Part shown: positions 1 through 64,000 of the stretch, one piece after another
Numbering within the stretch: position 1 is the first letter of the stretch
Layout of the letters: every line of letters starts with the position of its first letter
Source of the DNA: an uncultured Candidatus Saccharibacteria bacterium
GTDB lineage: Bacteria; Patescibacteriota; Saccharimonadia; Saccharimonadales; Saccharimonadaceae
Length of the DNA: 64,000 nt
Assembly: GCA_947168825.1 (NCBI GenBank)
Contig: CAMVNH010000002.1
Coordinates: 94,457-158,456, forward strand
Direction of reading: 5' to 3'
The notes under the pieces: model-generated
Databases searched by the model: none
Told to the model about the DNA's origin: nothing
Seen by the model: the letters and a program-made list of their open reading frames with translations, nothing else
Translations under genes and position numbers: made by a program

Positions 1-118
1 GAATGGGCAAAGGCTAGCGGCAAAAGTATTCAAAAAATATGGTTGGGACTATTGTTTTTGATTTTTTGGCGGGGCAGAGGTTGTGTGGAAGGCAGTAGCT
101 CCGGCTGCGAAGCGCGGG

Positions 119-132
119 GGCTCTACCGAGCC
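119..132 (-). other. Short hairpin at the 3' end of the template repeat
   Basis: On the minus strand GGCTC-GGTA-GAGCC forms a 5-bp stem with a 4-base loop exactly across the stop codon that ends the TR frame. In well-studied retroelements a GC-rich initiation-of-homing sequence and a small hairpin mark the 3' boundary of the repeat or target. The position is suggestive, but the stem is short. Confidence 0.4.
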
Positions 133-300
133 AAGCAGCGGACTGAATTTCCGTTGTACTTGTTGTTGTTGTTCTGCGAGTTGACGTTCGACGTATTCAG
201 GTTCAGGTTGTACGCGTTTCTGTAATTGTTTACCGTACTAGACCAGAAGTTGCCGTTGCTACCCGCGTTGTTGCGACCGCCAGTGTTGACGTTGCCACTG
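123..300 (-). repeat. Candidate template repeat (TR) of a diversity-generating retroelement
   Basis: Read on the minus strand and translated in one frame, this stretch gives a 57-residue peptide with 20 asparagines, of which 17 are AAC and 3 AAT codons. It ends in SVRCLAR and a stop. AAC-rich sequence ending in an N-rich, YNG, RC-type C-terminus is the hallmark of DGR template repeats: adenine-specific mutagenesis of AAC codons in the copied variable repeat gives many residues and no stop codons. The template itself is normally transcribed but not translated. Here a TATAAT (307-312, minus) lies about 7 bases before the repeat, which fits a dedicated TR transcript. The reverse transcriptase is not visible; it would be expected just beyond the left edge. 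The repeat boundaries are inferred from the N-rich core. The alternative, a real N-rich protein C-terminus, is less likely because the upstream part of the reading frame looks random. Confidence 0.72.
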
Positions 301-306
301 AGCGAT

Positions 307-312
307 ATTATA
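307..312 (-). promoter_or_regulatory. -10 box in front of the template repeat
   Basis: A perfect TATAAT on the minus strand ends seven bases before the start of the AAC-rich repeat, so transcription would begin at about position 300. No good -35 hexamer is seen at 17 bases. Other promoters in this window show that TATAAT is the genome's consensus -10. Confidence 0.5.
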
Positions 313-725
313 AGTATAGTGAAAACATCGAACTGGCGTGTCGTAATAATAAACATGAGTGCTTCGCAACACAACCTCTTTTTTGCGCTGAATATGTAAT
401 CGTTGAATTTCATCTTGCAAGGTACAGCAAACTGTAATCTTATCTTTAGATAAAGTTACGACACGAGAAGCAACTATTCTTACATCTCAATCCGGTATTC
501 CTGATGGTCGAGAATAAGCTAAATCTTTTTAAGATCTAGTAGGCCTCGTCGAGAATGATATTTTTTGTCGACAAGAGTGCTTCGGCCTTCCAGCAGGTTG
601 TTTTCCGAGTGGGGGATACATGAGGTCCAACTTGTAAGAGAACTACATCCTTCTCCGAGCCGGAATTCTGCCCCGCTAAAGATATTATAGCAGGAAACTG
701 CTGCTTTTTAAAACCACATGGCTGC
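313..725. other. Unassigned non-coding stretch
   Basis: No reading frame here has a start signal or recognisable content. A second minus-strand TATAAT at 684-689 could start a transcript running toward the template repeat. The sequence matches no RNA family I can recognise: there is no SRP core, no tRNA-like end and no RNase P universal core. It may be a leader or accessory RNA of the neighbouring retroelement. Confidence 0.4.
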
Positions 726-785
726 AAAGTCGTCGGAAAAAGCTGCAGTTTTAGTCTAAAAGTCGTCGGAAAAAGCTGCAGTTTT
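726..785. repeat. Two perfect 27-bp direct repeats just downstream of groEL
   Basis: The 27-mers at 726-752 and 759-785 are identical and separated by six bases, giving a period of 33. They lie between the groEL stop (802, minus) and the unassigned region. Each contains a near-palindromic core (AAAAAGCTGCAGTTTT). They are too few and too closely spaced to be a CRISPR array. Confidence 0.8.
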
Positions 786-801
786 TGGAAACAACTTTAA
801 A

Positions 802-2421
802 TTAATACATGCCGCCCATGTCGCCGCTGGCTGGGGATGGTTCTTTTTCGGGGAGATCGACGATGAGAGCGCCCATAGTGATGGCGGTGGCGGCGATGGA
901 GATTGCGTTTTGGACCGCTTCGCGAGTTACGCGGGCTGGGTCGATGACGCCGGCTTTTTTGAGGTCTTGGAGGCCTTTTTCTGGTTCCATGACGTTAATT
1001 CCCTGGCCTGGTTTGGCGTTTTCGACTTCGGCAAGGAGGGCCTGGGCGTTTAGGCCGGCGTTTTCCATGATGCTGATAAACGGAGTTTTGAGGGCGTTTT
1101 TGACGATTTTTTCGCCGTCGTCTTCGGCTTTGAGGCTAGTCGCGAGATTTAGGAGGGTGACGCCACCGCCGGTGACGATACCTTCGGAGAGGGCGGCCTT
1201 AGTGGCAGCGACTGCGTCATCGACGCGGAATTTTTTCTCATCGATTTCGGTTTCGGTGGCACCGCCGACTTTGATGACCGCGACTTTGCCCTCTAGGGCA
1301 GCGGCACGCTTATCGAGTTCGCCGCGTTCGTAGTCGGAAGTGGCGAGTTCTTTTTGGGAGCGGATGAGGGCGATGCGGTCTTTTATCGCAGTTTTGTCGC
1401 CAGCGCCTTTGATGATAGTGGATTCGTCTTTGGTGGCGATAACTTTGGCGGCGGAGCCGAGGACTTCGAGGCCGACTTCTTCGAGTTTGAGACCTTTATC
1501 TTCGGAGACGACGGTAGCGTCGGTGAGGATTGCGATGTCTTCCATGATTTCCTTGCGGCGTTCGCCGAAAGCTGGAGCTTTCAAGACCAGGGCGTTGAAG
1601 GCGCCTTTGAGCTTGTTCAAGACGAGGAGGGAGAGGGCTTCGCCGCTGACTTCTTCAGCGATGATGACGAGGTCTTTTTTGCCGGTTCCTGCGCATTGCT
1701 CTAAGATTGGTAAGATTTCGGAGCTGCTGCTGATTTTTTTGTCGGTCAGGAGGATGAGCGGTTTTTCGAAAATCGCTTCTTGGCGGTTGACGTCGGTGAC
1801 GAAGAACGGAGAGCTGTAGCCTTTGTCGTAGCTGAAGCCTTCGACGATTTCCTGTTCCATTTCGAGGCCCTGGCCGGCTTCTACGGTGACGACGCCGTCT
1901 TTGCCGATTTTGCTGATGACGTCGGCGATGAGTTTGCCGATTTGTTCATCGCCAGCGGAGATGGTGGCAACTTCGGCGACTTTTTTGTCGTCGCCTTCGA
2001 TTTTTTCGGCGATTTTGTCGATGCCTTTAACGATTTCGGCACCGGCTTTTTCGATGCCTTTTCTGAGGTCCATTGGACTGATGCCAGCGGCGATGAGCTT
2101 GTTGGCTTCGTTCATGATATTGTAGGTCAAGACTGTGACGGTGGTAGTGCCGTCGCCGGCGACTTTGTTGAGTTTCTGGGCGGCGGTTTTGATGAGTTTG
2201 GCGCCGATCTGTTCGCCGAGGTTTTCGTCGGTGGACCCTAAGTCGACGGCTTCGGCGACGGTGACGCCATCATGGGTGATGGTTGGGGCGCCGTAGGATT
2301 TTTCGATGACGACGTTTTTGCCTTTTGGACCGTAGGTGACTTTAACTGCATTATATAATTGTTCAGCGCCGCTTAAAACTTTTGTGCGGGCTTCTGCTTC
2401 GTAGAAAATCTTTTTTGCCAT
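802..2421 (-). CDS. groEL: Chaperonin GroEL (60 kDa, Hsp60)
   Basis: This is the large subunit of the cytosolic ATP-driven folding chamber. It refolds client proteins in a double heptameric ring capped by GroES. The 539 residues match the usual length. The ATP-site motif GDGTTTVTVL is near residue 87, the hallmark AAVEEG region reads AALSEGIVTGGG near residue 400, and the C-terminus carries a short GGM tail. A good GGAG site precedes the ATG, and groES lies 17 bp upstream, so the two form one operon. The CIRCE operator and promoter in front of groES imply control by HrcA. No anomaly was seen. Confidence 0.98.
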   Translation of the reverse strand: MAKKIFYEAEARTKVLSGAEQLYNAVKVTYGPKGKNVVIEKSYGAPTITHDGVTVAEAVDLGSTDENLGEQIGAKLIKTAAQKLNKVAGDGTTTVTVLTYNIMNEANKLIAAGISPMDLRKGIEKAGAEIVKGIDKIAEKIEGDDKKVAEVATISAGDEQIGKLIADVISKIGKDGVVTVEAGQGLEMEQEIVEGFSYDKGYSSPFFVTDVNRQEAIFEKPLILLTDKKISSSSEILPILEQCAGTGKKDLVIIAEEVSGEALSLLVLNKLKGAFNALVLKAPAFGERRKEIMEDIAILTDATVVSEDKGLKLEEVGLEVLGSAAKVIATKDESTIIKGAGDKTAIKDRIALIRSQKELATSDYERGELDKRAAALEGKVAVIKVGGATETEIDEKKFRVDDAVAATKAALSEGIVTGGGVTLLNLATSLKAEDDGEKIVKNALKTPFISIMENAGLNAQALLAEVENAKPGQGINVMEPEKGLQDLKKAGVIDPARVTREAVQNAISIAATAITMGALIVDLPEKEPSPASGDMGGMY

Positions 2422-2438
2422 GAGCGATACTCCTTTTC

Positions 2439-2693
2439 TTAGATAGTTGCGAGGACGTCTTTTTCTTCGACGATGACGTAATCTTTGTCGTCTAGTTTGA
2501 CGTTGGTGGTTGAATATTCTTTGTAGATGATTTTGTCGCCTTTTTTGACGGATTTTACATCTGGGCCAACAGATTCCACAACGGCGTAGGCCGGGGCTTC
2601 TTTGGCGGCGCCGAGGAGAATACCAGAGGCGGTTTTTTCTTGGGGTTGCTCCTTTAAAGCAACGATTCTATCTGTGAGAGGTTTTAGTGACAT
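2439..2693 (-). CDS. groES: Co-chaperonin GroES (10 kDa)
   Basis: This is the heptameric lid of the GroEL chamber, closing it in the ATP state. The 84-residue protein is about ten residues shorter than typical GroES. It begins SLKPLTDRIVALKEQPQEKT and has the usual beta-barrel pattern; the mobile-loop region reads TASGILLGAAKEAP. It is the first gene of the groES-groEL operon, with a GAAAAGGAG ribosome site seven bases before the ATG. Transcription most likely starts from the promoter at 2714-2742, which is embedded in the CIRCE element. Confidence 0.97.
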   Translation of the reverse strand: MSLKPLTDRIVALKEQPQEKTASGILLGAAKEAPAYAVVESVGPDVKSVKKGDKIIYKEYSTTNVKLDDKDYVIVEEKDVLATI

Positions 2694-2713
2694 AGATTTT
2701 ACTCCTTTTCTCT

Positions 2714-2742
2714 AGTGTAGCACGGTGAATTAGCACTGTCAA
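2714..2742 (-). promoter_or_regulatory. groESL promoter (TTGACA-N17-TACACT)
   Basis: On the minus strand the -35 TTGACA (2737-2742) and the -10 TACACT (2714-2719) have an exact 17-base spacer and a TG in front of the -10. The -35 sits inside the CIRCE operator, so bound repressor would block polymerase. Confidence 0.85.
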
Positions 2743-2756
2743 GGCGAGAGTGCTAA
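2730..2756. promoter_or_regulatory. CIRCE operator (HrcA binding site)
   Basis: TTAGCACTG, nine spacer bases, then GAGTGCTAA: the classic CIRCE inverted repeat with a single mismatch in the left arm. CIRCE is the DNA site of the heat-shock repressor HrcA. It overlaps both the groES promoter and the last codons of the ORF6N gene upstream. hrcA itself is not in this window. Confidence 0.93.
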
Positions 2757-3623
2757 TTTGCTTGCTATATAATTAAGTAGTTCGTTTTTGACAATTTTGT
2801 CTTCAAGTTTATTGATTGAGAAAACTTTTTTGCCAATATGGTTTAGAGAGGTTCCGATATGGTAGACTTCTTTTTGATCCAAGATGATGTATCGGTCGTG
2901 AAAAGTGTTGTCGATGATGACTTTTAGCTTATTGTTGTATTGCGAGTTGAATTTGGTAATGATTGTGGGCGATAGTTTTGATTTGTTGCTGGTGATGATA
3001 GTGATGATATGGAAGGGTGTTTCTTTGATGAGGTCTAGTAAATTTTTATCGGCGTAAGTGTCAATAATGATTAGCTCGTTTTTGGCGTCGGTAATGATAT
3101 CTGTCAGACTAGAGTAAGCATCGTATGTTGTGCCAGGTAGGAAGAGCTGCTCTTTTTTGTCAAATTTGGAGAAAAGGTAGTTTAGTCTTTCGTCGTGTTC
3201 TATCAGCTTGTTGTTGATATGGATGAGGGCTTTGTCGTTAGGGTTCGCATTTGCTAGATAATGGCGCATGGCGACGAAAGCATCCATAATCATAACGCTT
3301 ACCTGCTCGGCTACTTTTGTTCTGAGAACGGTGGCAAGCATAGCGACACCTTGTTCGGTGAAGGCATAGGGCAAATACCTGCGACCGCCGTAATTTTCGA
3401 AACTTGAGGTTTCAAATTGAAACCTCAAGTTTTTGTATTCCAGTTCAGTTAGCTGAAACATAAATCTCTCCGGAAATTTGTTTGGATGACGTTTGACCGC
3501 TAGGTTTATGGTCTTGGTACCATTGCTACATTGGTATAACTTTGCTAAGTCAAAGTCTAGCATAACTTGTTGGCTGCGGATTTCGTGAATTGGAACCTCG
3601 ACGTTGTTGGTTGAAATATTCAA
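2739..3623 (-). CDS. ORF6N-domain protein with C-terminal PLD-like domain
   Basis: The first roughly 100 residues match the ORF6N/KilA-type DNA-binding domain found in phages and in many CPR genomes: IRSQQVMLDFDLAKLY, then FPERFMFQLTELE and YAFTEQGVAMLATVL. The last 130 residues look like a phospholipase D-fold half, with the HxD-like element HDRYIILD followed by a GTSLNHIGKK stretch. That arrangement is common in proteins joined to KilA-type domains, but the catalytic role is uncertain. A TTG start is chosen because no ATG follows the AGAAAGGAG site at 3639-3647; the spacing of 15 is long. The promoter-leader is the 65-nt element at 3657-3721. The last five codons lie inside the CIRCE operator of groESL. 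The biological role is unknown; phage antirepressor-type regulation is one possibility. Confidence 0.8.
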   Translation of the reverse strand: MNISTNNVEVPIHEIRSQQVMLDFDLAKLYQCSNGTKTINLAVKRHPNKFPERFMFQLTELEYKNLRFQFETSSFENYGGRRYLPYAFTEQGVAMLATVLRTKVAEQVSVMIMDAFVAMRHYLANANPNDKALIHINNKLIEHDERLNYLFSKFDKKEQLFLPGTTYDAYSSLTDIITDAKNELIIIDTYADKNLLDLIKETPFHIITIITSNKSKLSPTIITKFNSQYNNKLKVIIDNTFHDRYIILDQKEVYHIGTSLNHIGKKVFSINKLEDKIVKNELLNYIASKLALSP

Positions 3624-3656
3624 TATGTCTATAGTTTGCTCCTTTCTGTTTATCGG

Positions 3657-3721
3657 TGTTGAACGCTAAAGTGCGCCAACACGGAGCGATTATATAGCAA
3701 ATTTTGAAAAATTTACAAGCA
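3657..3721 (-). promoter_or_regulatory. Promoter-leader element, copy A
   Basis: This 65-nt block contains a TTGTAA -35, TATATAAT as -10, and a leader that can fold GTTGGCGC against GCGTTCAAC. It is identical at 62 of 65 positions to 50498-50562. Here it drives the ORF6N gene. Its upstream half overlaps the oppositely directed murE promoter. Confidence 0.8.
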
Positions 3722-3733
3722 CTACTAATTTGG

Positions 3734-3739
3734 TATAAT
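3734..3739 (+). promoter_or_regulatory. murE -10 box, leaderless arrangement
   Basis: TATAAT ends six bases before the ATG at 3746, with TTTACA sixteen bases upstream. Transcription would begin at or next to the start codon, and there is no Shine-Dalgarno site. Confidence 0.75.
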
Positions 3740-3745
3740 AAGTGT

Positions 3746-5047
3746 ATGAGTTTTAAGGATTTACCAGGTTATAATACGGCGGTGTTACCCTATCATTTTT
3801 TGCAGTCGCTTGTTGCGGGGGTGCGGTATGGATTTCCAGGGCGACGACTTCGTGTGATTGGTGTGACGGGGACGAACGGAAAAACGACGACGGCGTTTAT
3901 GATTTGGAAAATGCTGAACGAGAGCGGTTGTAAGGCGGGGTTAATGACGACGGTGGCTTGGGGGTTGTTTGATGAAGATAGTTTGCATAAACAAATTGAG
4001 CACATGACAACGGTGGATGCGATGACTTTGAATCGGCGAATGCGCGAGATTGCGGATGCGGGGGCGGAGTTTCTAGTTTTAGAAGTGACGTCACATGCGC
4101 TAGCGCAGTTTCGGACGCTTAATGTGCCGATTGAGATTGCGGTGATGACGAATGTGACACACGAACACCTGGATTATCACAAGACTTTTTCGCGGTATGT
4201 GGCGGCGAAGACGAAGTTGTTTCGGGGAGCTGGTTTCGGGGTGATTAATGCAGATGATAGGTCTTCTAGCGAATTTATGCGAGCGGTTGGTAAGGGAAAA
4301 TATATCACATATGGTATAAAAAAATCAGCCGATGAGAAGGCTACCTCTGTTGATCTTTCGGCTAGTGGCGTAAGATATTCATGTGATGATATAAATTTGG
4401 TGGATGGGCGAGTTGAAAAAGTAGACGGAAAGCTTTCGATTCAGACACAGATTCCGGGGGAATTTAATGTATATAATTCCCTGGCGGCGGTGTGTGTGGG
4501 ACAGATTTTGGGGCTGACGCCGGGGCAAATCGAGAAAGGAATTTTTGCGCTTTCCGAGGTCGAGGGGCGAATGAACCGGATTGCGGCGCCAGGGTTTGAG
4601 GTGATTGTGGATTTTGCGCATACACCAGATGCGTTTTCTAAGGTGTTTGATTCGGTGAAAGGGCATTCTGGTCGGATTATTTCCCTGTTTGGGGGTGCGG
4701 GGCGACGCGATGAGTCGACGCGAGTTCTAAGGGGGGAAATTGCGGGTCGGAATAGTGATATTGTGATTGTAACTGAAGATGATTCTCGAGACGAAGATCC
4801 CGCTGCGATTGCGGATGAGTTTGTTGATGGGGCACGGAAGGCGGGGCTTGATAATTCGGCGATTATTGTGAATCTTAATCGACGGAAGGCGATTTTTAAG
4901 GCGATTTCATTGGCGCAACCTGGGGATTTGGTGCTGATTTTAGGTAAGGGGCATGAGAAGACGATTTTGCGCGCGGATGGGGCGCACCCGTTTGAAGATC
5001 TAAAAGTGACGCGCGAAGCTATTTCGAAGCTGGATACTAAAAAATAA
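3746..5047 (+). CDS. murE: MurE-type UDP-N-acetylmuramyl peptide ligase, N-terminal domain missing
   Basis: This is a Mur ligase that would add the third residue (a diamino acid) to UDP-MurNAc-dipeptide in the cytosol. The P-loop GVTGTNGKTTT is near residue 38, followed by the middle-domain signature EVTSHALAQFR and TNVTHEHLDYH. The C-terminal domain carries FGGAGRRDESTR, EDDSRDEDP and LGKGHE. The EDDSR element sits where MurE enzymes carry their amino-acid-selecting DNPR or related motif; its change leaves the third residue uncertain. At 433 residues it is about 60 shorter than usual, because the N-terminal UDP-binding domain is almost absent. The ATG at 3746 is preferred over an upstream TTG because of the leaderless promoter. 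A MurE-like paralogue follows at 5478. Confidence 0.9.
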   Translation: MSFKDLPGYNTAVLPYHFLQSLVAGVRYGFPGRRLRVIGVTGTNGKTTTAFMIWKMLNESGCKAGLMTTVAWGLFDEDSLHKQIEHMTTVDAMTLNRRMREIADAGAEFLVLEVTSHALAQFRTLNVPIEIAVMTNVTHEHLDYHKTFSRYVAAKTKLFRGAGFGVINADDRSSSEFMRAVGKGKYITYGIKKSADEKATSVDLSASGVRYSCDDINLVDGRVEKVDGKLSIQTQIPGEFNVYNSLAAVCVGQILGLTPGQIEKGIFALSEVEGRMNRIAAPGFEVIVDFAHTPDAFSKVFDSVKGHSGRIISLFGGAGRRDESTRVLRGEIAGRNSDIVIVTEDDSRDEDPAAIADEFVDGARKAGLDNSAIIVNLNRRKAIFKAISLAQPGDLVLILGKGHEKTILRADGAHPFEDLKVTREAISKLDTKK

Positions 5048-5071
5048 CCCCAGCTTGGGGCGGGGGTTATT
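5043..5071. terminator. Bidirectional terminator after murE
   Basis: AATAACCCC pairs with GGGGTTATT around the murE stop codon, with A/T-rich flanks on both sides. It serves murE on the plus strand and the small minus-strand gene ending at 5074. Confidence 0.8.
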
Positions 5072-5073
5072 TA

Positions 5074-5154
5074 TTAGTCTAGGTGTTTGCGCTTTTCGCT
5101 ATGTTTGTGATTATTATTGCGATTTAGAAGCGCGATGCGAATCTTTTTTGCCAT
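5074..5154 (-). CDS. Small basic 26-residue protein
   Basis: This short frame begins MAKKIRIALLNRNNN and ends EKRKHLD. It is rich in Lys, Arg and His. A perfect TATAAT (5161-5166, minus) ends six bases before its ATG, the same leaderless geometry as confirmed genes here, and a strong hairpin terminator follows its stop directly. No family is recognised. The promoter and terminator support it as a real gene; the peptide could be an RNA-binding or ribosome-associated microprotein, but that is speculation. Confidence 0.55.
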   Translation of the reverse strand: MAKKIRIALLNRNNNHKHSEKRKHLD

Positions 5155-5221
5155 GGGTTGATTATATCATAAAATGTGAGATTTAGGAAATAAAAATAAG
5201 GTCTCTAGACCTTTTATTTTG

Positions 5222-5298
5222 TGGTACACCCGACAGGATTCGAACCTACGACCTTTTGCTCCGCAAGCAAACGCTCTATCCAGCTGAGCTACGGGTGC
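5222..5298 (-). tRNA. tRNA-Arg (anticodon GCG)
   Basis: A full cloverleaf reads on the minus strand: acceptor GCACCCG/CGGGTGT (first pair G-U), D arm GCTC/GAGC, anticodon stem TTTGC/GCAAA with loop TTGCGGA, T arm with TTCGAAT, discriminator A and an encoded CCA at 5222-5224. Anticodon GCG reads CGC and CGU. Most bacteria use an ACG anticodon edited to inosine instead. Confidence 0.93.
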
Positions 5299-5312
5299 AC
5301 ATAACCTAAAAC

Positions 5313-5431
5313 TCCACACGCTTCATTCAACTTCGTGGTGTGGAAATCGCCACAAGCATCGCAGCTACGCTTTGAAAACTTGAGTGGCGATCATCCACCT
5401 AGAAATTAAATGAGCATCACACGATGTGTGA
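5313..5431. other. Run of three hairpins upstream of tRNA-Arg
   Basis: Three separate inverted repeats follow each other: TCCACAC/GTGTGGA (5313-5344), TCGCCAC/GTGGCGA (5347-5390, with an inner AAGC/GCTT) and TCACAC/GTGTGA (5417-5431, three-base loop). They lie in the 5' leader of the minus-strand tRNA. They could be processing or antitermination structures or a separate small RNA; no family is recognised. Confidence 0.5.
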
Positions 5432-5477
5432 CACCTTTATTTTATCATATTTTTTAAAAATATGCTATACTTAAATT

Positions 5478-6251
5478 ATGGAAAAGAGTAATACCCCCCT
5501 AAGAGATAAAACTGAAACCGTAAAAAAAGCGAAAAAAACTGAGAAGTCTAAGGGTGGCAAGGGTGCGAAAATTAAGGCAAAGCTTTTAAATACTTATTAT
5601 GGGCACCCGCTTAAAGATATGAAATTGATTTGTGTGACCGGGACGACTGGAAAGGTTGAGGTGGCACACTATGTTTACGAGATTTTGAAGGCAGCTGGGC
5701 ATCCAGTGGAACTGTTGGCGGCTGAGAGTGGTTTTAAGGTAACTACCTTGCATAAATTCTTGTCGCAGTCGTGGAAGTCTGGCGCGAATTATGTAGTGGT
5801 GACGGCACCGGCGGAATCGCTAGAAAAAGACGTGTTTTATGATCTTCCGGTACATGTGGCGGCATTGACGAATTTTGTACCAGCTGGATTGGGTGATCTT
5901 TCGGCCGAGGAATATGCTGATTCGGAGAAGATTTTGTTTAATATGGAACCTGATTTTGTAGTACTGAATCGTGATGATATGCACTATTCGGAGTTTGAGA
6001 AGTTTGCAGGCAAAGATGGGACTTTGACTTATGGACAGGATAGATTCTCGAATGTTCAGATTTTGAGTTCGAAGTTATATAAGAGGGGCGCAGAGGCGAA
6101 TTTTGCAATTGGGACGACGCGATTTACAGTGGCGACGTTCTTAACTGGTGAGCCGGTGGTTTCGTATATGGCAGCGGCGACGGCGATTGCAGATGTGTTG
6201 CACGTGACACCAGAAAAGATTACCGAGGGTATTGCCAACTTCGAGGGTTAA
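5478..6251 (+). CDS. Truncated MurE-like paralogue, probably not a ligase
   Basis: After a Lys-rich N-terminal extension (residues 1-40), the protein follows the MurE middle domain: DMKLICVTGTTGKVEVAHYV in the P-loop position, VVVTAPAES, ALTNFVPAGL and FVVLNRDD. The P-loop keeps GTTGK, but the Thr/Ser residues that bind nucleotide phosphates and Mg (TNGKTTT) are replaced by VEV. The His of the TNVTHEHLDYH motif is lost, and the chain ends at 257 residues, without the C-terminal ligase domain. TATACT ends six bases before the ATG (leaderless). Its position beside murE suggests duplication and loss of catalysis; a scaffolding or regulatory role in wall synthesis is inference. Confidence 0.8.
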   Translation: MEKSNTPLRDKTETVKKAKKTEKSKGGKGAKIKAKLLNTYYGHPLKDMKLICVTGTTGKVEVAHYVYEILKAAGHPVELLAAESGFKVTTLHKFLSQSWKSGANYVVVTAPAESLEKDVFYDLPVHVAALTNFVPAGLGDLSAEEYADSEKILFNMEPDFVVLNRDDMHYSEFEKFAGKDGTLTYGQDRFSNVQILSSKLYKRGAEANFAIGTTRFTVATFLTGEPVVSYMAAATAIADVLHVTPEKITEGIANFEG

Positions 6252-6311
6252 AGGATGGCGACATCGTTTTTTAGCATGTTTGCGTTGTGTTTTTTGTGAT
6301 AAAATAAGAGC

Positions 6312-7850
6312 ATGAGCTTTTTAGAGAAATTCCGAAAAGAGCCGGAAGCAGCGGAGAATATCGGTAATGCATGGCAAGAGATGGCCGATGAGGTTGGAGA
6401 GTTTGAGGATAATGAAGAGAAAAATGCACTTTTGGATTTCAAGAGGGGGTTGCTTCTAAGGACGAAAACTGAGTTAGAGACAGAAGGAGCAGAAGAGGTA
6501 AACAAGAGGATAGGCTTTTATGATCCTACGAAGGGGTCGAATGGGTTGAGTGACCGGGAGGTCGAAAGTAGGCATGAACGAAAAATTCTAGCGATGATGG
6601 CTGGAAAGGGTTTTGATAAACCACTGTCGGCAGGGGTCGGGGCGATAGAAAGTTTTGCGGAACGATATCCGACGCCGATAGATTTTGAGGAGCCTAGTGC
6701 GAATTTGATTAGAATATTAGAGAATTCTGGGAATTCAAAGAAGAAGATAGAGGAATACGAGACAGCGCTCCATAATTTACAAATACATATTTATGGCCAA
6801 AGATATACGGAGTGGCAAAAGATAAAAAATGCGACGAAGGAGGATTTGGCTGATTACGAAAGGCCAAAAGAAGCCCTACGTTTTTATTCAAATGAGGAGA
6901 AAAGAGAGATTATAGAAGATACAGAAGTGGATGGCAATGCTTGGGAAATGGGTGGACAAGAATTAGTACTGACTTCGGATATTTTGCGACGGGAGGGGCT
7001 AGGACCGGAATTTAAAGTTGATTTTGAGGGTACGGAGATTGGATTGTCGAAGGCTTTTGATGCTGGGTTTGGCTACAAGGCAGCAATTGGCTACGTGAAG
7101 GCTGATGACGGGTATAAAGTAAGGGGATATTATAGAAGTAAATCCTCGGGGATGTGGCGGTATCTACCAGATTGTGTAGTAAGAGACGGAAGAATAGTGT
7201 TATATGGAAAAGGTAGGGCGGAGGAGTCTTTGAATTTGCCGCCGAAGATGCAGGAGGCCCTGGATGGCGTATTGGACCAAGAGGAGGCTGTAGTAGCTGA
7301 TAATAAGAAACAATTTTTGCTCGGTGGAACGGCAAAACGGTATAATTCTGAGGGTGAATACAGGATGAAAAGATTGACTGGGGCGCTCCGAGGTGATTTG
7401 TATAAAGAGGTAGACTCTCGGCCAACGATAGAGTTTTCTTCGATGATGGAGGATGGGTGGAGGCCAGAAGATGTGAGGGTAGATAATCCTGAACAGGAGC
7501 CAGATTTTTCAAAATTGGTAGCTGAATATAGTACCGAATCGGAGATTTATGGACATTTGAAGTCGAGATGTGTGAAGTCGCGAGATGGAATCTTGACGTA
7601 TACGTTCATGAAAGATGAACAGGGCCGAGCCTTTGTCGGTGGGATTGACATAGCTAGTGAGATTACTTCGACGGGATTGAGAAAACATTGGGTACATGGA
7701 GGAGATCTTGAAACTCCTTTGTATGAATACAGTAGTCAGGCTCATGGCTTTGGGGATATTAATGATAGGAGAGGGGGTTATGTGGGGATGTGGCGAAAGT
7801 ATTTGTCGAAAATACCAATGATTCGAAGGTTTTTAGAGAGTGGATTGTAA
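6312..7850 (+). CDS. Large protein of unknown function, tandem paralogue 1
   Basis: This 512-residue soluble, acidic protein has no signal peptide or membrane segment. It is clearly related to the next gene. Shared blocks are a helical N-terminal part (RKILAMMAGKGFDKPLSAGV), a central beta-rich block containing GMWRYLPDCVV and KGRAEESLNLPPKMQEAL, a GTAKRYNSEGEYRMKRLTG block, and a C-terminal block ending YVGMWRKYLSKIPMIRRF. TAAAAT ends six bases before the ATG, so the mRNA is probably leaderless. I do not recognise the family; it may be restricted to this lineage. Nothing in it suggests an enzyme active site. Confidence 0.85.
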   Translation: MSFLEKFRKEPEAAENIGNAWQEMADEVGEFEDNEEKNALLDFKRGLLLRTKTELETEGAEEVNKRIGFYDPTKGSNGLSDREVESRHERKILAMMAGKGFDKPLSAGVGAIESFAERYPTPIDFEEPSANLIRILENSGNSKKKIEEYETALHNLQIHIYGQRYTEWQKIKNATKEDLADYERPKEALRFYSNEEKREIIEDTEVDGNAWEMGGQELVLTSDILRREGLGPEFKVDFEGTEIGLSKAFDAGFGYKAAIGYVKADDGYKVRGYYRSKSSGMWRYLPDCVVRDGRIVLYGKGRAEESLNLPPKMQEALDGVLDQEEAVVADNKKQFLLGGTAKRYNSEGEYRMKRLTGALRGDLYKEVDSRPTIEFSSMMEDGWRPEDVRVDNPEQEPDFSKLVAEYSTESEIYGHLKSRCVKSRDGILTYTFMKDEQGRAFVGGIDIASEITSTGLRKHWVHGGDLETPLYEYSSQAHGFGDINDRRGGYVGMWRKYLSKIPMIRRFLESGL

Positions 7851-7895
7851 AAAAGTTGCGTTTTTTACTGGTTATGTGATAAAATCGATGGTAAG

Positions 7896-9710
7896 ATGGG
7901 ATTTTTAAGACGAAAAAAGACCGAAGACTTTGATGATGGCGAGTGGGCCGACTTGGATAAGTTGCTGCCAAAGGAAGGGCCGTCTGAGAAAGTTTCAGAG
8001 AAGACGTCGGTGAAGGTGTCTGATAAGGCGAAGGTTGCCGAGACTGAAAAAGCTGACCCTAAAAGGGTTGAGGAGAAGAAAGAGGGGACAGCTCCTAGGA
8101 AGATATCGGCAAAAGAGCCGACGATTGAAGAAGAGGTTGCAGAGCTGGAGGAGGAAGTAAAGCGGGAGGATGCTTTAGAATATGAATCTCCAATAGTGGT
8201 ACAGAGGAAATTAGTGGCCGCGTTTTTGTATGGCCATTCGGTGCTAGAGAAGAGTAATGTAGTACTCAGGGCGAGTGATGAGGCTTTGGTGCTTTCTGGA
8301 ATGCGTGACGGAAGGATTACAGAGAAGGACGAAAGAGAACTTTTGATGGCGATTGCGGATCCGATTAAGAAATTCGGTGAGGATGGAGTGGATCGGAGAT
8401 TGGGCTACGCGGAAAAAGAGCGACGGATTTTGTCGTATATGACCGGAGCTGGGTTTAATGGCTGGGAAGCGACAGATGGGGTAACGATTCAGGCGTTTGT
8501 GAAGCGATTCCCTCTTCCGATGGATTTTGAAGCGGCAGCAGAGGGCTTTATGCGCGTGATTCGGTCTCATGGTAATGAGATTGGCGTTTCTGAGTATGCG
8601 AAGGCGATGGAGAATTTTAAGAGTCAGGTGTACGGACTACGTAAGATTTACGCCGAGCAGCTAGCGATTTTGAAAAAGAAGGCTATGGAGCAGGTTCGAA
8701 CCGAAGCTGGGCTGATTGAGGTGAGTCAGGTAGAGGCGAGACTGATATTGGGAAAGACGGTACTTTCTGGCGATGCTTTAGTGCAGGGGCAGATTGAGAG
8801 GAAGTTGACAACGCAGGCACTTTATCGAAATGGGTTGGTTCCGAAATGGAAATTGGAACTCGAGGGGCTAGAGATTGCTTTGTCTGCTGTCTTTAAGTTG
8901 GCGACGAGAGATGTAATTCTGGCCTACATAAAAGTGGGCGAGAAGATGTTAGTTAGAAGCTATTACAGAAATAATTCGCATGGTGTTTGGCGATATTTGC
9001 CGGATTATGTGATGCGTGAGAATAAAGCTGGGAATTCGGAGATTTGGTGTGGTGTGGGGTATGCCGAGGAGATGTTTAATTTGCCAGCAGAGTTACAAGA
9101 GAAACTTTCGGAGGTCGCAACGAAGGACCCAGTACTGACGATAGATGACCCAGAGTTTTTGTTTGTGGGGACAGCAAAAGCCTATCCGTCAGTAGACGAG
9201 TATCTAAAATTGCGACGTGAAGGTAAGTTGGAGGGCGACGTCTATACTGAGGTGGCGGCGAGACCAAAATTGATTTTATCAGAGGTGCCTCGTACGAGGT
9301 TGGAGCCAAAGAAGGTGATTGTTTCTGAGCCGGAGAAGCGGCCGGATTTCAAAGAGAAGCTGTTTGAATGGCAGACGCAGACTACGCTCGATGGAAAGGT
9401 GAAGGCTGAGTGTATAGCGTCGAATGATGGAACGTTACGTTATGTCCTGATGGAAGACAATAAGCATCGGGCTTGGGTGTCTGGTGTGGATGCAGTCTCG
9501 GAGATGACTCAGTTTGGGTTGCGCGCGGAATGGATTTATGCTGGAAACTTAACGACTCCTCTATATGTTTCCCTGTCACTTGCAGATGATTTTGGCGATG
9601 AGTCTGATAAGAAGGGTAATTATATTGGGATGTGGAAAAATTATGTAAGTAAGATTGGTCTGATTCAGGAATACCAGCGCAGCAAAATGGACCGAAAGAA
9701 AGTAGTGTAA
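7896..9710 (+). CDS. Large protein of unknown function, tandem paralogue 2
   Basis: This 604-residue paralogue of the preceding gene carries an extra charged, Lys/Glu-rich N-terminal segment (residues 12-95), probably disordered or coiled. After it come the same blocks: RRILSYMTGAGFNGWEATDG, GVWRYLPDYVM, GYAEEMFNLPAELQEKL, GTAKAYPSVDEYLKLRREG and YIGMWKNYVSKIGLIQEY. The gap to the first copy is 45 bp. A TAAAAT lies ten bases before the ATG, so it may have its own promoter, and a strong terminator follows. The function is unknown. Keeping both divergent copies side by side in a compact genome suggests a hetero-oligomer or distinct partners. Confidence 0.87.
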   Translation: MGFLRRKKTEDFDDGEWADLDKLLPKEGPSEKVSEKTSVKVSDKAKVAETEKADPKRVEEKKEGTAPRKISAKEPTIEEEVAELEEEVKREDALEYESPIVVQRKLVAAFLYGHSVLEKSNVVLRASDEALVLSGMRDGRITEKDERELLMAIADPIKKFGEDGVDRRLGYAEKERRILSYMTGAGFNGWEATDGVTIQAFVKRFPLPMDFEAAAEGFMRVIRSHGNEIGVSEYAKAMENFKSQVYGLRKIYAEQLAILKKKAMEQVRTEAGLIEVSQVEARLILGKTVLSGDALVQGQIERKLTTQALYRNGLVPKWKLELEGLEIALSAVFKLATRDVILAYIKVGEKMLVRSYYRNNSHGVWRYLPDYVMRENKAGNSEIWCGVGYAEEMFNLPAELQEKLSEVATKDPVLTIDDPEFLFVGTAKAYPSVDEYLKLRREGKLEGDVYTEVAARPKLILSEVPRTRLEPKKVIVSEPEKRPDFKEKLFEWQTQTTLDGKVKAECIASNDGTLRYVLMEDNKHRAWVSGVDAVSEMTQFGLRAEWIYAGNLTTPLYVSLSLADDFGDESDKKGNYIGMWKNYVSKIGLIQEYQRSKMDRKKVV

Positions 9711-9715
9711 AAAAT

Positions 9716-9737
9716 ACCCCGCAAAGTTGCGGGGTTT
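9716..9737 (+). terminator. Terminator after the paralogue pair
   Basis: ACCCCGCA pairs with TGCGGGGT and is followed by TTT. It lies six bases after the stop codon at 9710. Confidence 0.8.
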
Positions 9738-9775
9738 AGGGTGTGTGGGTGTCGCTTGACTTGGAGTTGATTGTT

Positions 9776-10045
9776 TTATTTAAACGACACTGATCGGTAG
9801 GTGATAGCCTCTGCAATACCTTCTAATTCCTCGTCACTGAGGTTTGGATCGAGAGACGGAAAAACCTCCGTTAATATAGAGATGATGACTTCCCTGTCAT
9901 CAAATGTGAGACGACTCGAGCCACTGTTGACGAGTTTCGAGAATTCTTTTGAAGCCGTAGCTTTTTTCATTAGCCCTTCTCGAAAATCGAATATTGGGAG
10001 TGACCCCACGACGCCCCTATATTTTTTATAAGACAACTTTCCCAT
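9776..10045 (-). CDS. Small protein of unknown function (89 aa)
   Basis: The protein starts MGKLSYKKYRGVVGSLPIFD and has a helical, acidic second half (LSDEELEGIAEAITY). The ATG at 10045 is chosen over upstream in-frame starts because AGGAGG (10052-10057) lies seven bases before it. It is transcribed from a perfect TTGACT-N17-TATAAT promoter with a leader of about 45 nt containing TGTCCCAG. The same leader features occur at 18069, suggesting co-regulation. No family is recognised. Confidence 0.75.
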   Translation of the reverse strand: MGKLSYKKYRGVVGSLPIFDFREGLMKKATASKEFSKLVNSGSSRLTFDDREVIISILTEVFPSLDPNLSDEELEGIAEAITYRSVSFK

Positions 10046-10093
10046 GAAATCACCTCCTAAAAGCTGGGACAAAAAAGGTTACCTTATTGGTCT

Positions 10094-10122
10094 ATTATAT
10101 CATATGTGGCCTAATAAGTCAA
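10094..10122 (-). promoter_or_regulatory. Promoter TTGACT-N17-TATAAT
   Basis: The -35 is at 10117-10122 and the -10 at 10094-10099, on the minus strand. It is one of three closely similar promoters with AGGAGGTG leaders; the others are at 18133-18161 and 48164-48192. Confidence 0.85.
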
Positions 10123-10182
10123 TAGTAGGTAGTTTAGTGGTGATAGTGGCGTATTTTCTCTATTCATGATATAATTTTAGAT

Positions 10183-10272
10183 GGAAGCGTGGCCGAGTGG
10201 TTGAAGGCGCACGACTCGAAATCGTGTGGGCGGTTCCCCGTCTCGGAGGTTCGAATCCTCTCGCTTCCGCCA
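10183..10272 (+). tRNA. tRNA-Ser (anticodon CGA)
   Basis: Type II tRNA with acceptor GGAAGCG/CGCTTCC, discriminator G, long variable arm, TTCGAAT T-loop and encoded CCA. The anticodon loop contains CGA, reading UCG. TATAAT lies shortly upstream. Confidence 0.96.
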
Positions 10273-10304
10273 AACAAGTTTGGCTTCAGCGACGCGTCCC
10301 AAGG

Positions 10305-10329
10305 GGCGGACTACTTCCGCCATTTTTTT
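10305..10329 (+). terminator. Terminator after tRNA-Ser
   Basis: GGCGGA pairs with TCCGCC around a five-base loop, followed by a run of T. Its tail touches the stop codon of the convergent HIT gene. Confidence 0.8.
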
Positions 10330-10705
10330 ATGCCATTTTTAGTTGTTCAGCGATTTCGGCCATCTCGGAGTCGCTTAGATGTAGCTCTCGGCCGTATTCC
10401 CAAGTTTCGTCGTGTGGTGTCAAATGTACATGTGCGTGCGGCACGTCTGTTCCAATCACCTTAATTAAGGTTCTTGTACCAAGGACTTCCTCGTAATGTT
10501 TTGCTAATTTTTTGACTGTAGTCCAAACGGCTGCATAATCTTCGTCTGAGAGATCATAAATTTTGTCTACTTCTGTTTTGGGGACTACTAATGTATGCCC
10601 TTTTGTCTCTGGTGCGATATCGAGAAACGCAAACGTTTTTTCGTCTTCGTAAATTTTATAACACGGGATTTCACCCTTGATTATTTTTGAAAATACACTA
10701 CTCAT
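10328..10705 (-). CDS. HIT-family nucleotide hydrolase/transferase
   Basis: This is a histidine-triad protein of 125 residues acting on nucleoside phosphoramidates or dinucleotides in the cytosol. The catalytic HxHxH motif reads HAHVHLTP near residue 92, preceded by the FAFLDIAPETKGHTLVVPK strand-loop typical of HinT-like members. TACAAT ends six bases before the ATG (leaderless). The exact substrate cannot be read from the sequence. It converges on tRNA-Ser and lies 17 bp downstream of the membrane protein gene at 10723. Confidence 0.94.
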   Translation of the reverse strand: MSSVFSKIIKGEIPCYKIYEDEKTFAFLDIAPETKGHTLVVPKTEVDKIYDLSDEDYAAVWTTVKKLAKHYEEVLGTRTLIKVIGTDVPHAHVHLTPHDETWEYGRELHLSDSEMAEIAEQLKMA

Positions 10706-10722
10706 ATCTTTATTGTAACATA

Positions 10723-11388
10723 CTAGTTAGTGTCGAACATTTTTGGGTAGGCACGGTGAATACGAGAATCATCGTAGACAGTATCAAGAAACTTGCCATA
10801 GGGGGTAAAATTTGGAACATTATGGTGACGAAGATTCATTTTCACTACTGCGGATAAGGAGAGCAGGCAGTCGATCGAAACTAAAACTAGTAAGATCCTG
10901 AAGATAATTTCCCCAGTTTTAACAGGGATTTTTTCAATAAGGTTGCTACAGAAAGGATAGACGATTCTGACGAAGAAAAGGCAGATTACTCCCCAGGCGA
11001 GCATAACTTGGGGTGAAGTTTTTCCGGCGATGTTTAAAAATTGATCACTATAGTTCCAAGATGTGGTGCCGGTGAAAATTTCTTGGAGGAGACCCATGGC
11101 GAGCTCAACGATTCCGCCAGCAAGACCGCCAAAGATGACGATTTGCCACCATTTGAGCTCTTTCCTGGCGAAAAGATAGACCATGGTAACTGCGCCGAAA
11201 CCGTAAATGACTGAGAGCGGGCCGTATAAAACTCCGCTTCTGGTTTCCCAGAAGATTTCGTGATTACAGAAGAGGTGAACGACTAAGTTTAAAATCATCT
11301 CGTAGTAGCAGCCGAAAATACTACCGATGATAAAGACAAAGAAAAGTTTTCTAAAACAGATGCCTTCGGCGAATTTTTTAGTAGCCAT
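10723..11388 (-). CDS. CmpB/DUF1113-type integral membrane protein
   Basis: This 221-residue protein has about five or six membrane segments. Family features are the first segment with GSIFGCYYEMILNLV, the charged-aromatic element GVLYGPLSVIYGFGAV and the following ELAMGLLQEIFTGTTSWNYS loop. These match the putative ABC-transporter membrane family often named CmpB in Firmicutes, where function is poorly defined. A TATAAT lies nine bases before the ATG. No ATPase gene is adjacent. Confidence 0.8.
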   Translation of the reverse strand: MATKKFAEGICFRKLFFVFIIGSIFGCYYEMILNLVVHLFCNHEIFWETRSGVLYGPLSVIYGFGAVTMVYLFARKELKWWQIVIFGGLAGGIVELAMGLLQEIFTGTTSWNYSDQFLNIAGKTSPQVMLAWGVICLFFVRIVYPFCSNLIEKIPVKTGEIIFRILLVLVSIDCLLSLSAVVKMNLRHHNVPNFTPYGKFLDTVYDDSRIHRAYPKMFDTN

Positions 11389-11454
11389 GATGGTTTTATT
11401 ATAGCATGAGTATTTTCCAGGATGAAGTATAAGTGGCAGAGCTTAGTGATAAAA

Positions 11455-11474
11455 AGCGCCGCAAACGCGGCGCT
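11455..11474 (-). terminator. Terminator for the 11493-12107 gene
   Basis: AGCGCCGC pairs perfectly with GCGGCGCT around a 4-base loop, followed on the minus strand by TTTT. It lies about 18 bases after the stop codon. Confidence 0.8.
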
Positions 11475-11492
11475 AGTGTAGGAGGTGAACCC

Positions 11493-12107
11493 TTAGACTG
11501 CCAATTTTGCAGAGGGTTCATTAAGATGAGGCGACCTCCTCGCTGGAATATAGGGCCTGGCCCTGTGCGTCCTCGCAGTGATTCTGTCTGCCGGACTCTT
11601 CAGAATGTAATACTGGTGAAAAGCATCATCAATGAGGCATGAGGCGACGCAAGTGCCATCGTTGCTTAATTTGATGATATTGAAAATCTCGGTGGCCTGG
11701 CGGGTGTTTAACTCGCGCTTGTCATCGAGCTGACCGTGGAGTGCGAGTCGAGACTCGATATGTCCGAGAGAATTTTCTCCAAAAGACAAATCACTGAAGA
11801 TCTTGACGCTGTTTAATTCTGATTCGGAAAACCAGTAGTTCGTAATGCAGCGTGTTTGCGGTGTAATTTGGTGTTGAGGGAAAAGATGAATGGTCTGACC
11901 TTTATCAATAAGCAACAATGTATTCGTATTGCTTTCGATAGAAATCTTGAATATGCCGTTAACCAGGTTGTCCATTCCCTTGTCAGGGTCAGCGATGATG
12001 TGAAGATTTTCACCGTTAGAAACAGTATTTACCGCCTCTAAATAGCCTAGGATACGATTCGGCTCATCAACTTTAGTAGCGAGCCACCAGCGAAAGATAT
12101 TTAACAT
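11493..12107 (-). CDS. Protein of unknown function (204 aa)
   Basis: This soluble protein without recognisable motifs starts MLNIFRWWLATKVDEPNRIL. AGAGGAGG lies six bases before the ATG, and a promoter-like TTGCAT-N17-TAAAAT is about 75 bases upstream. The leader contains the hairpin GGGAACCCTACGTTCCC. The C-terminal 35 residues are basic and proline-rich. It could be a stress- or contact-related accessory protein, but nothing in the sequence decides this. Confidence 0.65.
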   Translation of the reverse strand: MLNIFRWWLATKVDEPNRILGYLEAVNTVSNGENLHIIADPDKGMDNLVNGIFKISIESNTNTLLLIDKGQTIHLFPQHQITPQTRCITNYWFSESELNSVKIFSDLSFGENSLGHIESRLALHGQLDDKRELNTRQATEIFNIIKLSNDGTCVASCLIDDAFHQYYILKSPADRITARTHRARPYIPARRSPHLNEPSAKLAV

Positions 12108-12260
12108 GTAAACCTCCTCTAAAAGTACCTTGCTGGGAACGTAGGGTTCCCGTTAAAAATGTGCAACTTTTCTATTTTACTACATTTTTTCAAAAAATGC
12201 AAGGTTTTCTTAAGAGTTTTTGTGTGATAAAATTAAAGAGATAAAGCGGAGTATTTTTGA

Positions 12261-14861
12261 ATGAAATTTGCAAGTAGCTATGAACCGGGGGATTTTGAAG
12301 CGGATATTTATGCGGCATGGGAGAATTCTGGGGTGTTTCGACCAGCGCCGTACGTTGAGGGTGAGAAAGCCTATTCGATTGTGATGCCGCCACCAAATGC
12401 GAATGGAAACTTGCATATTGGGCATGGGCTGACGATGGCGATTGAGGATTCCCTGGTACGATATCATCGGCTAAGAGGTGAATCTACTTGGTACTTCCCT
12501 GGTGCCGACCATGCGGGGTTTGAGACCTGGGTGGTGTATGAACGGAATCTGGAGGTAACTGGGCATACTCGATTTGAATACTCACGCGATGACTTGTATG
12601 CAAAGGTCTGGAATTTTGTGCAAGAACAGAGAGGAAACATGGAGAAACAGGTGCGAGCGCTTGGCACCTCTTGTTCTTGGGATGATATGACGTTTACGCT
12701 AGATGAGCAGGTAGTCCGAAGGGTCTATAAGACTTTTGAGCAGATGTGGCAGGATGGGATGATTTACAGGGGTGAGAAGTTGGTGAATTATTGTCCAAAG
12801 CATCAGACGGCGTTTGCGGATATTGAGGTGGAACATGAAGATGAGAAGGGTAAGCTTTGGGACATTGCTTATCCGTTTGCAGATGGGACGGGCGAGGTGG
12901 TAGTTTCGACGACGCGTCCGGAGACGCTGTTTGGTGATACGGCGGTAGCGGTAAATCCTTCTGATTCACGTTATGATGGTATGATTGGGGCGATGCTTCG
13001 GTTGCCACTTACAGATAGAGAGATTCCGTTGGTTGCAGATGAGCATGCAGACCCAGAGTATGGAACAGGGGCGGTAAAAATTACGCCAGCGCACGATTAT
13101 GATGATTTTGAGGTGGGGATTAGGCATGATTTGCCACGAATTCGAGTGATTGACGATAGTGGACTGATGACTGGTTGTGGTGAGGAATATGATGGCATGA
13201 CAACCGCTGAATGTCGGAAGTTGGTGCTTCGTAATCTGAAAGAAATGGGGCTACTACGTGGTGAGCGCGAGATTGTGCACGCAGTGGCGCATTGTTATAA
13301 GTGTGGTACAGTGATTGAGCCAACGCTGAAGGAGCAGTGGTTTGTAGACGTGAAAAGATTGGCAGATGCGGCTATTCGTGAGATTAATGCTGATAAAATT
13401 AAGTTCTTCCCTGCTTCGAAGAAGAAGGTGCTAGTCAACTACCTTAAGGGGCTAAAAGATTGGAATATTTCGCGACAGATTCCTTGGGGAATTGCGATTC
13501 CGATGTTTAAGTTGGCAGAGCCAGGGGCGACTTTGCCGGATGGGACGCCAGCGCCGGATTGGGTGTTTGATGAGCGTACGCAGTTAACAGAGATTGAGCG
13601 AGGAGGGGCTCGATATGTAAGAGATGAGGATACGTTTGACACCTGGTTCTCGTCGTCACATTGGCCGATCGTGTGTACAGATTGGGAAGCCCAGAATACA
13701 GGGGCGCATGATCTAAACCCATATTATCCGTTAAACGTGATGGAAACAGGGGCGGACATCTTGTTTGCTTGGGTGGCAAGGATGATCATGATGGGGGTGT
13801 ATGTGACAGGGGAAGTGCCGTTTCGTGAGGTATATTTGCATGGTTTGGTGCTAGACGAGCATGGCCAGAAGATGTCAAAGTCTAAGGGGAATGTGATTAA
13901 TCCGATTGAGCTAGTGTCTAAATATGGGTCAGATGCGTTTAGACTAGGGATTTTAAGGGGTCGCTCGGCTGGTATGAATCAGGCGTTTTCAGAACAGAGT
14001 GTGGTTTCTGGACGTAATTTATGCAATAAATTATGGAATGTGTCAAGGTTCATTCAGCAGCTAGTAGATGAAAATGAAAACGGTGATGAAACAGTACATA
14101 CGTTTAATGCCGGAGAAGATTGGATTTGTCGCGAGATTGATGAGGCGAGGAAGCTTTTGGAGAAACAGATGAAGGAATATCGGTTCTCAGAGGCGGTAGA
14201 GACGCTTTATGGGTTACTCTGGGACGAATATGCCGACTGGTTCGTAGAAAGCCAGAAGATTTACAAAAATGTGCCACTACTAAAACGTACACTTGAGGCA
14301 GTGCTGGTACTGATGCACCCGTTTGCACCGTTTGTAACAGAGGCGATTTGGCAAAATTTGAGTTGGACTGAGGGTATGATTATCACGGCTTCATGGCCTG
14401 AGCGTTTGAAATATGACCCGATTTCGGCCGAAGAATTCGAGAAGATAATGGAGGTTGTGACAGAGGTGCGAAGCACGTTGACAGCGATTCCTGGTGGGAA
14501 GAAGTGGCCAATGCTTTATGGTGATGATTCCCTGGTGGACGATAATCAGGTGCTGATTCAGTATTTGACTCGAGTACCATTGGTGACATCGTGTGAGGAT
14601 CAGCCGAGGGGGATAAGGGTAGCGCTGGCGAATCGTGAGGTGTATTTGGACGTGCCTGAGGATGTAGTGGCTAAATATGCTTCTGCGCTCGAAGAGAGAA
14701 TTTTGGCGGTTGGACGCGAGCTTGATGGGCTAAATGCACGAATGATGAATCCGCGATATGTTGATAAGGCGCCAGCGGCGTTAGTAGAAGAAACGCGAAG
14801 AGCAATTGAAGAGAAAACGGCGTTAATTGAGCGACTGAAGCTGGAGCGGCAGGCGATTTAG
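12261..14861 (+). CDS. valS: Valyl-tRNA synthetase
   Basis: This class I aminoacyl-tRNA synthetase charges tRNA-Val with valine in the cytosol. The HIGH motif reads PNANGNLHIGHG (about residue 46), the CP1 editing domain occupies about 180-390 (GDTAVAVNPSD, GTGAVKITPAHD), and KMSKSKGN is near residue 537. The C-terminal coiled-coil arm ends the protein. At 866 residues it has normal length. The start has a weak GGAG, with a TAAAAT -10 about 30 bases upstream. It stands alone as a transcription unit. No anomaly is seen. Confidence 0.97.
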   Translation: MKFASSYEPGDFEADIYAAWENSGVFRPAPYVEGEKAYSIVMPPPNANGNLHIGHGLTMAIEDSLVRYHRLRGESTWYFPGADHAGFETWVVYERNLEVTGHTRFEYSRDDLYAKVWNFVQEQRGNMEKQVRALGTSCSWDDMTFTLDEQVVRRVYKTFEQMWQDGMIYRGEKLVNYCPKHQTAFADIEVEHEDEKGKLWDIAYPFADGTGEVVVSTTRPETLFGDTAVAVNPSDSRYDGMIGAMLRLPLTDREIPLVADEHADPEYGTGAVKITPAHDYDDFEVGIRHDLPRIRVIDDSGLMTGCGEEYDGMTTAECRKLVLRNLKEMGLLRGEREIVHAVAHCYKCGTVIEPTLKEQWFVDVKRLADAAIREINADKIKFFPASKKKVLVNYLKGLKDWNISRQIPWGIAIPMFKLAEPGATLPDGTPAPDWVFDERTQLTEIERGGARYVRDEDTFDTWFSSSHWPIVCTDWEAQNTGAHDLNPYYPLNVMETGADILFAWVARMIMMGVYVTGEVPFREVYLHGLVLDEHGQKMSKSKGNVINPIELVSKYGSDAFRLGILRGRSAGMNQAFSEQSVVSGRNLCNKLWNVSRFIQQLVDENENGDETVHTFNAGEDWICREIDEARKLLEKQMKEYRFSEAVETLYGLLWDEYADWFVESQKIYKNVPLLKRTLEAVLVLMHPFAPFVTEAIWQNLSWTEGMIITASWPERLKYDPISAEEFEKIMEVVTEVRSTLTAIPGGKKWPMLYGDDSLVDDNQVLIQYLTRVPLVTSCEDQPRGIRVALANREVYLDVPEDVVAKYASALEERILAVGRELDGLNARMMNPRYVDKAPAALVEETRRAIEEKTALIERLKLERQAI

Positions 14862-14882
14862 CGTCTTTGGCGGGATCTATGC

Positions 14883-14911
14883 TTGACATGTATAATCGTC
14901 TATGGTAAAAT
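14883..14911 (+). promoter_or_regulatory. Promoter TTGACA-N17-TAAAAT
   Basis: The -35 is at 14883-14888 and the -10 at 14906-14911, with a 17-base spacer. It would start a transcript near 14918 that runs to the terminator at 15392-15416. Confidence 0.8.
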
Positions 14912-14985
14912 GATTTTTGTAGTTCCGTTTCTTGGGAGAACTAGGAATCTTAGTAGCTATGAAGTTAAAGAAGGGGGGTGAGAAA

Positions 14986-15168
14986 ATGACGACAATGTTA
15001 ATCTTAAGCTTCGTGATATTATTGTGGATAGCAAAAATGCTAGTAATCAAGTCAAGGTTAATTGCAGTAGGTGTTGACACAGAGTGTTTTTGCGAAGTTT
15101 GGACCAGATCAGCAGCAAGCGACTATCAGTCTAATCTGTTATATCAGATTAGACTTAATGGATTCTAG
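14986..15168 (+). CDS. Possible small membrane protein (60 aa)
   Basis: ATG at 14986 follows a strong GGGGGGTGA purine stretch by six bases. The first 20 residues are hydrophobic (LILSFVILLWIAKMLVI), giving one membrane segment; the remainder is hydrophilic with two cysteines. It is carried on an approximately 500-nt transcript with a clear promoter and terminator, leaving a long 3' part without any gene. No homology is recognised; the transcript may instead act as RNA. Confidence 0.45.
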   Translation: MTTMLILSFVILLWIAKMLVIKSRLIAVGVDTECFCEVWTRSAASDYQSNLLYQIRLNGF

Positions 15169-15391
15169 CTTCGCTGCCGGTTGAGGCCGACGTGTCATCA
15201 TTTAGTTTCGATACAAAGAGAAAGAAAGATGAAAGATGGAAAGGTTTCCCCCTCCCCATCTAGTCAGCTTACTGAAGCGTCGTAAAAACGAGTATCGTAA
15301 AACTGAGTAGCACCATTTGAAATTGTTTACTTCCGCAATGGATAATGGAAAAAGGAAAGAAATTGTTACAAGTTTTGTTGAGGAAGTGTGT
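15169..15391 (+). ncRNA. Unassigned 3' part of the 14918-15416 transcript
   Basis: This lies between the small open frame and the terminator and has no credible coding frame on either strand. It is purine-rich in places, and similar short segments recur (TCGTAAAAACGAG and TCGTAAAACTGAG). It shows no recognisable RNase P, tmRNA, SRP or 6S core. It is listed as a candidate RNA only because it is bounded by promoter and terminator. Confidence 0.3.
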
Positions 15392-15416
15392 GGCCCCGAG
15401 TTTCGGGGCCTTTTTT
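15392..15416 (+). terminator. Rho-independent terminator
   Basis: GGCCCCGA pairs with TCGGGGCC around a three-base loop and is followed by six T. Confidence 0.92.
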
Positions 15417-15600
15417 ATAGTCTGATTCCCTGTTGGATATATTTTTTCCTGTGAAATTTTTTGAATTTTAATGAAATAAGTGGGATTATGGTTGACAAAA
15501 ACAAAATCAAAAGGTATAACAAGACCTTTCAATAAGTTTTTCTACTTTTACTCCCAATCACTGCTATGATGCCCTTTTAGCTGATGATTGTTATTTTTAG

Positions 15601-15623
15601 TTTAGCATAAGCGGGTTGCTAAA
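15601..15623. promoter_or_regulatory. Operator-like inverted repeat
   Basis: TTTAGCA, nine bases, TGCTAAA: a perfect 7-bp palindrome about 70 bases upstream of the transposase remnant promoter. It resembles a half-length CIRCE core but lacks the CTC/GAG inner bases, so it is not called CIRCE. The rest of 15417-15689 shows nothing recognisable. Confidence 0.35.
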
Positions 15624-15701
15624 TCAATAGGTTTCTAAGTATAAGGTTAAAAATAGTGGGGAAATATGCACAAAAGTGGAAAAATGGGGTAAAATATGGG
15701 T

Positions 15702-15926
15702 ATGGCTTATATTAGGCAATTCGAGACTGGATCTGGTGCAATCGGGGTACAGGTTTGCTACAAGGAGCAGGGAAAAGTGGTAAAGACGATTCATGTGGGT
15801 TCGGCACAGAGTCCGGAGATGCTAAAAAAACTTTTAAGAGAGGCGCAGGGAATTATCGATAGGGAAAAAACGCCATTGTTTAATATAGATAAGTTTGATA
15901 CTAAAGATATTAAGAATTGTTTTTAG
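15702..15926 (+). pseudogene. N-terminal remnant of an IS1634-like transposase
   Basis: The 74 residues beginning MAYIRQFETGSGAIGVQVCY, with KVVKTIHVGSAQSPEMLKKLL after it, match the conserved N-terminus of IS1634-type transposases (a ..R...TASGA.AVQ start and an H.GSAH-like element). Those enzymes run to over 400 residues with a DDE catalytic domain; here the frame stops after 74, and the following DNA is the convergent FemAB gene. TAAAAT lies six bases before the ATG at 15702. It is either a degraded insertion or a retained small domain. No terminal inverted repeats are seen. Confidence 0.6.
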
Positions 15927-16936
15927 TGTCGGATTTTTCTAGTAAGACGGTTGGCTTTTCTAGCTAGTTCGTAGAGGCGATATTTTACAGGGTTTAAGAT
16001 TAAATCATAGGTGCCAGAGTACTCGATTTCGCGGCCGCCGAAGGATTTTTTGTATTGGGTGAAATGATACCAGGGGTGATTTTTATCTTCAGATTTGGTG
16101 ATGCCCCAGAAGTCAAAAATAGTTTTTCCTTGGTTTTTGGCATCTAAGATCATTTGAATTAAGAGAATACTGCCGGCTTGGAAATTGCGATGCTCAAAAT
16201 CAGTGGCGGCGTGGGCGTAGTAGCGGGTATCTTCATAGTCGTAGACTAAAGCAGCGGCGATAGGGGAGGTTTTGCCGGTCTCGGGATCCTCGTAATCGGC
16301 GATATAGAGGGTTGCAAAGTTGCCGGATTTTAGTTGATTTTTGAGGTGCTGCTCGGTTTGGGGGATAAATTTGTCTTTTTCGCCCAAATTTTTAAGAAAA
16401 TTTGTCAAGATTGTGATTTCGTCGGGATTTTTGGTAGTGCGAATTTTGATGCCTTTTTTCTCGGCATTTTTCCAGTAGCGGACTTTGCGGGATTCCATAT
16501 TTTTGAGGATTTCCTCCTCTGGATTGGTCAGGTCTAGGACCCAGGTATAGTGGGGGTCTAGATCTTTGGTCTTTTTGGCTTTGAGATTACATTTTTTGGC
16601 GGCTAAGGCGATATCCGTGTCGTTTAGGGCTATAGTGGGTTCGATGCGTATAAAATAAGCATTTTGGTCTTCCGCTAGCGTTCTGAGCGCTTTCAGGGCC
16701 TTCTGGAGGCTATTTTTTGCCATGCTCATGCTTTTTTGGTCGGAATATGGCGATGTTTTAATATTTTTTGAAGTTTTTAGCGCGGGACCGTAGGGAAGGT
16801 AGAGATAATTACCAAATGGAGTGCTGGTTTTTGTAGTTAGACAATCAAAATCAGTATTTGTCAACCGAAAAGTTGGTTTTCCTTCAAGTTTTTCGTATTT
16901 TTCCCAAATTTCACTCTGAAGTAGATGAGTTTCCAT
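15923..16936 (-). CDS. FemAB-family aminoacyltransferase (peptidoglycan interpeptide bridge)
   Basis: This protein has the twin GNAT-like folds of FemABX/MurM enzymes, which transfer amino acids from aminoacyl-tRNA to the stem peptide of lipid II on the inner membrane face. Seen features are the N-terminal LLQSEIWEKYEKLEGKPTFR, the VRYWKNAEKKGIKIR helix, the YYAHAATDFEHRNFQAGSIL segment and IFDFWGITK, then the QYKKSFGGREIEYSGTYDL tail. All are typical of the family. The ATG at 16936 is chosen because TATAAT ends seven bases before it, giving 337 residues, the usual size. It suggests the organism builds cross-bridged peptidoglycan. Confidence 0.9.
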   Translation of the reverse strand: METHLLQSEIWEKYEKLEGKPTFRLTNTDFDCLTTKTSTPFGNYLYLPYGPALKTSKNIKTSPYSDQKSMSMAKNSLQKALKALRTLAEDQNAYFIRIEPTIALNDTDIALAAKKCNLKAKKTKDLDPHYTWVLDLTNPEEEILKNMESRKVRYWKNAEKKGIKIRTTKNPDEITILTNFLKNLGEKDKFIPQTEQHLKNQLKSGNFATLYIADYEDPETGKTSPIAAALVYDYEDTRYYAHAATDFEHRNFQAGSILLIQMILDAKNQGKTIFDFWGITKSEDKNHPWYHFTQYKKSFGGREIEYSGTYDLILNPVKYRLYELARKANRLTRKIRH

Positions 16937-17064
16937 GGATTTAATTATAGCACATTTGGGATTTTGGTGGGGCGTACCGGAGTTTGACAGGGAAGCACCA
17001 GTTTTCCACATGGAGAGAAAAGTTTTACACAGGTTTTTCACAGGAGTGTGGGAAGTGGCTGGAA

Positions 17065-17372
17065 GAAAAGCTGATTAAGGAGGGAAGTCAACTGGTTAGT
17101 AGTACTAACCAGTTAGAAATTTTAGCAAAAGATGGTAAAGTGCGCGAAACCGATGTAATAGATATTGAGTAAGCTTTGCGTTTGATCCAGTCGATTCCAA
17201 GCAAGAAAACAGAACTATTTAGAATGTGGCTAGCGGAGGTGGGGGCGAATATATTGATAAGGTTGTGGATCCGGAGCTTACTATTGACTGAGAGGTTCAG
17301 AATCATAGAAGACTTGGTCATGACGGAGTAAAAGGCAACTTCGGAGAAGAGCACAAAGAAACAGTAATTTAA
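17065..17372 (+). pseudogene. Decayed Bro-N family protein gene
   Basis: Plus-strand frames give pieces of a Bro-N domain in the right order. First comes KLIKEGSQLVSSTNQLEILA with AKDGKVRETDVIDIE, then, after an in-frame TAA, ALRLIQSIPSKKTELFRMWL with AEVGA. After a frameshift follow DKVVDPELTID, another stop and EVQNHRRLGHDGV. In intact relatives these read KEEGS..V, DGK.R.TDV.DTE, RLIQSIPSPKAEPFK.WLA.VG and DPE.A.DRA...YRRKGY. Two stops and at least one frameshift show the gene is dead. It lies between FemAB and a small conserved gene, in the same patch as the transposase remnant and RhuM-Fic gene. Confidence 0.78.
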
Positions 17373-17669
17373 TTAGTTTTGGTGGGGATCATGTTGTTTT
17401 TTGGCGTTCGTGGCGTCGCGAGCGGCCTTATGTTCACGGTAGATGCGTTTGGTTTCTTCGACGTTTTCGGGGCCAGAGAGTTTAGCAATATCGGCATCGA
17501 GAAGATCTTCGAAAGAATCCTCCGCTTTTGGCGTAGATTTCTGGTCGGTCGAATTACGAGAAATTAGGTCGTTTGCTAGATTAGCAATTCGGCCGATAGG
17601 TTGGATACGGCTTTGGCGAATGCGTTCGTTTAGATCGTCACTACTATTGATACGGTCGATATTATCCAT
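17373..17669 (-). CDS. Small charged protein of unknown function (98 aa)
   Basis: This hydrophilic, probably helical and partly disordered protein starts MDNIDRINSSDDLNERIRQS and ends in a Lys/His-rich tail. TATAAT ends six bases before the ATG, the leaderless pattern, which supports it as a real gene. It lies downstream of the secreted protein gene at 17725 and is separated from it by a terminator. No family is recognised. Confidence 0.7.
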   Translation of the reverse strand: MDNIDRINSSDDLNERIRQSRIQPIGRIANLANDLISRNSTDQKSTPKAEDSFEDLLDADIAKLSGPENVEETKRIYREHKAARDATNAKKQHDPHQN

Positions 17670-17688
17670 GGAGTAATTATAGCATAAA

Positions 17689-17711
17689 AAAGGGACCGCT
17701 GTGGTCCCTTT
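17689..17711. terminator. Terminator between 17373 and 17725 genes
   Basis: AAAGGGACC pairs perfectly with GGTCCCTTT; on the minus strand it is followed by TTTTTTA. It ends the 17725-18069 transcript. Confidence 0.88.
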
Positions 17712-17724
17712 GTCCTATACCTAG

Positions 17725-18069
17725 TCAATGTTTATTCGGGATTTCGCCTCCGGGACTTGCACTGATGGATGACGGTCTGTCACTATAGTAGTATTCTTCA
17801 CCGTAAAATTCGTACGGTGTTATTGGTCGTGCTGGGTTTTCGGGTGTAACTTCTAGATTAGAAGTAGTTTGGGGCTTTGGTGTTGATTCGGAATTTTTGA
17901 TTGGTGAAGACGACACGGTTTCTTGGTCGATCACCTGCTGTTCTTTCTTTACACTAATAGAAGAATTCTGCTGGTCAATTGCAATATGAAATACAAATCC
18001 TGCAACGATTAGTAGGGTCATTAACAATTTAACATTAAAACTGCCGAATCCTATAAAATGATTTTTCAT
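17725..18069 (-). CDS. Small membrane-anchored protein of unknown function (114 aa)
   Basis: A single N-terminal hydrophobic segment (VKLLMTLLIVAGFVFHIAI, about residues 13-31) is followed by a polar, Ser/Thr/Pro-rich extracytoplasmic region ending in a Tyr-rich patch (YEFYGEEYYYSDRPS). The ATG has AGGAGGTG seven bases upstream. The promoter is TTGACT-N17-TATAAT at 18133-18161. The leader shares TGTCCCAG and the SD region with the 9776-10045 gene. It may be a surface or signalling peptide; no family is recognised. Confidence 0.75.
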   Translation of the reverse strand: MKNHFIGFGSFNVKLLMTLLIVAGFVFHIAIDQQNSSISVKKEQQVIDQETVSSSPIKNSESTPKPQTTSNLEVTPENPARPITPYEFYGEEYYYSDRPSSISASPGGEIPNKH

Positions 18070-18132
18070 GAAAACACCTCCTAGATAAACTGGGACATTA
18101 AGTTACTTAGATCGCCTCTGATCTATCTTCTC

Positions 18133-18161
18133 ATTATAGCATATTTTAACAAAGAAGTCAA
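18133..18161 (-). promoter_or_regulatory. Promoter TTGACT-N17-TATAAT
   Basis: The -35 is at 18156-18161 and the -10 at 18133-18138, minus strand. It belongs to a three-member family of near-consensus promoters feeding long leaders with AGGAGGTG sites. Confidence 0.85.
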
Positions 18162-18185
18162 GTATATAGTGGTTATGGTTTTTGA

Positions 18186-19184
18186 TTAGTCTTCGAGGAG
18201 TTTGCAGACGAGACTAATAATAAGTGGTCTTTCGGAAGGATTGGACTCGGCGATTAAGAGAGCAATAGCGGTGAGGGCACGGTCAGAAATCTTAGTTTCG
18301 CCATTCTTAGTGAGATTGCAGTCGTTGATGGTGAGAAATACGATGAATAACAGGGAACCGATGCGTTTGTTGCCGTCGTAAAATGGGTGGTCTTTGATGA
18401 TAAAATAGAGGAGGTTGGCGGCTTTTTCGGCGACAGTAGGGTAGAGTTCGGCTCCGTCGAAGCTTTGATAGATAGTTTTTAAGTTACCTTCAAAACTGTC
18501 ATTTCGGCGTTTGCCAAAGAGATCACTGGCGGAGAGGTTATTTTTTAGTTTTTTGATTAAGTCTTCGCAGTCTTTCAAGTCTAGGGTTTTCTGGCGTTTT
18601 TTCGGGTTTAAGTTTTTTAGGTCGATATGGCCATTGTCGAATTGTTCAAGGGCTTTGAAGCTGCCGGCATATTTGGAGATAACCTCTAGGACACCATTGG
18701 CCTCGGGGCCGTCAAGCTCTTGGCGAGCAATAAGACGACGAACGACGCCCATCATATTTTCAACGTTTTTTAGCTTTTTTGTTTCGAGTTGGCTGAGGCG
18801 ATGCTCGTTTATGGCTATGCCGTTTACGACGTATTGTTTTAGGGTTTTTGTGGCCCAGATGCGGAAATCGGTGGCTTTTTTCGAGTTGACACGGTAGCCG
18901 ACGGAGATGATGGCATCGAGATTATAAAAGTTGACCTCGCGGCGAACTTGGCGTTTGCCCTCTGTTCGAACTATTAAGTTTTTCTTAATAGTTCGATTTT
19001 CTTCTAGCTCTTTTTCGGCATAAATTTTTCGTAAATGCATATTAATGTTAGGGGTTGTAACATTAAATAGCTGAGCAATTTGGTCTTGTGTGGCCCAAAT
19101 AGTTTCATTGTTTTTGTCAACATCAAAAACAATTTCGCCTTCTAGGACCTTGTAGATTTCGATTTGTTGATTTTTTGTATCCAC
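18186..19184 (-). CDS. RhuM-type protein fused to a Doc-like Fic domain
   Basis: Residues about 1-110 form the RhuM (virulence protein) N-terminus, with ETIWATQDQIAQLFNVTTPN, LRKIYAEKELEENRTIKKN and YNLDAIISVGYRVNSKKATD followed by RIWATKTLK. The C-terminal 120 residues are a Fic/Doc fold whose active motif reads HPFYDGNKRIGS. The NKR end of the motif is of the Doc kind, which phosphorylates targets such as EF-Tu, rather than the AMP-transferring HxFx(D/E)GNGR kind. A GTG at 19184 is preferred, because an upstream ATG lies inside the promoter (TTGCAA-N17-TACAAT, 19228-19256). No separate antitoxin gene is adjacent. RhuM-Fic proteins are widespread and usually considered toxin or defence related. 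Confidence 0.85.
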   Translation of the reverse strand: MDTKNQQIEIYKVLEGEIVFDVDKNNETIWATQDQIAQLFNVTTPNINMHLRKIYAEKELEENRTIKKNLIVRTEGKRQVRREVNFYNLDAIISVGYRVNSKKATDFRIWATKTLKQYVVNGIAINEHRLSQLETKKLKNVENMMGVVRRLIARQELDGPEANGVLEVISKYAGSFKALEQFDNGHIDLKNLNPKKRQKTLDLKDCEDLIKKLKNNLSASDLFGKRRNDSFEGNLKTIYQSFDGAELYPTVAEKAANLLYFIIKDHPFYDGNKRIGSLLFIVFLTINDCNLTKNGETKISDRALTAIALLIAESNPSERPLIISLVCKLLED

Positions 19185-19227
19185 TGAGAAAACGACCCTT
19201 TCTGTCCACCGGTTAGTTATTGGTTCG

Positions 19228-19256
19228 ATTGTAACAGAGATGCGGAAGATTTGCAA
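19228..19256 (-). promoter_or_regulatory. Promoter of the RhuM-Fic gene
   Basis: TTGCAA (19251-19256) and TACAAT (19228-19233) on the minus strand have a 17-base spacer. It directly abuts the 3' end of tsaD and places the RNA start downstream of the first in-frame ATG. Confidence 0.7.
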
Positions 19257-19259
19257 AAT

Positions 19260-20357
19260 CTAGGAAATGACGGAACGGGGGAGAATATTAAGAGAGTAGG
19301 GATCGGTTGGCTCTACGCCGCTTTTGATTTCGTAGAGGGCGCTAGCGCCGACCATAGCAGCGTTATCACCGGAGAATTTTGGCTCAGGGAAGAAAACGCG
19401 GTCTTCTCCAAATTCTTGGATGGCTTTTTTGCGGAGAGCTTGGTTGGCGCTGACGCCACCAGCGATGACGATGGATTTTACGTCTGGGTTTTCGGTTAGA
19501 GCCTGGCCTAGTTTTTCGAGTAAAATGTCGATAGCGGTTTTTTGGAAACTAGCAGCAAGGTCGGCTTTTTGCCCGTCGGCTAAGAGATTTTTTAGCTCGC
19601 CGGATGGGGTGGAGATAGGAACGTTTGCGATTTCTTGAGCGGTCCTTAGAACTGCGGTTTTGAGACCGGAGAAAGAAAAATCCAGGGAGGGGTTGTCGGG
19701 TTGATTTTTGTCACGAGGGGCGGAAGTGAGTTTTGGGTGCGGGAAGTGGTATTTTTTCGGGTCGCCTTGCTTAGCTTTTTCGGCAATGGCGGGACCACCA
19801 GGGTAGGGAAGACCGAGGATTTTCGCCACCTTGTCAAAACATTCGCCGACGGCGTCGTCGCGAGTGGTGCCGATGATGTCAAAATGGTTATGTTGATTCA
19901 TTTTGATGATTTGGGTATGGCCACCGGAAATGACAAGAGCTATTAGTGGGAATTCTGGGAGGCTATCGTTCGTCAACCAGTTGGCGTAGATGTGAGATTT
20001 TAAGTGATGGACGGCATAGAGGGGTTTATTATGGAGAATCGCGAGGGTGCGGGCGGTCAGGGTGCCGATTAACAGGGAGCCGAGAAGGCCGGGAGTGTGG
20101 GTGACAGCGATGGCGTCGATGTCGTCCCAGGTTTTATCGGCATCTTTTAGGGCTTTTTTGACGACGGGAAGAATAGCTTCGAGATGACTTCTAGCTGCAA
20201 CTTCGGGGATGACACCGCCGTAGGCTTTGAAGATATCAATTTGGGAGACGACGACGTTAGACTCTAGTTTTAGGGTTTCATCGAGATTTTTTGGATCACC
20301 AGAAACGACCGCAGCTGCGGTTTCATCGCAAGAACTTTCGATAGCGAGGATATTCAT
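19260..20357 (-). CDS. tsaD: tRNA N6-adenosine threonylcarbamoyltransferase TsaD
   Basis: TsaD (Gcp/YgjD) transfers threonylcarbamoyl to A37 of ANN-reading tRNAs together with TsaB and TsaE. It begins MNILAIESSCDETAAAVV. The metal-binding histidines lie in YAVHHLKSHIYANWL near residue 115, and the GGHTQI and PGGPAIAE motifs follow. The C-terminal part keeps the nucleotide-binding IVIAGGVSANQALRKK and FPEPKFSGDNAAMVG. At 365 residues it is slightly longer than average. TATAAT ends seven bases before the ATG (leaderless). The other t6A genes are not in view. Confidence 0.97.
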   Translation of the reverse strand: MNILAIESSCDETAAAVVSGDPKNLDETLKLESNVVVSQIDIFKAYGGVIPEVAARSHLEAILPVVKKALKDADKTWDDIDAIAVTHTPGLLGSLLIGTLTARTLAILHNKPLYAVHHLKSHIYANWLTNDSLPEFPLIALVISGGHTQIIKMNQHNHFDIIGTTRDDAVGECFDKVAKILGLPYPGGPAIAEKAKQGDPKKYHFPHPKLTSAPRDKNQPDNPSLDFSFSGLKTAVLRTAQEIANVPISTPSGELKNLLADGQKADLAASFQKTAIDILLEKLGQALTENPDVKSIVIAGGVSANQALRKKAIQEFGEDRVFFPEPKFSGDNAAMVGASALYEIKSGVEPTDPYSLNILPRSVIS

Positions 20358-20396
20358 GGTTTCTATTATACCATGATTTTACAGGGGTAGCAATGG

Positions 20397-21653
20397 TTAG
20401 CGGGAGTACCTAAGAGAGTCGATAGGGTTTTTGCGAGCGGCTTTGAGAGCGGGGTAGATGCCGAAGATGAGGCCGACGGTGACAGAAGTGGTGAGAGTAA
20501 TGCCGATAATGTTGATGTCGATGTACGGGGCAAATGAGGTAACGACAGAGAGTAGAAAGGCAAGAATGTAGCCAAGGACGAGACCGCCGAGACCGCCGAG
20601 ACTGGAAAGGATAAGGGCCTCGAAGAGGAACTGTAGTAAGATATTGCCGCTGGTGGCGCCGACAGCTTTCCTGATACCGATTTCGTGAGTGCGCTCGGCG
20701 ACGGAGACAAGCATAATATTCATGACGCCGATACCACCGACGATAAGCGAGATGCTGGCAACGAGAGTGAGCATGCCGGAGACAATCATGAGCATGCCGC
20801 TAGCGGGGTGTGAGATTTGGTCGCCGTAAGCGATGGAAAAATTAGTATCGTCGTTCTTAGTTTCTCTAAGTTTTTCGGAGATTTCGGTAGATAGTTTCGA
20901 TAGGTCGTTTTTTGAGTTTGCAAGAACGTTGATTTGTTGAATCTGAAGGTTGTTCTCTAAGGTACTTAAATAGTCAGCCTTAACAAAGATGGAATTATTA
21001 AAATTAATATTCATGAAATTTAGCTGATCGTCAGCTTCAGCTAGTATGCCGATGACGATGAACTTTTGACCAAGTAGAGTGAGGGTTTTGCCGACTGGCT
21101 CGGTAGTGCCGAAGAGTCTTAGGGAAAGATCGTGACCGACTACGGCAGTGTTAGGCTGATTTTTATTGGTAAGGAAAGTGCCACTGCTGAGAGTAAGTTT
21201 TTGAATATCGATGAAGGCTGGGTTGGTGGCGATGACCGAGGCGGAATTGATAGTGGAAGTATAAGCTTTACCGTTATCATCAATACGATCGGCGGAGACA
21301 GTGAGTTCGGATTTAGCAATTTCAGAAACGGATTTGACATCAGCAATTTTTGAGATAGTTGTGATGTCTTCTAGGCTCAAATTGCTTTTTAGATATTGAT
21401 TTGAAGATGTAAGCGTTTCAAGAATGTTTTCGGTAGTATCTTTTTCGGAACTTGGGCGGATAACAATGAGATCGGAGCCGGTATTAGTAACTTGATAAGA
21501 GATAATTTTTTGGATGCTGCCAGTAAGGGATAGAATGAGGACGATAGCGGCGACACCGATGGCAATGCCGAGGCAGGTAAGAAAGGAACGGGTGCGATTT
21601 TGATGAATGGAGTCGTAGGCTAGACGATAATGAGTACGGAGAAGAAGGGACAT
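20397..21653 (-). CDS. MacB/FtsX-type ABC transporter permease
   Basis: This 418-residue permease has one N-terminal membrane segment (about 22-44), a large extracytoplasmic MacB_PCD-type domain (about 45-270) and three C-terminal segments forming the FtsX domain. Its signatures include GVMNIMLVSVAERTHEIGIR, KAVGA and ALKAARKNPIDSLRYS. Members work in mechanotransmission or in export of peptides, lipoproteins or antibiotics, rather than classical import. The start codon overlaps the end of the ATPase gene at 21653, so the two are co-translated. The substrate cannot be told. Confidence 0.93.
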   Translation of the reverse strand: MSLLLRTHYRLAYDSIHQNRTRSFLTCLGIAIGVAAIVLILSLTGSIQKIISYQVTNTGSDLIVIRPSSEKDTTENILETLTSSNQYLKSNLSLEDITTISKIADVKSVSEIAKSELTVSADRIDDNGKAYTSTINSASVIATNPAFIDIQKLTLSSGTFLTNKNQPNTAVVGHDLSLRLFGTTEPVGKTLTLLGQKFIVIGILAEADDQLNFMNINFNNSIFVKADYLSTLENNLQIQQINVLANSKNDLSKLSTEISEKLRETKNDDTNFSIAYGDQISHPASGMLMIVSGMLTLVASISLIVGGIGVMNIMLVSVAERTHEIGIRKAVGATSGNILLQFLFEALILSSLGGLGGLVLGYILAFLLSVVTSFAPYIDINIIGITLTTSVTVGLIFGIYPALKAARKNPIDSLRYSR

Positions 21654-22405
21654 TATTTTTTACCTTTCTTGTTAAAATGGATTTTTACGGGTTCGGGGAG
21701 ATCTTTGTCGGCAACAGTTTTAATATCGGTATCGATACCGCCGTCAAGCATATTGATAACTCGAGTGGCATAAGTTGTGAGGCTAGGGTTATGAGTAACC
21801 ATAATAATAGTGTTGCCTTCACTGTGAATAGATTTTAGCTCTTCCATGACGATATGGGCGGAGCGGGAGTCGAGATTGCCGGTTGGCTCATCAGCAAGGA
21901 TAATTTCGGGTTCGGCGATGAGGGAACGAGCGATAGCGATGCGTTGTTTTTGGCCACCGGAGAGTTGATCGGGCATATAATATTCTTTTGGTTGGAGATG
22001 GAAACGGTCAAGGATTTCATCGGCGCGTTTTTCGCGAGTGAGTTTGGTTTTGCCAGCATATACGAGAGGAAGGGTAACGTTGTCGAGAATATTTAGAGTC
22101 GGGATGAGGTTAAAATCTTGGAAAATCATGCCGATTTTTTTGCTTCGAAGCCTGGCCTTTTTATGATGGCTGATTTTTTCGACGGATTCGCCGTTTAGGA
22201 GATAAGTACCTTCGGTGGCTTGGTCGAGGAGACCGATAATGTTTAGTAAAGTGGTTTTGCCACAGCCGGACGGCCCCATAATCATGATGAACTCGCCCTG
22301 TTTAACTTTGAGGTCAAAGTTTTTCAAAGCGTAACTTTCGGCGTCACCATAGCCATAGCGTTTGGTGATCTTTTTTAGGTTGATGATGACGCTGTTTTTT
22401 GCCAC
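21653..22405 (-). CDS. ABC transporter ATP-binding protein (MacB/LolD type)
   Basis: This 250-residue ATPase pairs with the FtsX-type permease that overlaps it. Walker A reads [13 protein letters not shown] (about residue 43), the signature is [15 protein letters not shown], and Walker B is [13 protein letters not shown], followed by the H-loop in MVTHNPS. The Q-loop region is [16 protein letters not shown]. The C-terminus adds about 30 residues rich in Lys and Asp beyond the typical LolD end. The protein would drive an exporter in the cytoplasmic membrane. Confidence 0.94.
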
Positions 22406-22556
22406 TTAAAATTAACTCCACTTATTTTTGCGCCACCCGTATAGTATTAGGCTCCATTATAATTTCTTGAGAAGTTTTTTTCAAGGGTTGACTTTTCGAG
22501 AACGATAAAAATAATTTTTCGGTGAAATATGGAATCTGTGATATAATGGGGGAGTC

Positions 22557-22646
22557 GGTGGAGTGGCCGAGTGGTTGAAGGCGCACGCTTGGAAAGCGTG
22601 TATGCGGGCAACCGTATCGCAGGTTCGAATCCTGTCTCCACCGCCA
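22557..22646 (+). tRNA. tRNA-Ser (anticodon GGA)
   Basis: Type II tRNA with acceptor GGTGGAG/CTCCACC, discriminator G, anticodon stem CACGC/GCGTG and loop TTGGAAA, long variable arm, TTCGAAT and encoded CCA. It reads UCC and UCU. TATAAT lies about 10 bases upstream. Confidence 0.96.
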
Positions 22647-22706
22647 TTTTTTTGTGCCAAAATGGATATGTTTATGTTATAATGAAGTAGTAAAGAGTTG
22701 GAGGCT

Positions 22707-24023
22707 ATGAAAAAAGTAATAGGAAAGTTGAGTTCGGTTGTCCTTTCTGGAGTTTCTTTGTTGTTTTTTACTTTTGTAAGTGCTAATTTTGGCGAAGCCT
22801 GGGCCACCGCTTCAGTTTCTGGTGATGTGGAAATTTCGGTAGGCATTACTCCATCCGTGGCAATATCAATTCAAAGTCCGAATGATGATGATCCGACTTG
22901 TGTAGCGATTGGACAGAATCCGAAGCCTTCTTGTGCACGAGCGACTGTGGACTCAAACACGTACAGCTCTTCCTATTCTGACGTAACGGTGTTCACAAAC
23001 AATACTAGTGGGTATGGATTGACGGTATCAGCGGAGGAACCAAATTTAGTAAGTAGTACGGATAGCAATAATGTAATACCGACCGGGATTCTATCAGTGA
23101 ATAGTGATGGAACGGTACCTGGCGGACAGAACAAATGGTCATTTAAGACGGATGGTTATATTGAAAACTGGACGGCAATGTCGGTGAGCCCAATTACAGT
23201 AGTAGCGTATAATGCACCTACACCTACTGGAAATACAACGCGGGTGACCTATGGGATTTCTGCGGGAACGAATCCAGCTGGTTCTTATGAAACGGAGTTG
23301 GTTTATACGGCGACGGTTTTTGATGGCGAGAATCCGGATTATGAGGGAGACGTAGCGTATATGCAAGGGTTTACTTGTGGATCAATCGAGGAAGGTGAAA
23401 CGACGACTTTGATGGATCGGCGAGACAGAAAAACTTATGCGGTATCGAAACTTGCGGATGGACTTTGTTGGATGACGGAAGATTTGAAACTTGGTGGAGA
23501 TTATGACATGCAACTAACATCAACATATTCTGATGTAACATCTGATTTCGTGTTGAGGGCAGAAAATACCGGAACATGGTGTACAACAGATGACGCAAGC
23601 TGTACTGATCAGAGTTTAATGTTGAAGACTGGGGCGCCGAATGGGTATCTATACAACTGGTATGCGGCAACGGCAGGTGGTGGTACCTATGAAACTGAAT
23701 CGGGAATGGTGGAAAGTTCAATTTGTCCGAAAGGCTGGAAGCCACCACATGGCGGAACTGGTATTGGGTCGTTCTATTCGATTACGCAGACTTATGATAC
23801 GGTGGCGAAGTTGCTCGATACTCCAATTCCAGCGTTTAATTTCACTGGGTTTAGGAATGGTGCGAGCGTAAACTTCCCAGATTCTGGTGGTTATTATTGG
23901 GCAAGATCAGCGGTAAGTGCATCGAATGCAAACTACTTTGTATTCTATGGTAATGTAGTGAATCCACAACATTCTGGGAACAAATATTATGGCTTTGCAC
24001 TAAGGTGCGTGTCCACGTTATAA
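22707..24023 (+). CDS. Secreted FISUMP-domain protein with DGR-target-like C-terminus
   Basis: A signal peptide ([20 protein letters not shown], cut near an ATA site at about 37) leads into a beta-rich, Ser/Thr-rich region of about 190 residues. Then follows a FISUMP-type (Fibrobacter succinogenes major paralogous) domain: [29 protein letters not shown] and ICPKGWKPP. This resembles the C-type-lectin-like fold used as DGR targets. The last 43 residues align without a gap to the candidate template repeat at 123-300 (14 identities), including N-A, N-x-Q, NKY-x-G and RC. Codon third positions do not match that template, so it is not a direct recent copy. The ATG at 22707 is chosen for its GGAG. 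It probably works as a surface adhesin or ligand-binding protein. Confidence 0.85.
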
Positions 24024-24236
24024 ATTGATGATTTTAGTGTGGGAGTGGGCGCCGCGCTCGATAGTAATGTAAGATTTGGGGACATGGAAATGTTTGGCGA
24101 GAAGTTTGATGAGAGCGGCGTTAGCTTCACCGTCGTGAGGTTTGGCGCGGAGATAGACTGTGTACTCTTCGGGTGCGGTTTCGATAATTTTTTCTTGGCT
24201 GGTGCCGGTTTTGACAGTGATTTTTAGCTGTGTCAT
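24018..24236 (-). CDS. DUF167 (YggU-family) protein
   Basis: This small 72-residue cytosolic protein has the conserved DUF167 core: LRAKPHDGEANAALIKLLAK followed by FHVPKSYITIERGAHSHTKI. The family is widespread in bacteria and archaea without a settled function. TATATT ends six bases before the ATG, consistent with a leaderless mRNA. It overlaps the 3' end of the FISUMP gene by six bases in convergent orientation. Confidence 0.92.
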   Translation of the reverse strand: MTQLKITVKTGTSQEKIIETAPEEYTVYLRAKPHDGEANAALIKLLAKHFHVPKSYITIERGAHSHTKIINL

Positions 24237-24261
24237 AAAATAAATATATCATATTATGAAA

Positions 24262-24284
24262 ATAGCCCCCAATAAGGGGGCTAT
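24262..24284. terminator. Terminator after hppA
   Basis: ATAGCCCCC pairs perfectly with GGGGGCTAT around a five-base loop. It lies 12 bases after the hppA stop on the minus strand, followed by TTTTC. Confidence 0.88.
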
Positions 24285-24295
24285 GCTGAGGAAAA

Positions 24296-26404
24296 TTAAA
24301 AAAGATGCACTGAGGAGAGAATGGGTGCAAGAGTGTTTGCAACCGTTGACATCGTCTTGATAAAAATATCAAGAGCGACGCCAACAACGTCTTTACGGGT
24401 GTCACCAACGGTATCACCAACGACGGTAGCTTTGTGCGCAGGGGTCTTTTTACCATATCCGGTCAATAGGCCGGCTTCGACATATTTTTTGGCATTATCC
24501 CATGCACCACCACTATTGCCCATAAAGATGGCTTTAGGGATAGCAACAACAGTGGCACCAACGAGAAGGCCACCGATAAACTCGACGCCGCAAAGTAGCA
24601 TGCCGACAAATGGAATGAAAAGTGCAAGAAGTGACGGTGCTAACATTTTACGTAGAGCTTGTTTGGTAGCCATAGCGATGATGGATTCGTAGTCTGGCCT
24701 GACTGTTCCTTCCATAACTCCAGGGCGAGATAATTGCTCGTCGCCTGCATCGGCCATAAGGTGTGCAGATTCTATGGTGTTATCGGTAAGCATGGCGCTA
24801 AAGTATTCGACAAGAGCACCGCCGATTATTGCACCAACGATAACGATTGGACTAGCAATGTTGAGGACGATTTCGCCTTTAGCATAACTACCGACATAGG
24901 CAAAGATTAGTGAAACGGTTGCGTATGCGGCGGAGCCGATAGCGAAACCTTTGCCGATAGCTGCGGTAGTATTGCCGGTGGCATCCAGTTTGTCGGTAAT
25001 TGCGCGGATAGATTCGTCAAGATGGCAACTTTCGGCGATTCCGCCGGCATTGTCGGCGATTGGTCCGAAGGCGTCAATCGAGACTGTAGTTGCAACAAAT
25101 GAAAGCATACCAAGTGCGGCAATAGCAATACCGTAGACTCCGCAGAGAAACCATGAAACAAGCATTGAGGTGCCTATAACCAGGATAGGTAACAGTGTTG
25201 AACGTGATCCAAGTGCGTCGCCTTTGGTAATAACAAAAGCTTCACCTTCCGGTGAGATTTCTGCAATTTTTTGCACTGGCGAATGATCGGTGCTGGTATA
25301 GTACTCAGTGATTTTGCCAACAAGAACTCCAGAAACAATGCCGAAAATCGAGGCGATCCAGGGCGAACTCCAACCAAATAGGAAACCGCTATTTGCTACG
25401 GCGTCGCTAAAGAGGTATTTTGCGGCGAAAGCGCCGCTAATTACAGTAAGGGCAGCGGAGATGTATGTTGCGTTGTCAAGTTCTTTAGCGGGGTCATCTT
25501 TAGCCTTATGGTACAAGGCATAAGAAAGACCGATAATACAGCTTAAGAGCCCGAAACCGGCAAGTAGTATCGGAAAAGAGCATGCTGCGTCGAATATTGC
25601 TGAGCCAGGCTCAAAAGTGATTTTTGCGATTAAGAGGCAGGCTACAATAGTAGCGACAAAACTTTCCAAGAGGTCACTGCAGTTTCCGGCAATATCATTG
25701 ACATTATCGCCTATGAAATCGGCGATAGTGTTCGGCATGCGACTGTCGTCTTCTGGCATATCGTGGCGAATTTTTGCTACGATGTCGGCAGAGATGTCGG
25801 CGGCTTTGGTGTAATTACCACCAGCTACACGGTTGAACATAGCAACGAGTGAACAGCCTAGCGAGTAGGTTGTTAGACGCATAGTTGTAGCGTTACAGCC
25901 AAAGTTAAGCAAAAGACCATGACTAGTAGTGTCATTCATCCCGCCAGATGTTAGAAAGACGATTGCGAGGCCGAGGATACCAAAAGCTTCAACGGAGAGC
26001 CCACTGATGATTCCGCCTTTTAGAGCAGTGCGAACTGTTCTGCCGACAGTTCCACAACGTAGGGCGCGTCTAGCAACGCGAAAGTTGGCATAGGTTGCGC
26101 CAACCATACCGACAATGCAGGCCGTGCTACTCATGCATGCTCCCAAAATGAATGAGAGCCCACTAAACCTTTCGATAAAAAGAGAAAAGATAGCGGCAAC
26201 AATGATAACTACGATTGAGATTGTTTGGTACTCGGTAATCATGAACGTACGTGCGCCATTACGAATGATGCCGGCTAATTCGAACATATCCTGCTCTTCT
26301 TTAGTGTAGAGCTTTTTCTTTTTTTTGATATTCAAGTAGTAGTAGACAACCATTCCGATAGCGATTAATACGATCGGCAAAACTCCAAGATAGTATTTTT
26401 CCAT
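24296..26404 (-). CDS. hppA: Membrane pyrophosphatase, K+-dependent type
   Basis: This is an integral ion pump with about 16 membrane segments that hydrolyses pyrophosphate and moves H+ or Na+ outward. Substrate-site motifs are present: GGNYTKAADISADIVAKI, PEDDSRMPNTIADFIGDNVN and SIDAFGPIADNAGGIAE. The GNTTAAIGKG segment has Ala where K+-independent enzymes have Lys, which marks a K+-dependent enzyme. Whether it pumps Na+ or H+ cannot be settled by eye. The ATG at 26404 is chosen because AAAGGAGG precedes it; 702 residues is the family norm. The leader contains a terminator-like hairpin (26448-26477). It would save energy from biosynthetic PPi in a fermentative cell. Confidence 0.96.
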   Translation of the reverse strand: MEKYYLGVLPIVLIAIGMVVYYYLNIKKKKKLYTKEEQDMFELAGIIRNGARTFMITEYQTISIVVIIVAAIFSLFIERFSGLSFILGACMSSTACIVGMVGATYANFRVARRALRCGTVGRTVRTALKGGIISGLSVEAFGILGLAIVFLTSGGMNDTTSHGLLLNFGCNATTMRLTTYSLGCSLVAMFNRVAGGNYTKAADISADIVAKIRHDMPEDDSRMPNTIADFIGDNVNDIAGNCSDLLESFVATIVACLLIAKITFEPGSAIFDAACSFPILLAGFGLLSCIIGLSYALYHKAKDDPAKELDNATYISAALTVISGAFAAKYLFSDAVANSGFLFGWSSPWIASIFGIVSGVLVGKITEYYTSTDHSPVQKIAEISPEGEAFVITKGDALGSRSTLLPILVIGTSMLVSWFLCGVYGIAIAALGMLSFVATTVSIDAFGPIADNAGGIAESCHLDESIRAITDKLDATGNTTAAIGKGFAIGSAAYATVSLIFAYVGSYAKGEIVLNIASPIVIVGAIIGGALVEYFSAMLTDNTIESAHLMADAGDEQLSRPGVMEGTVRPDYESIIAMATKQALRKMLAPSLLALFIPFVGMLLCGVEFIGGLLVGATVVAIPKAIFMGNSGGAWDNAKKYVEAGLLTGYGKKTPAHKATVVGDTVGDTRKDVVGVALDIFIKTMSTVANTLAPILSSVHLF

Positions 26405-26430
26405 AGAACATTCCTCCTTTTTAATGTACA

Positions 26431-26477
26431 TGTCGGCCTCAGCTACGACAAAAAACAAAGGGCGCTCCTCAACGCCC
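26431..26477 (-). promoter_or_regulatory. Attenuator-like leader of hppA
   Basis: Between the likely promoter (TATTAT near 26490) and the hppA start, the minus strand can form GGGCG/CGCCC followed by a T-rich run (TTTGTTTTTTG). A second hairpin, TGTCG/CGACA, overlaps the end of that run. This is the layout of a leader terminator with a competing structure. No known riboswitch core is recognised. Confidence 0.45.
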
Positions 26478-26594
26478 ACCGTGAAATATAATAACATAAA
26501 TTCTAGAAAAAGTCATCGATGATATGAAGTAGGGCTTATGTTATAATAGAATATAAGTTTATTAATCAGCGGTGGAAGAAGGAGGCGACTCGAG

Positions 26595-28247
26595 ATGACA
26601 AGTAAAAAATGTAAATACATTTTTGTGACGGGAGGGGTGTTGTCTGGGGTCGGAAAGGGAATTACTGCGGCTTCAATGGGGGCGATTTTGAAGGCAAAGG
26701 GCTTTAAGGTAACGATGCAGAAATGCGATCCGTATCTAAATGTGGATGCAGGGCTTTTAAATCCGGTCGAACATGGAGAATGTTATGTGACGCATGATGG
26801 GGTGGAGACAGACCTTGACTTGGGGCATTATGAGCGATTTTTGGATTTCGAAACATCAAAATATTCGATTACGCTGTCGGGCGGGATTTATAAGGAGCTG
26901 ATCGAAAAAGAGCGTGCGGGTGGTTTTCACGGAAAGACGGTGCAGTTAGTGCCGCATTTTACTAATCTTGTGATGGAGAAGATTGAGAAGGCTTCGACTG
27001 GGTCGGATGTACATATTGTAGAAATTGGGGGAACGGTGGGTGACTATGAGGGGCTGCCGTTTATTGAGGCGATTCGGTTGTTTGCAAATAAAGTGGGGCG
27101 GCGGAATTGTTTGTATCTTTCGGTGGTATATGTGCCGTGGATTAATACTTCTAAGGAACTGAAAACAAAGCCGGCACAGAATGCTTTGAAGGATTTGCGT
27201 GGATTCGGAATTATTCCAGATATTGTTTGCGTGAGGACGGAGAAGCCGTGCCCGCGGGCGATTTGTGAAAAGATTGCGGCATTTTCGGGGATTTCGGGCG
27301 ATGCAGTGGTGAACCTGCCGGATATTGATTCGGTGTATGACGTACCGTTTAATGTGCTGAAATCAGGGGTGCTGGAGATTTTGAATGATTTTGTGGGAGA
27401 TGATTCGGAGCCTGATATGTCGAAGTGGGCAGATTTTTCGGCATGGCGGGCAACAGATTGGGAAAAGACTGTGCGAGTTGGATTAGTGGCAAAATATGTC
27501 GGAAATGAGGATACGTATATTTGTGTAACCGAGGCATTAAAGGCGGCCGCGGCACATAACAAAGTCAATTTGGATATAGTTTGGATTAATGCGGAAAGTG
27601 CAGGGGACGAGGACTTTGAGGCTGTCGATGGTTTAGTAGTGCCAGGAGGATTTGGCGCGCGAGGAGCAGAAGGGAAGATTGCTGCAGCTACGTACGCACT
27701 TTCTCATGATAAGCCGTATCTTGGACTTTGTCTTGGAATGCAGATGGCGTGTGTGGCGGCAGCGCGGCGAGGAGGGCTCAAAGGCGCCGGGAGTGAAGAG
27801 TTTATAGAAGGTAAGAAGCCGCGGAATTTTGAGAACGTGATATATATTATGGAGGGACAAGAGGGGAAGCAGTCGACCGGTGGAACGATGCGGCTTGGTG
27901 ATTATCCAGCGATTTTGAAGAAAGGGACTAAGGTTGCAGAGGCTTATCGTGATGAGTTGGAAAATTGTGGCGTTTATATTATGGGGACGGAAATTTTGAA
28001 GAATGGTGATGTAAAGGTGATTGAACGACATCGTCATCGCTACGAAGTTAATCAGAAATATTTGGATGCGATTCGTGATGGTGGGATAAAAGTTTCTGGG
28101 ACTTCTCCAGATGGGAAATTGGTTGAGTTTGTTGAAGCGCCTGACTGTAAGTTCTTTGTTGCAACACAGGCTCATCCGGAGTTTAAGTCGCGACCACTTT
28201 CGGTACACCCGTTGTTTATGGAATTTATTAAGAGTATGAAAGATTAG
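26595..28247 (+). CDS. pyrG: CTP synthase
   Basis: PyrG converts UTP to CTP with glutamine and ATP. The N-terminal amidoligase domain begins KYIFVTGGVLSGVGKGITAA with CDPYLNVDAG and HGECYVTHDGVETDLDLGHY. The C-terminal class I glutaminase carries the nucleophile in PYLGLCLGMQMA (about residue 379) and the His-Glu pair in QAHPEFKSRP (about 520). The 550-residue length is normal. GAAGGAGG precedes the ATG, with a TATAAT promoter about 45 bases upstream. It overlaps the convergent small membrane protein gene by four bases. Confidence 0.98.
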   Translation: MTSKKCKYIFVTGGVLSGVGKGITAASMGAILKAKGFKVTMQKCDPYLNVDAGLLNPVEHGECYVTHDGVETDLDLGHYERFLDFETSKYSITLSGGIYKELIEKERAGGFHGKTVQLVPHFTNLVMEKIEKASTGSDVHIVEIGGTVGDYEGLPFIEAIRLFANKVGRRNCLYLSVVYVPWINTSKELKTKPAQNALKDLRGFGIIPDIVCVRTEKPCPRAICEKIAAFSGISGDAVVNLPDIDSVYDVPFNVLKSGVLEILNDFVGDDSEPDMSKWADFSAWRATDWEKTVRVGLVAKYVGNEDTYICVTEALKAAAAHNKVNLDIVWINAESAGDEDFEAVDGLVVPGGFGARGAEGKIAAATYALSHDKPYLGLCLGMQMACVAAARRGGLKGAGSEEFIEGKKPRNFENVIYIMEGQEGKQSTGGTMRLGDYPAILKKGTKVAEAYRDELENCGVYIMGTEILKNGDVKVIERHRHRYEVNQKYLDAIRDGGIKVSGTSPDGKLVEFVEAPDCKFFVATQAHPEFKSRPLSVHPLFMEFIKSMKD

Positions 28248-28597
28248 TTTAAATTAGTGAGCTTTCGACTAATGTCGTAGAGTTTTTGAATGTGGTTTTC
28301 GAGAAAATAGTAGTGTTTCACATAGAAGAAAGTAAGTATTACTAAAATAATAGTTGCAGTGAGACATGGGAGGGTAATTAGCCAGTTTGTTTTGACAGTA
28401 CTGAGACTGAGCGCAGAGACTGGTAACATGATAAGTGTTAAAGTGGCGAAGAAGAGGGTGATAATGAGATGGATGAGACGTTCGTGTTGAAAGTTTTGCA
28501 GCATTTCTCGATGGTAGGAAATAAGTTCCGGGCTACGGTCTTTGTTAGTTAATTGTTTTTTGATGAAGGATTCATAATTTTTGACACGTTGTTCCAT
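28244..28597 (-). CDS. Small membrane protein of unknown function (117 aa)
   Basis: Two membrane segments (about residues 43-65 and 73-92) are flanked by charged helical ends; the N-terminus begins MEQRVKNYESFIKKQLTNKD. TATAAT ends seven bases before the ATG (leaderless). It overlaps the end of pyrG by four bases. The topology resembles a small two-helix hairpin protein, but no family is recognised. Confidence 0.75.
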   Translation of the reverse strand: MEQRVKNYESFIKKQLTNKDRSPELISYHREMLQNFQHERLIHLIITLFFATLTLIMLPVSALSLSTVKTNWLITLPCLTATIILVILTFFYVKHYYFLENHIQKLYDISRKLTNLN

Positions 28598-28654
28598 GGT
28601 TTTTATTATAGCACGAGTATTTGTGATAAGGGGAGAATGTGGTAGAATATAGAT

Positions 28655-30298
28655 ATGGAAGAAATACAGAATTGGCTCTTGAACGTTGTTTTGGAGGTTT
28701 TTGGTGTGGAGATTTTGCCAGAAGTGACGGTGGCGCCGGAAGAGATGAATGCGGACTTTTCATCAAATATAGCGATGCAGCTAACGAGAGAGTTGCATAT
28801 TGCGCCGAGAGAAATTGCAGAGAAAATTGTTGGTGTGCTGAACAGTAATAACGAGTTTTCGAGCCAGTTTAGTGTAGAGATAGCTGGTCCAGGTTTTTTG
28901 AATTTTATATCATCAGATGAGTATTTTAAGCGGAAGTTGGCAGATTTTCGGGCTGATTTTGAAAAAAATATATCACAGGATGAATATTCTGGAAAGACGG
29001 TGATTTGCGAATTCTCAGATCCGAATCCGTTTAAGGTGCTTCATGTTGGACATCTGTATACTTCGATTGTGGGGGATGCGATTTCGCGGTTGGTAGAGTT
29101 CGCGGGGGGACGTGTTGTTCGTGCGAATTTTGGCGGAGATGTTGGTCTGCATGTGGCTAAAACTTTGTATGCGGTAATGAAAGATGGTGTAGACACTTCT
29201 GATATTGAGACAATAGCGAGGTGCTACGTAGAGGGGACGAATGCGTACGAAGAAGATGAACAGGCAAGAGCAGAAATTACGCGACTGAACAAATTAATTT
29301 ATCAGATTGCTGAGAGTGGCGAGAAAGAGGGCAAACTTGCAAAACTGTATTGGGTAGGAAGAGAAGTAAGCTATAAGTATTTTGAAGATTTTTATGCTCG
29401 GGTTGGGGTGAAGTTTGATAAATATTACCCTGAATCGACAGTAGCTAGGCGGGGGTTAAAAGAAGTCTCTGAGCATATTGGTGAGGTGTATGAGAAAAGT
29501 GATGGAGCAGTAGTGTTTCCGGGTGAGAAGTATGACTTACATACGCGCGTGTTCATAAATGCTGAAGGGTTGCCGACGTACGAGGCAAAGGACGTAGGAT
29601 TATTGTTTACAAAATGGGATGACTATAAATTTGACAAGTCGATTGTGATCACGGGCAATGACATTATCGATTATATGAAAGTGGTACTAAAGTCGGTGTC
29701 ATTATATGCACCGGAATTGGTTGAGAGAACTAAGCATATTACGCATGGAAATGTACGATTGCCAGGGAATGAAAAAATGTCATCTAGAAAAGGGAATTTT
29801 ATTCGTGCGGTAGATGTGTTGGATAGCGTTTCTGAACTGGTGCCGGATGAGAAGGTGGCACTTTCGGCGATAAAATATGCATTTTTGAAATATCGAATCG
29901 GTGGGAATATTGAATTCGATGCCCATGAGTCGGTGTCGACTACGGGGAATTCTGGTGTTTATCTGCAATACTCTTCTGTTAGGGCGAAGAAAATTTTAGC
30001 GAAGGAGATGGCTGGTGGTGGGGCAGAGAAATGGAAATTAGATGAACATGAGCGAAAGTTGATACGGAAGGTCTTAGAATATAGAATAGTACTAAAAGAT
30101 GCGGTTTCTGAGCTTGCACCGCATAAGATTGCGAATTATTTGTTCGAAGTTTCACAAGAGTTTTCGAGATTTTATGAGAACGTGAAGGTGGCAGGTTCGG
30201 AAAATGAGAAGGAGCGGCGAGAAATTGTGGCGGCATATTTGGATGTAATGATGCATGGCTTAGGTTTAATGGGGATTGAAGTCCCGGAGGAGATGTAA
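28655..30298 (+). CDS. argS: Arginyl-tRNA synthetase
   Basis: This class I synthetase charges tRNA-Arg. The N-terminal additional domain (residues 1-105) is followed by the HIGH-type motif SDPNPFKVLHVGHL (about 122-135), and the KMSKS site is the KMSSRKGN form near 371. The all-helical anticodon-binding domain contains NSGVYLQYSSVRAKKIL and the C-terminal ISxE-type end. The 547-residue length is normal. TAGAAT ends six bases before the ATG (leaderless). Its TAATG stop-start junction with orn indicates translational coupling. The genome's tRNA-Arg(GCG) is one of its likely substrates. Confidence 0.97.
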   Translation: MEEIQNWLLNVVLEVFGVEILPEVTVAPEEMNADFSSNIAMQLTRELHIAPREIAEKIVGVLNSNNEFSSQFSVEIAGPGFLNFISSDEYFKRKLADFRADFEKNISQDEYSGKTVICEFSDPNPFKVLHVGHLYTSIVGDAISRLVEFAGGRVVRANFGGDVGLHVAKTLYAVMKDGVDTSDIETIARCYVEGTNAYEEDEQARAEITRLNKLIYQIAESGEKEGKLAKLYWVGREVSYKYFEDFYARVGVKFDKYYPESTVARRGLKEVSEHIGEVYEKSDGAVVFPGEKYDLHTRVFINAEGLPTYEAKDVGLLFTKWDDYKFDKSIVITGNDIIDYMKVVLKSVSLYAPELVERTKHITHGNVRLPGNEKMSSRKGNFIRAVDVLDSVSELVPDEKVALSAIKYAFLKYRIGGNIEFDAHESVSTTGNSGVYLQYSSVRAKKILAKEMAGGGAEKWKLDEHERKLIRKVLEYRIVLKDAVSELAPHKIANYLFEVSQEFSRFYENVKVAGSENEKERREIVAAYLDVMMHGLGLMGIEVPEEM

Positions 30299-30861
30299 TG
30301 GCGAAAACAGCGACACTTTTATGGGTAGATTTAGAAATGACAGGATTGGTTCCAGGGAAGGATAAAATTTTGGAGGTGGCGGCGATTGCGACGGATTGGA
30401 ATTTGGAGCCAGTGGCGGAATTTACAGCGGTGGTAAAAGTGGATCCTGAGTTGATGCATGAGCGGATGGTGGGTTCGTTCTGGGATAAGAATAGTGAGTC
30501 ACGAGATGGATTGATGGCGCAAAATGAGAGCGGAAAGAGTGCAGCAGAAGTTGAGAAAGATTTGATAAATTGGGTTGACAAATATTTTATGAAGAATCCG
30601 ATTAAGGGGGATGATAAATATGACGGAAAGGTGATTCTTGCGGGGAATTCGATTCATCAGGATAGAAAGTTTATTGATATTGAGTGGTCAGAACTTTCAA
30701 AGCGATTGCACTATCGGATGCTGGATGTGTCGGCATGGAAGTTGTATTTTGAAGGGGCTAGGGGTAAGAAGTTTACCAAGCGTGAGGCTCATCGGGCGCT
30801 TGATGATATTCAAGGTTCGATTGATGAACTAAAATGGTATTTAAGTTTTATGAAAGATTAA
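30298..30861 (+). CDS. orn: Oligoribonuclease
   Basis: Orn is a DEDDh 3'-5' exonuclease that degrades 2-5-nt RNAs, including pGpG, to mononucleotides in the cytosol. It begins with LWVDLEMTGLVPGKDKILEV (D..E motif I), keeps GNSIHQDRKFID for the second Asp, and ends with the HRALDDIQGSIDEL motif carrying the His and last Asp. The 187 residues match the family. Its ATG overlaps the argS stop, and GGAGGAG precedes it. Orn is mostly known from Proteobacteria and Actinobacteria, so its presence here may help in placing the genome. Confidence 0.95.
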   Translation: MAKTATLLWVDLEMTGLVPGKDKILEVAAIATDWNLEPVAEFTAVVKVDPELMHERMVGSFWDKNSESRDGLMAQNESGKSAAEVEKDLINWVDKYFMKNPIKGDDKYDGKVILAGNSIHQDRKFIDIEWSELSKRLHYRMLDVSAWKLYFEGARGKKFTKREAHRALDDIQGSIDELKWYLSFMKD

Positions 30862-30862
30862 G

Positions 30863-31180
30863 ATGGATATTGATATAGATAAAATTTCGGGAATAGGAGA
30901 ATACGTAGAGAAGGCCCTAGAAGTGAATAAAGAGAAGATGAGGGTTTTTCATGTTGGAGATGATGCGGCAGACAAGGCTTTCTTGGTTATTCGTAAGAAC
31001 ACGATTGAACTCAGAACGGATAGAAAGTTGGGGCAACTACTTCGGGAGAAATATGAGAGTGTGATGGAAAGTCGATATTTTGGGCGGGGTGGAATTGAAA
31101 TTGTGAATTCTGGGCAGCTACAAAAAGACGAGGTCGAGGACCTCGTCAGGTTGAGTTATAATCTAACTATTTCTTTGTAG
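30863..31180 (+). CDS. MmcQ/YjbR-like protein
   Basis: This 105-residue protein follows the MmcQ/YjbR fold: AFLVIRKNTIELRTDRKLG, then LLREKYESV and the C-terminal KDEVEDLVRLSYNLT, the usual SYxLV ending of the family. Such proteins have a CyaY-like double-wing structure and are thought to bind DNA, but their role is unclear. It starts one base after the orn stop, so argS-orn-yjbR form one operon. Its last 14 bases overlap the convergent mscL. Confidence 0.72.
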   Translation: MDIDIDKISGIGEYVEKALEVNKEKMRVFHVGDDAADKAFLVIRKNTIELRTDRKLGQLLREKYESVMESRYFGRGGIEIVNSGQLQKDEVEDLVRLSYNLTISL

Positions 31181-31583
31181 ATTTTTTAGCCTTTTTTAGC
31201 TCAGTGGCTTTTGCGACGGCTTTCTCTTTAGCCTTTTCGGCTTTTGCTTTAGCTTCAGCATTGATTTTGTTGACAGCTCGGATAGCAACGAAAATCGAGA
31301 AGGCGATGATTAGAAAATCGACGATGTTCTGGATGAAATTGCCGTAGCGGATGACGGCAGCATCACCAGTGCCAAAGAAGTTTGGAATTGTGATTGCGAG
31401 ATTAGTAAAGTTGACGCCACCGGCGAGGAGTCCGACGATAGGCATGATAATATCGTTAACAAGGGAGTTTACGATTTTTGTAAAGGCACTACCGATAACG
31501 ATACCAACGGCAAGGTCCATGACACTACCCTGGCTAATAAAAGTTTTGAATTCTTCGATGAATGATGGTTTCTTCTTACTCAT
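31167..31583 (-). CDS. mscL: Large-conductance mechanosensitive channel MscL
   Basis: MscL opens under membrane tension to release osmolytes on hypo-osmotic shock. The N-terminal SFIEEFKTFISQGSVMDLAV and the first membrane helix GIVIGSAFTKIVNSLVNDII are characteristic; the second helix (FIQNIVDFLIIAFSIFVAI) follows after a periplasmic loop. The cytoplasmic C-terminal helix is unusually long and Ala/Lys-rich (residues 105-138). The ATG at 31583 is nine bases after TATAAT. It converges on and overlaps the YjbR-like gene. Confidence 0.95.
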   Translation of the reverse strand: MSKKKPSFIEEFKTFISQGSVMDLAVGIVIGSAFTKIVNSLVNDIIMPIVGLLAGGVNFTNLAITIPNFFGTGDAAVIRYGNFIQNIVDFLIIAFSIFVAIRAVNKINAEAKAKAEKAKEKAVAKATELKKAKKSTKK

Positions 31584-31614
31584 AATGAGTATATTATAAC
31601 ACAAAATCTAAGAT

Positions 31615-32229
31615 TTAGGAAGTACTGTCGGAATAATTAGAAAGTGTCTCATAGATACCGGCAAGGTTGGCATAGGAATTACTGAGAACATTTTTGACGT
31701 CGGAGTTGTTTGTGCGGCTTAGGCATTCGGATTCTAGAGACATGAGGAGCCCGGTTTGAAGAGTCAGGATGCGGACGTAGTTACGATCCAATAGGCCGTT
31801 TAAGCGAGCTTTTTCAAGTTCGGCGTTCACATTTTCGATGTAGGTAGCCTCTTTCTCGGTGATTTTTTCAGAGATTTTACCGTTTTTTAAGCCATAAACG
31901 GAGGATAAGAGTTCGGTGGTTTTGCTGGATGTTTCGGTAAGGATAGATGATAACGAGCTAGCAATAGAGCGGAGTTCCGAAGATTTAGCCTGTTTGTTAT
32001 AGGTAGAAATAGTTTTAGAAAGGTTGACAGAACGGAGGTTAATTTGGGAGACAAGATCCACGCCTTTTTCGCTACCGCTAGAGAGAGAGCCACCGATGAT
32101 AATGATAATAGTGATTAAAACAATAGCGCCAAGAATAATCATTAGCTTTGGAGAGAATAAACTATTAGAGTTTGTTTTAGAAGCACGATTTTCGGCAGAG
32201 ATCTGATTAAGATAGGCGATGTTATCCAT
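31615..32229 (-). CDS. Membrane-anchored helical protein of unknown function (204 aa)
   Basis: One membrane segment (about residues 29-48, KLMIILGAIVLITIIIIIGG) follows a short cytoplasmic N-terminus. The remaining 155 residues are a helical, Ser-rich extracytoplasmic domain with two helical hairpins (SSLSSILTETSSKTTELLSS; VRILTLQTGLLMSLESECLS). The ATG at 32229 is set by TATAAT six bases upstream (leaderless). It is divergent from dnaG with only 29 bp between start codons. No family is recognised. Confidence 0.75.
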   Translation of the reverse strand: MDNIAYLNQISAENRASKTNSNSLFSPKLMIILGAIVLITIIIIIGGSLSSGSEKGVDLVSQINLRSVNLSKTISTYNKQAKSSELRSIASSLSSILTETSSKTTELLSSVYGLKNGKISEKITEKEATYIENVNAELEKARLNGLLDRNYVRILTLQTGLLMSLESECLSRTNNSDVKNVLSNSYANLAGIYETLSNYSDSTS

Positions 32230-32258
32230 AAGGATATTATATATGATAAAATGTAAAT
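32230..32258. promoter_or_regulatory. Back-to-back leaderless promoters (29 bp)
   Basis: The whole intergenic space between the divergent starts holds a minus-strand TATAAT (32236-32241) six bases from one ATG and a plus-strand TAAAAT (32247-32252) six bases from the dnaG ATG. The -35 regions must lie inside the opposite genes. Confidence 0.7.
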
Positions 32259-33875
32259 ATGGAAGACGCAAAGGAGGAAATAAAGGCGCGGCTTGCAGTT
32301 GAGGATGTGGTGGGTCAGTATATTGAATTGTCGCGCGCGGGAAGGAATTTGAAGGGAAGGTCACCTTGGGGAGTGGATAAGACCCCGTCTTTTATGGTGT
32401 CACCAGATAAAGGAATATGGCATGATTTTTCAGCAAATAAGGGCGGTGATATCTTTACTTTTATTATGGAGGTTGAGGGGATTTCTTTTCGTGAGGCTCT
32501 GGAGAAGTTGGCAGCCCAAGCTGGTGTGGAATTGAAAAAATATTCAAATGATGATAGGAGGCAGGCGCAACGAAAGGTAAGAGCGAGAGAGGTGAATGAG
32601 TGGGCGTGTAAGTATTACCAAGTAGCGCTTTCAAAAAATAAGCCGGTATGTGAATACGTATTTTATAAGCGGAACTTAAATCGTGCAACGGTTAAGGAAT
32701 TTAGGATTGGTTATTCTCCACGTCAGGGTATGGCGTTAGTGGAATTTTTGAAGAAAAAGGGGTATTCGATTGCGGAGATGGGGGATGCGGGGGTATTGAA
32801 TCGGTTTTCGAAAGATCTTTTTCGTGGGCGAATGCAAGTGCCGTTTATCGATACGAATGGACAAGTGGTTGGATTTACGGCTAGAATTTTAGAACAGGGT
32901 GAGCCAAAATATTTGAACACGCCGGATACTTTTCTATTTAATAAGTCACGTTATATTTTTGGGTTGTATCAGGCGAAAGAGGCGATCAGGCGGGATGGTT
33001 TCGTAGTGATTGTGGAGGGGAATATGGATGTAATATCTTCACATCAGGCTGGAGTGAAGCAGGCTGTGGCGACATCGGGAACGGCTATGACAGAACAGCA
33101 TTTAAAGATATTGTCACGATTAACGAACGATGTGAGATTGGCTTATGATGGGGATGAAGCCGGGGTGAAGGCCACCGAGAGGGCAATTAATTTGGCGGGT
33201 AGCTTGGGGATAAATTTGTCGGTTATTTCAGATTATCATGGAGCAAAAGATCCTGATGAGTTGATTCAGAAGGGGCCGGAGCTTTGGCAGGAAGCAGTGA
33301 AAAATTATTGTCCAGCAGTGGATTGGTTGCTGGAAAAATATGAAGAAAGATTGGATCTCTCGACTGGGCAAGGTAAGCGTGAGTATTCAGATGTGGCGAT
33401 GAAGGTAATTTCGTATTTGTCAGATGCGGTAGAGCGCTCTCACTATGAGAAGAAGGTGGCGAAGATTTTGGATGTTTCGGTGGAAGATTTGAAGGCAAAA
33501 AAGGTGAATACTGGCAATCGTGTAAAAAAGTTGAAAGCCATTCGAAACGAAATTGTGGGGTTTGAGAAGCTGAAGGGTATTGAGGATAATTTGTTAGCTA
33601 TTATGATCTATGGGGGAGAGGCTGGAGCAAAAATAAATTTGGAAATGCCAGAGGACGAAGCAAGGCTAGCGGAACTGTCTTTGATATATGAAACAAGATA
33701 TGCAGAGTGGGACCAAGAGGCGTTGGAAAGAGAAGTGGCAGAATTACAGAAAAATTATGAGATAGAATTAAAGCAGCAAAAAATTGCGGAATTATCTAGA
33801 AGGCTTGAAGAAGATTTGGATGAAGAGGAGAGCAAAAGCGTTTTGCGGGAAATTGTGAAGCTGCAAAAGGGTTGA
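32259..33875 (+). CDS. dnaG: DNA primase DnaG without zinc-binding residues
   Basis: DnaG makes the RNA primers for replication. The N-terminal domain aligns as usual (VVGQYIELSRAGRNLKGRSP, then VDKTPSFMVSPDKGIWHDFS and GGDIFTFIMEVEGISF). However, the Cys/His ligands of the CHC2 zinc ribbon are all replaced: CPFH is SPWG, and the CxxC is FSANK. The catalytic core keeps the NLNRATVKEFRIGYSP segment, and the TOPRIM elements are VIVEGNMDVISSHQAG (about 250) and AYDGDEAG. At 538 residues the helicase-binding C-terminus is short. The start is leaderless (TAAAAT, gap of six). rpoD follows, with its promoter over the dnaG stop, a reduced dnaG-rpoD operon without rpsU. Confidence 0.95.
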   Translation: MEDAKEEIKARLAVEDVVGQYIELSRAGRNLKGRSPWGVDKTPSFMVSPDKGIWHDFSANKGGDIFTFIMEVEGISFREALEKLAAQAGVELKKYSNDDRRQAQRKVRAREVNEWACKYYQVALSKNKPVCEYVFYKRNLNRATVKEFRIGYSPRQGMALVEFLKKKGYSIAEMGDAGVLNRFSKDLFRGRMQVPFIDTNGQVVGFTARILEQGEPKYLNTPDTFLFNKSRYIFGLYQAKEAIRRDGFVVIVEGNMDVISSHQAGVKQAVATSGTAMTEQHLKILSRLTNDVRLAYDGDEAGVKATERAINLAGSLGINLSVISDYHGAKDPDELIQKGPELWQEAVKNYCPAVDWLLEKYEERLDLSTGQGKREYSDVAMKVISYLSDAVERSHYEKKVAKILDVSVEDLKAKKVNTGNRVKKLKAIRNEIVGFEKLKGIEDNLLAIMIYGGEAGAKINLEMPEDEARLAELSLIYETRYAEWDQEALEREVAELQKNYEIELKQQKIAELSRRLEEDLDEEESKSVLREIVKLQKG

Positions 33876-33899
33876 AAAAACACTTGAAACATGTATAAT
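33872..33899 (+). promoter_or_regulatory. rpoD promoter TTGAAA-N16-TATAAT
   Basis: The -35 (33872-33877) overlaps the dnaG stop codon, and the -10 is 33894-33899. The likely ATG at 33908 is eight bases further on, so the mRNA has almost no leader. Confidence 0.75.
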
Positions 33900-33907
33900 T
33901 TATGGTA

Positions 33908-34876
33908 ATGGATAATGAGAATGAAGAAGTTTTATTGAAAAATGTTCAGATTGATGATGATCCGAGCATAAGCGAACTTGCAGATGAGGAAGAGCTTTCC
34001 GATGAAGAGCTTGAGATTACTGTAGATAACGTAGATGCGTTTGCTGATGATTCCGTGAGATTATACTTGCGCGAGATTGGTAAGATTCCGTTACTTTCTC
34101 AAGAGGAGGAACAGAAACTTGCACAGAAGATCTTGAAGGGGGATAAGAAGGCTAAAGACAAGATGGTCGAAGCGAACATGAGATTGGTGGTCTCGATTGC
34201 TAAGCGATATTCTGGTCGTGGATTGGATTTTTTGGACTTAATTCAGGAAGGTAATACTGGTCTTCTCCGCGCGGTGGAGAAGTTTGACCCGTCGAAGGGA
34301 TTTAAATTCTCGACCTATGCGACATGGTGGATTCGTCAGGCGATTACGAGAGCAATTGCCGATCAGGCACGAACAATTCGAATTCCAGTACACATGGTGG
34401 AGACGATTAACAAAACTTTACGTGCAACTCGGAAGTTGACTCAGGAGTTAAATCGTGAACCAACGATTGAAGAGATCGCCAAAGAAATGGATATGGAGCC
34501 TGAGAAAGTCGAGTATGTGATGCGGATTAAACAGGACATCGCATCACTTGATCAAAGTGTAGGAAGAGATGGCGACGACGAGGATTCGGTGTTAGGCGAT
34601 TTCGTAGAGGATGAGGAACGAGCGACTCCGGAAGATTCGGCAGCATCGCAAATTTTGAAGGAACAGCTTGCAGAAATTATTTCAACGCTTTCGGATAGGG
34701 AACAGAAGATCATTAAGCTGCGCTTTGGTATTGGTGGTGGACGCTCGCATACGCTCGAAGAAGTTGGTGCAGAATTTTCGGTCACTAGGGAACGAATCCG
34801 TCAGATTGAGGCAAAAGCGTTATCTAAATTACGTAAACACAAAGATACGAAGAAGCTACATGAGTATCTAAAATAA
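33908..34876 (+). CDS. rpoD: Primary RNA polymerase sigma factor (RpoD/SigA)
   Basis: This is the housekeeping sigma factor recognising -35 and -10 promoters. An acidic N-terminus of about 40 residues replaces the long region 1.1. Region 1.2 reads [17 protein letters not shown], region 2 contains [20 protein letters not shown] with [20 protein letters not shown], region 3 follows, and region 4 has GEEVG-type residues and [19 protein letters not shown]. The 322-residue length is at the short end. Start 33908 is preferred to an ATG six bases earlier that lies too close to the -10. The many TTGACA/TATAAT promoters in this window fit this factor. Confidence 0.96.
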
Positions 34877-34885
34877 GGAGGTTTT

Positions 34886-35281
34886 ATGCGAGTTTGGAGG
34901 AAGTTTGTAGGCTTGGTGGTGGCGGTAGCGATGGTTTTGGTACCAATGGTAGTAGCAGTCCCAGTTTATGCGGATAATGATAATTGTGTGGAGACCTCGA
35001 TTATTGGCGGCGGGAGCTATTGTGATGATGGTGAAGGAAGTGGTGTCTATCAGATTTTGAATATTATTCTGAATGTATTGCTCGTGGGTATAGGTATATT
35101 GGGTGTACTTGGGATTGTGATTTCAGGTATTCAATATCTTACAGCGGCGGATAATGAGCAACAGATGGCGACCGCAAAGAAGAGAATTGTCGAAGTGGTC
35201 ATCGGCTTAGCCATCTATGCTGTAATGTATGTGGCTCTACAATGGTTAATTCCTGGCGGGATTTTTAATAGTGGTAGTTAA
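34886..35281 (+). CDS. TrbC/VirB2-like small membrane protein
   Basis: A long signal peptide (residues 1-29, ending VYADND) is followed by a short Cys-containing loop (NDNCVETSIIGGGSYCDDG) and two membrane helices: ILNVLLVGIGILGVLGIVIS, then after a KKR turn VVIGLAIYAVMYVALQW. This layout is that of VirB2/TrbC pilin-like proteins, which polymerise into conjugative pili. Small relatives without a full secretion system are common in CPR genomes. AAGGAGG precedes the ATG. It overlaps the DAGK gene start by 11 bases. No other type IV secretion genes are near, so a pilus role is uncertain. Confidence 0.75.
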   Translation: MRVWRKFVGLVVAVAMVLVPMVVAVPVYADNDNCVETSIIGGGSYCDDGEGSGVYQILNIILNVLLVGIGILGVLGIVISGIQYLTAADNEQQMATAKKRIVEVVIGLAIYAVMYVALQWLIPGGIFNSGS

Positions 35282-36155
35282 GGATAGGGTTGTTGTAGTC
35301 TATAATCCGCGGTCATCTAAGGCTGTGCGGGTAGAACGAGAAGTTTTAGACAACTTGAAGGATGGTGGGCGTGATTTTGGCGTATATAAAGTACGAGAAA
35401 CGAGCGTAAGTGACAATGCAAAGAGACTGGCTAATTTTTTGCGGCGCGGTGATATAGTAATCGTGGCGGGTGGCGATGGGACGGCGACGATTGGTTTAAA
35501 TGGGGTGGCGCTGTCGAAGGAAAAAGTAAAACTTGCGGTTCTGCCGTACGGTAATTTTAATGATATGGCTAGGATGCTTAGATGTAAGAATTTGGAACAG
35601 ATTTTTGAATCTAAGCGGGTGCGGAAATTATATCCGATGGAAATGCTAGTTGATGGTAAGCATTTTCGATATGCTTCGTGCTATTTTACAATAGGGATGT
35701 TTGCGGAGAGTACTAAAATTTTCGATAAGCCAGCAACGAGGAAGGCCTTGCAGAAGGGAAATAGATCTCTAGGTTTTTCGATTTTGAGATTGGTAGAGTG
35801 GTGGAGAAAGAACCGGAGAAAGAAATTTTTGCCGAGCGATCTCTCGGCGACGGATATATTGGCGGTGAATGGTAGAAGTATGGCGAGGATTATGCGAGGA
35901 GATAAAAAGCTAGCTTTTTCAAAGGAAGGATTTTTGGCTTCGAAGCAGAGGTTGTCTTCTTGGGTGGCTATTGGCTGGTTTATGTTTAGGAGTATGATTT
36001 TTCGGGTTCCAGGGGGGGTAGCAAAGGATATGAAATTGGAATTTGATAAGGAAGTGAAGCTGAAAGTACAGGCCGAGGGGGAATGTACTGATGTGAAATG
36101 TAAAAAATTAGAGGTGATTAAGCCGGGTCTGGCGGTAGAAGTTATCACTAGATAG
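35271..36155 (+). CDS. Diacylglycerol kinase-family lipid kinase
   Basis: This protein of the DagK/YegS superfamily phosphorylates diacylglycerol or related lipids at the membrane, using ATP. The nucleotide site reads DIVIVAGGDGTATIGLNGVA near residue 62, and LPYGNFNDMARML follows, matching the GT(A/G)ND element in modified form (GNFND). The C-terminal beta-sandwich contains DMKLEFDKEVKLKVQAEGE. It starts with GTG overlapping the end of the VirB2-like gene. Length (294) is normal. The real lipid substrate is unknown. Confidence 0.88.
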   Translation: MVVKDRVVVVYNPRSSKAVRVEREVLDNLKDGGRDFGVYKVRETSVSDNAKRLANFLRRGDIVIVAGGDGTATIGLNGVALSKEKVKLAVLPYGNFNDMARMLRCKNLEQIFESKRVRKLYPMEMLVDGKHFRYASCYFTIGMFAESTKIFDKPATRKALQKGNRSLGFSILRLVEWWRKNRRKKFLPSDLSATDILAVNGRSMARIMRGDKKLAFSKEGFLASKQRLSSWVAIGWFMFRSMIFRVPGGVAKDMKLEFDKEVKLKVQAEGECTDVKCKKLEVIKPGLAVEVITR

Positions 36156-36173
36156 TGGTATACTTAGAGTAAT

Positions 36174-36746
36174 ATGAAGGATAAAGACGTAAAGATTGTA
36201 GCTTATGTTGGGATGAGCGGGAGTGGCAAATCGGTAGCAGTGGATTATATGACCGATAAGGGTTACCCAAAGATTTATTTTGGTGGGATGATTTACAAAG
36301 AGATGAAACGTAGAGGTATAGAACGGACTGAAGACGGAGAGAGTGAGAAACATTTTCGGGAGATGATTCGGGAAACTGAGGGTAAAGATTGGGTCGTAAG
36401 GCAGGTGATTGAGGAAACGCATCGATTGATTGAAGCGGGACAAAAGCGGATTGTGCTTGATGGGGTCTATTCGTGGACAGAATATTTAGCGTTAAAGCGT
36501 GAATTTACTGGAGAGATGACGTTTATTGCTATCGTGGTGCCAAAAAAGTTGCGTTATAAACGTGTGGCTGAACGGGTGGATAGGCCGTTCACATTGGAGC
36601 AGATTAGAGAGCGTGATCGCTCCGAGATTGAAAATTTGGAGAAGGGCGGACCGATCGCGGCTGCGGACTACTATGTATTAAACGATGGAAGTGTATCTGC
36701 GATGACAAATAAAATTGACGAAATCTTGAAGGAAATCGAATTCTAG
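36174..36746 (+). CDS. CoaE-like P-loop kinase
   Basis: This 190-residue P-loop protein has Walker A GMSGSGKSVAVDYM (about residue 13), the lid-type segment RYKRVAERVDRPFTLEQIRE and an RDRSEIENLEKGG helix. The closest match is dephospho-CoA kinase and related nucleotide kinases (KGYPKIYFGGMIYKEMKRRG after the P-loop). The CoaE Asp-Ile-P motif is not evident, so dephospho-CoA kinase function is unsure. TATACT lies nine bases before the ATG. It ends one base before the polA start. Confidence 0.7.
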   Translation: MKDKDVKIVAYVGMSGSGKSVAVDYMTDKGYPKIYFGGMIYKEMKRRGIERTEDGESEKHFREMIRETEGKDWVVRQVIEETHRLIEAGQKRIVLDGVYSWTEYLALKREFTGEMTFIAIVVPKKLRYKRVAERVDRPFTLEQIRERDRSEIENLEKGGPIAAADYYVLNDGSVSAMTNKIDEILKEIEF

Positions 36747-36747
36747 A

Positions 36748-39054
36748 ATGCGAAAACTAGTAATTATTGATGGAAAGAGCGTATTCTATCGCGGTTATTA
36801 TGCGATGGGCGCTTTGTCGATGGCTGATGGGACACCAACCGGGGGGGTGTATGGGTTTGCAGTGATTGCGATGGAACTAGTAAGGGTTTTAAAGCCGGAT
36901 AAAGTAGTAGTAGCCTGGGACAAGGCAAAAACATCAGTGGAAAAGAGAAAGGCAATTTATCCTGAATATAAAGCTGGAAGGGTAAAGCCGCCAGAAGATT
37001 TCTATGCGCAGATTCCGTTGCTTAGAGATTTGATTGCGGCGCTGTCTTGGGGCTTTCTGGAATGTGATGGCTATGAGGCTGATGATATTATTGGGACGCT
37101 TTCGAAACAGGCAGATGATGAGGGTGATTATGATACGATTATAGTATCTTCTGATCTTGATATGCTGCAGATTGTTGATGATAATACCAGGATGTATAGA
37201 CTGTTGAAGGGCTTCTCGAAGCTAGAAGAGATTGATGTAAGGGCTGTAGAAGAGAAGTATGGGATTTTAAAGTCGCAGTTTTTGGATTTGAAGGCATTAA
37301 AAGGGGATGCGTCGGATAATATTCCGGGCGTGCCAGGTATTGGTGAAAAGGGAGCGGTGAAACTATTGAATGAGTATGGGACATTAGATGGGATATATGA
37401 GAATCTCGATAAGATTACGGGTTCGACACATGATAAGTTGGTAGCGGGAAAAGAATTGGCATACATGTCGTATAGGCTTGCTAAAATAATGTTTGACGCG
37501 CCAGTATCTTTGGACGAAGTTCCGGAGTTGGCAGTAGATGGTCCGAGAATTATAGCAGAGCTGAAGAAGCTAGAGTTTAATTCGTTGGTAAGTAAATACA
37601 GTAAAATATTGGGCCATGAAGAGCCTGCGGAAGTAGAGGTTAGGGAATTGCCGAAAGATATAATTGTGAGGTCAGATATAAAGGCTGCAATGCACGCAGA
37701 TAATGAACTTGCGAAGAAGATACTTGAGGGTGCGGAGTTTTGGGATTTGGATCAAGCCGAGTTTTTGCTAGATCCATTAAAGCGGGATGAGGGTGGTGAT
37801 TATTGGCGCGAAAAGAAAGAATTCGAAAAAAAACCGAGGTTGTTCAAAATATTTAAAGAGCTTGATTTACCGTTAATCCCGGTGCTCTATAAGATGGAAA
37901 AACATGGGATAAAGATCTCGAAAGAGTATTTTGCGAGACTTGCGGAGGAATATACGGATTATGTTAAAAAAATTGAGCAAAAGATTTATGCACTTTCCGG
38001 AGTTGAATTTAATATAAATTCGCCCTTACAACTTTCGGAAGTTCTGTTTGATAAGTTAGGTCTTCCGACCAATGGAATTAAGAAGAAACAGCGTGGGTAT
38101 TCGACTGGAGCAAAAGAGTTAGAGAAATTAAAAGATGCGCATCCGATTGTTCCGGTGATTAAGGAGTACCGAGAAGCAGCGAAACTTTTAAATACGTATA
38201 TTTTGCCACTGCCGTCACTTGCGGATGATAGCGGAAGGATTCATACAACTTTTACGCAAAATGTGACAGCGACGGGGAGACTTTCGAGTGTGAATCCGAA
38301 CCTGCAGAATATTCCGGTGCGAACAGAAGAGGGGAAGAGAATAAGGACCGGTTTTGTCGCTGGGGAGGGGAGGAAGTTTGTATCGGCTGATTATTCGCAG
38401 TTTGAATTAAGGCTTGCGGCAGTGCTTTCTGGTGATCAGGCTTTGATTTCGGATTTCAATTCCGGGATTGATATTCATACAAAAACGGCAGCAGATGTAT
38501 TTGGTGTACCGTTTGATGAGGTAACAAAGGCACAGAGGCGAGCAGCAAAGGTAATAAATTTTGGTGTGCTTTATGGGATGAGTGCCAAAGGTCTAGCTGA
38601 TGCGACTGGCATGTCGGTGTCGGAGGCGAGAAAATTTATAGAGGATTATTTTGCAGTACGAAGGCCGATTCGAGAATATTTGGACCGGATTTTGGAGCAG
38701 GCGCGGAATGAAGGATATGTAGAGACTTATTTTGGGCGAAGGCGACCGACTCCGGACGTAAAATCGGCGAACTTTGTGGTGAGGTCGGCGGCTGAACGGG
38801 CGGCGAAGAATATGCCAATTCAAGGGACTGAGGCAGATTTGATGAAGCGGGCGATGATAAGGTTAGATAAGGCTTTGCCAGAGAGTACTGATTTGGTGCT
38901 GCAGATTCATGACTCGCTGATAGTAGAATGTAATGAGGAGGATGCTTCGGATGTCGCAAAAATTTTGCAAGATATTATGGAAAAGGTTGCACCGGAACTG
39001 GATATTAAATTAGCGGTAGAGGTAACGGTTGGTAAAAACCTAGGGGAATTATAG
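36748..39054 (+). CDS. polA: DNA polymerase I without proofreading domain
   Basis: PolA fills gaps and removes RNA primers. The N-terminal 5'-nuclease spans about residues 1-285 (IIDGKSVFYRGYYAM, CDGYEADDIIGTL, LKGDASDNIPGVPGIGEKGA). The central 3'-5' exonuclease region is only about 80 residues and lacks the DxE motif. The polymerase domain has motif A DYSQFELRLAA (about 548), motif B RRAAKVINFGVLYGMS (about 593) and motif C QIHDSLIVE (about 719). At 768 residues it is shorter than the 900+ of full-length enzymes. It follows the CoaE-like gene by one base. Confidence 0.96.
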   Translation: MRKLVIIDGKSVFYRGYYAMGALSMADGTPTGGVYGFAVIAMELVRVLKPDKVVVAWDKAKTSVEKRKAIYPEYKAGRVKPPEDFYAQIPLLRDLIAALSWGFLECDGYEADDIIGTLSKQADDEGDYDTIIVSSDLDMLQIVDDNTRMYRLLKGFSKLEEIDVRAVEEKYGILKSQFLDLKALKGDASDNIPGVPGIGEKGAVKLLNEYGTLDGIYENLDKITGSTHDKLVAGKELAYMSYRLAKIMFDAPVSLDEVPELAVDGPRIIAELKKLEFNSLVSKYSKILGHEEPAEVEVRELPKDIIVRSDIKAAMHADNELAKKILEGAEFWDLDQAEFLLDPLKRDEGGDYWREKKEFEKKPRLFKIFKELDLPLIPVLYKMEKHGIKISKEYFARLAEEYTDYVKKIEQKIYALSGVEFNINSPLQLSEVLFDKLGLPTNGIKKKQRGYSTGAKELEKLKDAHPIVPVIKEYREAAKLLNTYILPLPSLADDSGRIHTTFTQNVTATGRLSSVNPNLQNIPVRTEEGKRIRTGFVAGEGRKFVSADYSQFELRLAAVLSGDQALISDFNSGIDIHTKTAADVFGVPFDEVTKAQRRAAKVINFGVLYGMSAKGLADATGMSVSEARKFIEDYFAVRRPIREYLDRILEQARNEGYVETYFGRRRPTPDVKSANFVVRSAAERAAKNMPIQGTEADLMKRAMIRLDKALPESTDLVLQIHDSLIVECNEEDASDVAKILQDIMEKVAPELDIKLAVEVTVGKNLGEL

Positions 39055-39087
39055 ATTCTTGAAGTTGCCTATGGTATAATGGGGGAA

Positions 39088-39795
39088 ATGGCGAGGAAAA
39101 AATTTCGAAATGAATGGAAGTTTGTCTGTGCAGAAGATGAACTGAAATTGCTTTATGAAAGATTGGGTGCGATTTTGGTGATTGATGAACATGCTGGGGA
39201 AAATGGAAAGTACTTAATCCGGAGTTTGTATTTTGATGATTACGAAGATCGGTGCATGAGAGATAACGAAGCGGGAGTGGGCAATCGTTTTAAGTGGCGG
39301 ATTAGATACTATGATGGTGGACCCTCTAAATATATTCACCTAGAATGGAAACAGAAACGAGATGGACGAACACATAAAGAAATGTGTGCTTTGACAGAGA
39401 GAGAATGTATGTGCTTGATTAGGGGAGAGGTGGGGAGTGTGATGTGGGGAACGAAAGAAAAATTGCTAAAGAGATTTTGTGCCGAGATGATGCTGAAAAA
39501 ATACGAACCAAAAGTGATTATTGATTACGAGAGAGTTGCATTTACGGAGCCGGTTCTAAATATTAGGGTAACGCTAGATATGAATATTTCGGCTGGGTAT
39601 GATTTTGAGAAGTTTTTGATTGGTGGATATCAGTGTTTTCCATTACAAGAAAAGAAACGACACGTTTTGGAAGTGAAATTTGATGAGGTTTTGCCAGGTT
39701 ATGTAAGAAATATCGTTACGGCAAGTAGGTTGACACAGACATCGTTTTCAAAATATGGATTAGGAAGGAAAAAATTAGAGGAGGTTCTAAGATGA
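39088..39795 (+). CDS. VTC-domain protein (polyphosphate polymerase-like)
   Basis: This protein has the VTC fold, a tunnel that in eukaryotes makes polyphosphate. It begins RKKFRNEWKFVCAEDELK and keeps YLIRSLYFDDYEDRCMRDN, the RWR-type basic strand FKWRIRYYDG, HLEWKQKRDGRTHKE, PKVIIDYERVAFTEP and VLEVKFDEVLPGYVR. The ATG at 39088 is seven bases after TATAAT (leaderless). The next two genes overlap or abut; VTC, DUF4956 and CotH are a recurring trio in Firmicutes and other bacteria, so a joint role is likely. Substrate in bacteria is unproven. Confidence 0.88.
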   Translation: MARKKFRNEWKFVCAEDELKLLYERLGAILVIDEHAGENGKYLIRSLYFDDYEDRCMRDNEAGVGNRFKWRIRYYDGGPSKYIHLEWKQKRDGRTHKEMCALTERECMCLIRGEVGSVMWGTKEKLLKRFCAEMMLKKYEPKVIIDYERVAFTEPVLNIRVTLDMNISAGYDFEKFLIGGYQCFPLQEKKRHVLEVKFDEVLPGYVRNIVTASRLTQTSFSKYGLGRKKLEEVLR

Positions 39796-40463
39796 ATGGA
39801 ATAACAGGAATATTAGACAATATAAAAAATTCATATAGTGACGGCGTAGTGACGCAGACAGTGATTTTGACCGTACTTCTGATGACGGCGGTTTTAGCGC
39901 TTTATGTGTTTCTGATTTATCGGTTAGTTTCGCATCGCGAGTTTTATAATAAATCGTTTAATATTGCGATTTCTGTATTGCCGTTTTTCATAGCAACGAT
40001 TATTTTATGTCTGCAGTCGAATATCGTAATTACGCTCGGTACGATTGGTGCATTGGCGATTATTCGTTTCCGGACGGCGGTGAAGGATCCAGTAGACATG
40101 CTATATTTGCTGTGGTCAGTACATATTGGGATTTGTTGTGGGTGTCAACTGTATGAAGTCGCCGTACTAACTTCAATAGTAGTAACAATTGCTTTGATTA
40201 TTTTCGACAAGGTAGCGATTGGGAAGCGACCATATATTTTGGTGGCACATACGCGAAATGCAAAGGAAGATACATTAAAGAAATTGCTAGACAAGAATAC
40301 AAAAAACTATAGGATTAAAAGTCGTAATTATACTGCAAAAGGAATGGACTATGCAGTAGAAATTAAGGTGCGTAGCCCACAGGCCTTGGTTGATGTATTA
40401 AAAGCTTCAAAGGATGTAGATAAATTCTCGATTATTGAATATGATGCGGACGACATTATCTAA
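39792..40463 (+). CDS. DUF4956 membrane protein
   Basis: This 223-residue protein has about four membrane segments in the first 140 residues, with the conserved stretch LGTIGALAIIRFRTAVKDPV that defines DUF4956, and a soluble C-terminal ferredoxin-like domain of about 80 residues. The start overlaps the VTC gene stop by four bases (ATGA), and the end overlaps the CotH start. The family is repeatedly found beside VTC and CotH genes and is thought to be the membrane part of that module. Confidence 0.87.
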   Translation: MNGITGILDNIKNSYSDGVVTQTVILTVLLMTAVLALYVFLIYRLVSHREFYNKSFNIAISVLPFFIATIILCLQSNIVITLGTIGALAIIRFRTAVKDPVDMLYLLWSVHIGICCGCQLYEVAVLTSIVVTIALIIFDKVAIGKRPYILVAHTRNAKEDTLKKLLDKNTKNYRIKSRNYTAKGMDYAVEIKVRSPQALVDVLKASKDVDKFSIIEYDADDII

Positions 40464-42039
40464 AAAAATAGCGTGGGGAGCAGTAATAGCGATAACTGTA
40501 TTACTTTTGTTGCTTCTAGAAATAATAGTAGGAACAGGTGTAAGTTTTCATGACTTAGTGATTTCTCAAGGTGAGTGGACGGGGATTATGACGGAGAGGG
40601 AAGAGACCGATGAAGATTTGATTTCCAGTTTGAATTTTGATGGACAAAACTTAACTTATGATAGACTGGAAAATCGATGGCTTTATTCCGTTGTCGATGG
40701 GAGCTCAACTGCGTACGATCCGCTAGTTAGGGTAAGGGGGGAGGCGGCGAAAATAGCGGTTTTGTCGGAAGAGTTGTCAGAAGAGATGGTTGAAAAGAGT
40801 GAGGTACGGAAATTGATGGCGTATACTGACGACGTCTATAGAGTATATGATATTGCGGTAACGACGTTACCAATAGTTAGTTTGGATTACGATGGAGAGC
40901 TGACGCTAACTAGCGAACAGACTGGACAAATGAAAGTTTTCGATAACAGGAGTGGGGCTAAGCAGCGAGTAACGATTTCTGATATGGCGGTACATAAGCG
41001 AGGTGGGGTTTCTTTGAAGGCGGATAAACCGAGTCTGAAAGTAAGCCTCACGATGGAATCTTTAGGTGGAAATAAAAGGAATAACTTTCTGTCACTACTG
41101 GGTATGAGACAGGATGATGACTGGGTTCTATATTCGGCAGTGGATACGATAAATAATGTGTTCAGTTCAAATCTTTGGGATGAGACTAGTGCAGAAAATA
41201 ATTCGCTGGGTGTGCATAATGGTTATGAATATAAATATGTGGAGTTGATTGTAAACGGCGAGTACGAAGGGCTATATGCGTTGGGTTATCGACCGGATGA
41301 GAAGATGATGGAGCTTGCTACGGATGAGAATGGCGAGTATACAGAATATATGTTCAGAAAATCTGATTGGGGAGCTGGGTATATAAAAAATCCGGATGAG
41401 TGGGATGAGACTTTGGCAACAGATGGTTTTTCGCTAGTTTCAACGACAAAACATGAGAACGAAGCGTGGAAAGTGCTGGGCGATTATTACAAAGCGATTA
41501 CTACGAGTCGAGACGAGAATGAACTTAGGGCGATGAGCGATTTGAGAACTGCGACGGACTATCATTTGTTTATAAATTTGGTACAGGCGATTGACCAGGT
41601 AGACGGTTTGTATGATAAGAACTTTTTCTTAACGTTTAAAAAGAATAATGGCGAGTATGTAGCGTTATATACTCCGTGGGATTTGGATGTGAGTTTAGGG
41701 AGAGGATTTGTTGAAGGTGATGTAGACAGAGAGACAAACGTGGAGTTGAAAATTTCTCCAGTTGCCAGGTTGGCGGAATTAGGATCATCGTTGGTTGATA
41801 TGGAGAAACGTTATCGTGATTTGAGGATGAGAGAATGGTCGGATGAAGCAATGAAGGAAAGGTTCGATAGATATGAAGAACAAATTTATGATTCGGGAGC
41901 GTTTGTGCGAGATGCGAAGAGATGGGATATAGAGGTAAATAAAGATAACAAGAACTTGGATATGCTTAAAAAATATACTATGGGGCGTCTAGAGTATTTG
42001 GACGATTTCTATAACTTAAATGAAAAAGACGAGCTGTGA
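40441..42039 (+). CDS. CotH-family protein kinase-like, membrane anchored
   Basis: One N-terminal membrane segment (IAWGAVIAITVLLLLLLEII, about 10-30) anchors a large outside domain. The CotH core includes SLKVSLTMESLGGNKRNNFL, the nucleotide-loop-like DDWVLYSAVDTINN, VELIVNGEYEGLYALGYRP and the Asp-containing YTPWDLDVSLGR near residue 415. CotH enzymes phosphorylate spore-coat and other surface proteins. In this non-sporeformer the target must be different, possibly the cell surface. The start is within the end of the DUF4956 gene; ATGs at 40441 and 40444 are both possible. Confidence 0.87.
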   Translation: MMRTTLSKKIAWGAVIAITVLLLLLLEIIVGTGVSFHDLVISQGEWTGIMTEREETDEDLISSLNFDGQNLTYDRLENRWLYSVVDGSSTAYDPLVRVRGEAAKIAVLSEELSEEMVEKSEVRKLMAYTDDVYRVYDIAVTTLPIVSLDYDGELTLTSEQTGQMKVFDNRSGAKQRVTISDMAVHKRGGVSLKADKPSLKVSLTMESLGGNKRNNFLSLLGMRQDDDWVLYSAVDTINNVFSSNLWDETSAENNSLGVHNGYEYKYVELIVNGEYEGLYALGYRPDEKMMELATDENGEYTEYMFRKSDWGAGYIKNPDEWDETLATDGFSLVSTTKHENEAWKVLGDYYKAITTSRDENELRAMSDLRTATDYHLFINLVQAIDQVDGLYDKNFFLTFKKNNGEYVALYTPWDLDVSLGRGFVEGDVDRETNVELKISPVARLAELGSSLVDMEKRYRDLRMREWSDEAMKERFDRYEEQIYDSGAFVRDAKRWDIEVNKDNKNLDMLKKYTMGRLEYLDDFYNLNEKDEL

Positions 42040-42052
42040 TATAATATAGAAT

Positions 42053-42907
42053 ATGCCAGAGTTGCCTGAGGTAGAAACTATTCGGCGTGGGTTGGATAGT
42101 TTTTGTTTGCACAAAAAGATTAAACAGGCAAAAATCTATTGTGAGAAATCTTTTATTGGACCGGTTGAGTTGGTGAATGGGACAGAGATTATCGCTTTTC
42201 GAAGGAAGGGGAAGGCCTTGCTGGTTGACCTTTCGAATGGAATAACGATGATGATACATCTGAGAATGACGGGGCAGTTGATTTGGGATGGGAAAGAGAG
42301 GTATGCAGCCGGGCATCCGAGCGAAAATTTTGTAGCAGAGTTGCCAAATAAACAAACGAGAGTTGAATTTGAAATTGAGGATGGAGTGCTGTATTTTAAT
42401 GATCAGAGGAAGTTTGGTTTTGTGAAGCTGATTCCGACGGGAGAGGTGGAACAGGACAGGTTTATTGCGAGTTTGGCACCTGAACCCTGGGATATGAAGG
42501 TAGAAGAATTGCAGGCGAAGTTAAAGAGACGAAAGGACTCGCCGATTAAAGCAGTAATTTTGGATCAGAAGGTGATTGCGGGGATTGGGAATATCTATGC
42601 GGATGAGGCTTTGTTTTTTGCAAAGATTCATCCAGGAAGAAAGGCGGGGAGTTTGAGTTCTAGTGAAGTGGCGGAATTGTTGAAAGGTGCGTGCGAAGTG
42701 ATGACAGCATCGATCGAGTCCGGTGGCTCCACGATGGCGACCTATGTGCGTGCGGATGGAACAAGAGGGAATTATTTGGAGAAGTTTGCGCAAGTTTTTC
42801 GGAGGGAAGGAAAGGAATGTCCAAGATGCGGAGCGGAGATTCTAAAAATTAAAGTGGGAGGGCGTGGTACGCATTTTTGTCCTGTGTGTCAGAAGGAGGG
42901 CTGCTGA
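42053..42907 (+). CDS. mutM: Formamidopyrimidine-DNA glycosylase
   Basis: MutM/Fpg removes 8-oxoguanine and nicks the strand. The N-terminal catalytic PELPEVETIRRGL, the conserved FRRKGKALLVDLSNG, MTGQL and FNDQRKFGFVKL, the helix-two-turn-helix IAGIGNIYADEALF and the C-terminal zinc finger CPRCGAEILKIKVGGRGTHF with CPVCQ are all present. The 284-residue length is normal. TATAAT ends seven bases before the ATG (leaderless). The stop overlaps the holA start (ATGA). Confidence 0.97.
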   Translation: MPELPEVETIRRGLDSFCLHKKIKQAKIYCEKSFIGPVELVNGTEIIAFRRKGKALLVDLSNGITMMIHLRMTGQLIWDGKERYAAGHPSENFVAELPNKQTRVEFEIEDGVLYFNDQRKFGFVKLIPTGEVEQDRFIASLAPEPWDMKVEELQAKLKRRKDSPIKAVILDQKVIAGIGNIYADEALFFAKIHPGRKAGSLSSSEVAELLKGACEVMTASIESGGSTMATYVRADGTRGNYLEKFAQVFRREGKECPRCGAEILKIKVGGRGTHFCPVCQKEGC

Positions 42908-43548
42908 TGATATATGTATATAAAGGTTCGGATCGGGCGGCGATAGCGGCGGAGGTTGCTAAAGTTTTAGGGAATGATTATGAAATTTTTGAAGGAGAAA
43001 ATTTAGGCGTTCAGGAGTTGATGAATATTTTTTGTGGTACATCTTTGTTCGGGGAAAAGCGACGAATCTTGATAAAGGATTTGACGCCGGCACCAAAGAA
43101 GGGTGACGATGATAAAAAGGCGAGAGTAGATTTTTATGAAAAAATGGAAGAATATGTTGATACGCAGCATACGATAGTAATTTGGGAAAGTTATACAACG
43201 CAGAAAGCATCTTATAAGAAATTCGTAAAGTTAAAGAACGTAACGGAAAAGAAATTCGAGAAAACGAAGCCCATTGATTCACGGAAAGTTTTCGACGTTA
43301 TGGATGTTGCATATCGAGATGGTCGGAGGGCGGTCCAGATACTCAATGAGATAAAGGGCGAGAATGACCCGTACATGTTTTTTGGATTGATGGCTAGCCA
43401 GGCAATACGAAAATATGGTTTATCGGCAGGGGAAAAAGAAAAGAGAGTTCTTGTCGAACTCTCTCAGTTGGATATGCAGATGAAATCTGTAAATATCGAG
43501 CCGTGGGCACTTATTTCGTCGTTTTTGCTGCGGCTTTCTTCGTTGTAG
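42907..43548 (+). CDS. holA: DNA polymerase III delta subunit (HolA-like, short)
   Basis: Delta opens the sliding clamp in the clamp loader. The protein begins MIYVYKGSDRAAIAAEVAKV and contains EGENLGVQELMNIFCGTSLF with GEKRRILIKDL, the usual start of HolA domain I, and a C-terminal helical domain with DPYMFFGLMASQAIRKYGLS. At 213 residues it is about 100 shorter than Firmicutes delta. AAGGAGG at 42894-42900 and the ATGA overlap with mutM fix the start. It overlaps the convergent rpsT by 38 bases. Confidence 0.85.
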   Translation: MIYVYKGSDRAAIAAEVAKVLGNDYEIFEGENLGVQELMNIFCGTSLFGEKRRILIKDLTPAPKKGDDDKKARVDFYEKMEEYVDTQHTIVIWESYTTQKASYKKFVKLKNVTEKKFEKTKPIDSRKVFDVMDVAYRDGRRAVQILNEIKGENDPYMFFGLMASQAIRKYGLSAGEKEKRVLVELSQLDMQMKSVNIEPWALISSFLLRLSSL

Positions 43549-43825
43549 TTTTCTTTGCGGCAGCTTTCTTTGCGGCTGGTTTGGCACCAGCGGCCTTAGC
43601 GATTTTTGCTAAATTAGCCTTACGGCGAGAAGCAGTGTTTTTCTTGATCAAGCCTTTTTTGGCAGCTTTGTCGTATTCAGACTGAATCTTACGCATGTTC
43701 TCGGCGGTAGGATTAGCTTTGAAGGTTTTAAGGGCGGCTTTGATAGCTTTCTTAATTTCTTTATTATGCTCAGTGCGTTTGACACTCTGGCGAGCAGCTT
43801 TTTTCGCGGATTTAATAATCGGCAT
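43511..43825 (-). CDS. rpsT: 30S ribosomal protein bS20
   Basis: This is a small basic protein binding the 5' domain of 16S rRNA during early assembly. It begins MPIIKSAKKAARQSVKRTEH and keeps the SRRKANLAKI helix. A C-terminal Ala/Lys/Thr-rich tail extends about 20 residues beyond typical bS20. Its 3' end overlaps the end of holA on the other strand by 38 bases. The leader is about 30 nt without a clear SD site. Confidence 0.97.
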   Translation of the reverse strand: MPIIKSAKKAARQSVKRTEHNKEIKKAIKAALKTFKANPTAENMRKIQSEYDKAAKKGLIKKNTASRRKANLAKIAKAAGAKPAAKKAAAKKTTTKKAAAKTTK

Positions 43826-43998
43826 TGATTTTCCTATCAGATTAAATTATATTAACTTTCGTATAATTATATACCTATTAGGCGATTTTGTAAAGGAGTT
43901 TTGAGGGGAAAGTTGAAAAAAGTAAAAAAAGTTGAGAAAAATGTTGATTTTCTATAATAGTTATGTTAAAATGACCCTAGAAATAGGCGAAAATAAAA

Positions 43999-45534
43999 AT
44001 GCAGAAAAATACGAATGACCCAATTAACGCAGTAGTTAGCAAGATAGAAGATGCTAGCAGTATTTTGGTAGCAGTATCGAAAGAGCCTACGATGGATGAG
44101 CTTTCGGCGGCTTTGGGTCTTACGGCAATGTTAGACGGAATGGGGAAACATGCGACGGCAATTTATTCGGGAGAGGTACCAGATTCGTTGCAATTCCTGG
44201 AGCCAGAAAAGATTTTCGAGAAAGATACAAACAGTTTACAAGATTTTATTATCGCACTAAACAAAGATAAGGCTGACCATTTGCGCTATAAGATTGACGG
44301 TGATTATGTGAAAATATTTATCACTCCTTATAGGACGACGATAGACGAGAATGATTTTGAGTTTTCGCATGGAGATTTTAATATTGATCTTGTGATTACA
44401 CTTGGGGTACCAGAGGTAGATGATTTGGACACTGCACTCTATGACCATGGGAAGATTTTGCATGATTCCGACTCAATTAGTATAACTGATAATATTCCAG
44501 GAAAATTTGGGGAGATTCAGTGGGCTGACCCTTCAATGTCTTCGGTTTCTGAGATGGTTGCAAATTTGGCATTTACACTGCGTGATAAGGTAAAAATGAC
44601 GAAGACGGTGGCAACAGCACTTTTGACCGGTATTGTAGCTAATACATCGCGTTTCTTGAATGAGAGAACTACACCGAAGACGATGGATGTTGCGGCAAAA
44701 TTAATGCAGGCGGGGGCAAACCAGCAGTTGATTTCTTCGAATCTAGAGGATGCTTTGTCTGAAGGTGGGCTAACGATTAGCAAGGAAGAACCAGAGGAAG
44801 AGCATAGTGGTGAGCTAAATATTAATAACGATATTTCAGCGGAACAACAGCTTGATCAGATGATTTCTCAACCGCAAGCTGACGTGATGACAGAGCTGCA
44901 GCAGGCATCTGAGCAGACTCTGCCGGAGCCAGCTCCTGAACCAGTTCCTGAACCAGTCTTTGAGCAGACTCCACCAGAGCCAGTTTCGGAGCTGGTCTAT
45001 GAGATGCCGAAAGATTATGGGCAGATGATGGAAGAAGCTTTGGCAGAGCCGTTACCAAATCCAGCAGCGCAAGCGGCGCCAATGGCACCAACGGGGCCAG
45101 AGTTAAACCATATTCCGGAGATGGACTATGTACCACATGCGGCTACGACACCAGTAGAGGTGCCAAAGATGGGGAACGAGTTTTTGACGACACAGCCAGG
45201 GGCTGGACCGGTGAATATGATGCCACAGATGCAGCCGGTACAGCCAGTACAACCAGAGCAACCAATGCCAACAGTAGCACCAGTGCAGGCGGCGCCAACA
45301 GCTAAAATGCCATTGCCGCAGTCTGATGTACAGTTGCCGCCTCCGCTGATGCCGCCGGTATCAAGTGCGCCGATTATGCCAGAATCACCGAGCGCAGAAC
45401 AGATGCAGATACCGACACAGACTCCAGAAGTGCCTACGGTCGCACAACCGATTAATTCAGTGCAGCCGGGACAAACAGTTTCGCAGCTCGAGCAAGCGAA
45501 TGATCCTGGTGCGTTCAAGATTCCAGGAATGTAA
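43999..45534 (+). CDS. Degenerate DHH-family protein with disordered C-terminus
   Basis: Residues 1-260 follow the DHH phosphoesterase (NrnA-like) fold: ILVAVSKEPTMDELSAALGL in the position of the metal-binding HxxPDxDA motif, and VITLGVPEVDDLDTALYDHG where the DHH triad normally stands. SVSEMVANLAFTLRDKVKMT and ATALLTGIVANTSRF match later helices. Key metal ligands are lost, so catalysis is doubtful. Residues 290-511 are Pro/Gln/Glu/Met-rich and low in complexity, probably disordered. The gene stands alone, has no SD site, and ends next to convergent truB. It may be a structural or binding protein specific to this lineage. Confidence 0.78.
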   Translation: MQKNTNDPINAVVSKIEDASSILVAVSKEPTMDELSAALGLTAMLDGMGKHATAIYSGEVPDSLQFLEPEKIFEKDTNSLQDFIIALNKDKADHLRYKIDGDYVKIFITPYRTTIDENDFEFSHGDFNIDLVITLGVPEVDDLDTALYDHGKILHDSDSISITDNIPGKFGEIQWADPSMSSVSEMVANLAFTLRDKVKMTKTVATALLTGIVANTSRFLNERTTPKTMDVAAKLMQAGANQQLISSNLEDALSEGGLTISKEEPEEEHSGELNINNDISAEQQLDQMISQPQADVMTELQQASEQTLPEPAPEPVPEPVFEQTPPEPVSELVYEMPKDYGQMMEEALAEPLPNPAAQAAPMAPTGPELNHIPEMDYVPHAATTPVEVPKMGNEFLTTQPGAGPVNMMPQMQPVQPVQPEQPMPTVAPVQAAPTAKMPLPQSDVQLPPPLMPPVSSAPIMPESPSAEQMQIPTQTPEVPTVAQPINSVQPGQTVSQLEQANDPGAFKIPGM

Positions 45535-46239
45535 TTAATCTTTGATACTGAAGTCAGATAAAGAGAGGGCGTTTTTGATGTCGTAGTTGCCAATTTTAAG
45601 GCGACTGAGAGTAGTGAGATAAGCGCCAGTGTTGAGTTTTTTACCGATATCTTCGGCAAGAGTCCGGATGTAGGTGCCGCTTGATACGTGACAGCGAATT
45701 TTTAAAGTTGGGTAAGAGTAATCTAGGAGTTCGAGCGAGTAAACGGTGATTTTACGGGGTTCAAGTTTGACTTCTTGGCCCTTTCTGGCGAGATCATAGG
45801 CGCGATGGCCATTTATTTTGATTGCAGAGAAGGCAGGTGGGGTTTGGTATTGCTCGCCTTTGAAAGATTCTAGTACCTGTAATACGGAAGATGTATCGGG
45901 GATAATGGGTCCCGTGAGACTCTGAAAATCTTCGATGATGCCTTCTGGGTCGCCAGTGGTTGAAATTTTGCCAAGATGGAGTATAGCGTCGTAGACTTTG
46001 TCGTGTTTTAGGAAATCTTGGCAGTATTTTGTACATTTGCCACACATGAGGATCAAGAGGCCGGTAGCGAAGGGATCTAATGTACCAGTATGACCGACTT
46101 TAACTTTTTTGCCGGCTTTTTGACTGAGGACTCGACGGATGCGAGCGACAACGCCGAAAGAAGTCATGTTCTCTGGTTTATCGATAAGAATCATGCCATC
46201 GGTAAAATCTGAATCTGGGGTGATTTTGGGAATTTCCAT
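45535..46239 (-). CDS. truB: tRNA pseudouridine55 synthase TruB
   Basis: TruB makes pseudouridine 55 in the T loop of tRNAs. The catalytic Asp sits in VGHTGTLDPFATGLLIL (about residue 52), preceded by GMILIDKPENMTSFGVVARI; ALDLxGxGxR-type residues YQTPPAFSAIKINGHRAYDLA and SGTYIRTLAEDIG follow. At 234 residues it lacks a C-terminal PUA domain. TATAAT ends six bases before the ATG (leaderless), back to back with the 46272 gene. Confidence 0.96.
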   Translation of the reverse strand: MEIPKITPDSDFTDGMILIDKPENMTSFGVVARIRRVLSQKAGKKVKVGHTGTLDPFATGLLILMCGKCTKYCQDFLKHDKVYDAILHLGKISTTGDPEGIIEDFQSLTGPIIPDTSSVLQVLESFKGEQYQTPPAFSAIKINGHRAYDLARKGQEVKLEPRKITVYSLELLDYSYPTLKIRCHVSSGTYIRTLAEDIGKKLNTGAYLTTLSRLKIGNYDIKNALSLSDFSIKD

Positions 46240-46271
46240 GTATACATTATAGCATGTGTTATAATGAGCTT
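46240..46271. promoter_or_regulatory. Back-to-back leaderless promoters (32 bp)
   Basis: Minus TATAAT at 46246-46251 serves truB, and plus TATAAT at 46260-46265 serves the coiled-coil gene; both end six bases from their ATG. The two -10 boxes lie only eight bases apart, so the polymerases probably exclude each other. Confidence 0.72.
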
Positions 46272-47096
46272 ATGGATAACAAGGTTGCGGAAAAAATACA
46301 GGGTGGCAGTAAAGAAACGAAGTGGGATGCGCTGAAGACGACGAAAGAGCTCACACCTGACGAGATTATCGCGCGGAGGGAGCGGAATTTTGGGAAACTT
46401 CCGGAGGAAAAGAAGAGTGTTGAGAAACCGAAGGAAGCGAAGAACGATGTGGAGAAGCTAGTAGAAAAGAAGTCGATAGGGAAGGCCACGGAGGCCCTGA
46501 TGGAGCTTGAAGACGTAATGGCGGACCCAGAATGGCAGAAGCCGAAGGTTGAGTTATTTAATTTTGATCAGAAATCTGAAATTGATAAAGATAAGATAAC
46601 TTACCCGGTTAAGGGGGATAAATTGGCGGCAGTGCCGAGAGAAAAAGCGATCTGGAGTTTTATGAATCAGGTGCATGAAGCGAAGACAATAGATGATTTT
46701 CAGGCGGCAAATATGTTGGCGAACACAAGGTTGACAGAGCTTGAGGGTGAGCTAGTCGAGTTTAAAGATGATGAAGAGGCTTTGCGGGACGTCGAAGAAG
46801 AAATTGCACAGATTAAAGATTTTCGTGAGAATCCGGCGTATAAGATGAAAGAAACTGGTTTTGCGGTGGAGGGGTTGGCGAAACGGGTAGATAAGGACCA
46901 GAAATTGCTGGCTGAAGTCAGGCACCAGTACACTGAAGCGCGGAAGGGTGGTCCGTTTAAGCGATTGATGAATAGAATGAAGATTCATGAGGCGAAAGAG
47001 AGAATGGCCTGGACGGAGCGAAGACTGGAGCAGGAAAAGAGTGATTTGAAATTGAAGCAGGCAGAGTTAGATGAATTTGTAAAGGTGGCGGCTTAG
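46272..47096 (+). CDS. Charged coiled-coil protein of unknown function (274 aa)
   Basis: This highly charged, Lys/Glu-rich and almost wholly helical protein contains long coiled-coil segments (about residues 135-175 and 190-270) and a disordered N-terminal third. It has no signal peptide or membrane segment. The ATG at 46272 is fixed by the TATAAT six bases upstream. It lies just upstream of rpsO, which has its own promoter. The composition resembles that of the Lys/Glu-rich N-terminus of the 7896-9710 protein, but no family is recognised. Confidence 0.75.
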   Translation: MDNKVAEKIQGGSKETKWDALKTTKELTPDEIIARRERNFGKLPEEKKSVEKPKEAKNDVEKLVEKKSIGKATEALMELEDVMADPEWQKPKVELFNFDQKSEIDKDKITYPVKGDKLAAVPREKAIWSFMNQVHEAKTIDDFQAANMLANTRLTELEGELVEFKDDEEALRDVEEEIAQIKDFRENPAYKMKETGFAVEGLAKRVDKDQKLLAEVRHQYTEARKGGPFKRLMNRMKIHEAKERMAWTERRLEQEKSDLKLKQAELDEFVKVAA

Positions 47097-47134
47097 GGTT
47101 GTAGTTTTTGGCCTCTTGTGTTATAATGGGGCAC

Positions 47135-47401
47135 ATGATTACTAAAGAGAATAAACAGAAGGCGATTGCTAAGCTTGCGCGTAGCAAAAACGATGTTGGA
47201 TCTCCAGAGGTCCAGGTTGCGATTCTCACCGAACGTATCAAGGAAGTGACGGAGCATGTCAAGCAGAACAAGCATGACTTTATGGCTCGTCGCGGTTTGA
47301 TGCAGATGGTAGGGAAGCGCAAGCGTCTTTTGAAGTACCTCGAGCGTACAGACTTTGAGAAATACAAAGATACTGTCGCGAAATGTGGTCTTCGCAAATA
47401 A
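47135..47401 (+). CDS. rpsO: 30S ribosomal protein uS15
   Basis: uS15 binds the central domain of 16S rRNA. The 88 residues contain the family core: DVGSPEVQVAILTERIKEVT, HVKQNKHDFMARRGLMQMVG and KRKRLLKYLERTDFEKYK. The ATG at 47135 is chosen over an upstream GTG-type start because TATAAT (47122-47127) ends seven bases before it. It is followed by a strong terminator shared with the convergent alarmone synthetase gene. Confidence 0.98.
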   Translation: MITKENKQKAIAKLARSKNDVGSPEVQVAILTERIKEVTEHVKQNKHDFMARRGLMQMVGKRKRLLKYLERTDFEKYKDTVAKCGLRK

Positions 47402-47452
47402 GCCCTTCGACATCGGCTCGGTCGCGAATCGTGTTCCGACTTGGTCGCATGA

Positions 47453-47480
47453 AAAAAGCCCCTTTTACGAGGGGCTTTTT
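47453..47480. terminator. Bidirectional terminator between rpsO and the alarmone synthetase
   Basis: AAAAGCCCC pairs with GGGGCTTTT, with T runs on both strands. The stop codon of the minus-strand gene lies inside the hairpin. Confidence 0.9.
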
Positions 47481-48100
47481 AAGGTGCTAAGAGTAGTTGA
47501 CATTCCGTCGCGGAGTTCCATGATTTTCTTGTCGAATTCGATAAGGAAATCGGCAGCCTCTTTGAACATGTCCTGCATTTCGGGTGTTTGTGAGCTACCC
47601 TTGTATTGCAGAAGGTGTTCGCGCTTTGCCCAGAGATTCATGGCACCGGTGCGAATTTGGATTTCTACCGGAATAAGTTTGGACTTGCCAGCGTAGATCA
47701 TGATTAGGGCTGTAAGATGTAGGCTTTGGTAGCCGTTTTCCTTTGGCTTTTCCACGTAGTCTTTTACGCAGGCGATATTAAAATCGCGCTGTTTGGAGAT
47801 CTCATCCGCAATGTCGTAGATATTATCCACGAATGGGGTGATGATTCGAATACCAGCCACATCCTTGACATTCTCCTTGATCGAATCAATGCTTAGTTCG
47901 TATCCACGCACTTCGCATTTCCTTACGACGCTTTCAAATGTCTTGATCCGACCTTTCATAGATTCGAAAGGATCGTATAACTCTTCTTCTACGTTGATCT
48001 GTTCCTGCAGATTCTCAAGCTGTGCTTTCATCAAGCGCAGTGCGAAGCTGCACTCTTTTGCGTATTCCTCATACTCTTCTCTTAATTTTTCCATGTCCAT
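47465..48100 (-). CDS. Small alarmone synthetase (RelQ/YjbM-like)
   Basis: This 211-residue single-domain (p)ppGpp synthetase acts in the cytosol. The RelA/SpoT core is clear: MKGRIKTFESVVRK, DVAGIRIITPFVDNIYDIAD, KDYVEKPKENGYQSLHLTAL, and PVEIQIRTGAMNLWAKREHL. No hydrolase, TGS or ACT domain is present. The ATG at 48100 is eight bases after AGGAGGTG; an upstream GTG lies within the SD itself. The gene uses a near-consensus promoter (48164-48192) with a structured leader of about 65 nt. This would give the cell a transcriptionally controlled stringent signal. Confidence 0.93.
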   Translation of the reverse strand: MDMEKLREEYEEYAKECSFALRLMKAQLENLQEQINVEEELYDPFESMKGRIKTFESVVRKCEVRGYELSIDSIKENVKDVAGIRIITPFVDNIYDIADEISKQRDFNIACVKDYVEKPKENGYQSLHLTALIMIYAGKSKLIPVEIQIRTGAMNLWAKREHLLQYKGSSQTPEMQDMFKEAADFLIEFDKKIMELRDGMSTTLSTLKSPS

Positions 48101-48163
48101 ATATTCCACCTCCTATATATGTTTGGACAACAGGAAACCATGAGCAGTATGCTCATCTTGTCT

Positions 48164-48205
48164 ATTATAGCATACTTTGACGAAAAAGTCAATATTTGTT
48201 ATAAT
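48164..48205. promoter_or_regulatory. Divergent promoters with interlocking -35 boxes
   Basis: Minus: TTGACT (48187-48192), 17 bases, TATAAT (48164-48169), for the alarmone synthetase. Plus: TTGACG (48177-48182), 17 bases, TATAAT (48200-48205), for pnp. Each -35 lies inside the spacer of the other promoter, so they must compete. Confidence 0.85.
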
Positions 48206-48299
48206 AAATATAACACAAATAACAGGGAAGACGGCAGATATGTGTGCTTAACTGAGGTTGAGAACAGATACCTGAAGTTTTCCCGGAAAGGTATTTTTC

Positions 48300-50489
48300 A
48301 TGGAAATTATTAACCCGATGGGGAAGAAAACAACTAGTGTGGCAACAGAATGGTGCGGACGTGAGCTATCACTAGAGGTGAACCGAGTTGGTTTCCGGAC
48401 GACTTCTTCGGTGCTGGTACGCTATGGTGATACCGTGGTGCTTGGTTCGGTGGTGGTCGGAAACAAGCCGGTGGTGCAGGATTTCTTCCCGCTATCGATC
48501 GATTATGAAGAAAAATTTTATGCGGCGGGACGGATTCCGGGTTCGCGGTTTATTAAGCGTGAAGGGAAACCTTCAGATAATGCAGTGCTTGTAGGACGTT
48601 TGATCGACCGTCCGATTCGTCCGTTGTTTCCAAAGGGTTATCGCCAGGAAGTACAGGTCGTGACGACAGTGCTTTCGATGGACCCAGATTTTCGTCCGGA
48701 TTGTGTGGCGATGGTGGCAGCTTCGGCAGCTTTGATGAACGCGGGCGTGCCGTTTGATGGACCGGTTGCGGGGGTGCGTATCGGGCGCGTGAATGGGGAG
48801 TTTAAGGCGTTCTTGACCGCTGAGGAGCGGGAGGCTTCGGACCTTGACCTCGTGGTAGCATGCCGCAATGGTAAGGTGATGATGGTTGAGGCTGGCGCGA
48901 AAGAAGTGCCGGAAGAGGTGATTATCGAGGCGATGCGCTGGGCGGTAGAGAACACAAAGCCGGCGTTAGAGCTCCAAGAACAGTTGAGAGAAGTGGTGAA
49001 GCCGGTGGAACAGGAATATGAATTAGTCTTGCCGGATGAGTCAATTCAAGAAAAGGTGGACGCTTGGACCGCTAAGCATTTTGGTGCGCACGGTGAAAAT
49101 GTGCGTGGAAATGTGATGGAGCGGGCAAAGATTTGTGAAGAGATGATGGCCGAGATGGATAAGGAGTTTGCTGAGGAGCTCGGTGAGGGGGAGACTCCAG
49201 AGGAGAAGACCGCAGATTATGACGAGCGTTTGAAGGCAGAATATGACGAGGCGTTTACGCTGTCCTTGCACAAAGAGGTGCGGCGATCAATCGTGGAAGA
49301 TGGGGTGCGTCCGGATGGACGTGCACTTACCGAGGTAAGACCTTTGTCATCGCAGGTTTCGATTTTGCCACGAACACATGGTTCTTCGCTGTTTACGCGT
49401 GGTGTAACACAGGCAATGAATATCGTGACATTGGCGCCACTATCGTTCTCGCAGTTGATTGACACGATGGAAGTAGAAGATGGAACGCGTCGTTACATGC
49501 ACTTCTATAATGCGCCGTCTTATACGGTTGGTGAGACTGGTCGTCTTGGTTCGCCAGGGCGCCGCGAAGTGGGACATGGTTATCTTGCGGAGAGAGCGCT
49601 GTCGGCGGTGTTGCCTTCGGAAGAAGATTTTCCATACGCGATTCGTTCGGTGACCGAGATTATGTCGCAGAATGGTTCGACTTCGATGGCGGCGACTTGT
49701 TCTTCGTGTCTCGCGCTCATGGATGCGGGCGTGCCTTTGAAGCGTCCAGTTTCTGGCGTAGCGATGGGGCTAATGATGGATGTGCCGAAGGGTACGGAAA
49801 TCACTGCGGCTGATGTTGATAAGGCTTATACACTAACTGACCTGATGGATGCGGAAGATTTTGCTGGCGATATGGACTTTAAGGTGACCGGTACAACCGA
49901 GGGTGTGACGGCACTACAAATGGATATGAAGGTGCATGGTTTGCCGGTAGATGTGCTTGAGAAGGCGATTAAACAGTCGCACGAAGGTCGAATGTTTATT
50001 CTAAATCATATGCTTTCGGTGATTTCTGGCCCACGCGACAAGATTTCTTCGCTTGCGCCACAAATTGAAAAAGTGAAGATTAATCCGGATAAAATCGGTG
50101 CAGTCATCGGTAAAGGTGGAGAGATGATTAATAAAATCACGACCGAGACGGGTGCGCAGGTAGATATTTCGGATGACGGGCTGGTGACGATTGCGGGGAA
50201 CAACCCAGAAGGAATTGCGAAGGCGGTTGAGTGGGTTAAGAGCCTGACCGAAGAGCCGGAAGTAGGGAAGATTTATACCGGTAAAGTTGTGTCGATTAAG
50301 GACTTTGGTGCGTTCGTGAATATTATGCCGGGGATTGATGGGATGTTACATGTTTCGCAGATTGCCGACAAGCGTGTCGAAAAAGTTAGCGATGTTCTTT
50401 CGGTTGGTCAAGAGGTGCGAGTGAAGCTAGTAGCAATCGATGACCGGGGTAAGCTTTCGCTTTCGATGAAGGGTGTCGACCAGAATTAA
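48300..50489 (+). CDS. pnp: Polynucleotide phosphorylase
   Basis: PNPase degrades RNA 3'-5' with phosphate. Two RNase PH domains (about residues 10-215 and 310-540) are joined by a helical linker; GSSLFTRGVTQAMNIVTLAP and VMDAGVPLKRPVSGVAMGL mark the catalytic second copy. The KH domain has IGAVIGKGGEMINKI (about 600), and the S1 domain carries GKVVSIKDFGAFVNIMPGID. The length of 729 is slightly over average. The leader of about 90 nt can fold and has no strong SD, which may allow autoregulation as in other bacteria. It diverges from the alarmone synthetase gene. Confidence 0.98.
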   Translation: MEIINPMGKKTTSVATEWCGRELSLEVNRVGFRTTSSVLVRYGDTVVLGSVVVGNKPVVQDFFPLSIDYEEKFYAAGRIPGSRFIKREGKPSDNAVLVGRLIDRPIRPLFPKGYRQEVQVVTTVLSMDPDFRPDCVAMVAASAALMNAGVPFDGPVAGVRIGRVNGEFKAFLTAEEREASDLDLVVACRNGKVMMVEAGAKEVPEEVIIEAMRWAVENTKPALELQEQLREVVKPVEQEYELVLPDESIQEKVDAWTAKHFGAHGENVRGNVMERAKICEEMMAEMDKEFAEELGEGETPEEKTADYDERLKAEYDEAFTLSLHKEVRRSIVEDGVRPDGRALTEVRPLSSQVSILPRTHGSSLFTRGVTQAMNIVTLAPLSFSQLIDTMEVEDGTRRYMHFYNAPSYTVGETGRLGSPGRREVGHGYLAERALSAVLPSEEDFPYAIRSVTEIMSQNGSTSMAATCSSCLALMDAGVPLKRPVSGVAMGLMMDVPKGTEITAADVDKAYTLTDLMDAEDFAGDMDFKVTGTTEGVTALQMDMKVHGLPVDVLEKAIKQSHEGRMFILNHMLSVISGPRDKISSLAPQIEKVKINPDKIGAVIGKGGEMINKITTETGAQVDISDDGLVTIAGNNPEGIAKAVEWVKSLTEEPEVGKIYTGKVVSIKDFGAFVNIMPGIDGMLHVSQIADKRVEKVSDVLSVGQEVRVKLVAIDDRGKLSLSMKGVDQN

Positions 50490-50497
50490 GAAGCTAC

Positions 50498-50562
50498 TGC
50501 TTGTAATTTTTTCAAAATTTGCTATATAATCGCTCTGTGTTGGCGCACTTTGGCGTTCAACA
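50498..50562 (+). promoter_or_regulatory. Promoter-leader element, copy B
   Basis: This 65-nt block differs from 3657-3721 (minus) at only three positions. It has TTGTAA, TATATAAT and the leader hairpin GTTGGCGC/GCGTTCAAC. It drives the small peptide gene at 50663. Confidence 0.8.
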
Positions 50563-50662
50563 AGATGAAATCTCTGGGTGGGAAACCACTTTCTGACTGC
50601 GAGGGGGTTTCATTGAACAGCTATTCTAGGTACGCTAGAAACCTCTAGAAAGGAGGAAGTCT

Positions 50663-50743
50663 ATGAGTTTGACTCTGAAATTATTTCGTCTCAGACTTAC
50701 GCTCACCCTTACTAAGGTGAAAGCCAAAAAATCTAGTCGCTAG
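50663..50743 (+). CDS. 26-residue basic peptide on a structured mRNA
   Basis: The ATG follows GAAAGGAGG by seven bases, an excellent site. The peptide alternates hydrophobic and basic or Thr residues (MSLTLKLFRLRLTLTLTKVK) and ends in KSSR, so it could form an amphipathic strand or helix. The mRNA has a promoter (50498-50562), a leader with GTGG-GAAA-CCAC and a long ATGAAA/TTTCAT pairing, a 12-bp perfect GCAA-loop hairpin across the stop codon (50731-50758) and a terminator. It resembles the build of type I toxin or regulatory peptide genes, but no antisense RNA is evident. No homology is recognised. Confidence 0.65.
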   Translation: MSLTLKLFRLRLTLTLTKVKAKKSSR

Positions 50744-50758
50744 CAATAGCGACTAGAT
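50731..50758 (+). other. Perfect 12-bp hairpin over the stop codon
   Basis: ATCTAGTCGCTA pairs with TAGCGACTAGAT around GCAA, a GNRA-type tetraloop. The TAG stop at 50741-50743 lies at the top of the stem. There is no T run, so this is not itself a terminator. Confidence 0.85.
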
Positions 50759-50768
50759 ACCAACACAA

Positions 50769-50800
50769 AGACCAGGTTCCCTAGAGACTTGGTCTCTTTT
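50769..50800 (+). terminator. Terminator of the small peptide gene
   Basis: AGACCA pairs with TGGTCT and is followed by CTTTT, 26 bases after the stop codon. Confidence 0.75.
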
Positions 50801-50957
50801 ATATTCTTATTATATCAAACTTAAGCGATTTTGTCTAGGGGGTAGCTTCTTGCATCGATAATAAGAGTTAGGTATCAGGGGTTGATTTTTTTGCGGTTAT
50901 GGTATAAAATGAGGAAAATAAGTGAGGTTAAGAGCCTGGTGGGGGCGAAAGAAAATA

Positions 50958-53183
50958 ATGGCAAAAAAAAGAAAATCGACACGAAGGAAAAGTTCGAAAC
51001 GAACGACACGAGATGTGGCGCCGCAGCATGAGTTGCCGGGAGGTTTTTGGAGACAAGTTGGCGCAGTAGTAATGATAGCGCTCGCTGTAATGTTGGTGAT
51101 GACGTGGTTTGGTAGTGGAGGGAGCGCATTAAATACGGTCCATAAGACAGCGATGGATTTGATTGGATTTGCAGCGTATCTTGCGCCAGTGTTATTAGTT
51201 TATCTTGCGGTGATGATTTTTCGAAGCGATAATAATCGTTTGCCGGCTGTAATGTGGGTAGCGGCAATTTTGATGATTGTGTGGGGCGCAGGGATGGCTG
51301 GTATACCAACGATTGGGCAGAAAAATCCGACGGGGGGGATGCTTGGCGAATGGTTGAACGGATTTGTGACAGAGATTTTGGATCCGGGAGTGGCAGCATT
51401 TATATATATAGTGTTGATATTTATTACGGCTGTGTTTATTTTACAGATGAGCCCAGCTGCGGTCTTTAAGAAATTCTTTGCGATGTTTAAGACGACGAAG
51501 AAAGCGGAAGATGCAAAGAATGCGAAAGTGGCGCGCGAGGCGGAGAGCAAGGAGCCTATGGGTGGATTGAAAGTGAAGGTCGGGGGTGTGGCGGCAGAGG
51601 ATATCAAAAAGCAGTCGGCGTTTAAGATTCGGACCCCAGAAAAGAAGCCAGTAGCTCCATCTAATGAGCCACCAAAGGCGCTTGTATCAGTGAATGATCC
51701 AGATTGGAAAATGCCGCCGACTGATCTCTTGGAAAAGAAGGAATTACCGCCAGATTATGGCAATACACAACAGAACGCATATATTATCCAGTCTACGTTT
51801 AAGCAATTTGGGATTGACGTGGAGATGGATGGGGCGAATGTGGGTCCGAAGGTGACGCAGTATACAATGAAACCGCCGGCGGGTATGAGTTTGTCGAAGA
51901 TTTTGGGCCATGATAAGGAATTGGCACTTAATCTTGCAGTGGAGAGCGTGCGTATTGAAGCGCCGATTCCGGGGAAGAAGTTGGTTGGTGTGGAGATTCC
52001 GAACGTAAAGGCGGGACAGGTGAGATTGCGCTCAATCTTAGAGAGTGACGAGTGGAAGAAGTCGGAAGACAGGCTGTTGTTTGCGGTGGGGAAGGATATT
52101 TCTGGTAAGGTTGTGACGGCAAACTTGGCAAAGATGCCGCACCTTCTGATTGGTGGTACTACTGGTTCGGGTAAGTCGGTGATGATGAACACATTAATTA
52201 CATCGTTGTTGTATCGGAATGCGCCGAGTGATTTGAAGTTGATTTTAATTGACCCGAAGCAGGTGGAAATGTCGCTTTATGATGATATTCCGCACCTTTT
52301 GACCCCGATTATCACCGAGAGCGATAAGGCGGTGTCGGCGATGAAGTGGGCGGTGAACGAGATGGAGCGGCGTTATAGTTTGATGCGCGAGGAGCATGTG
52401 AAGACTATTATTGACTATAATAAGAAGATGGAAAAGGGTGAATCGTCTGAAGAGGATACGGGTGGCAAGATGCCATATATCGTGGTGATTGTGGATGAGA
52501 TGAGCGACATTATGATGGCGGCGGGGAAGGAACTTGAGCCGCCTATTGTGCGAATTGCGCAGAAGGGGCGAGCTGCGGGTATTCATCTGGTGCTTGCGAC
52601 ACAGAACCCGGTTGTGAAGGTTGTGACTGGTCTGATTAAGGCAAATGTGCCGGCGCGTCTTGCGTTTGCGGTACAGAACTTTACCGAATCTAACGTGATG
52701 CTCGGTATGGCGGGCGCGGAGAAGTTGCTCGGCGCGGGTGATATGTTGATGCTTACTACTGATATGATGGGGAAGCCACGTCGAGTGCAGGGCGCCTGGG
52801 TGTCGGATGATGAAGAGGAAAAAATTGTGGAGTTTTTGAAAGAGCAGCGGGCACCAGAATATAACGACGATGTGGTGTCGCAGATGGTGGGTTCGTTTGG
52901 CGATGGTGCGGTAGACGGTAACGCGATTGGAGGCCTGGGCCGAAAGTTTAATCCGCAAGATCCGTATGTGCGAAAAGCCGTGGAAATTTCGATTGCGAAT
53001 GGTTCGTTCTCGACTTCGGCGCTGCAGACGCAGCTTTCTAAGGGGCATGGGTTCGTATCTGGACTTGCAATGTGGCTTTTCGACATCGGAGTGATTGGTC
53101 CGAAGAACGGAAACAAGCCGCGCGAGGTTTTGATCTCTTCGCTAGAAGAGTTTGACGAGCACGCGGCCGGTTCCGCAGAATAG
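50958..53183 (+). CDS. ftsK: DNA translocase FtsK/SpoIIIE
   Basis: FtsK pumps chromosomal DNA through the closing septum. A basic N-terminus is followed by about four membrane segments (residues 32-175). A short linker of about 100 residues leads to the alpha-beta ATPase motor, with Walker A LIGGTTGSGKSVMMNTL (about 398) and Walker B YIVVIVDEMSDIM. The C-terminal winged-helix gamma domain reads SFSTSALQTQLSKGHGFVSG. At 741 residues it is a compact, SpoIIIE-sized form. An earlier in-frame GTG (50922) lies 12 bases after TATAAAAT and is an alternative start. Confidence 0.96.
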   Translation: MAKKRKSTRRKSSKRTTRDVAPQHELPGGFWRQVGAVVMIALAVMLVMTWFGSGGSALNTVHKTAMDLIGFAAYLAPVLLVYLAVMIFRSDNNRLPAVMWVAAILMIVWGAGMAGIPTIGQKNPTGGMLGEWLNGFVTEILDPGVAAFIYIVLIFITAVFILQMSPAAVFKKFFAMFKTTKKAEDAKNAKVAREAESKEPMGGLKVKVGGVAAEDIKKQSAFKIRTPEKKPVAPSNEPPKALVSVNDPDWKMPPTDLLEKKELPPDYGNTQQNAYIIQSTFKQFGIDVEMDGANVGPKVTQYTMKPPAGMSLSKILGHDKELALNLAVESVRIEAPIPGKKLVGVEIPNVKAGQVRLRSILESDEWKKSEDRLLFAVGKDISGKVVTANLAKMPHLLIGGTTGSGKSVMMNTLITSLLYRNAPSDLKLILIDPKQVEMSLYDDIPHLLTPIITESDKAVSAMKWAVNEMERRYSLMREEHVKTIIDYNKKMEKGESSEEDTGGKMPYIVVIVDEMSDIMMAAGKELEPPIVRIAQKGRAAGIHLVLATQNPVVKVVTGLIKANVPARLAFAVQNFTESNVMLGMAGAEKLLGAGDMLMLTTDMMGKPRRVQGAWVSDDEEEKIVEFLKEQRAPEYNDDVVSQMVGSFGDGAVDGNAIGGLGRKFNPQDPYVRKAVEISIANGSFSTSALQTQLSKGHGFVSGLAMWLFDIGVIGPKNGNKPREVLISSLEEFDEHAAGSAE

Positions 53184-53225
53184 GAATATGTGCAGATTTT
53201 GATCTGCTGCCCGGTTTTCTGAGCA

Positions 53226-53329
53226 CTCAAAAACAATAGAATTATGATTTATAAGGTGCTAGCCCAACGCGAACAGAAGTTAGTCGACGATAAAACTTTT
53301 GTTCGGGGTTTGTAAAAATTGTTTTTGAG
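53226..53329. repeat. Nested inverted repeat element (104 bp)
   Basis: Perfect 12-bp outer arms CTCAAAAACAAT and ATTGTTTTTGAG (53226-53237 and 53318-53329) enclose a second inverted repeat, CGAACAGAAGTT and AACTTTTGTTCG (53270-53281 and 53294-53305, 11 of 12 paired) with a 12-base loop. It lies 40 bp after ftsK with no gene inside. It could be a miniature mobile element, or a large cruciform or RNA hairpin. The rest of 53330-53427 shows nothing recognisable. Confidence 0.7.
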
Positions 53330-53427
53330 AGGTGAGTGGAGGGATTTTAACGGTGAAGCTTCGCTAGTCCGATTTAAATAGCTTCGCGACATAGACGGTT
53401 TTTGGTCAAAATCCGACCACGCGCCCA

Positions 53428-53459
53428 GTATATAGCAAATTTTGAAATTTTTACAAGCA
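53428..53459 (-). promoter_or_regulatory. Promoter part of the repeated element, copy C
   Basis: Its 32 bases match the first 32 of copy A at 29 positions (TTGTAA to TATATA), but the leader hairpin half is missing. It would transcribe leftward into a region without a gene. A looser, oppositely directed relative begins at 53491 with TGCTTGTAATTTTTTT and TATATA. Confidence 0.6.
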
Positions 53460-53667
53460 CTAGTGTTTTAAGATAGAATCTTAATGGTAGTGCTTGTAAT
53501 TTTTTTCTTTTTTGATATATAGTGGCGGACGGTGGGGTATGCTGACTGGAATGTTAGACGCAAAACTCTAAGCGTATGTGGGATAATATCAATTTAATTG
53601 GTTAGGGCGGGCAGGCTAAACGATGTAGTTGTTTTTCTGATAGGTTGGCGGAAAGCAGGGAAAGGAC

Positions 53668-53696
53668 TTGCAGAAAACGTGAAACTAGGGTATAAT
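53668..53696 (+). promoter_or_regulatory. rpsF operon promoter TTGCAG-N17-TATAAT
   Basis: The -35 is at 53668-53673 and the -10 at 53691-53696, with an exact 17-base spacer. RNA would start near 53703, giving a leader of about 64 nt. Confidence 0.85.
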
Positions 53697-53719
53697 GGTA
53701 GGGATATTAAATTATACTC

Positions 53720-53745
53720 AGTAGACGGGTGTAGCCGCGTCTGCT
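53720..53745 (+). promoter_or_regulatory. rpsF leader hairpin, possible S6:S18 control site
   Basis: AGTAGACG pairs with CGTCTGCT (8 bp, one G-U). The loop GGTGTAGCCG can add two GC pairs and contains a CCG. Leaders of rpsF operons in many bacteria carry a CCG-containing stem bound by the S6:S18 complex. The position is right, but the detailed consensus cannot be checked here. Confidence 0.5.
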
Positions 53746-53766
53746 TTAACCAAAGGAGTAAAAAAG

Positions 53767-54129
53767 ATGAAACAGTACGAACTTACTGTGATGATTCATC
53801 CAGATCTTGAGATGAATCTGCAACCAGCACTAGACAAAATCAGCAAATTGATTGAGTCTGTCGGTGGTAAGATTATCAAAGAAACGAATGAAGGCAAGAA
53901 GCGCATGGCTTACAAGATTGCAAAGCAAGAGTTTGCAGTCTACTATGCTTATGATTTGGAGCTTCCTAGCGATGCACCAGAAAAGTTAGAGCGTTCGCTT
54001 TCGATTGCGGATGAAGTAATTCGTCATCTGCTCGTATCTAAAGATGAGCGCAAAGAAAAGATGGCAGCTAAGCGCAAGGCGGCTGGTGTCGATGATGAAA
54101 AAGGGGTAAGTGAAGAGGAGGAGAAATAA
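53767..54129 (+). CDS. rpsF: 30S ribosomal protein bS6
   Basis: bS6 binds the central domain of the 30S subunit with bS18. It begins MKQYELTVMIHPDLEMNLQP and has the typical GGKIIKETNEGKKRMAYKIA segment followed by a YYAYDLELPSDAPEKLERSL helix. The acidic and Lys-rich tail (residues 100-120) is longer than usual. AAAGGAG lies ahead of the ATG. It is first in the rpsF-ssb-rpsR-efp-tlyA run, a common order in bacteria. Confidence 0.97.
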   Translation: MKQYELTVMIHPDLEMNLQPALDKISKLIESVGGKIIKETNEGKKRMAYKIAKQEFAVYYAYDLELPSDAPEKLERSLSIADEVIRHLLVSKDERKEKMAAKRKAAGVDDEKGVSEEEEK

Positions 54130-54130
54130 G

Positions 54131-54571
54131 GTGCGCGGTTTTTCTAAGGCAATTATTGCAGGCAACCTAACTCGTGATCCTGAACTTCGAACTACACCTG
54201 GTGGTGCGAATGTTTGTTCTTTTTCTATTGCAGTGAACCGAAACTACAGAGACGCTAGCGGCAATAATCAGGAATCGGTTTCGTTTATTGACTGTTCAGC
54301 TTGGGGGAAGCTTGGCGAAACGATTAGCCAGTACAAGAAAAAAGGTGATGGCATTCTAGTTTCTGGTCGGCTAGAACAGAGAAGTTGGGATGATAAAAGC
54401 ACTGGGCAAAAGCGTTCGAGAGTAGAAGTAGTGGTTGACGACTGCAACTTTATTGGCGAACGTGGTACAGCAGGCACTTCTGATTCGACGACGTCGACAG
54501 CGGTGGCTGATGTGGTTCCAGATGATGTGCCAACAGATGACGCAATTGATTTAAGTGAAGTACCATTCTAA
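54131..54571 (+). CDS. ssb: Single-stranded DNA-binding protein
   Basis: SSB coats single-stranded DNA in replication and repair. The OB fold reads KAIIAGNLTRDPELRTTPGG, VCSFSIAVNRNYRDASGN and FIDCSAWGKLGETISQYKKK. An acidic, Thr-rich linker leads to the partner-binding tip DAIDLSEVPF, close to the classic DDDIPF form. A GTG start at 54131 is used, just after GAGGAGGAG and one base after the rpsF stop. The 146-residue length is normal. Confidence 0.97.
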   Translation: MRGFSKAIIAGNLTRDPELRTTPGGANVCSFSIAVNRNYRDASGNNQESVSFIDCSAWGKLGETISQYKKKGDGILVSGRLEQRSWDDKSTGQKRSRVEVVVDDCNFIGERGTAGTSDSTTSTAVADVVPDDVPTDDAIDLSEVPF

Positions 54572-54592
54572 TAAGGAAGAAAGGAAAGGAAT

Positions 54593-54790
54593 ATGCGCAG
54601 AATTAAAAATGATCCAAATCTGTATTTTGACTATAAAGATGTAAAAACTTTACAACGTTTTCTCGATCCGTATGGACGAATTGACCCAATTGCAAAGACT
54701 GGTCTTTCGACCAAACAGCAGCGCCAGCTTTCAGTGGCGGTGAAGCGTGCACGACATCTAGCATTACTCCCATTTGTGGCGGAGAACTAA
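54593..54790 (+). CDS. rpsR: 30S ribosomal protein bS18
   Basis: bS18 is the partner of bS6 on the platform. Its 65 residues contain the core [20 protein letters not shown], the [20 protein letters not shown] segment and LALLPFV. The N-terminal Cys-rich stretch of zinc-binding bS18 is absent (it starts [11 protein letters not shown]). AAGGA-rich sequence precedes the ATG. The gene is one base from efp. Confidence 0.97.
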
Positions 54791-54791
54791 G

Positions 54792-55352
54792 ATGTACGGA
54801 CCAACAGATTTGAAGAAAAATGTGCTAATTACCTTAGACGGTCAGCCGTATAAGGTGATTGAGTATTCTCAGAAAGTAATGGGCCGAGGTGGCTCGATTG
54901 TGAACGTGAAAGTGAAGAACCTAATTACTGGGGCACTTCTTCCGAAGACTTTTAAGGGTCAGGAGAAAATTGAGCCGGCTGAGGTAACAACGAAAAAGGT
55001 TCAGTATCTTTATCGTGATGATGAGAAGTTTTATTTCATGGATCCAGCGACGTTTGAACAGTACGAGTTATCTGCTGATATGGTTGGTGATTCCGCTGAT
55101 TTCATGCGTGATGGTGATGAAATGGAAATTCAGTTCTATAATGGAACTGCTATTAACCTAGTATTACCGAAGAATATTTGGTTGAAGGTGACTTATACCG
55201 AAAACGCGGTGAAAGGTGATACATCGACTTCAATTACGAAGGATGCCACGCTTGAGACTGGTGTAGTAGTGAAAGTGCCAGCGTTTATCAAGGAGGGGGA
55301 CATTGTTTCTATCGACACGGAGACTTACGATTACCGTGAACGAAAGAAATAA
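54792..55352 (+). CDS. efp: Elongation factor P
   Basis: EF-P relieves ribosome stalling at proline stretches. The three beta-barrel domains are present (MYGPTDLKKNVLITLDGQPY at the start, DPATFEQYELSADMVGDSAD in the middle). The tip loop that carries the modified residue reads VMGRGGSIVNVKVKN, so the position of the usual lysine (PGKG) holds arginine. Arginine-tipped EF-P is rhamnosylated in some bacteria, but with a different loop (PGRNNA), so the modification status is unknown. GGCGGAG precedes the ATG at 54792. Placing efp after rpsR is unusual. Confidence 0.95.
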   Translation: MYGPTDLKKNVLITLDGQPYKVIEYSQKVMGRGGSIVNVKVKNLITGALLPKTFKGQEKIEPAEVTTKKVQYLYRDDEKFYFMDPATFEQYELSADMVGDSADFMRDGDEMEIQFYNGTAINLVLPKNIWLKVTYTENAVKGDTSTSITKDATLETGVVVKVPAFIKEGDIVSIDTETYDYRERKK

Positions 55353-55902
55353 GACTCCGGTTTCGAGAGCAGAGAATAAGCTTGCAGGGGCGGTGCAGGC
55401 TTTTTCTTATGATTTTCGGGGAAAGACGGTGCTAGATATTGGGTCATCGACGGGGGGATTTACTGAGTATGCTCTGAGTCGGGGGGCTTTGAAGGTGGTT
55501 GCGGTGGAGAAGGGGACGAGGCAGATGAAGGCGCCGCTGAGGTTTGATCCGAGGGTGGAGCTACACGAGAAGACGGATATTTTTGAGTTTTCTGGGGTTT
55601 TTCCGGACGTAATTTTGGCGGACGTGTCATTTATTAGCCTAACAAAAGTGCTTATGTATGCTAAAATGAGGTTAGCACGTAGAGATACGGACTATCTTGT
55701 GATGTTGAAGCCACAGTTCGAGGCACGGGATTTTCAGCTAAATAGGGGGGTAGTGAAAAATGAGAAGGTGCGACGAGAAATTATTCGGCGATTTGAGGAA
55801 TGGTTGAAGCGAAATGGTTTTTTGGTGGTGAAAAAGCGGGACAATACGCTTGCTGGAAAAAATGGAAACTTGGAACGTTTTTATTGGTTAAAAACGGTGT
55901 AA
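55336..55902 (+). CDS. TlyA-like rRNA 2'-O-methyltransferase without S4 domain
   Basis: This is an FtsJ/RrmJ-fold SAM methyltransferase. The SAM-binding motif reads GKTVLDIGSSTGGFTEYALS, with VVAVEKGTRQM next, and the K-D-K-E type catalytic residues are in ILADVSFISLTKVL, LVMLKPQFEA and the C-terminal GNLERFYWL. TlyA methylates cytidines in 16S and 23S rRNA and normally has an N-terminal S4 RNA-binding domain of about 60 residues; here the protein begins near SRAENKLAGAVQAF and lacks it. The GTG at 55336 overlaps the efp end by 17 bases. Target sites are inferred from the family only. Confidence 0.85.
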   Translation: MNERNKTPVSRAENKLAGAVQAFSYDFRGKTVLDIGSSTGGFTEYALSRGALKVVAVEKGTRQMKAPLRFDPRVELHEKTDIFEFSGVFPDVILADVSFISLTKVLMYAKMRLARRDTDYLVMLKPQFEARDFQLNRGVVKNEKVRREIIRRFEEWLKRNGFLVVKKRDNTLAGKNGNLERFYWLKTV

Positions 55903-55907
55903 ATTTG

Positions 55908-55936
55908 TTGACTATTGAGCTACTTATGCTTATAAT
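55908..55936 (+). promoter_or_regulatory. Pilus operon promoter TTGACT-N17-TATAAT
   Basis: The -35 is at 55908-55913 and the -10 at 55931-55936. The pilM ATG follows six bases later, so the operon mRNA begins at its first codon. Confidence 0.88.
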
Positions 55937-55942
55937 ATAGGT

Positions 55943-56989
55943 ATGAGTTTGTTGCACGGAGTGGGCGAATTCTTCGCGATGGACATTGGGACAAATGCAC
56001 TAAGGTTAGTGCAGCTTTCTGGTGATGCGCAACACGGTTGGGCCTTGCAGAAATACGCTTATGTGCCAACAGATGCGAAAATTACTCAAGATAATAGCGA
56101 TTTAGGCAGAAGGAAGTTGGGGGAAAAAATTCTTGGTGCAGTGCGACAGGCTGGTGTGACGACGAAGAACATTGCAATCGGGCTACCAGCACAGAAGACT
56201 TTCACTTCTATTATTGAGGTTCCGAATGCTTCTCCGAAGCAGTTGGAGAATACGATTAAATATGAAGTGGATCGATATATTCCGATGTCAGTAGAGGAGG
56301 CAGAGTTTGATTACACGATTCTTGGCGTAAGTCCGAATGATCCGGCGAAGGCGGAGGTACTTTTGTCTTCGACGGCGAAGGATTATGCAGAGAGAACGAT
56401 GGAGATGATTGAGGGGCTTGGTCTGAATATTATAGCGCAAGAGCCGGAGCCGATTGCGATGGCAAGAGCGTTAGTGCCAGTGGGCAGCAAAGACGCGAGA
56501 ATGATGGTGGATTTAGGAGAAAATTCGACGGATATTGTGGTAATGTACCAGGGGGTACCGAGGTTGGTGCGTTCAATTCCTGGCGGTTTATCTGGATTAG
56601 TAAGATCGGTAGCACAAACTTTGAACGTGCGCGAAGATCAAGCGAGAAGATTTATTTTGAAGTACGGTTTGGCGCAGGATAAGATTGACGGACAGGTATT
56701 TAAGGCAATGGAGATGAATTTGGAATCGTTTGCGCAGGAGTTGATGAATTCGGTAAAGTTCTTCCAGACGAAGTATATCAATGCGCCAATTATTGGGTTG
56801 GTATTGTCTGGGTTTGCGGGTATGATTCCTTTTATTGCAGAGTATATGGAAGCGAAGACTGGGATTCAGACGGTACAGGGTAATCCGTGGCAGTTGGTAC
56901 AGGTAACACCGGCGCAAAGGCAAGCGTTGATGAATGTGGCAAGCGAGTTCTCAGTAGCGATTGGGCTTGCGGAAAGGAACAATGATTAA
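55943..56989 (+). CDS. pilM: Type IV pilus assembly protein PilM
   Basis: PilM is an actin-like ATPase on the cytoplasmic side that binds the PilN tail. It begins FFAMDIGTNALRLVQLSGDA and contains IAIGLPAQKTFTSIIEVPNA, the YEVDRYIPMSVEEAEFDYTI block, DLGENSTDIVVMYQGVPRLV for nucleotide binding and VLSGFAGMIPFIAEYMEA. The length (348) is normal. It is the first gene of the operon with a leaderless start, and its stop overlaps the pilN start. Confidence 0.95.
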   Translation: MSLLHGVGEFFAMDIGTNALRLVQLSGDAQHGWALQKYAYVPTDAKITQDNSDLGRRKLGEKILGAVRQAGVTTKNIAIGLPAQKTFTSIIEVPNASPKQLENTIKYEVDRYIPMSVEEAEFDYTILGVSPNDPAKAEVLLSSTAKDYAERTMEMIEGLGLNIIAQEPEPIAMARALVPVGSKDARMMVDLGENSTDIVVMYQGVPRLVRSIPGGLSGLVRSVAQTLNVREDQARRFILKYGLAQDKIDGQVFKAMEMNLESFAQELMNSVKFFQTKYINAPIIGLVLSGFAGMIPFIAEYMEAKTGIQTVQGNPWQLVQVTPAQRQALMNVASEFSVAIGLAERNND

Positions 56990-58575
56990 TGGCAGACAAT
57001 AATGTGCAGCAGGCTCAGACTCCAGCTCCGGCTTCGGGGCAAGCGTCGGCACCAGCGCCAGCGAAGAAGAAACTGGATTTAAAGAAACTGAAAAATCTAG
57101 ATATTAAGACTTTGTTCGGCAAAGGCAAGGAAGTGGAGTTAGTTAGTGGTACGGCAAGCACGTTCGAAATTAATCTGGTGCCGAGCGTTAAGGCGGAGAT
57201 GATAAAGTCGCTAAAAATGCGAAATTTAGTGCTGTTTATTTGTATTATTATCGTGGCAGTGTCGGTTGGTATTGTGGCTATTGTTGGAAGTGTGGTGACT
57301 GGCCAAAATATCACGATGAATGACCAGGACAATAAGATTGAGATGATGTCTGGGAAGTTGAGTGGTTTTGAGGGGCTAGGAGAATATCTGACGATTCAGG
57401 ATCAGTTAGGGAATATTACTTCGATTCAAAATAACCGGAAGATTTTGTCGCGAGTGTTCTCGTTTTTGAATGTGCTACTCCCTAGTGATCCGGACCGGAT
57501 TACAATCTCAGAAATGAATGTGGATTTGTCAGAGAACATTATTAGTTTTTCGGGGCAGGCGGATGCTGGAGTGGAGCCGTTTATTGACTATCGCGTTCTG
57601 GAGTCGTTTAAAAAATCTGTCGCACTGGTAAAGTATGATTATGGTCGTTACGTAGATGCGGAGGACAATGAGATTCCAACGAGATGTGTAGTCGAATCTG
57701 GAAGCGATGGAAAGACTTTGGTTGAGGGGAATAGTATCTATGCTTATTGGATGATGGGGAAGAGCGGCTGCGAGACAGCGGTGACTGAGCGTGAAAAGGC
57801 TTTGGTGGAGCTTGCGACAGAGATTGAGGATGCAGCTGCTGCAGCAGCGGAAGATGCTGGAGAAGCTATGTCGGAAGATGAGATTTTGGAGCGGACTAAA
57901 GAGATTTATAATGAATACGCGGATGCGATAGTACCAAACTGGTATGATGAATGGTTGAGCGCCAATGACTTGACGCGTTATTCGGAAAAAGAGTTAAACA
58001 GCAACGATCGCCAGTCGATTTTAGATAGTTATAACGAGTGGAGGAACTCACTTTCGGATGAGGAGCGTTGGGTAGTAGATCAAGAATTGTCACAGGGGGT
58101 GGATTACCGTGACGTAAAGTTCATGAAGATTTATCGAACACCGCAATTCTCAGACTGGTATAAGAAGGAATATATGGACCTTTCTGGTGGAATTACAGGG
58201 GTGCCACATTTTGCTAGCCAGTGTATTACCTATAGCGGCATGGAGCTTGAAGATTCGATTCGTTGGACATCTAATAATGAATGTATGCTGATGGATGGCG
58301 ATGTAAATATTTCGAACTCTTCTAATGGTAGGGACGCGAGCAATAATCTGGTGCTAAGGTTTGAGGCTTCGTTGACTCTGAATGAGGATCCGTTGAAATT
58401 TGAGAATAAACATGTAATGGCGATTGGTCCGAACGGGCAAAATGTGACTGATTCTTATGTTCAGATTGAGGGGATGTTCGGAGAGAAAGCCGAAGATTGC
58501 CAGTCGAGCGATGTGGTCTGTGTTTCGAACACGGAAAATATAACTGGTGGAGGAAGTAAAGATGCCGAAGAATAA
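56989..58575 (+). CDS. pilN: PilN-like pilus assembly protein, enlarged
   Basis: A Pro/Ala/Lys-rich cytoplasmic N-terminus holds the PilM-binding motif STFEINLVPSVKAEM (about residue 60), matching the INLLP motif of PilN. One membrane segment (about 80-105) and a helical then beta-rich periplasmic part follow. At 528 residues it is more than twice the size of Proteobacterial PilN; the extra about 300 residues (from 230 on, with EKALVELATEIEDAAAAAAE and several tryptophans) have no recognised family. The next gene, pilO-like, overlaps by 14 bases. Confidence 0.85.
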   Translation: MADNNVQQAQTPAPASGQASAPAPAKKKLDLKKLKNLDIKTLFGKGKEVELVSGTASTFEINLVPSVKAEMIKSLKMRNLVLFICIIIVAVSVGIVAIVGSVVTGQNITMNDQDNKIEMMSGKLSGFEGLGEYLTIQDQLGNITSIQNNRKILSRVFSFLNVLLPSDPDRITISEMNVDLSENIISFSGQADAGVEPFIDYRVLESFKKSVALVKYDYGRYVDAEDNEIPTRCVVESGSDGKTLVEGNSIYAYWMMGKSGCETAVTEREKALVELATEIEDAAAAAAEDAGEAMSEDEILERTKEIYNEYADAIVPNWYDEWLSANDLTRYSEKELNSNDRQSILDSYNEWRNSLSDEERWVVDQELSQGVDYRDVKFMKIYRTPQFSDWYKKEYMDLSGGITGVPHFASQCITYSGMELEDSIRWTSNNECMLMDGDVNISNSSNGRDASNNLVLRFEASLTLNEDPLKFENKHVMAIGPNGQNVTDSYVQIEGMFGEKAEDCQSSDVVCVSNTENITGGGSKDAEE

Positions 58576-59461
58576 TAAAGATACTGGTTCCGCAGGGTCG
58601 AAAAAACTAAAGATTTCGAAGGCACAGCAGACGATTCTGATAATCACACTAATTACCTCATTAGTAGTGGGCACTTGTTTGGTGCTAGTGATCCATTTTG
58701 TGCAGTATATTTCGTTTAACTCGAAGGTGATTGCTGCGAAAGACAAGGCAGTATCGAGTTATGAGAAAACTATTACAAATATTGGAGTCTGTAATAAACC
58801 AAAGGGCAAACATTATACCGTAGATGAGCTGAAGAAATGTAACCCGAACACGCTTTCTTCGGAGCAGCTTTCTGGCACTTTGCGTTATAATATTATGGAG
58901 ACAATGGCGTCAAATGCAGATCTTGAATCGGTGGCGAGAGAGAGTCAGGACGACTGTACGTCTTCAGATGGTAAGAAGATTAACTGGAGAGCACGTTACG
59001 ATAGGGAAGAAAATGAAGATAAAAAGGCGTACTATCTCGGTATGGTAAAAATGTGTTCAAGTCTTCGGGTGATTCCGGATGCGTTGCCGGCGCAGAAAAA
59101 TGTAGAGGCGCTGCTTGCAAGTTTGAACCAGATTTTCATTGTTTCGGGATGGGATCCGGAAGCTTTGTCCCCGAACGAGAGTTCGGAAGATTCACCGTAT
59201 GAGGGGGTGCAGTTGATTCCGGTGAGCTTGTCGGTGCAGTCGAGTGTGCCACAGACAATGAAAGTTTTGACAAACATAGAGAAATCGATTCGGACTTTTG
59301 ATATTTCTGCGGCTTCAGTTGAGTGGAGCGGAGACCAACTATCATTACAGGCACAGGCATCGGCGTATTATTTGGAAGAATCTGGCCTAAAGGAGAAGAC
59401 GGAGACTGTCTATGCTTCGAAGAATGCGAAAAAAGCGGCTAAGAATGGGAGTAAAGAATAA
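58562..59461 (+). CDS. pilO: PilO-like pilus assembly protein
   Basis: A basic cytoplasmic head (KKLKISKAQQ) is followed by one membrane helix (TILIITLITSLVVGTCLVLV, about 26-46), a coiled-coil part and a C-terminal ferredoxin-like domain with IPVSLSVQSSVPQTMKVLTN and IEKSIRTFDI. This is the PilO layout, pairing with PilN in the inner alignment complex. The middle part carries three or four extra Cys residues absent in typical PilO. The ATG at 58562 overlaps pilN; the stop overlaps the next start (ATG at 59461). Confidence 0.83.
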   Translation: MPKNNKDTGSAGSKKLKISKAQQTILIITLITSLVVGTCLVLVIHFVQYISFNSKVIAAKDKAVSSYEKTITNIGVCNKPKGKHYTVDELKKCNPNTLSSEQLSGTLRYNIMETMASNADLESVARESQDDCTSSDGKKINWRARYDREENEDKKAYYLGMVKMCSSLRVIPDALPAQKNVEALLASLNQIFIVSGWDPEALSPNESSEDSPYEGVQLIPVSLSVQSSVPQTMKVLTNIEKSIRTFDISAASVEWSGDQLSLQAQASAYYLEESGLKEKTETVYASKNAKKAAKNGSKE

Positions 59462-59850
59462 TGAAAAAATCGGATCTTATTACAATAGTAATTGTATCGG
59501 TGATTGGAGTTTTTGTGTCGTCGTTAGTTGTGAATGCTGTTTTGGGAAATCCGAGTGAGGCGTATGTAAGTTATAAGACGATCGAGGTGGCAGATCCGGG
59601 GCTATCTGAGCCAGACCCAGAGGTGTTTAATAGTGATGCAATTAACCCGACGATTGAGGTTTATGTGGGTGATTGTGAGGATGTGGACCAAGACGGTAAG
59701 CTGTCACAGGCGGAATTAGTGGCTTGTGGTAGGGCGGAATCGGTAGATACGGCGGACGATGTAGACGAGCCAACAGATGAGGTCGTAGAGGAAGAAACAG
59801 AGATGGTGACGGAAGATATGGAGACAGGGAATGGCTCTACTAACTCGTGA
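59461..59850 (+). CDS. Small membrane-anchored protein with an EF-hand-like loop
   Basis: One N-terminal membrane helix (residues 6-28, LITIVIVSVIGVFVSSLVVN) is followed by an acidic outside domain. DVDQDGKLSQAE at residues 74-85 fits the 12-residue EF-hand calcium loop: Asp at positions 1, 3 and 5, Gly 6, Leu 8, Glu 12. It is bracketed by Cys72 and Cys89, which could form a disulfide. The tail is Glu/Asp/Val-rich. Its position in the operon is that of PilP, but no PilP domain is recognised. It overlaps pilB by 20 bases. Confidence 0.78.
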   Translation: MKKSDLITIVIVSVIGVFVSSLVVNAVLGNPSEAYVSYKTIEVADPGLSEPDPEVFNSDAINPTIEVYVGDCEDVDQDGKLSQAELVACGRAESVDTADDVDEPTDEVVEEETEMVTEDMETGNGSTNS

Positions 59851-61594
59851 TACACAAGAAAAAGTAATCAAGCTTCTGATTGATGAAGGCTTGGTGGATG
59901 CGGCGGCGGTAAAAGAAGTCGAAGCAGAAGCTGAGAAGACAAAGAAGCCAGTGATGGCACTTTTAGTGTCAAAGGGAATAGCTTCAAATGAAATGATAAC
60001 GCATGCGACGGCCGTGGTGATGGGTGCGAGATATGTTGATCTTAAAAATGTAATGATGGATCAGGAAGTGCTTTTGAATTTACCACAAGATGTGGCGGAG
60101 CGTTCGATGGTGGTAGCACTTGGTGAGAAGAACGGAATGCTTTATGTGGCGATGATGGATGTTTCGAACATTCAGGCGACGGATTATTTAGCGACTCTGA
60201 CTGGAAGGCCGATTAAGGCGCTGATGTCCTCGGAGGAGGGGATACGCTGGGCTTTGTCGCAGTATAAGGGTGATTTTTCCGATGTGAATGCGGCGGCGAA
60301 GGCTTCGGAAGAGGAAAAAGCGGCGAAGGCTTCGGCAAATGTGAAGACGATCGCGCAAGATTCGCCGATCTCGAAGGCGCTTACGACGATTCTTGAATAT
60401 GCTGTGAAGTCGAAGGCTTCAGATATTCATATTGAACCGCTGGAAAATTCGTTGATTATTAGGTGCAGGATTGATGGTGTTTTGCGACAAGTGATGGAGC
60501 TGCCAAAGTCGATTGAGCCGGCGTTGATATCGCGTATAAAAATTTTATCCAACCTCAAGATTGATGAGCATCGTGTACCGCAAGACGGTCAGTTTACGGT
60601 TTTGGTGGGTGATAAAGAGGTTGATCTTCGTATTGCGATTGCGCCAGTGGTGTGGGGTGAGCAGGTGGTGATTCGTTTGCTGGATAAGACCGGAACGACG
60701 CTCGATATTGAGCAGATGGGTATGACTGGGCATGCGTTGAGAATGGTTGAAGAGGGAATCGCAAAGCCAAATGGGATGATTCTAACTTCCGGTCCGACTG
60801 GTTCTGGTAAGTCAACGACGCTCTATGCACTGGTAAAACGCATTAAAGATGAGAAGATTAATATTGTGACACTTGAGGATCCGGTCGAGTATAAGATGGA
60901 TGGCGTAAATCAGACGCAAGTGAATGTGGATGCAGGATTGACGTTCGCGTCGGGGCTTCGTTCGATTTTGCGTCAGGACCCAGATGTAGTAATGGTGGGG
61001 GAGATTCGTGATGGTGAGACGGCGCAGTTGGCGGTGCAGGCGGCGTTGACTGGGCACCTAGTTTTCTCGACACTGCACACGAACTCGGCGGCGGGTATTT
61101 TGCCACGTTTGATTGATATGGGGATTGAGCCGTTTTTGATTTCATCAACGCTAAATACCGTGATTGGCCAGCGACTCGTGAGGCGAGTAGCGGAAAAGCG
61201 CGAGACTTATATCTCTAATGAAATGGAGACACAGGAAATGAATTCGGTAGTGGCCAGTATTTTGCCGCAGTCGCCAGATCAGGTAGCGGCAGTTTCTGAG
61301 GATTTAGGTTATCCTGGACTACCAGTGGCCAACCAGAATGGATATACGCTAGTGAAGGGGATTGATGATAAAGATACTCCGGGTGGATATAAGGGGCGAG
61401 CTGGTTTGTATGAAACGATTTCGATTGATGAAGATATTCAGAAGTTGATTAATGCTCATGCTACATCGGCGGAGATTATGAAGATTGCGAAGATGAAGGG
61501 GACGATTACGATGCGCCAAGATGGGATGTTGAAGGCGCTGTCTGGTATTACGACGATGAAGGAAGTTGATAGGGTGGCGTCGGACCTTGCTTAA
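59831..61594 (+). CDS. pilB: Type IV pilus extension ATPase PilB
   Basis: This hexameric cytoplasmic motor drives pilus assembly. An N-terminal MshEN-type domain (residues 1-150) precedes the ATPase, with SDIHIEPLENSLIIRCRIDG, Walker A TSGPTGSGKSTTLYALV (about 321), the Asp box TLEDPVEYKMDGVNQ and Walker B PDVVMVGEIRDGETA, and the His box GHLVFSTLHTNSA. The tetracysteine zinc site of most PilB proteins is absent; the segment before GYKGRAGLYE has Asp, Lys and Gly instead. The length (587) is normal. pilT follows with its own promoter. Confidence 0.96.
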   Translation: MALLTRDTQEKVIKLLIDEGLVDAAAVKEVEAEAEKTKKPVMALLVSKGIASNEMITHATAVVMGARYVDLKNVMMDQEVLLNLPQDVAERSMVVALGEKNGMLYVAMMDVSNIQATDYLATLTGRPIKALMSSEEGIRWALSQYKGDFSDVNAAAKASEEEKAAKASANVKTIAQDSPISKALTTILEYAVKSKASDIHIEPLENSLIIRCRIDGVLRQVMELPKSIEPALISRIKILSNLKIDEHRVPQDGQFTVLVGDKEVDLRIAIAPVVWGEQVVIRLLDKTGTTLDIEQMGMTGHALRMVEEGIAKPNGMILTSGPTGSGKSTTLYALVKRIKDEKINIVTLEDPVEYKMDGVNQTQVNVDAGLTFASGLRSILRQDPDVVMVGEIRDGETAQLAVQAALTGHLVFSTLHTNSAAGILPRLIDMGIEPFLISSTLNTVIGQRLVRRVAEKRETYISNEMETQEMNSVVASILPQSPDQVAAVSEDLGYPGLPVANQNGYTLVKGIDDKDTPGGYKGRAGLYETISIDEDIQKLINAHATSAEIMKIAKMKGTITMRQDGMLKALSGITTMKEVDRVASDLA

Positions 61595-61622
61595 ATAATA
61601 GTTCTTATGGTATAATTTTAGT

Positions 61623-62702
61623 ATGGATACAAGTGGGCAACAGGGAATAAGAATCGAGCAATTACTAGAGACTTGTGTGCGATCGGGGGCCTCTGACCTT
61701 CATTTGCAGGTAGGGCTACAGCCAATATTAAGGATAGATGGTTCGCTCAGGCCGATTCCAAATACTCCAGTTTTGACGGAGCAAGACACAGAGCGAATGA
61801 TTTTTTCGACGATGGATTCGGAACAGCAACAGATTTTGATGAAAGATAAAGAGTTTGATTACTCTTTTAACTTCGGGGGTTTGGGCAGATTTAGGGTAAA
61901 TGCTTTTCGAGAGAGAGGTAATCTTGCGGCGGCTATGAGGCTAGTGCCGGATGAGATTTTATCTTGTGAAGATTTAAAACTTCCTGCGGTGGTTGAAAAA
62001 TTTACAGATTTTCCGAGAGGATTAGTGTTGGTGACTGGTCCGACTGGTTCTGGTAAATCGACGACGCTTGCGGCTCTGCTTGAGAAGATTAATAACGAGA
62101 AAGCAGTGCATATTTTGACGATTGAGGACCCGATTGAATTTACGTATAAGTCGAAGCGGGCCGTGGTTGTACAGCGTGAGGTGCATTATGATACGTATTC
62201 ATTTTCGAGAGCATTGAGGTCTGCACTGAGGGAAGATCCGGACGTAGTGATGATTGGTGAGATGCGTGATCTTGAGACAATTCAGGCAGCGATTACAGTA
62301 GCAGAGACTGGGCATTTGGTTTTTGCTACGTTGCATACTAATTCGGCGGCACAGTCTGTGGACCGCATTGTAGATGTATTTCCAGCTCATCAGCAACCGC
62401 AGGTGAGATTGCAACTTTCGAGTGTGTTGCAAGCGGTTTGCGCGCAACGTCTAATACCAGCGATTGGTGGAGGTCGTGTGCCAGCGGCGGAAATAATGAT
62501 TTCGAATCCGGCGATTAAGGCTTTGATTCGAGAAGGGAAATCACACCAGCTAGATACGGCGATTCAGACCGGCGTATCACAAGGGATGCAGACAATGGAC
62601 CGGACTTTGGTGAAGATGGTGCAGTCCGGGATCATCACTTATGATGATGCGCGAGATTACGCTGTCGACTTAACTGAGTTTGAAAGGCTCGCTAGGGGGT
62701 AG
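61623..62702 (+). CDS. pilT: Pilus retraction ATPase PilT
   Basis: PilT drives pilus retraction and twitching. It keeps the N-terminal GASDLHLQVGLQPILRIDGS, Walker A TGPTGSGKSTTLAAL (about 139), PDVVMIGEMRDLETIQAAIT, the GHLVFATLHTNSAAQSVDRI block and the C-terminal AEIMISNPAIKALIREGKSH. The 359 residues are normal. TATAAT ends six bases before the ATG, so pilT has its own leaderless promoter inside the cluster, which would let retraction be set separately from extension. Confidence 0.97.
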   Translation: MDTSGQQGIRIEQLLETCVRSGASDLHLQVGLQPILRIDGSLRPIPNTPVLTEQDTERMIFSTMDSEQQQILMKDKEFDYSFNFGGLGRFRVNAFRERGNLAAAMRLVPDEILSCEDLKLPAVVEKFTDFPRGLVLVTGPTGSGKSTTLAALLEKINNEKAVHILTIEDPIEFTYKSKRAVVVQREVHYDTYSFSRALRSALREDPDVVMIGEMRDLETIQAAITVAETGHLVFATLHTNSAAQSVDRIVDVFPAHQQPQVRLQLSSVLQAVCAQRLIPAIGGGRVPAAEIMISNPAIKALIREGKSHQLDTAIQTGVSQGMQTMDRTLVKMVQSGIITYDDARDYAVDLTEFERLARG

Positions 62703-62703
62703 A

Positions 62704-63906
62704 ATGTTAAGATTTATCTATAAGGCAACTGACCCGAAAGTGAAGAAAGTTGTAAAAGGTGTGATTCAAGCCGAATCTGAGCGAGCGGCTGGGAAGCTGT
62801 TGATTGATAAAGGTTTGTCTCCGATCTCGATTGAGGAGGAGAATGAAGGCGGACTATTAGATAAGATAACGAACCAGATAACAACGAAGGATAAAATTGT
62901 CTTTACAAGGCAGTTTGCGACTTTGATTGGTGCTGGTTTGCCACTTGCAGCATCTCTAAGAACCTTATTGGAGCAGACACAAAATAAGGGAATGAAAAAA
63001 GTCATTGAGGAGATTTTAACGGACGTCGAGTCTGGTAAGAATTTGACGGATGCGTGTTCAAAGCATCCAGAAGTGTTCGATAAAGTGTACTTAGCACTTT
63101 TGCAGGCTGGTGAGATGAGCGGTACACTTGATGTGTCCCTGAAACGTTTGGCGACGCAGCAGGAAAAAGATGAGGCGGTGATGTCGAAGATTCGTAGCGC
63201 TTTAACTAATCCACTAATTACTCTTGCGGTGATTGTGGCAGTGATCGTGTTCTTGATGATAGAAGTGGTGCCACAGGTGAAAGATTTGTATGATAGTTTA
63301 GGAGAAGAATTACCATCATTGACGGCGGCGATGGTGGCAGTGGCTAGCGTACTGATTAACCAATGGTGGTTGCTGCTAATAGTGATTGGTTTGCTAGTTT
63401 GGTTATTTATGATGTTTAAGAAAACTAAAACTGGCGTAAGAATGGCGGCAAATTTGAAGTTGAATGTGCCTTTGTTTAAAGGGTTGTTTTTACGGCTTTA
63501 TATGGGGCGTTTTGCTAGGACGATGCAGAATCTATTATCTACCGGAGTATCAATGCTAGATTCGATGCAGATTTCGTCAGAGGCGATGGATAATGTGGTT
63601 CTTCAGGAGGAGATAGAGAAGGCTGAGAAGAAAGTACGGGCTGGGCGACCCCTGTCTGAAGCGTTACGTGAAGCAGACTATATTTTGCCACTTGTACCAC
63701 AGATGACATCGATTGGTGAGGAATCTGGTAAAATTGATGAAATGTTGGGCAAGGCGGCGCAGGTATATGAAGATGAAGTAGATGAACAAGTGGCAAGAAT
63801 TTCGCAGATGATTGAGCCTTTGATGATGGTGCTACTTGCGGGTATGGCTGGTGGTATTATCGGCGCGATTTTGTTCCCAATCTACTCACTAGTGAATAAT
63901 ATCTAA
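62704..63906 (+). CDS. pilC: Pilus inner-membrane platform protein PilC
   Basis: PilC is the membrane platform that couples motor ATPases to pilin subunits. Two T2SF domains are present: the first with FTRQFATLIGAGLPLAASLR, the second with YMGRFARTMQNLLSTGVSML. Membrane helices are near residues 172-195, 220-245 and 375-398. The ATG at 62704 is preferred over an upstream TTG, being two bases after the pilT stop. The 400-residue length is normal. Pilin genes are not in the window and may follow. Confidence 0.95.
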   Translation: MLRFIYKATDPKVKKVVKGVIQAESERAAGKLLIDKGLSPISIEEENEGGLLDKITNQITTKDKIVFTRQFATLIGAGLPLAASLRTLLEQTQNKGMKKVIEEILTDVESGKNLTDACSKHPEVFDKVYLALLQAGEMSGTLDVSLKRLATQQEKDEAVMSKIRSALTNPLITLAVIVAVIVFLMIEVVPQVKDLYDSLGEELPSLTAAMVAVASVLINQWWLLLIVIGLLVWLFMMFKKTKTGVRMAANLKLNVPLFKGLFLRLYMGRFARTMQNLLSTGVSMLDSMQISSEAMDNVVLQEEIEKAEKKVRAGRPLSEALREADYILPLVPQMTSIGEESGKIDEMLGKAAQVYEDEVDEQVARISQMIEPLMMVLLAGMAGGIIGAILFPIYSLVNNI

Positions 63907-63945
63907 ATATATATTAATATACTATACGTAATTGTGTATGTATGC

Positions 63946-64000
63946 GTGATATGTGATATGTGATATGTGATATGTGATATGTGATATGTGATATGTGATA
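63946..64000. repeat. Heptanucleotide tandem repeat (GTGATAT)n
   Basis: Seven perfect copies of GTGATAT and a partial eighth run to the window edge, so the full array is longer. It lies 40 bp downstream of pilC, in AT-rich DNA. Confidence 0.97.

Follow-up and report, generated by a model that had tools for sequence, protein, structure and literature searches.

Is a gene whose protein ends like the translation of a retroelement template rewritten from that template, or is it a fixed member of the family to which the rewritten genes belong? The question is raised by a gene in the window, that is, the whole 64,000-nucleotide stretch of DNA analysed here (G000:C2:94457-158456). The assembly from which the window comes measures 578 kb and is rated 87% complete, with ~13% of the genome estimated absent. 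The features needed to follow the argument are these:

22707..24023, plus strand: gene for a FISUMP-domain protein of 438 aa, predicted to be secreted and probably a static paralog of retroelement targets (ORF and translation; PF09603 above cut-off; two species have orthologs, 71% and 62% identical)
23406..24014, plus strand: FISUMP domain, residues 234-436 (TIGR02145 profile positions 1-175 of 176, below the curated cut-off)
23886..24008, plus strand: 41 codons aligned with the template translation, read as no variable repeat (mismatches 27/46 at template A, 44/77 at non-A; no other copy in the genome)
22557..22646, plus strand: tRNA-Ser (GGA), directly upstream of the FISUMP gene, given for context only (ARAGORN)
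100..307, minus strand: TR1, the template repeat of retroelement 1, together with the downstream motif that it shares (matches C2:92266-92473 at 90%, the mismatches falling at template A; translation rich in Asn)
1..61, plus strand: 3' end of the reverse transcriptase of retroelement 1 (372-aa ORF C2:93399-94517, L021:12943-14061, mostly upstream of the window; PF00078; motifs QGIVIGNLSSQ and YVDD)

We first describe how genuine targets behave in this genome. Retroelement 1 consists of a target gene with the variable repeat VR1, followed by a 286-aa accessory ORF and the reverse transcriptase; TR1 comes next, on the opposite strand, within a minus-strand template ORF at 123-413. The VR1 target (C2:90846-92450) differs from TR1 at 15 of 46 template A positions and at none of the 77 others (p=7e-8), and a remote target (C3:99002-101041) has 20/46 mismatches at A and 4/77 elsewhere. 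With an RVT_1 reverse transcriptase carrying QGIVIGNLSSQ and YVDD, a template and an A-specific target, retroelement 1 is a diversity-generating retroelement (DGR). Contig C1 harbours a second retroelement with a template of its own (TR2); its two targets are both remote, one lying on C4 (18/44 mismatches at A, 0/79 elsewhere, p=6e-10) and the other at C1:165216-167267 (15/44 and 5/79). The genuine targets of this genome thus carry 0-6% mismatches at template non-A positions. Pairs of these four disagree in 10-15 of the 16 Asn columns and in just 3-6 of the 25 others, and each has 15 to 40 bases past its stop codon in common with its template. The ORF of 286 aa that separates the target gene from the reverse transcriptase (L021:12096-12956) gave nothing above cut-off in Pfam, NCBIfam or PHROGs and may be a divergent accessory protein; it has a relative in the second cassette (L022:162-1019).

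FISUMP (Fib_succ_major) proteins are known as DGR targets from human microbiomes (PMC4159848), and we asked how far the resemblance of the window protein to the template goes. The preliminary description had reported a gapless C-terminal alignment of a FISUMP protein to the template, with 14 identities and 13 replaced Asn positions. This alignment stood, and the counts were right to within one: over 41 gapless codons ending at RC, the window gene has 13 identities to TR1 and 14 to TR2, and 13 of the 16 template Asn positions hold another residue. The wide third-codon divergence that had also been noted was confirmed, 29 of 37 template non-A third-codon positions being mismatched. The ungapped BLOSUM62 score against the TR1 translation was 62, compared with a shuffle mean of -28 (sd 14; z 6.3), and none of 20,000 shuffles scored as high. 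That an Asn-rich template and an unrelated C-terminus should look alike by chance, a reading favoured by nothing beyond the low percent identity, is therefore hardly credible, and it was rejected since both the window gene and the target of the template are recognised as containing a FISUMP domain.

Membership of the family rests on a Pfam PF09603 score of 35.8 bits (cut-off 33.9); the NCBIfam TIGR02145 score of 34.5 bits lies below its cut-off of 41.65, with positions 1-175 of 176 covered. Compared with other PF09603/TIGR02145 proteins, the window protein has the domain and the C-terminal consensus W..A..K..G..RC, preceded by an extra long N-terminal region. The W, A, K, G and RC are a family consensus, for they recur in FISUMP proteins from viral contigs and from a Saprospiraceae bacterium. 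The long N-terminal extracellular region is common only to Saccharibacteria orthologs and paralogs, and its N-terminus reads like a signal peptide, from which secretion is predicted. A scan of viral contigs returned nothing closer than distant FISUMP proteins, and a search of solved structures by sequence returned none for this protein. Full-length structure prediction from four sequences gave a pLDDT of 29. Whether the domain has the C-type-lectin fold by which DGR targets present their variable residues was asked of a model of the FISUMP domain only, from twelve sequences. This model was moderate (pLDDT 61, pTM 0.65) and had no significant PDB or viral structure match; the predictions thus added no support for a display role, and no claim made here rests on the domain model. 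As in the human-microbiome targets (PMC4159848), the domain is C-terminal, where those targets hold the variable repeat; unlike them, the window gene would itself be no target, only its paralogs. The FISUMP domain is common to the window gene and the DGR targets by descent, and the window C-terminus resembles the template translation because this end of the domain is also what the template encodes, Asn codons marking the positions free to vary. The resemblance is family homology and does not make a template/variable-repeat pair.

Protein-level likeness to a template is insufficient to call a gene a variable target, as a static paralog from a large domain family shows the same Asn replacement. 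The decisive test is the distribution of DNA mismatches between template A and non-A positions. By this test, the window gene has no adenine bias: against TR1 it is mismatched at 27/46 A positions (59%) and at 44/77 non-A positions (57%; p=1), and against TR2 at 25/44 and 45/79. The near-identity to the template, adenines excepted, by which DGR targets are recognised was not found in view of the 44/77 non-A mismatches. Consequently, there is no support for the statement that the Asn replacements look like those of a variable protein compared with its template. A DNA search of the genome with TR1, which had been proposed as a check for the template's best match, did not return the window gene; the exact variable repeats lie in other genes, the VR1 target and the C3 target described above. 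Downstream of its stop codon, the window gene shares no IMH-like motif with the four targets or their templates.

A gene that escapes both templates of its genome might still be the live target of another one, lying in the part absent from the 87%-complete assembly. It would fit that several retroelements are often found together in one genome of this genus and that contigs frequently stop at a variable repeat. A DNA search with the C-terminus of the window gene found it only once in the assembled genome. The same search in G016 and G033, two genomes rated 97-98% complete in which orthologs occur and are static too, gave ortholog matches or nothing, with no template copy. The lack of a second copy, in the genome or beside the orthologs, disfavours another template, as does the conservation of the orthologous proteins in the face of nearly saturated silent changes; we regard this explanation as very improbable.

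These orthologs came from a comparison of 174 genomes of the genus, made between species with one genome per species. Only two of the 174 have one: G016 (71% identity), whose contig corresponds to Saccharibacteria isolate RGIG2350 from goat ileum, and G033 (62%), which is goat jejunum isolate RGIG2566 according to the record of a sister contig. In the three ortholog pairs, identity over the 43 template-aligned residues is 79, 74 and 93%, compared with 62, 49 and 47% over the N-terminal part. In the same 43 residues, silent differences are near-saturated (pS 0.63-0.85) and replacements rare (pN 0.05-0.16); the C-terminus is thus under purifying selection across species. The preliminary description had named synonymous-dominated drift between strains, together with an exact variable repeat in another gene, as the findings that would tell against it; we found such drift between species, and exact variable repeats in other genes. 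Variation confined to template-A codons was absent between species, each represented by one genome. Between G000 and G016, six of nine replacements fall in the 16 Asn-aligned columns and three in the 25 others, which is above proportion and not significant (p=0.12). Mismatches of the G033 ortholog are weakly enriched at A (0.58 vs 0.36; one-sided p=0.03, uncorrected and with the best template chosen first), a level that other static genes reach. The ortholog adjoins an apparent truB in G016 and G033 (L060, L061); the window copy lies between tRNA-Ser and other genes, and from these differing neighbours it would seem that the gene has moved.

We then scored the FISUMP genes of five genomes against the templates detected there; some templates went undetected, so some of the genes labelled static could change class. 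Targets had 0-7 mismatches at ~60 non-A positions and static genes at least 17; the window gene had 30/61 and no A bias. Three genes of genome G156 lay between these groups with 12-14 non-A mismatches, and were still A-biased (0.39-0.61 at A vs 0.20-0.23 elsewhere); they are likely old targets. By this measure, the window gene is unlike aged targets of the G156 type. The survey bears on the last alternative, that of a fossil target: a DGR-target ancestor would have lost its template and been frozen before G000, G016 and G033 separated, one of its variants being kept by purifying selection. A tree was built on the domain minus its last 41 residues, the three longest branches being unsure. In this tree the three orthologs form a clade (100/100), nested in a larger clade (98/100) with two other static genes and two DGR targets, G016:C19:227-2074 and G033:C24. 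Target ancestry is consequently possible, which counts against the static reading, and the G016 ortholog lies ~1.8 kb from G016:C19:227-2074, an active remote target. The static clade may descend from a frozen target, or static genes may have given rise to the targets by recruitment; the tree does not order these two states. In addition, C or T is the last base of 12 of the 16 Asn-aligned codons of the window gene, as it has to be in codons derived from AAY, compared with 48% of all codons of the gene. These endings hint weakly at a fossil; the orthologs have them in common by descent. Against such an origin, the gene retains neither residual A bias nor the shared downstream motif, and the three likely old G156 targets are A-biased to this day. 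We consider a fossil target unlikely. If it were one, the gene would be a domesticated target: of the specificities in a hypermutated family, one would have been captured, cut off from its template and then fixed by purifying selection in at least three Saccharibacteria species as its paralogs stayed variable; we hold this to be similarly doubtful.

Of the three options that the preliminary description had left standing, then, a static relative is the best supported, a fossil comes a distant second and the target of another template is disfavoured. Most probably, the window gene is static and paralogous to the genes that two DGRs of its genome target. As a static paralog, it would be rewritten by neither retroelement, and its C-terminus would change by ordinary point mutation under purifying selection. 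The protein would be exported via its N-terminal signal and show one fixed binding surface, the DGR-target paralogs showing variable ones; its function would require constancy, and variety would be supplied by the paralogs. The window gene thus offers a natural control, a fixed family member in a genome that rewrites its sisters. A static FISUMP relative is in itself ordinary; the surrounding DGR setting is less so.

Candidate-phyla bacteria are DGR-rich, often with several per genome (PMC8144416, PMC10907252), and our search of the literature, partial in its coverage, found no report of DGRs in Saccharibacteria whose targets are FISUMP proteins. Of the 174 genus genomes, 172 contain relatives of the window protein, as many as 89 first-look candidates being counted in a single genome, and 96 contain relatives of the reverse transcriptase; about half of the genomes carry such a retroelement. 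Earlier work has described strand inversions as well as variable repeats that are remote or multiple (PMC3521204, PMC6642488); the DGR of Pseudogulbenkiania sp. NH8B has four variable repeats, some of them distant (PMC3521204). Like this DGR and that of Thiohalocapsa PB-PSB1 (PMC10907252), both retroelements of the window's genome reach targets distant from their cassettes. In 23 of 24 cassettes with a recognised template (L092-L121, window 1-307), template and reverse transcriptase lie on opposite strands and are convergent, and nearly all convergent templates lie 44-190 bases past the 3' end of the reverse transcriptase. The target of retroelement 1 is co-directional with the reverse transcriptase and its template convergent. 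The 'inverted' DGRs of PMC3521204 are arranged otherwise, template and target being together opposite to the reverse transcriptase; here the templates are convergent to it.

Like the multi-repeat DGRs (PMC3521204, PMC10907252), a single template in G016 (L122, G016:C24:61891-62013) serves at least six variable repeats, matching loci on C14, C24:64345, C19, C20, C11 and C8, one of them partially. Among the five complete repeats, four have no mismatch at template non-A positions and one has three. With about half of these ruminant-gut Saccharibacteria carrying such retroelements and one G016 template serving at least six genes, the group provides a setting for asking what host-attached bacteria bind. 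The G033:C24 gene (L062:3565-5007) has 6/65 non-A mismatches to a G016-type template, and the sole reverse transcriptase found in G033 has a different template; this gene is possibly an orphan target. Finally, at a contig end of the window's genome (G000:C6 near 18405-18494, L028), a 36-base exact copy of the TR1 downstream motif is followed by what appears to be a truncated start of an accessory ORF, possibly the relic of a third cassette.
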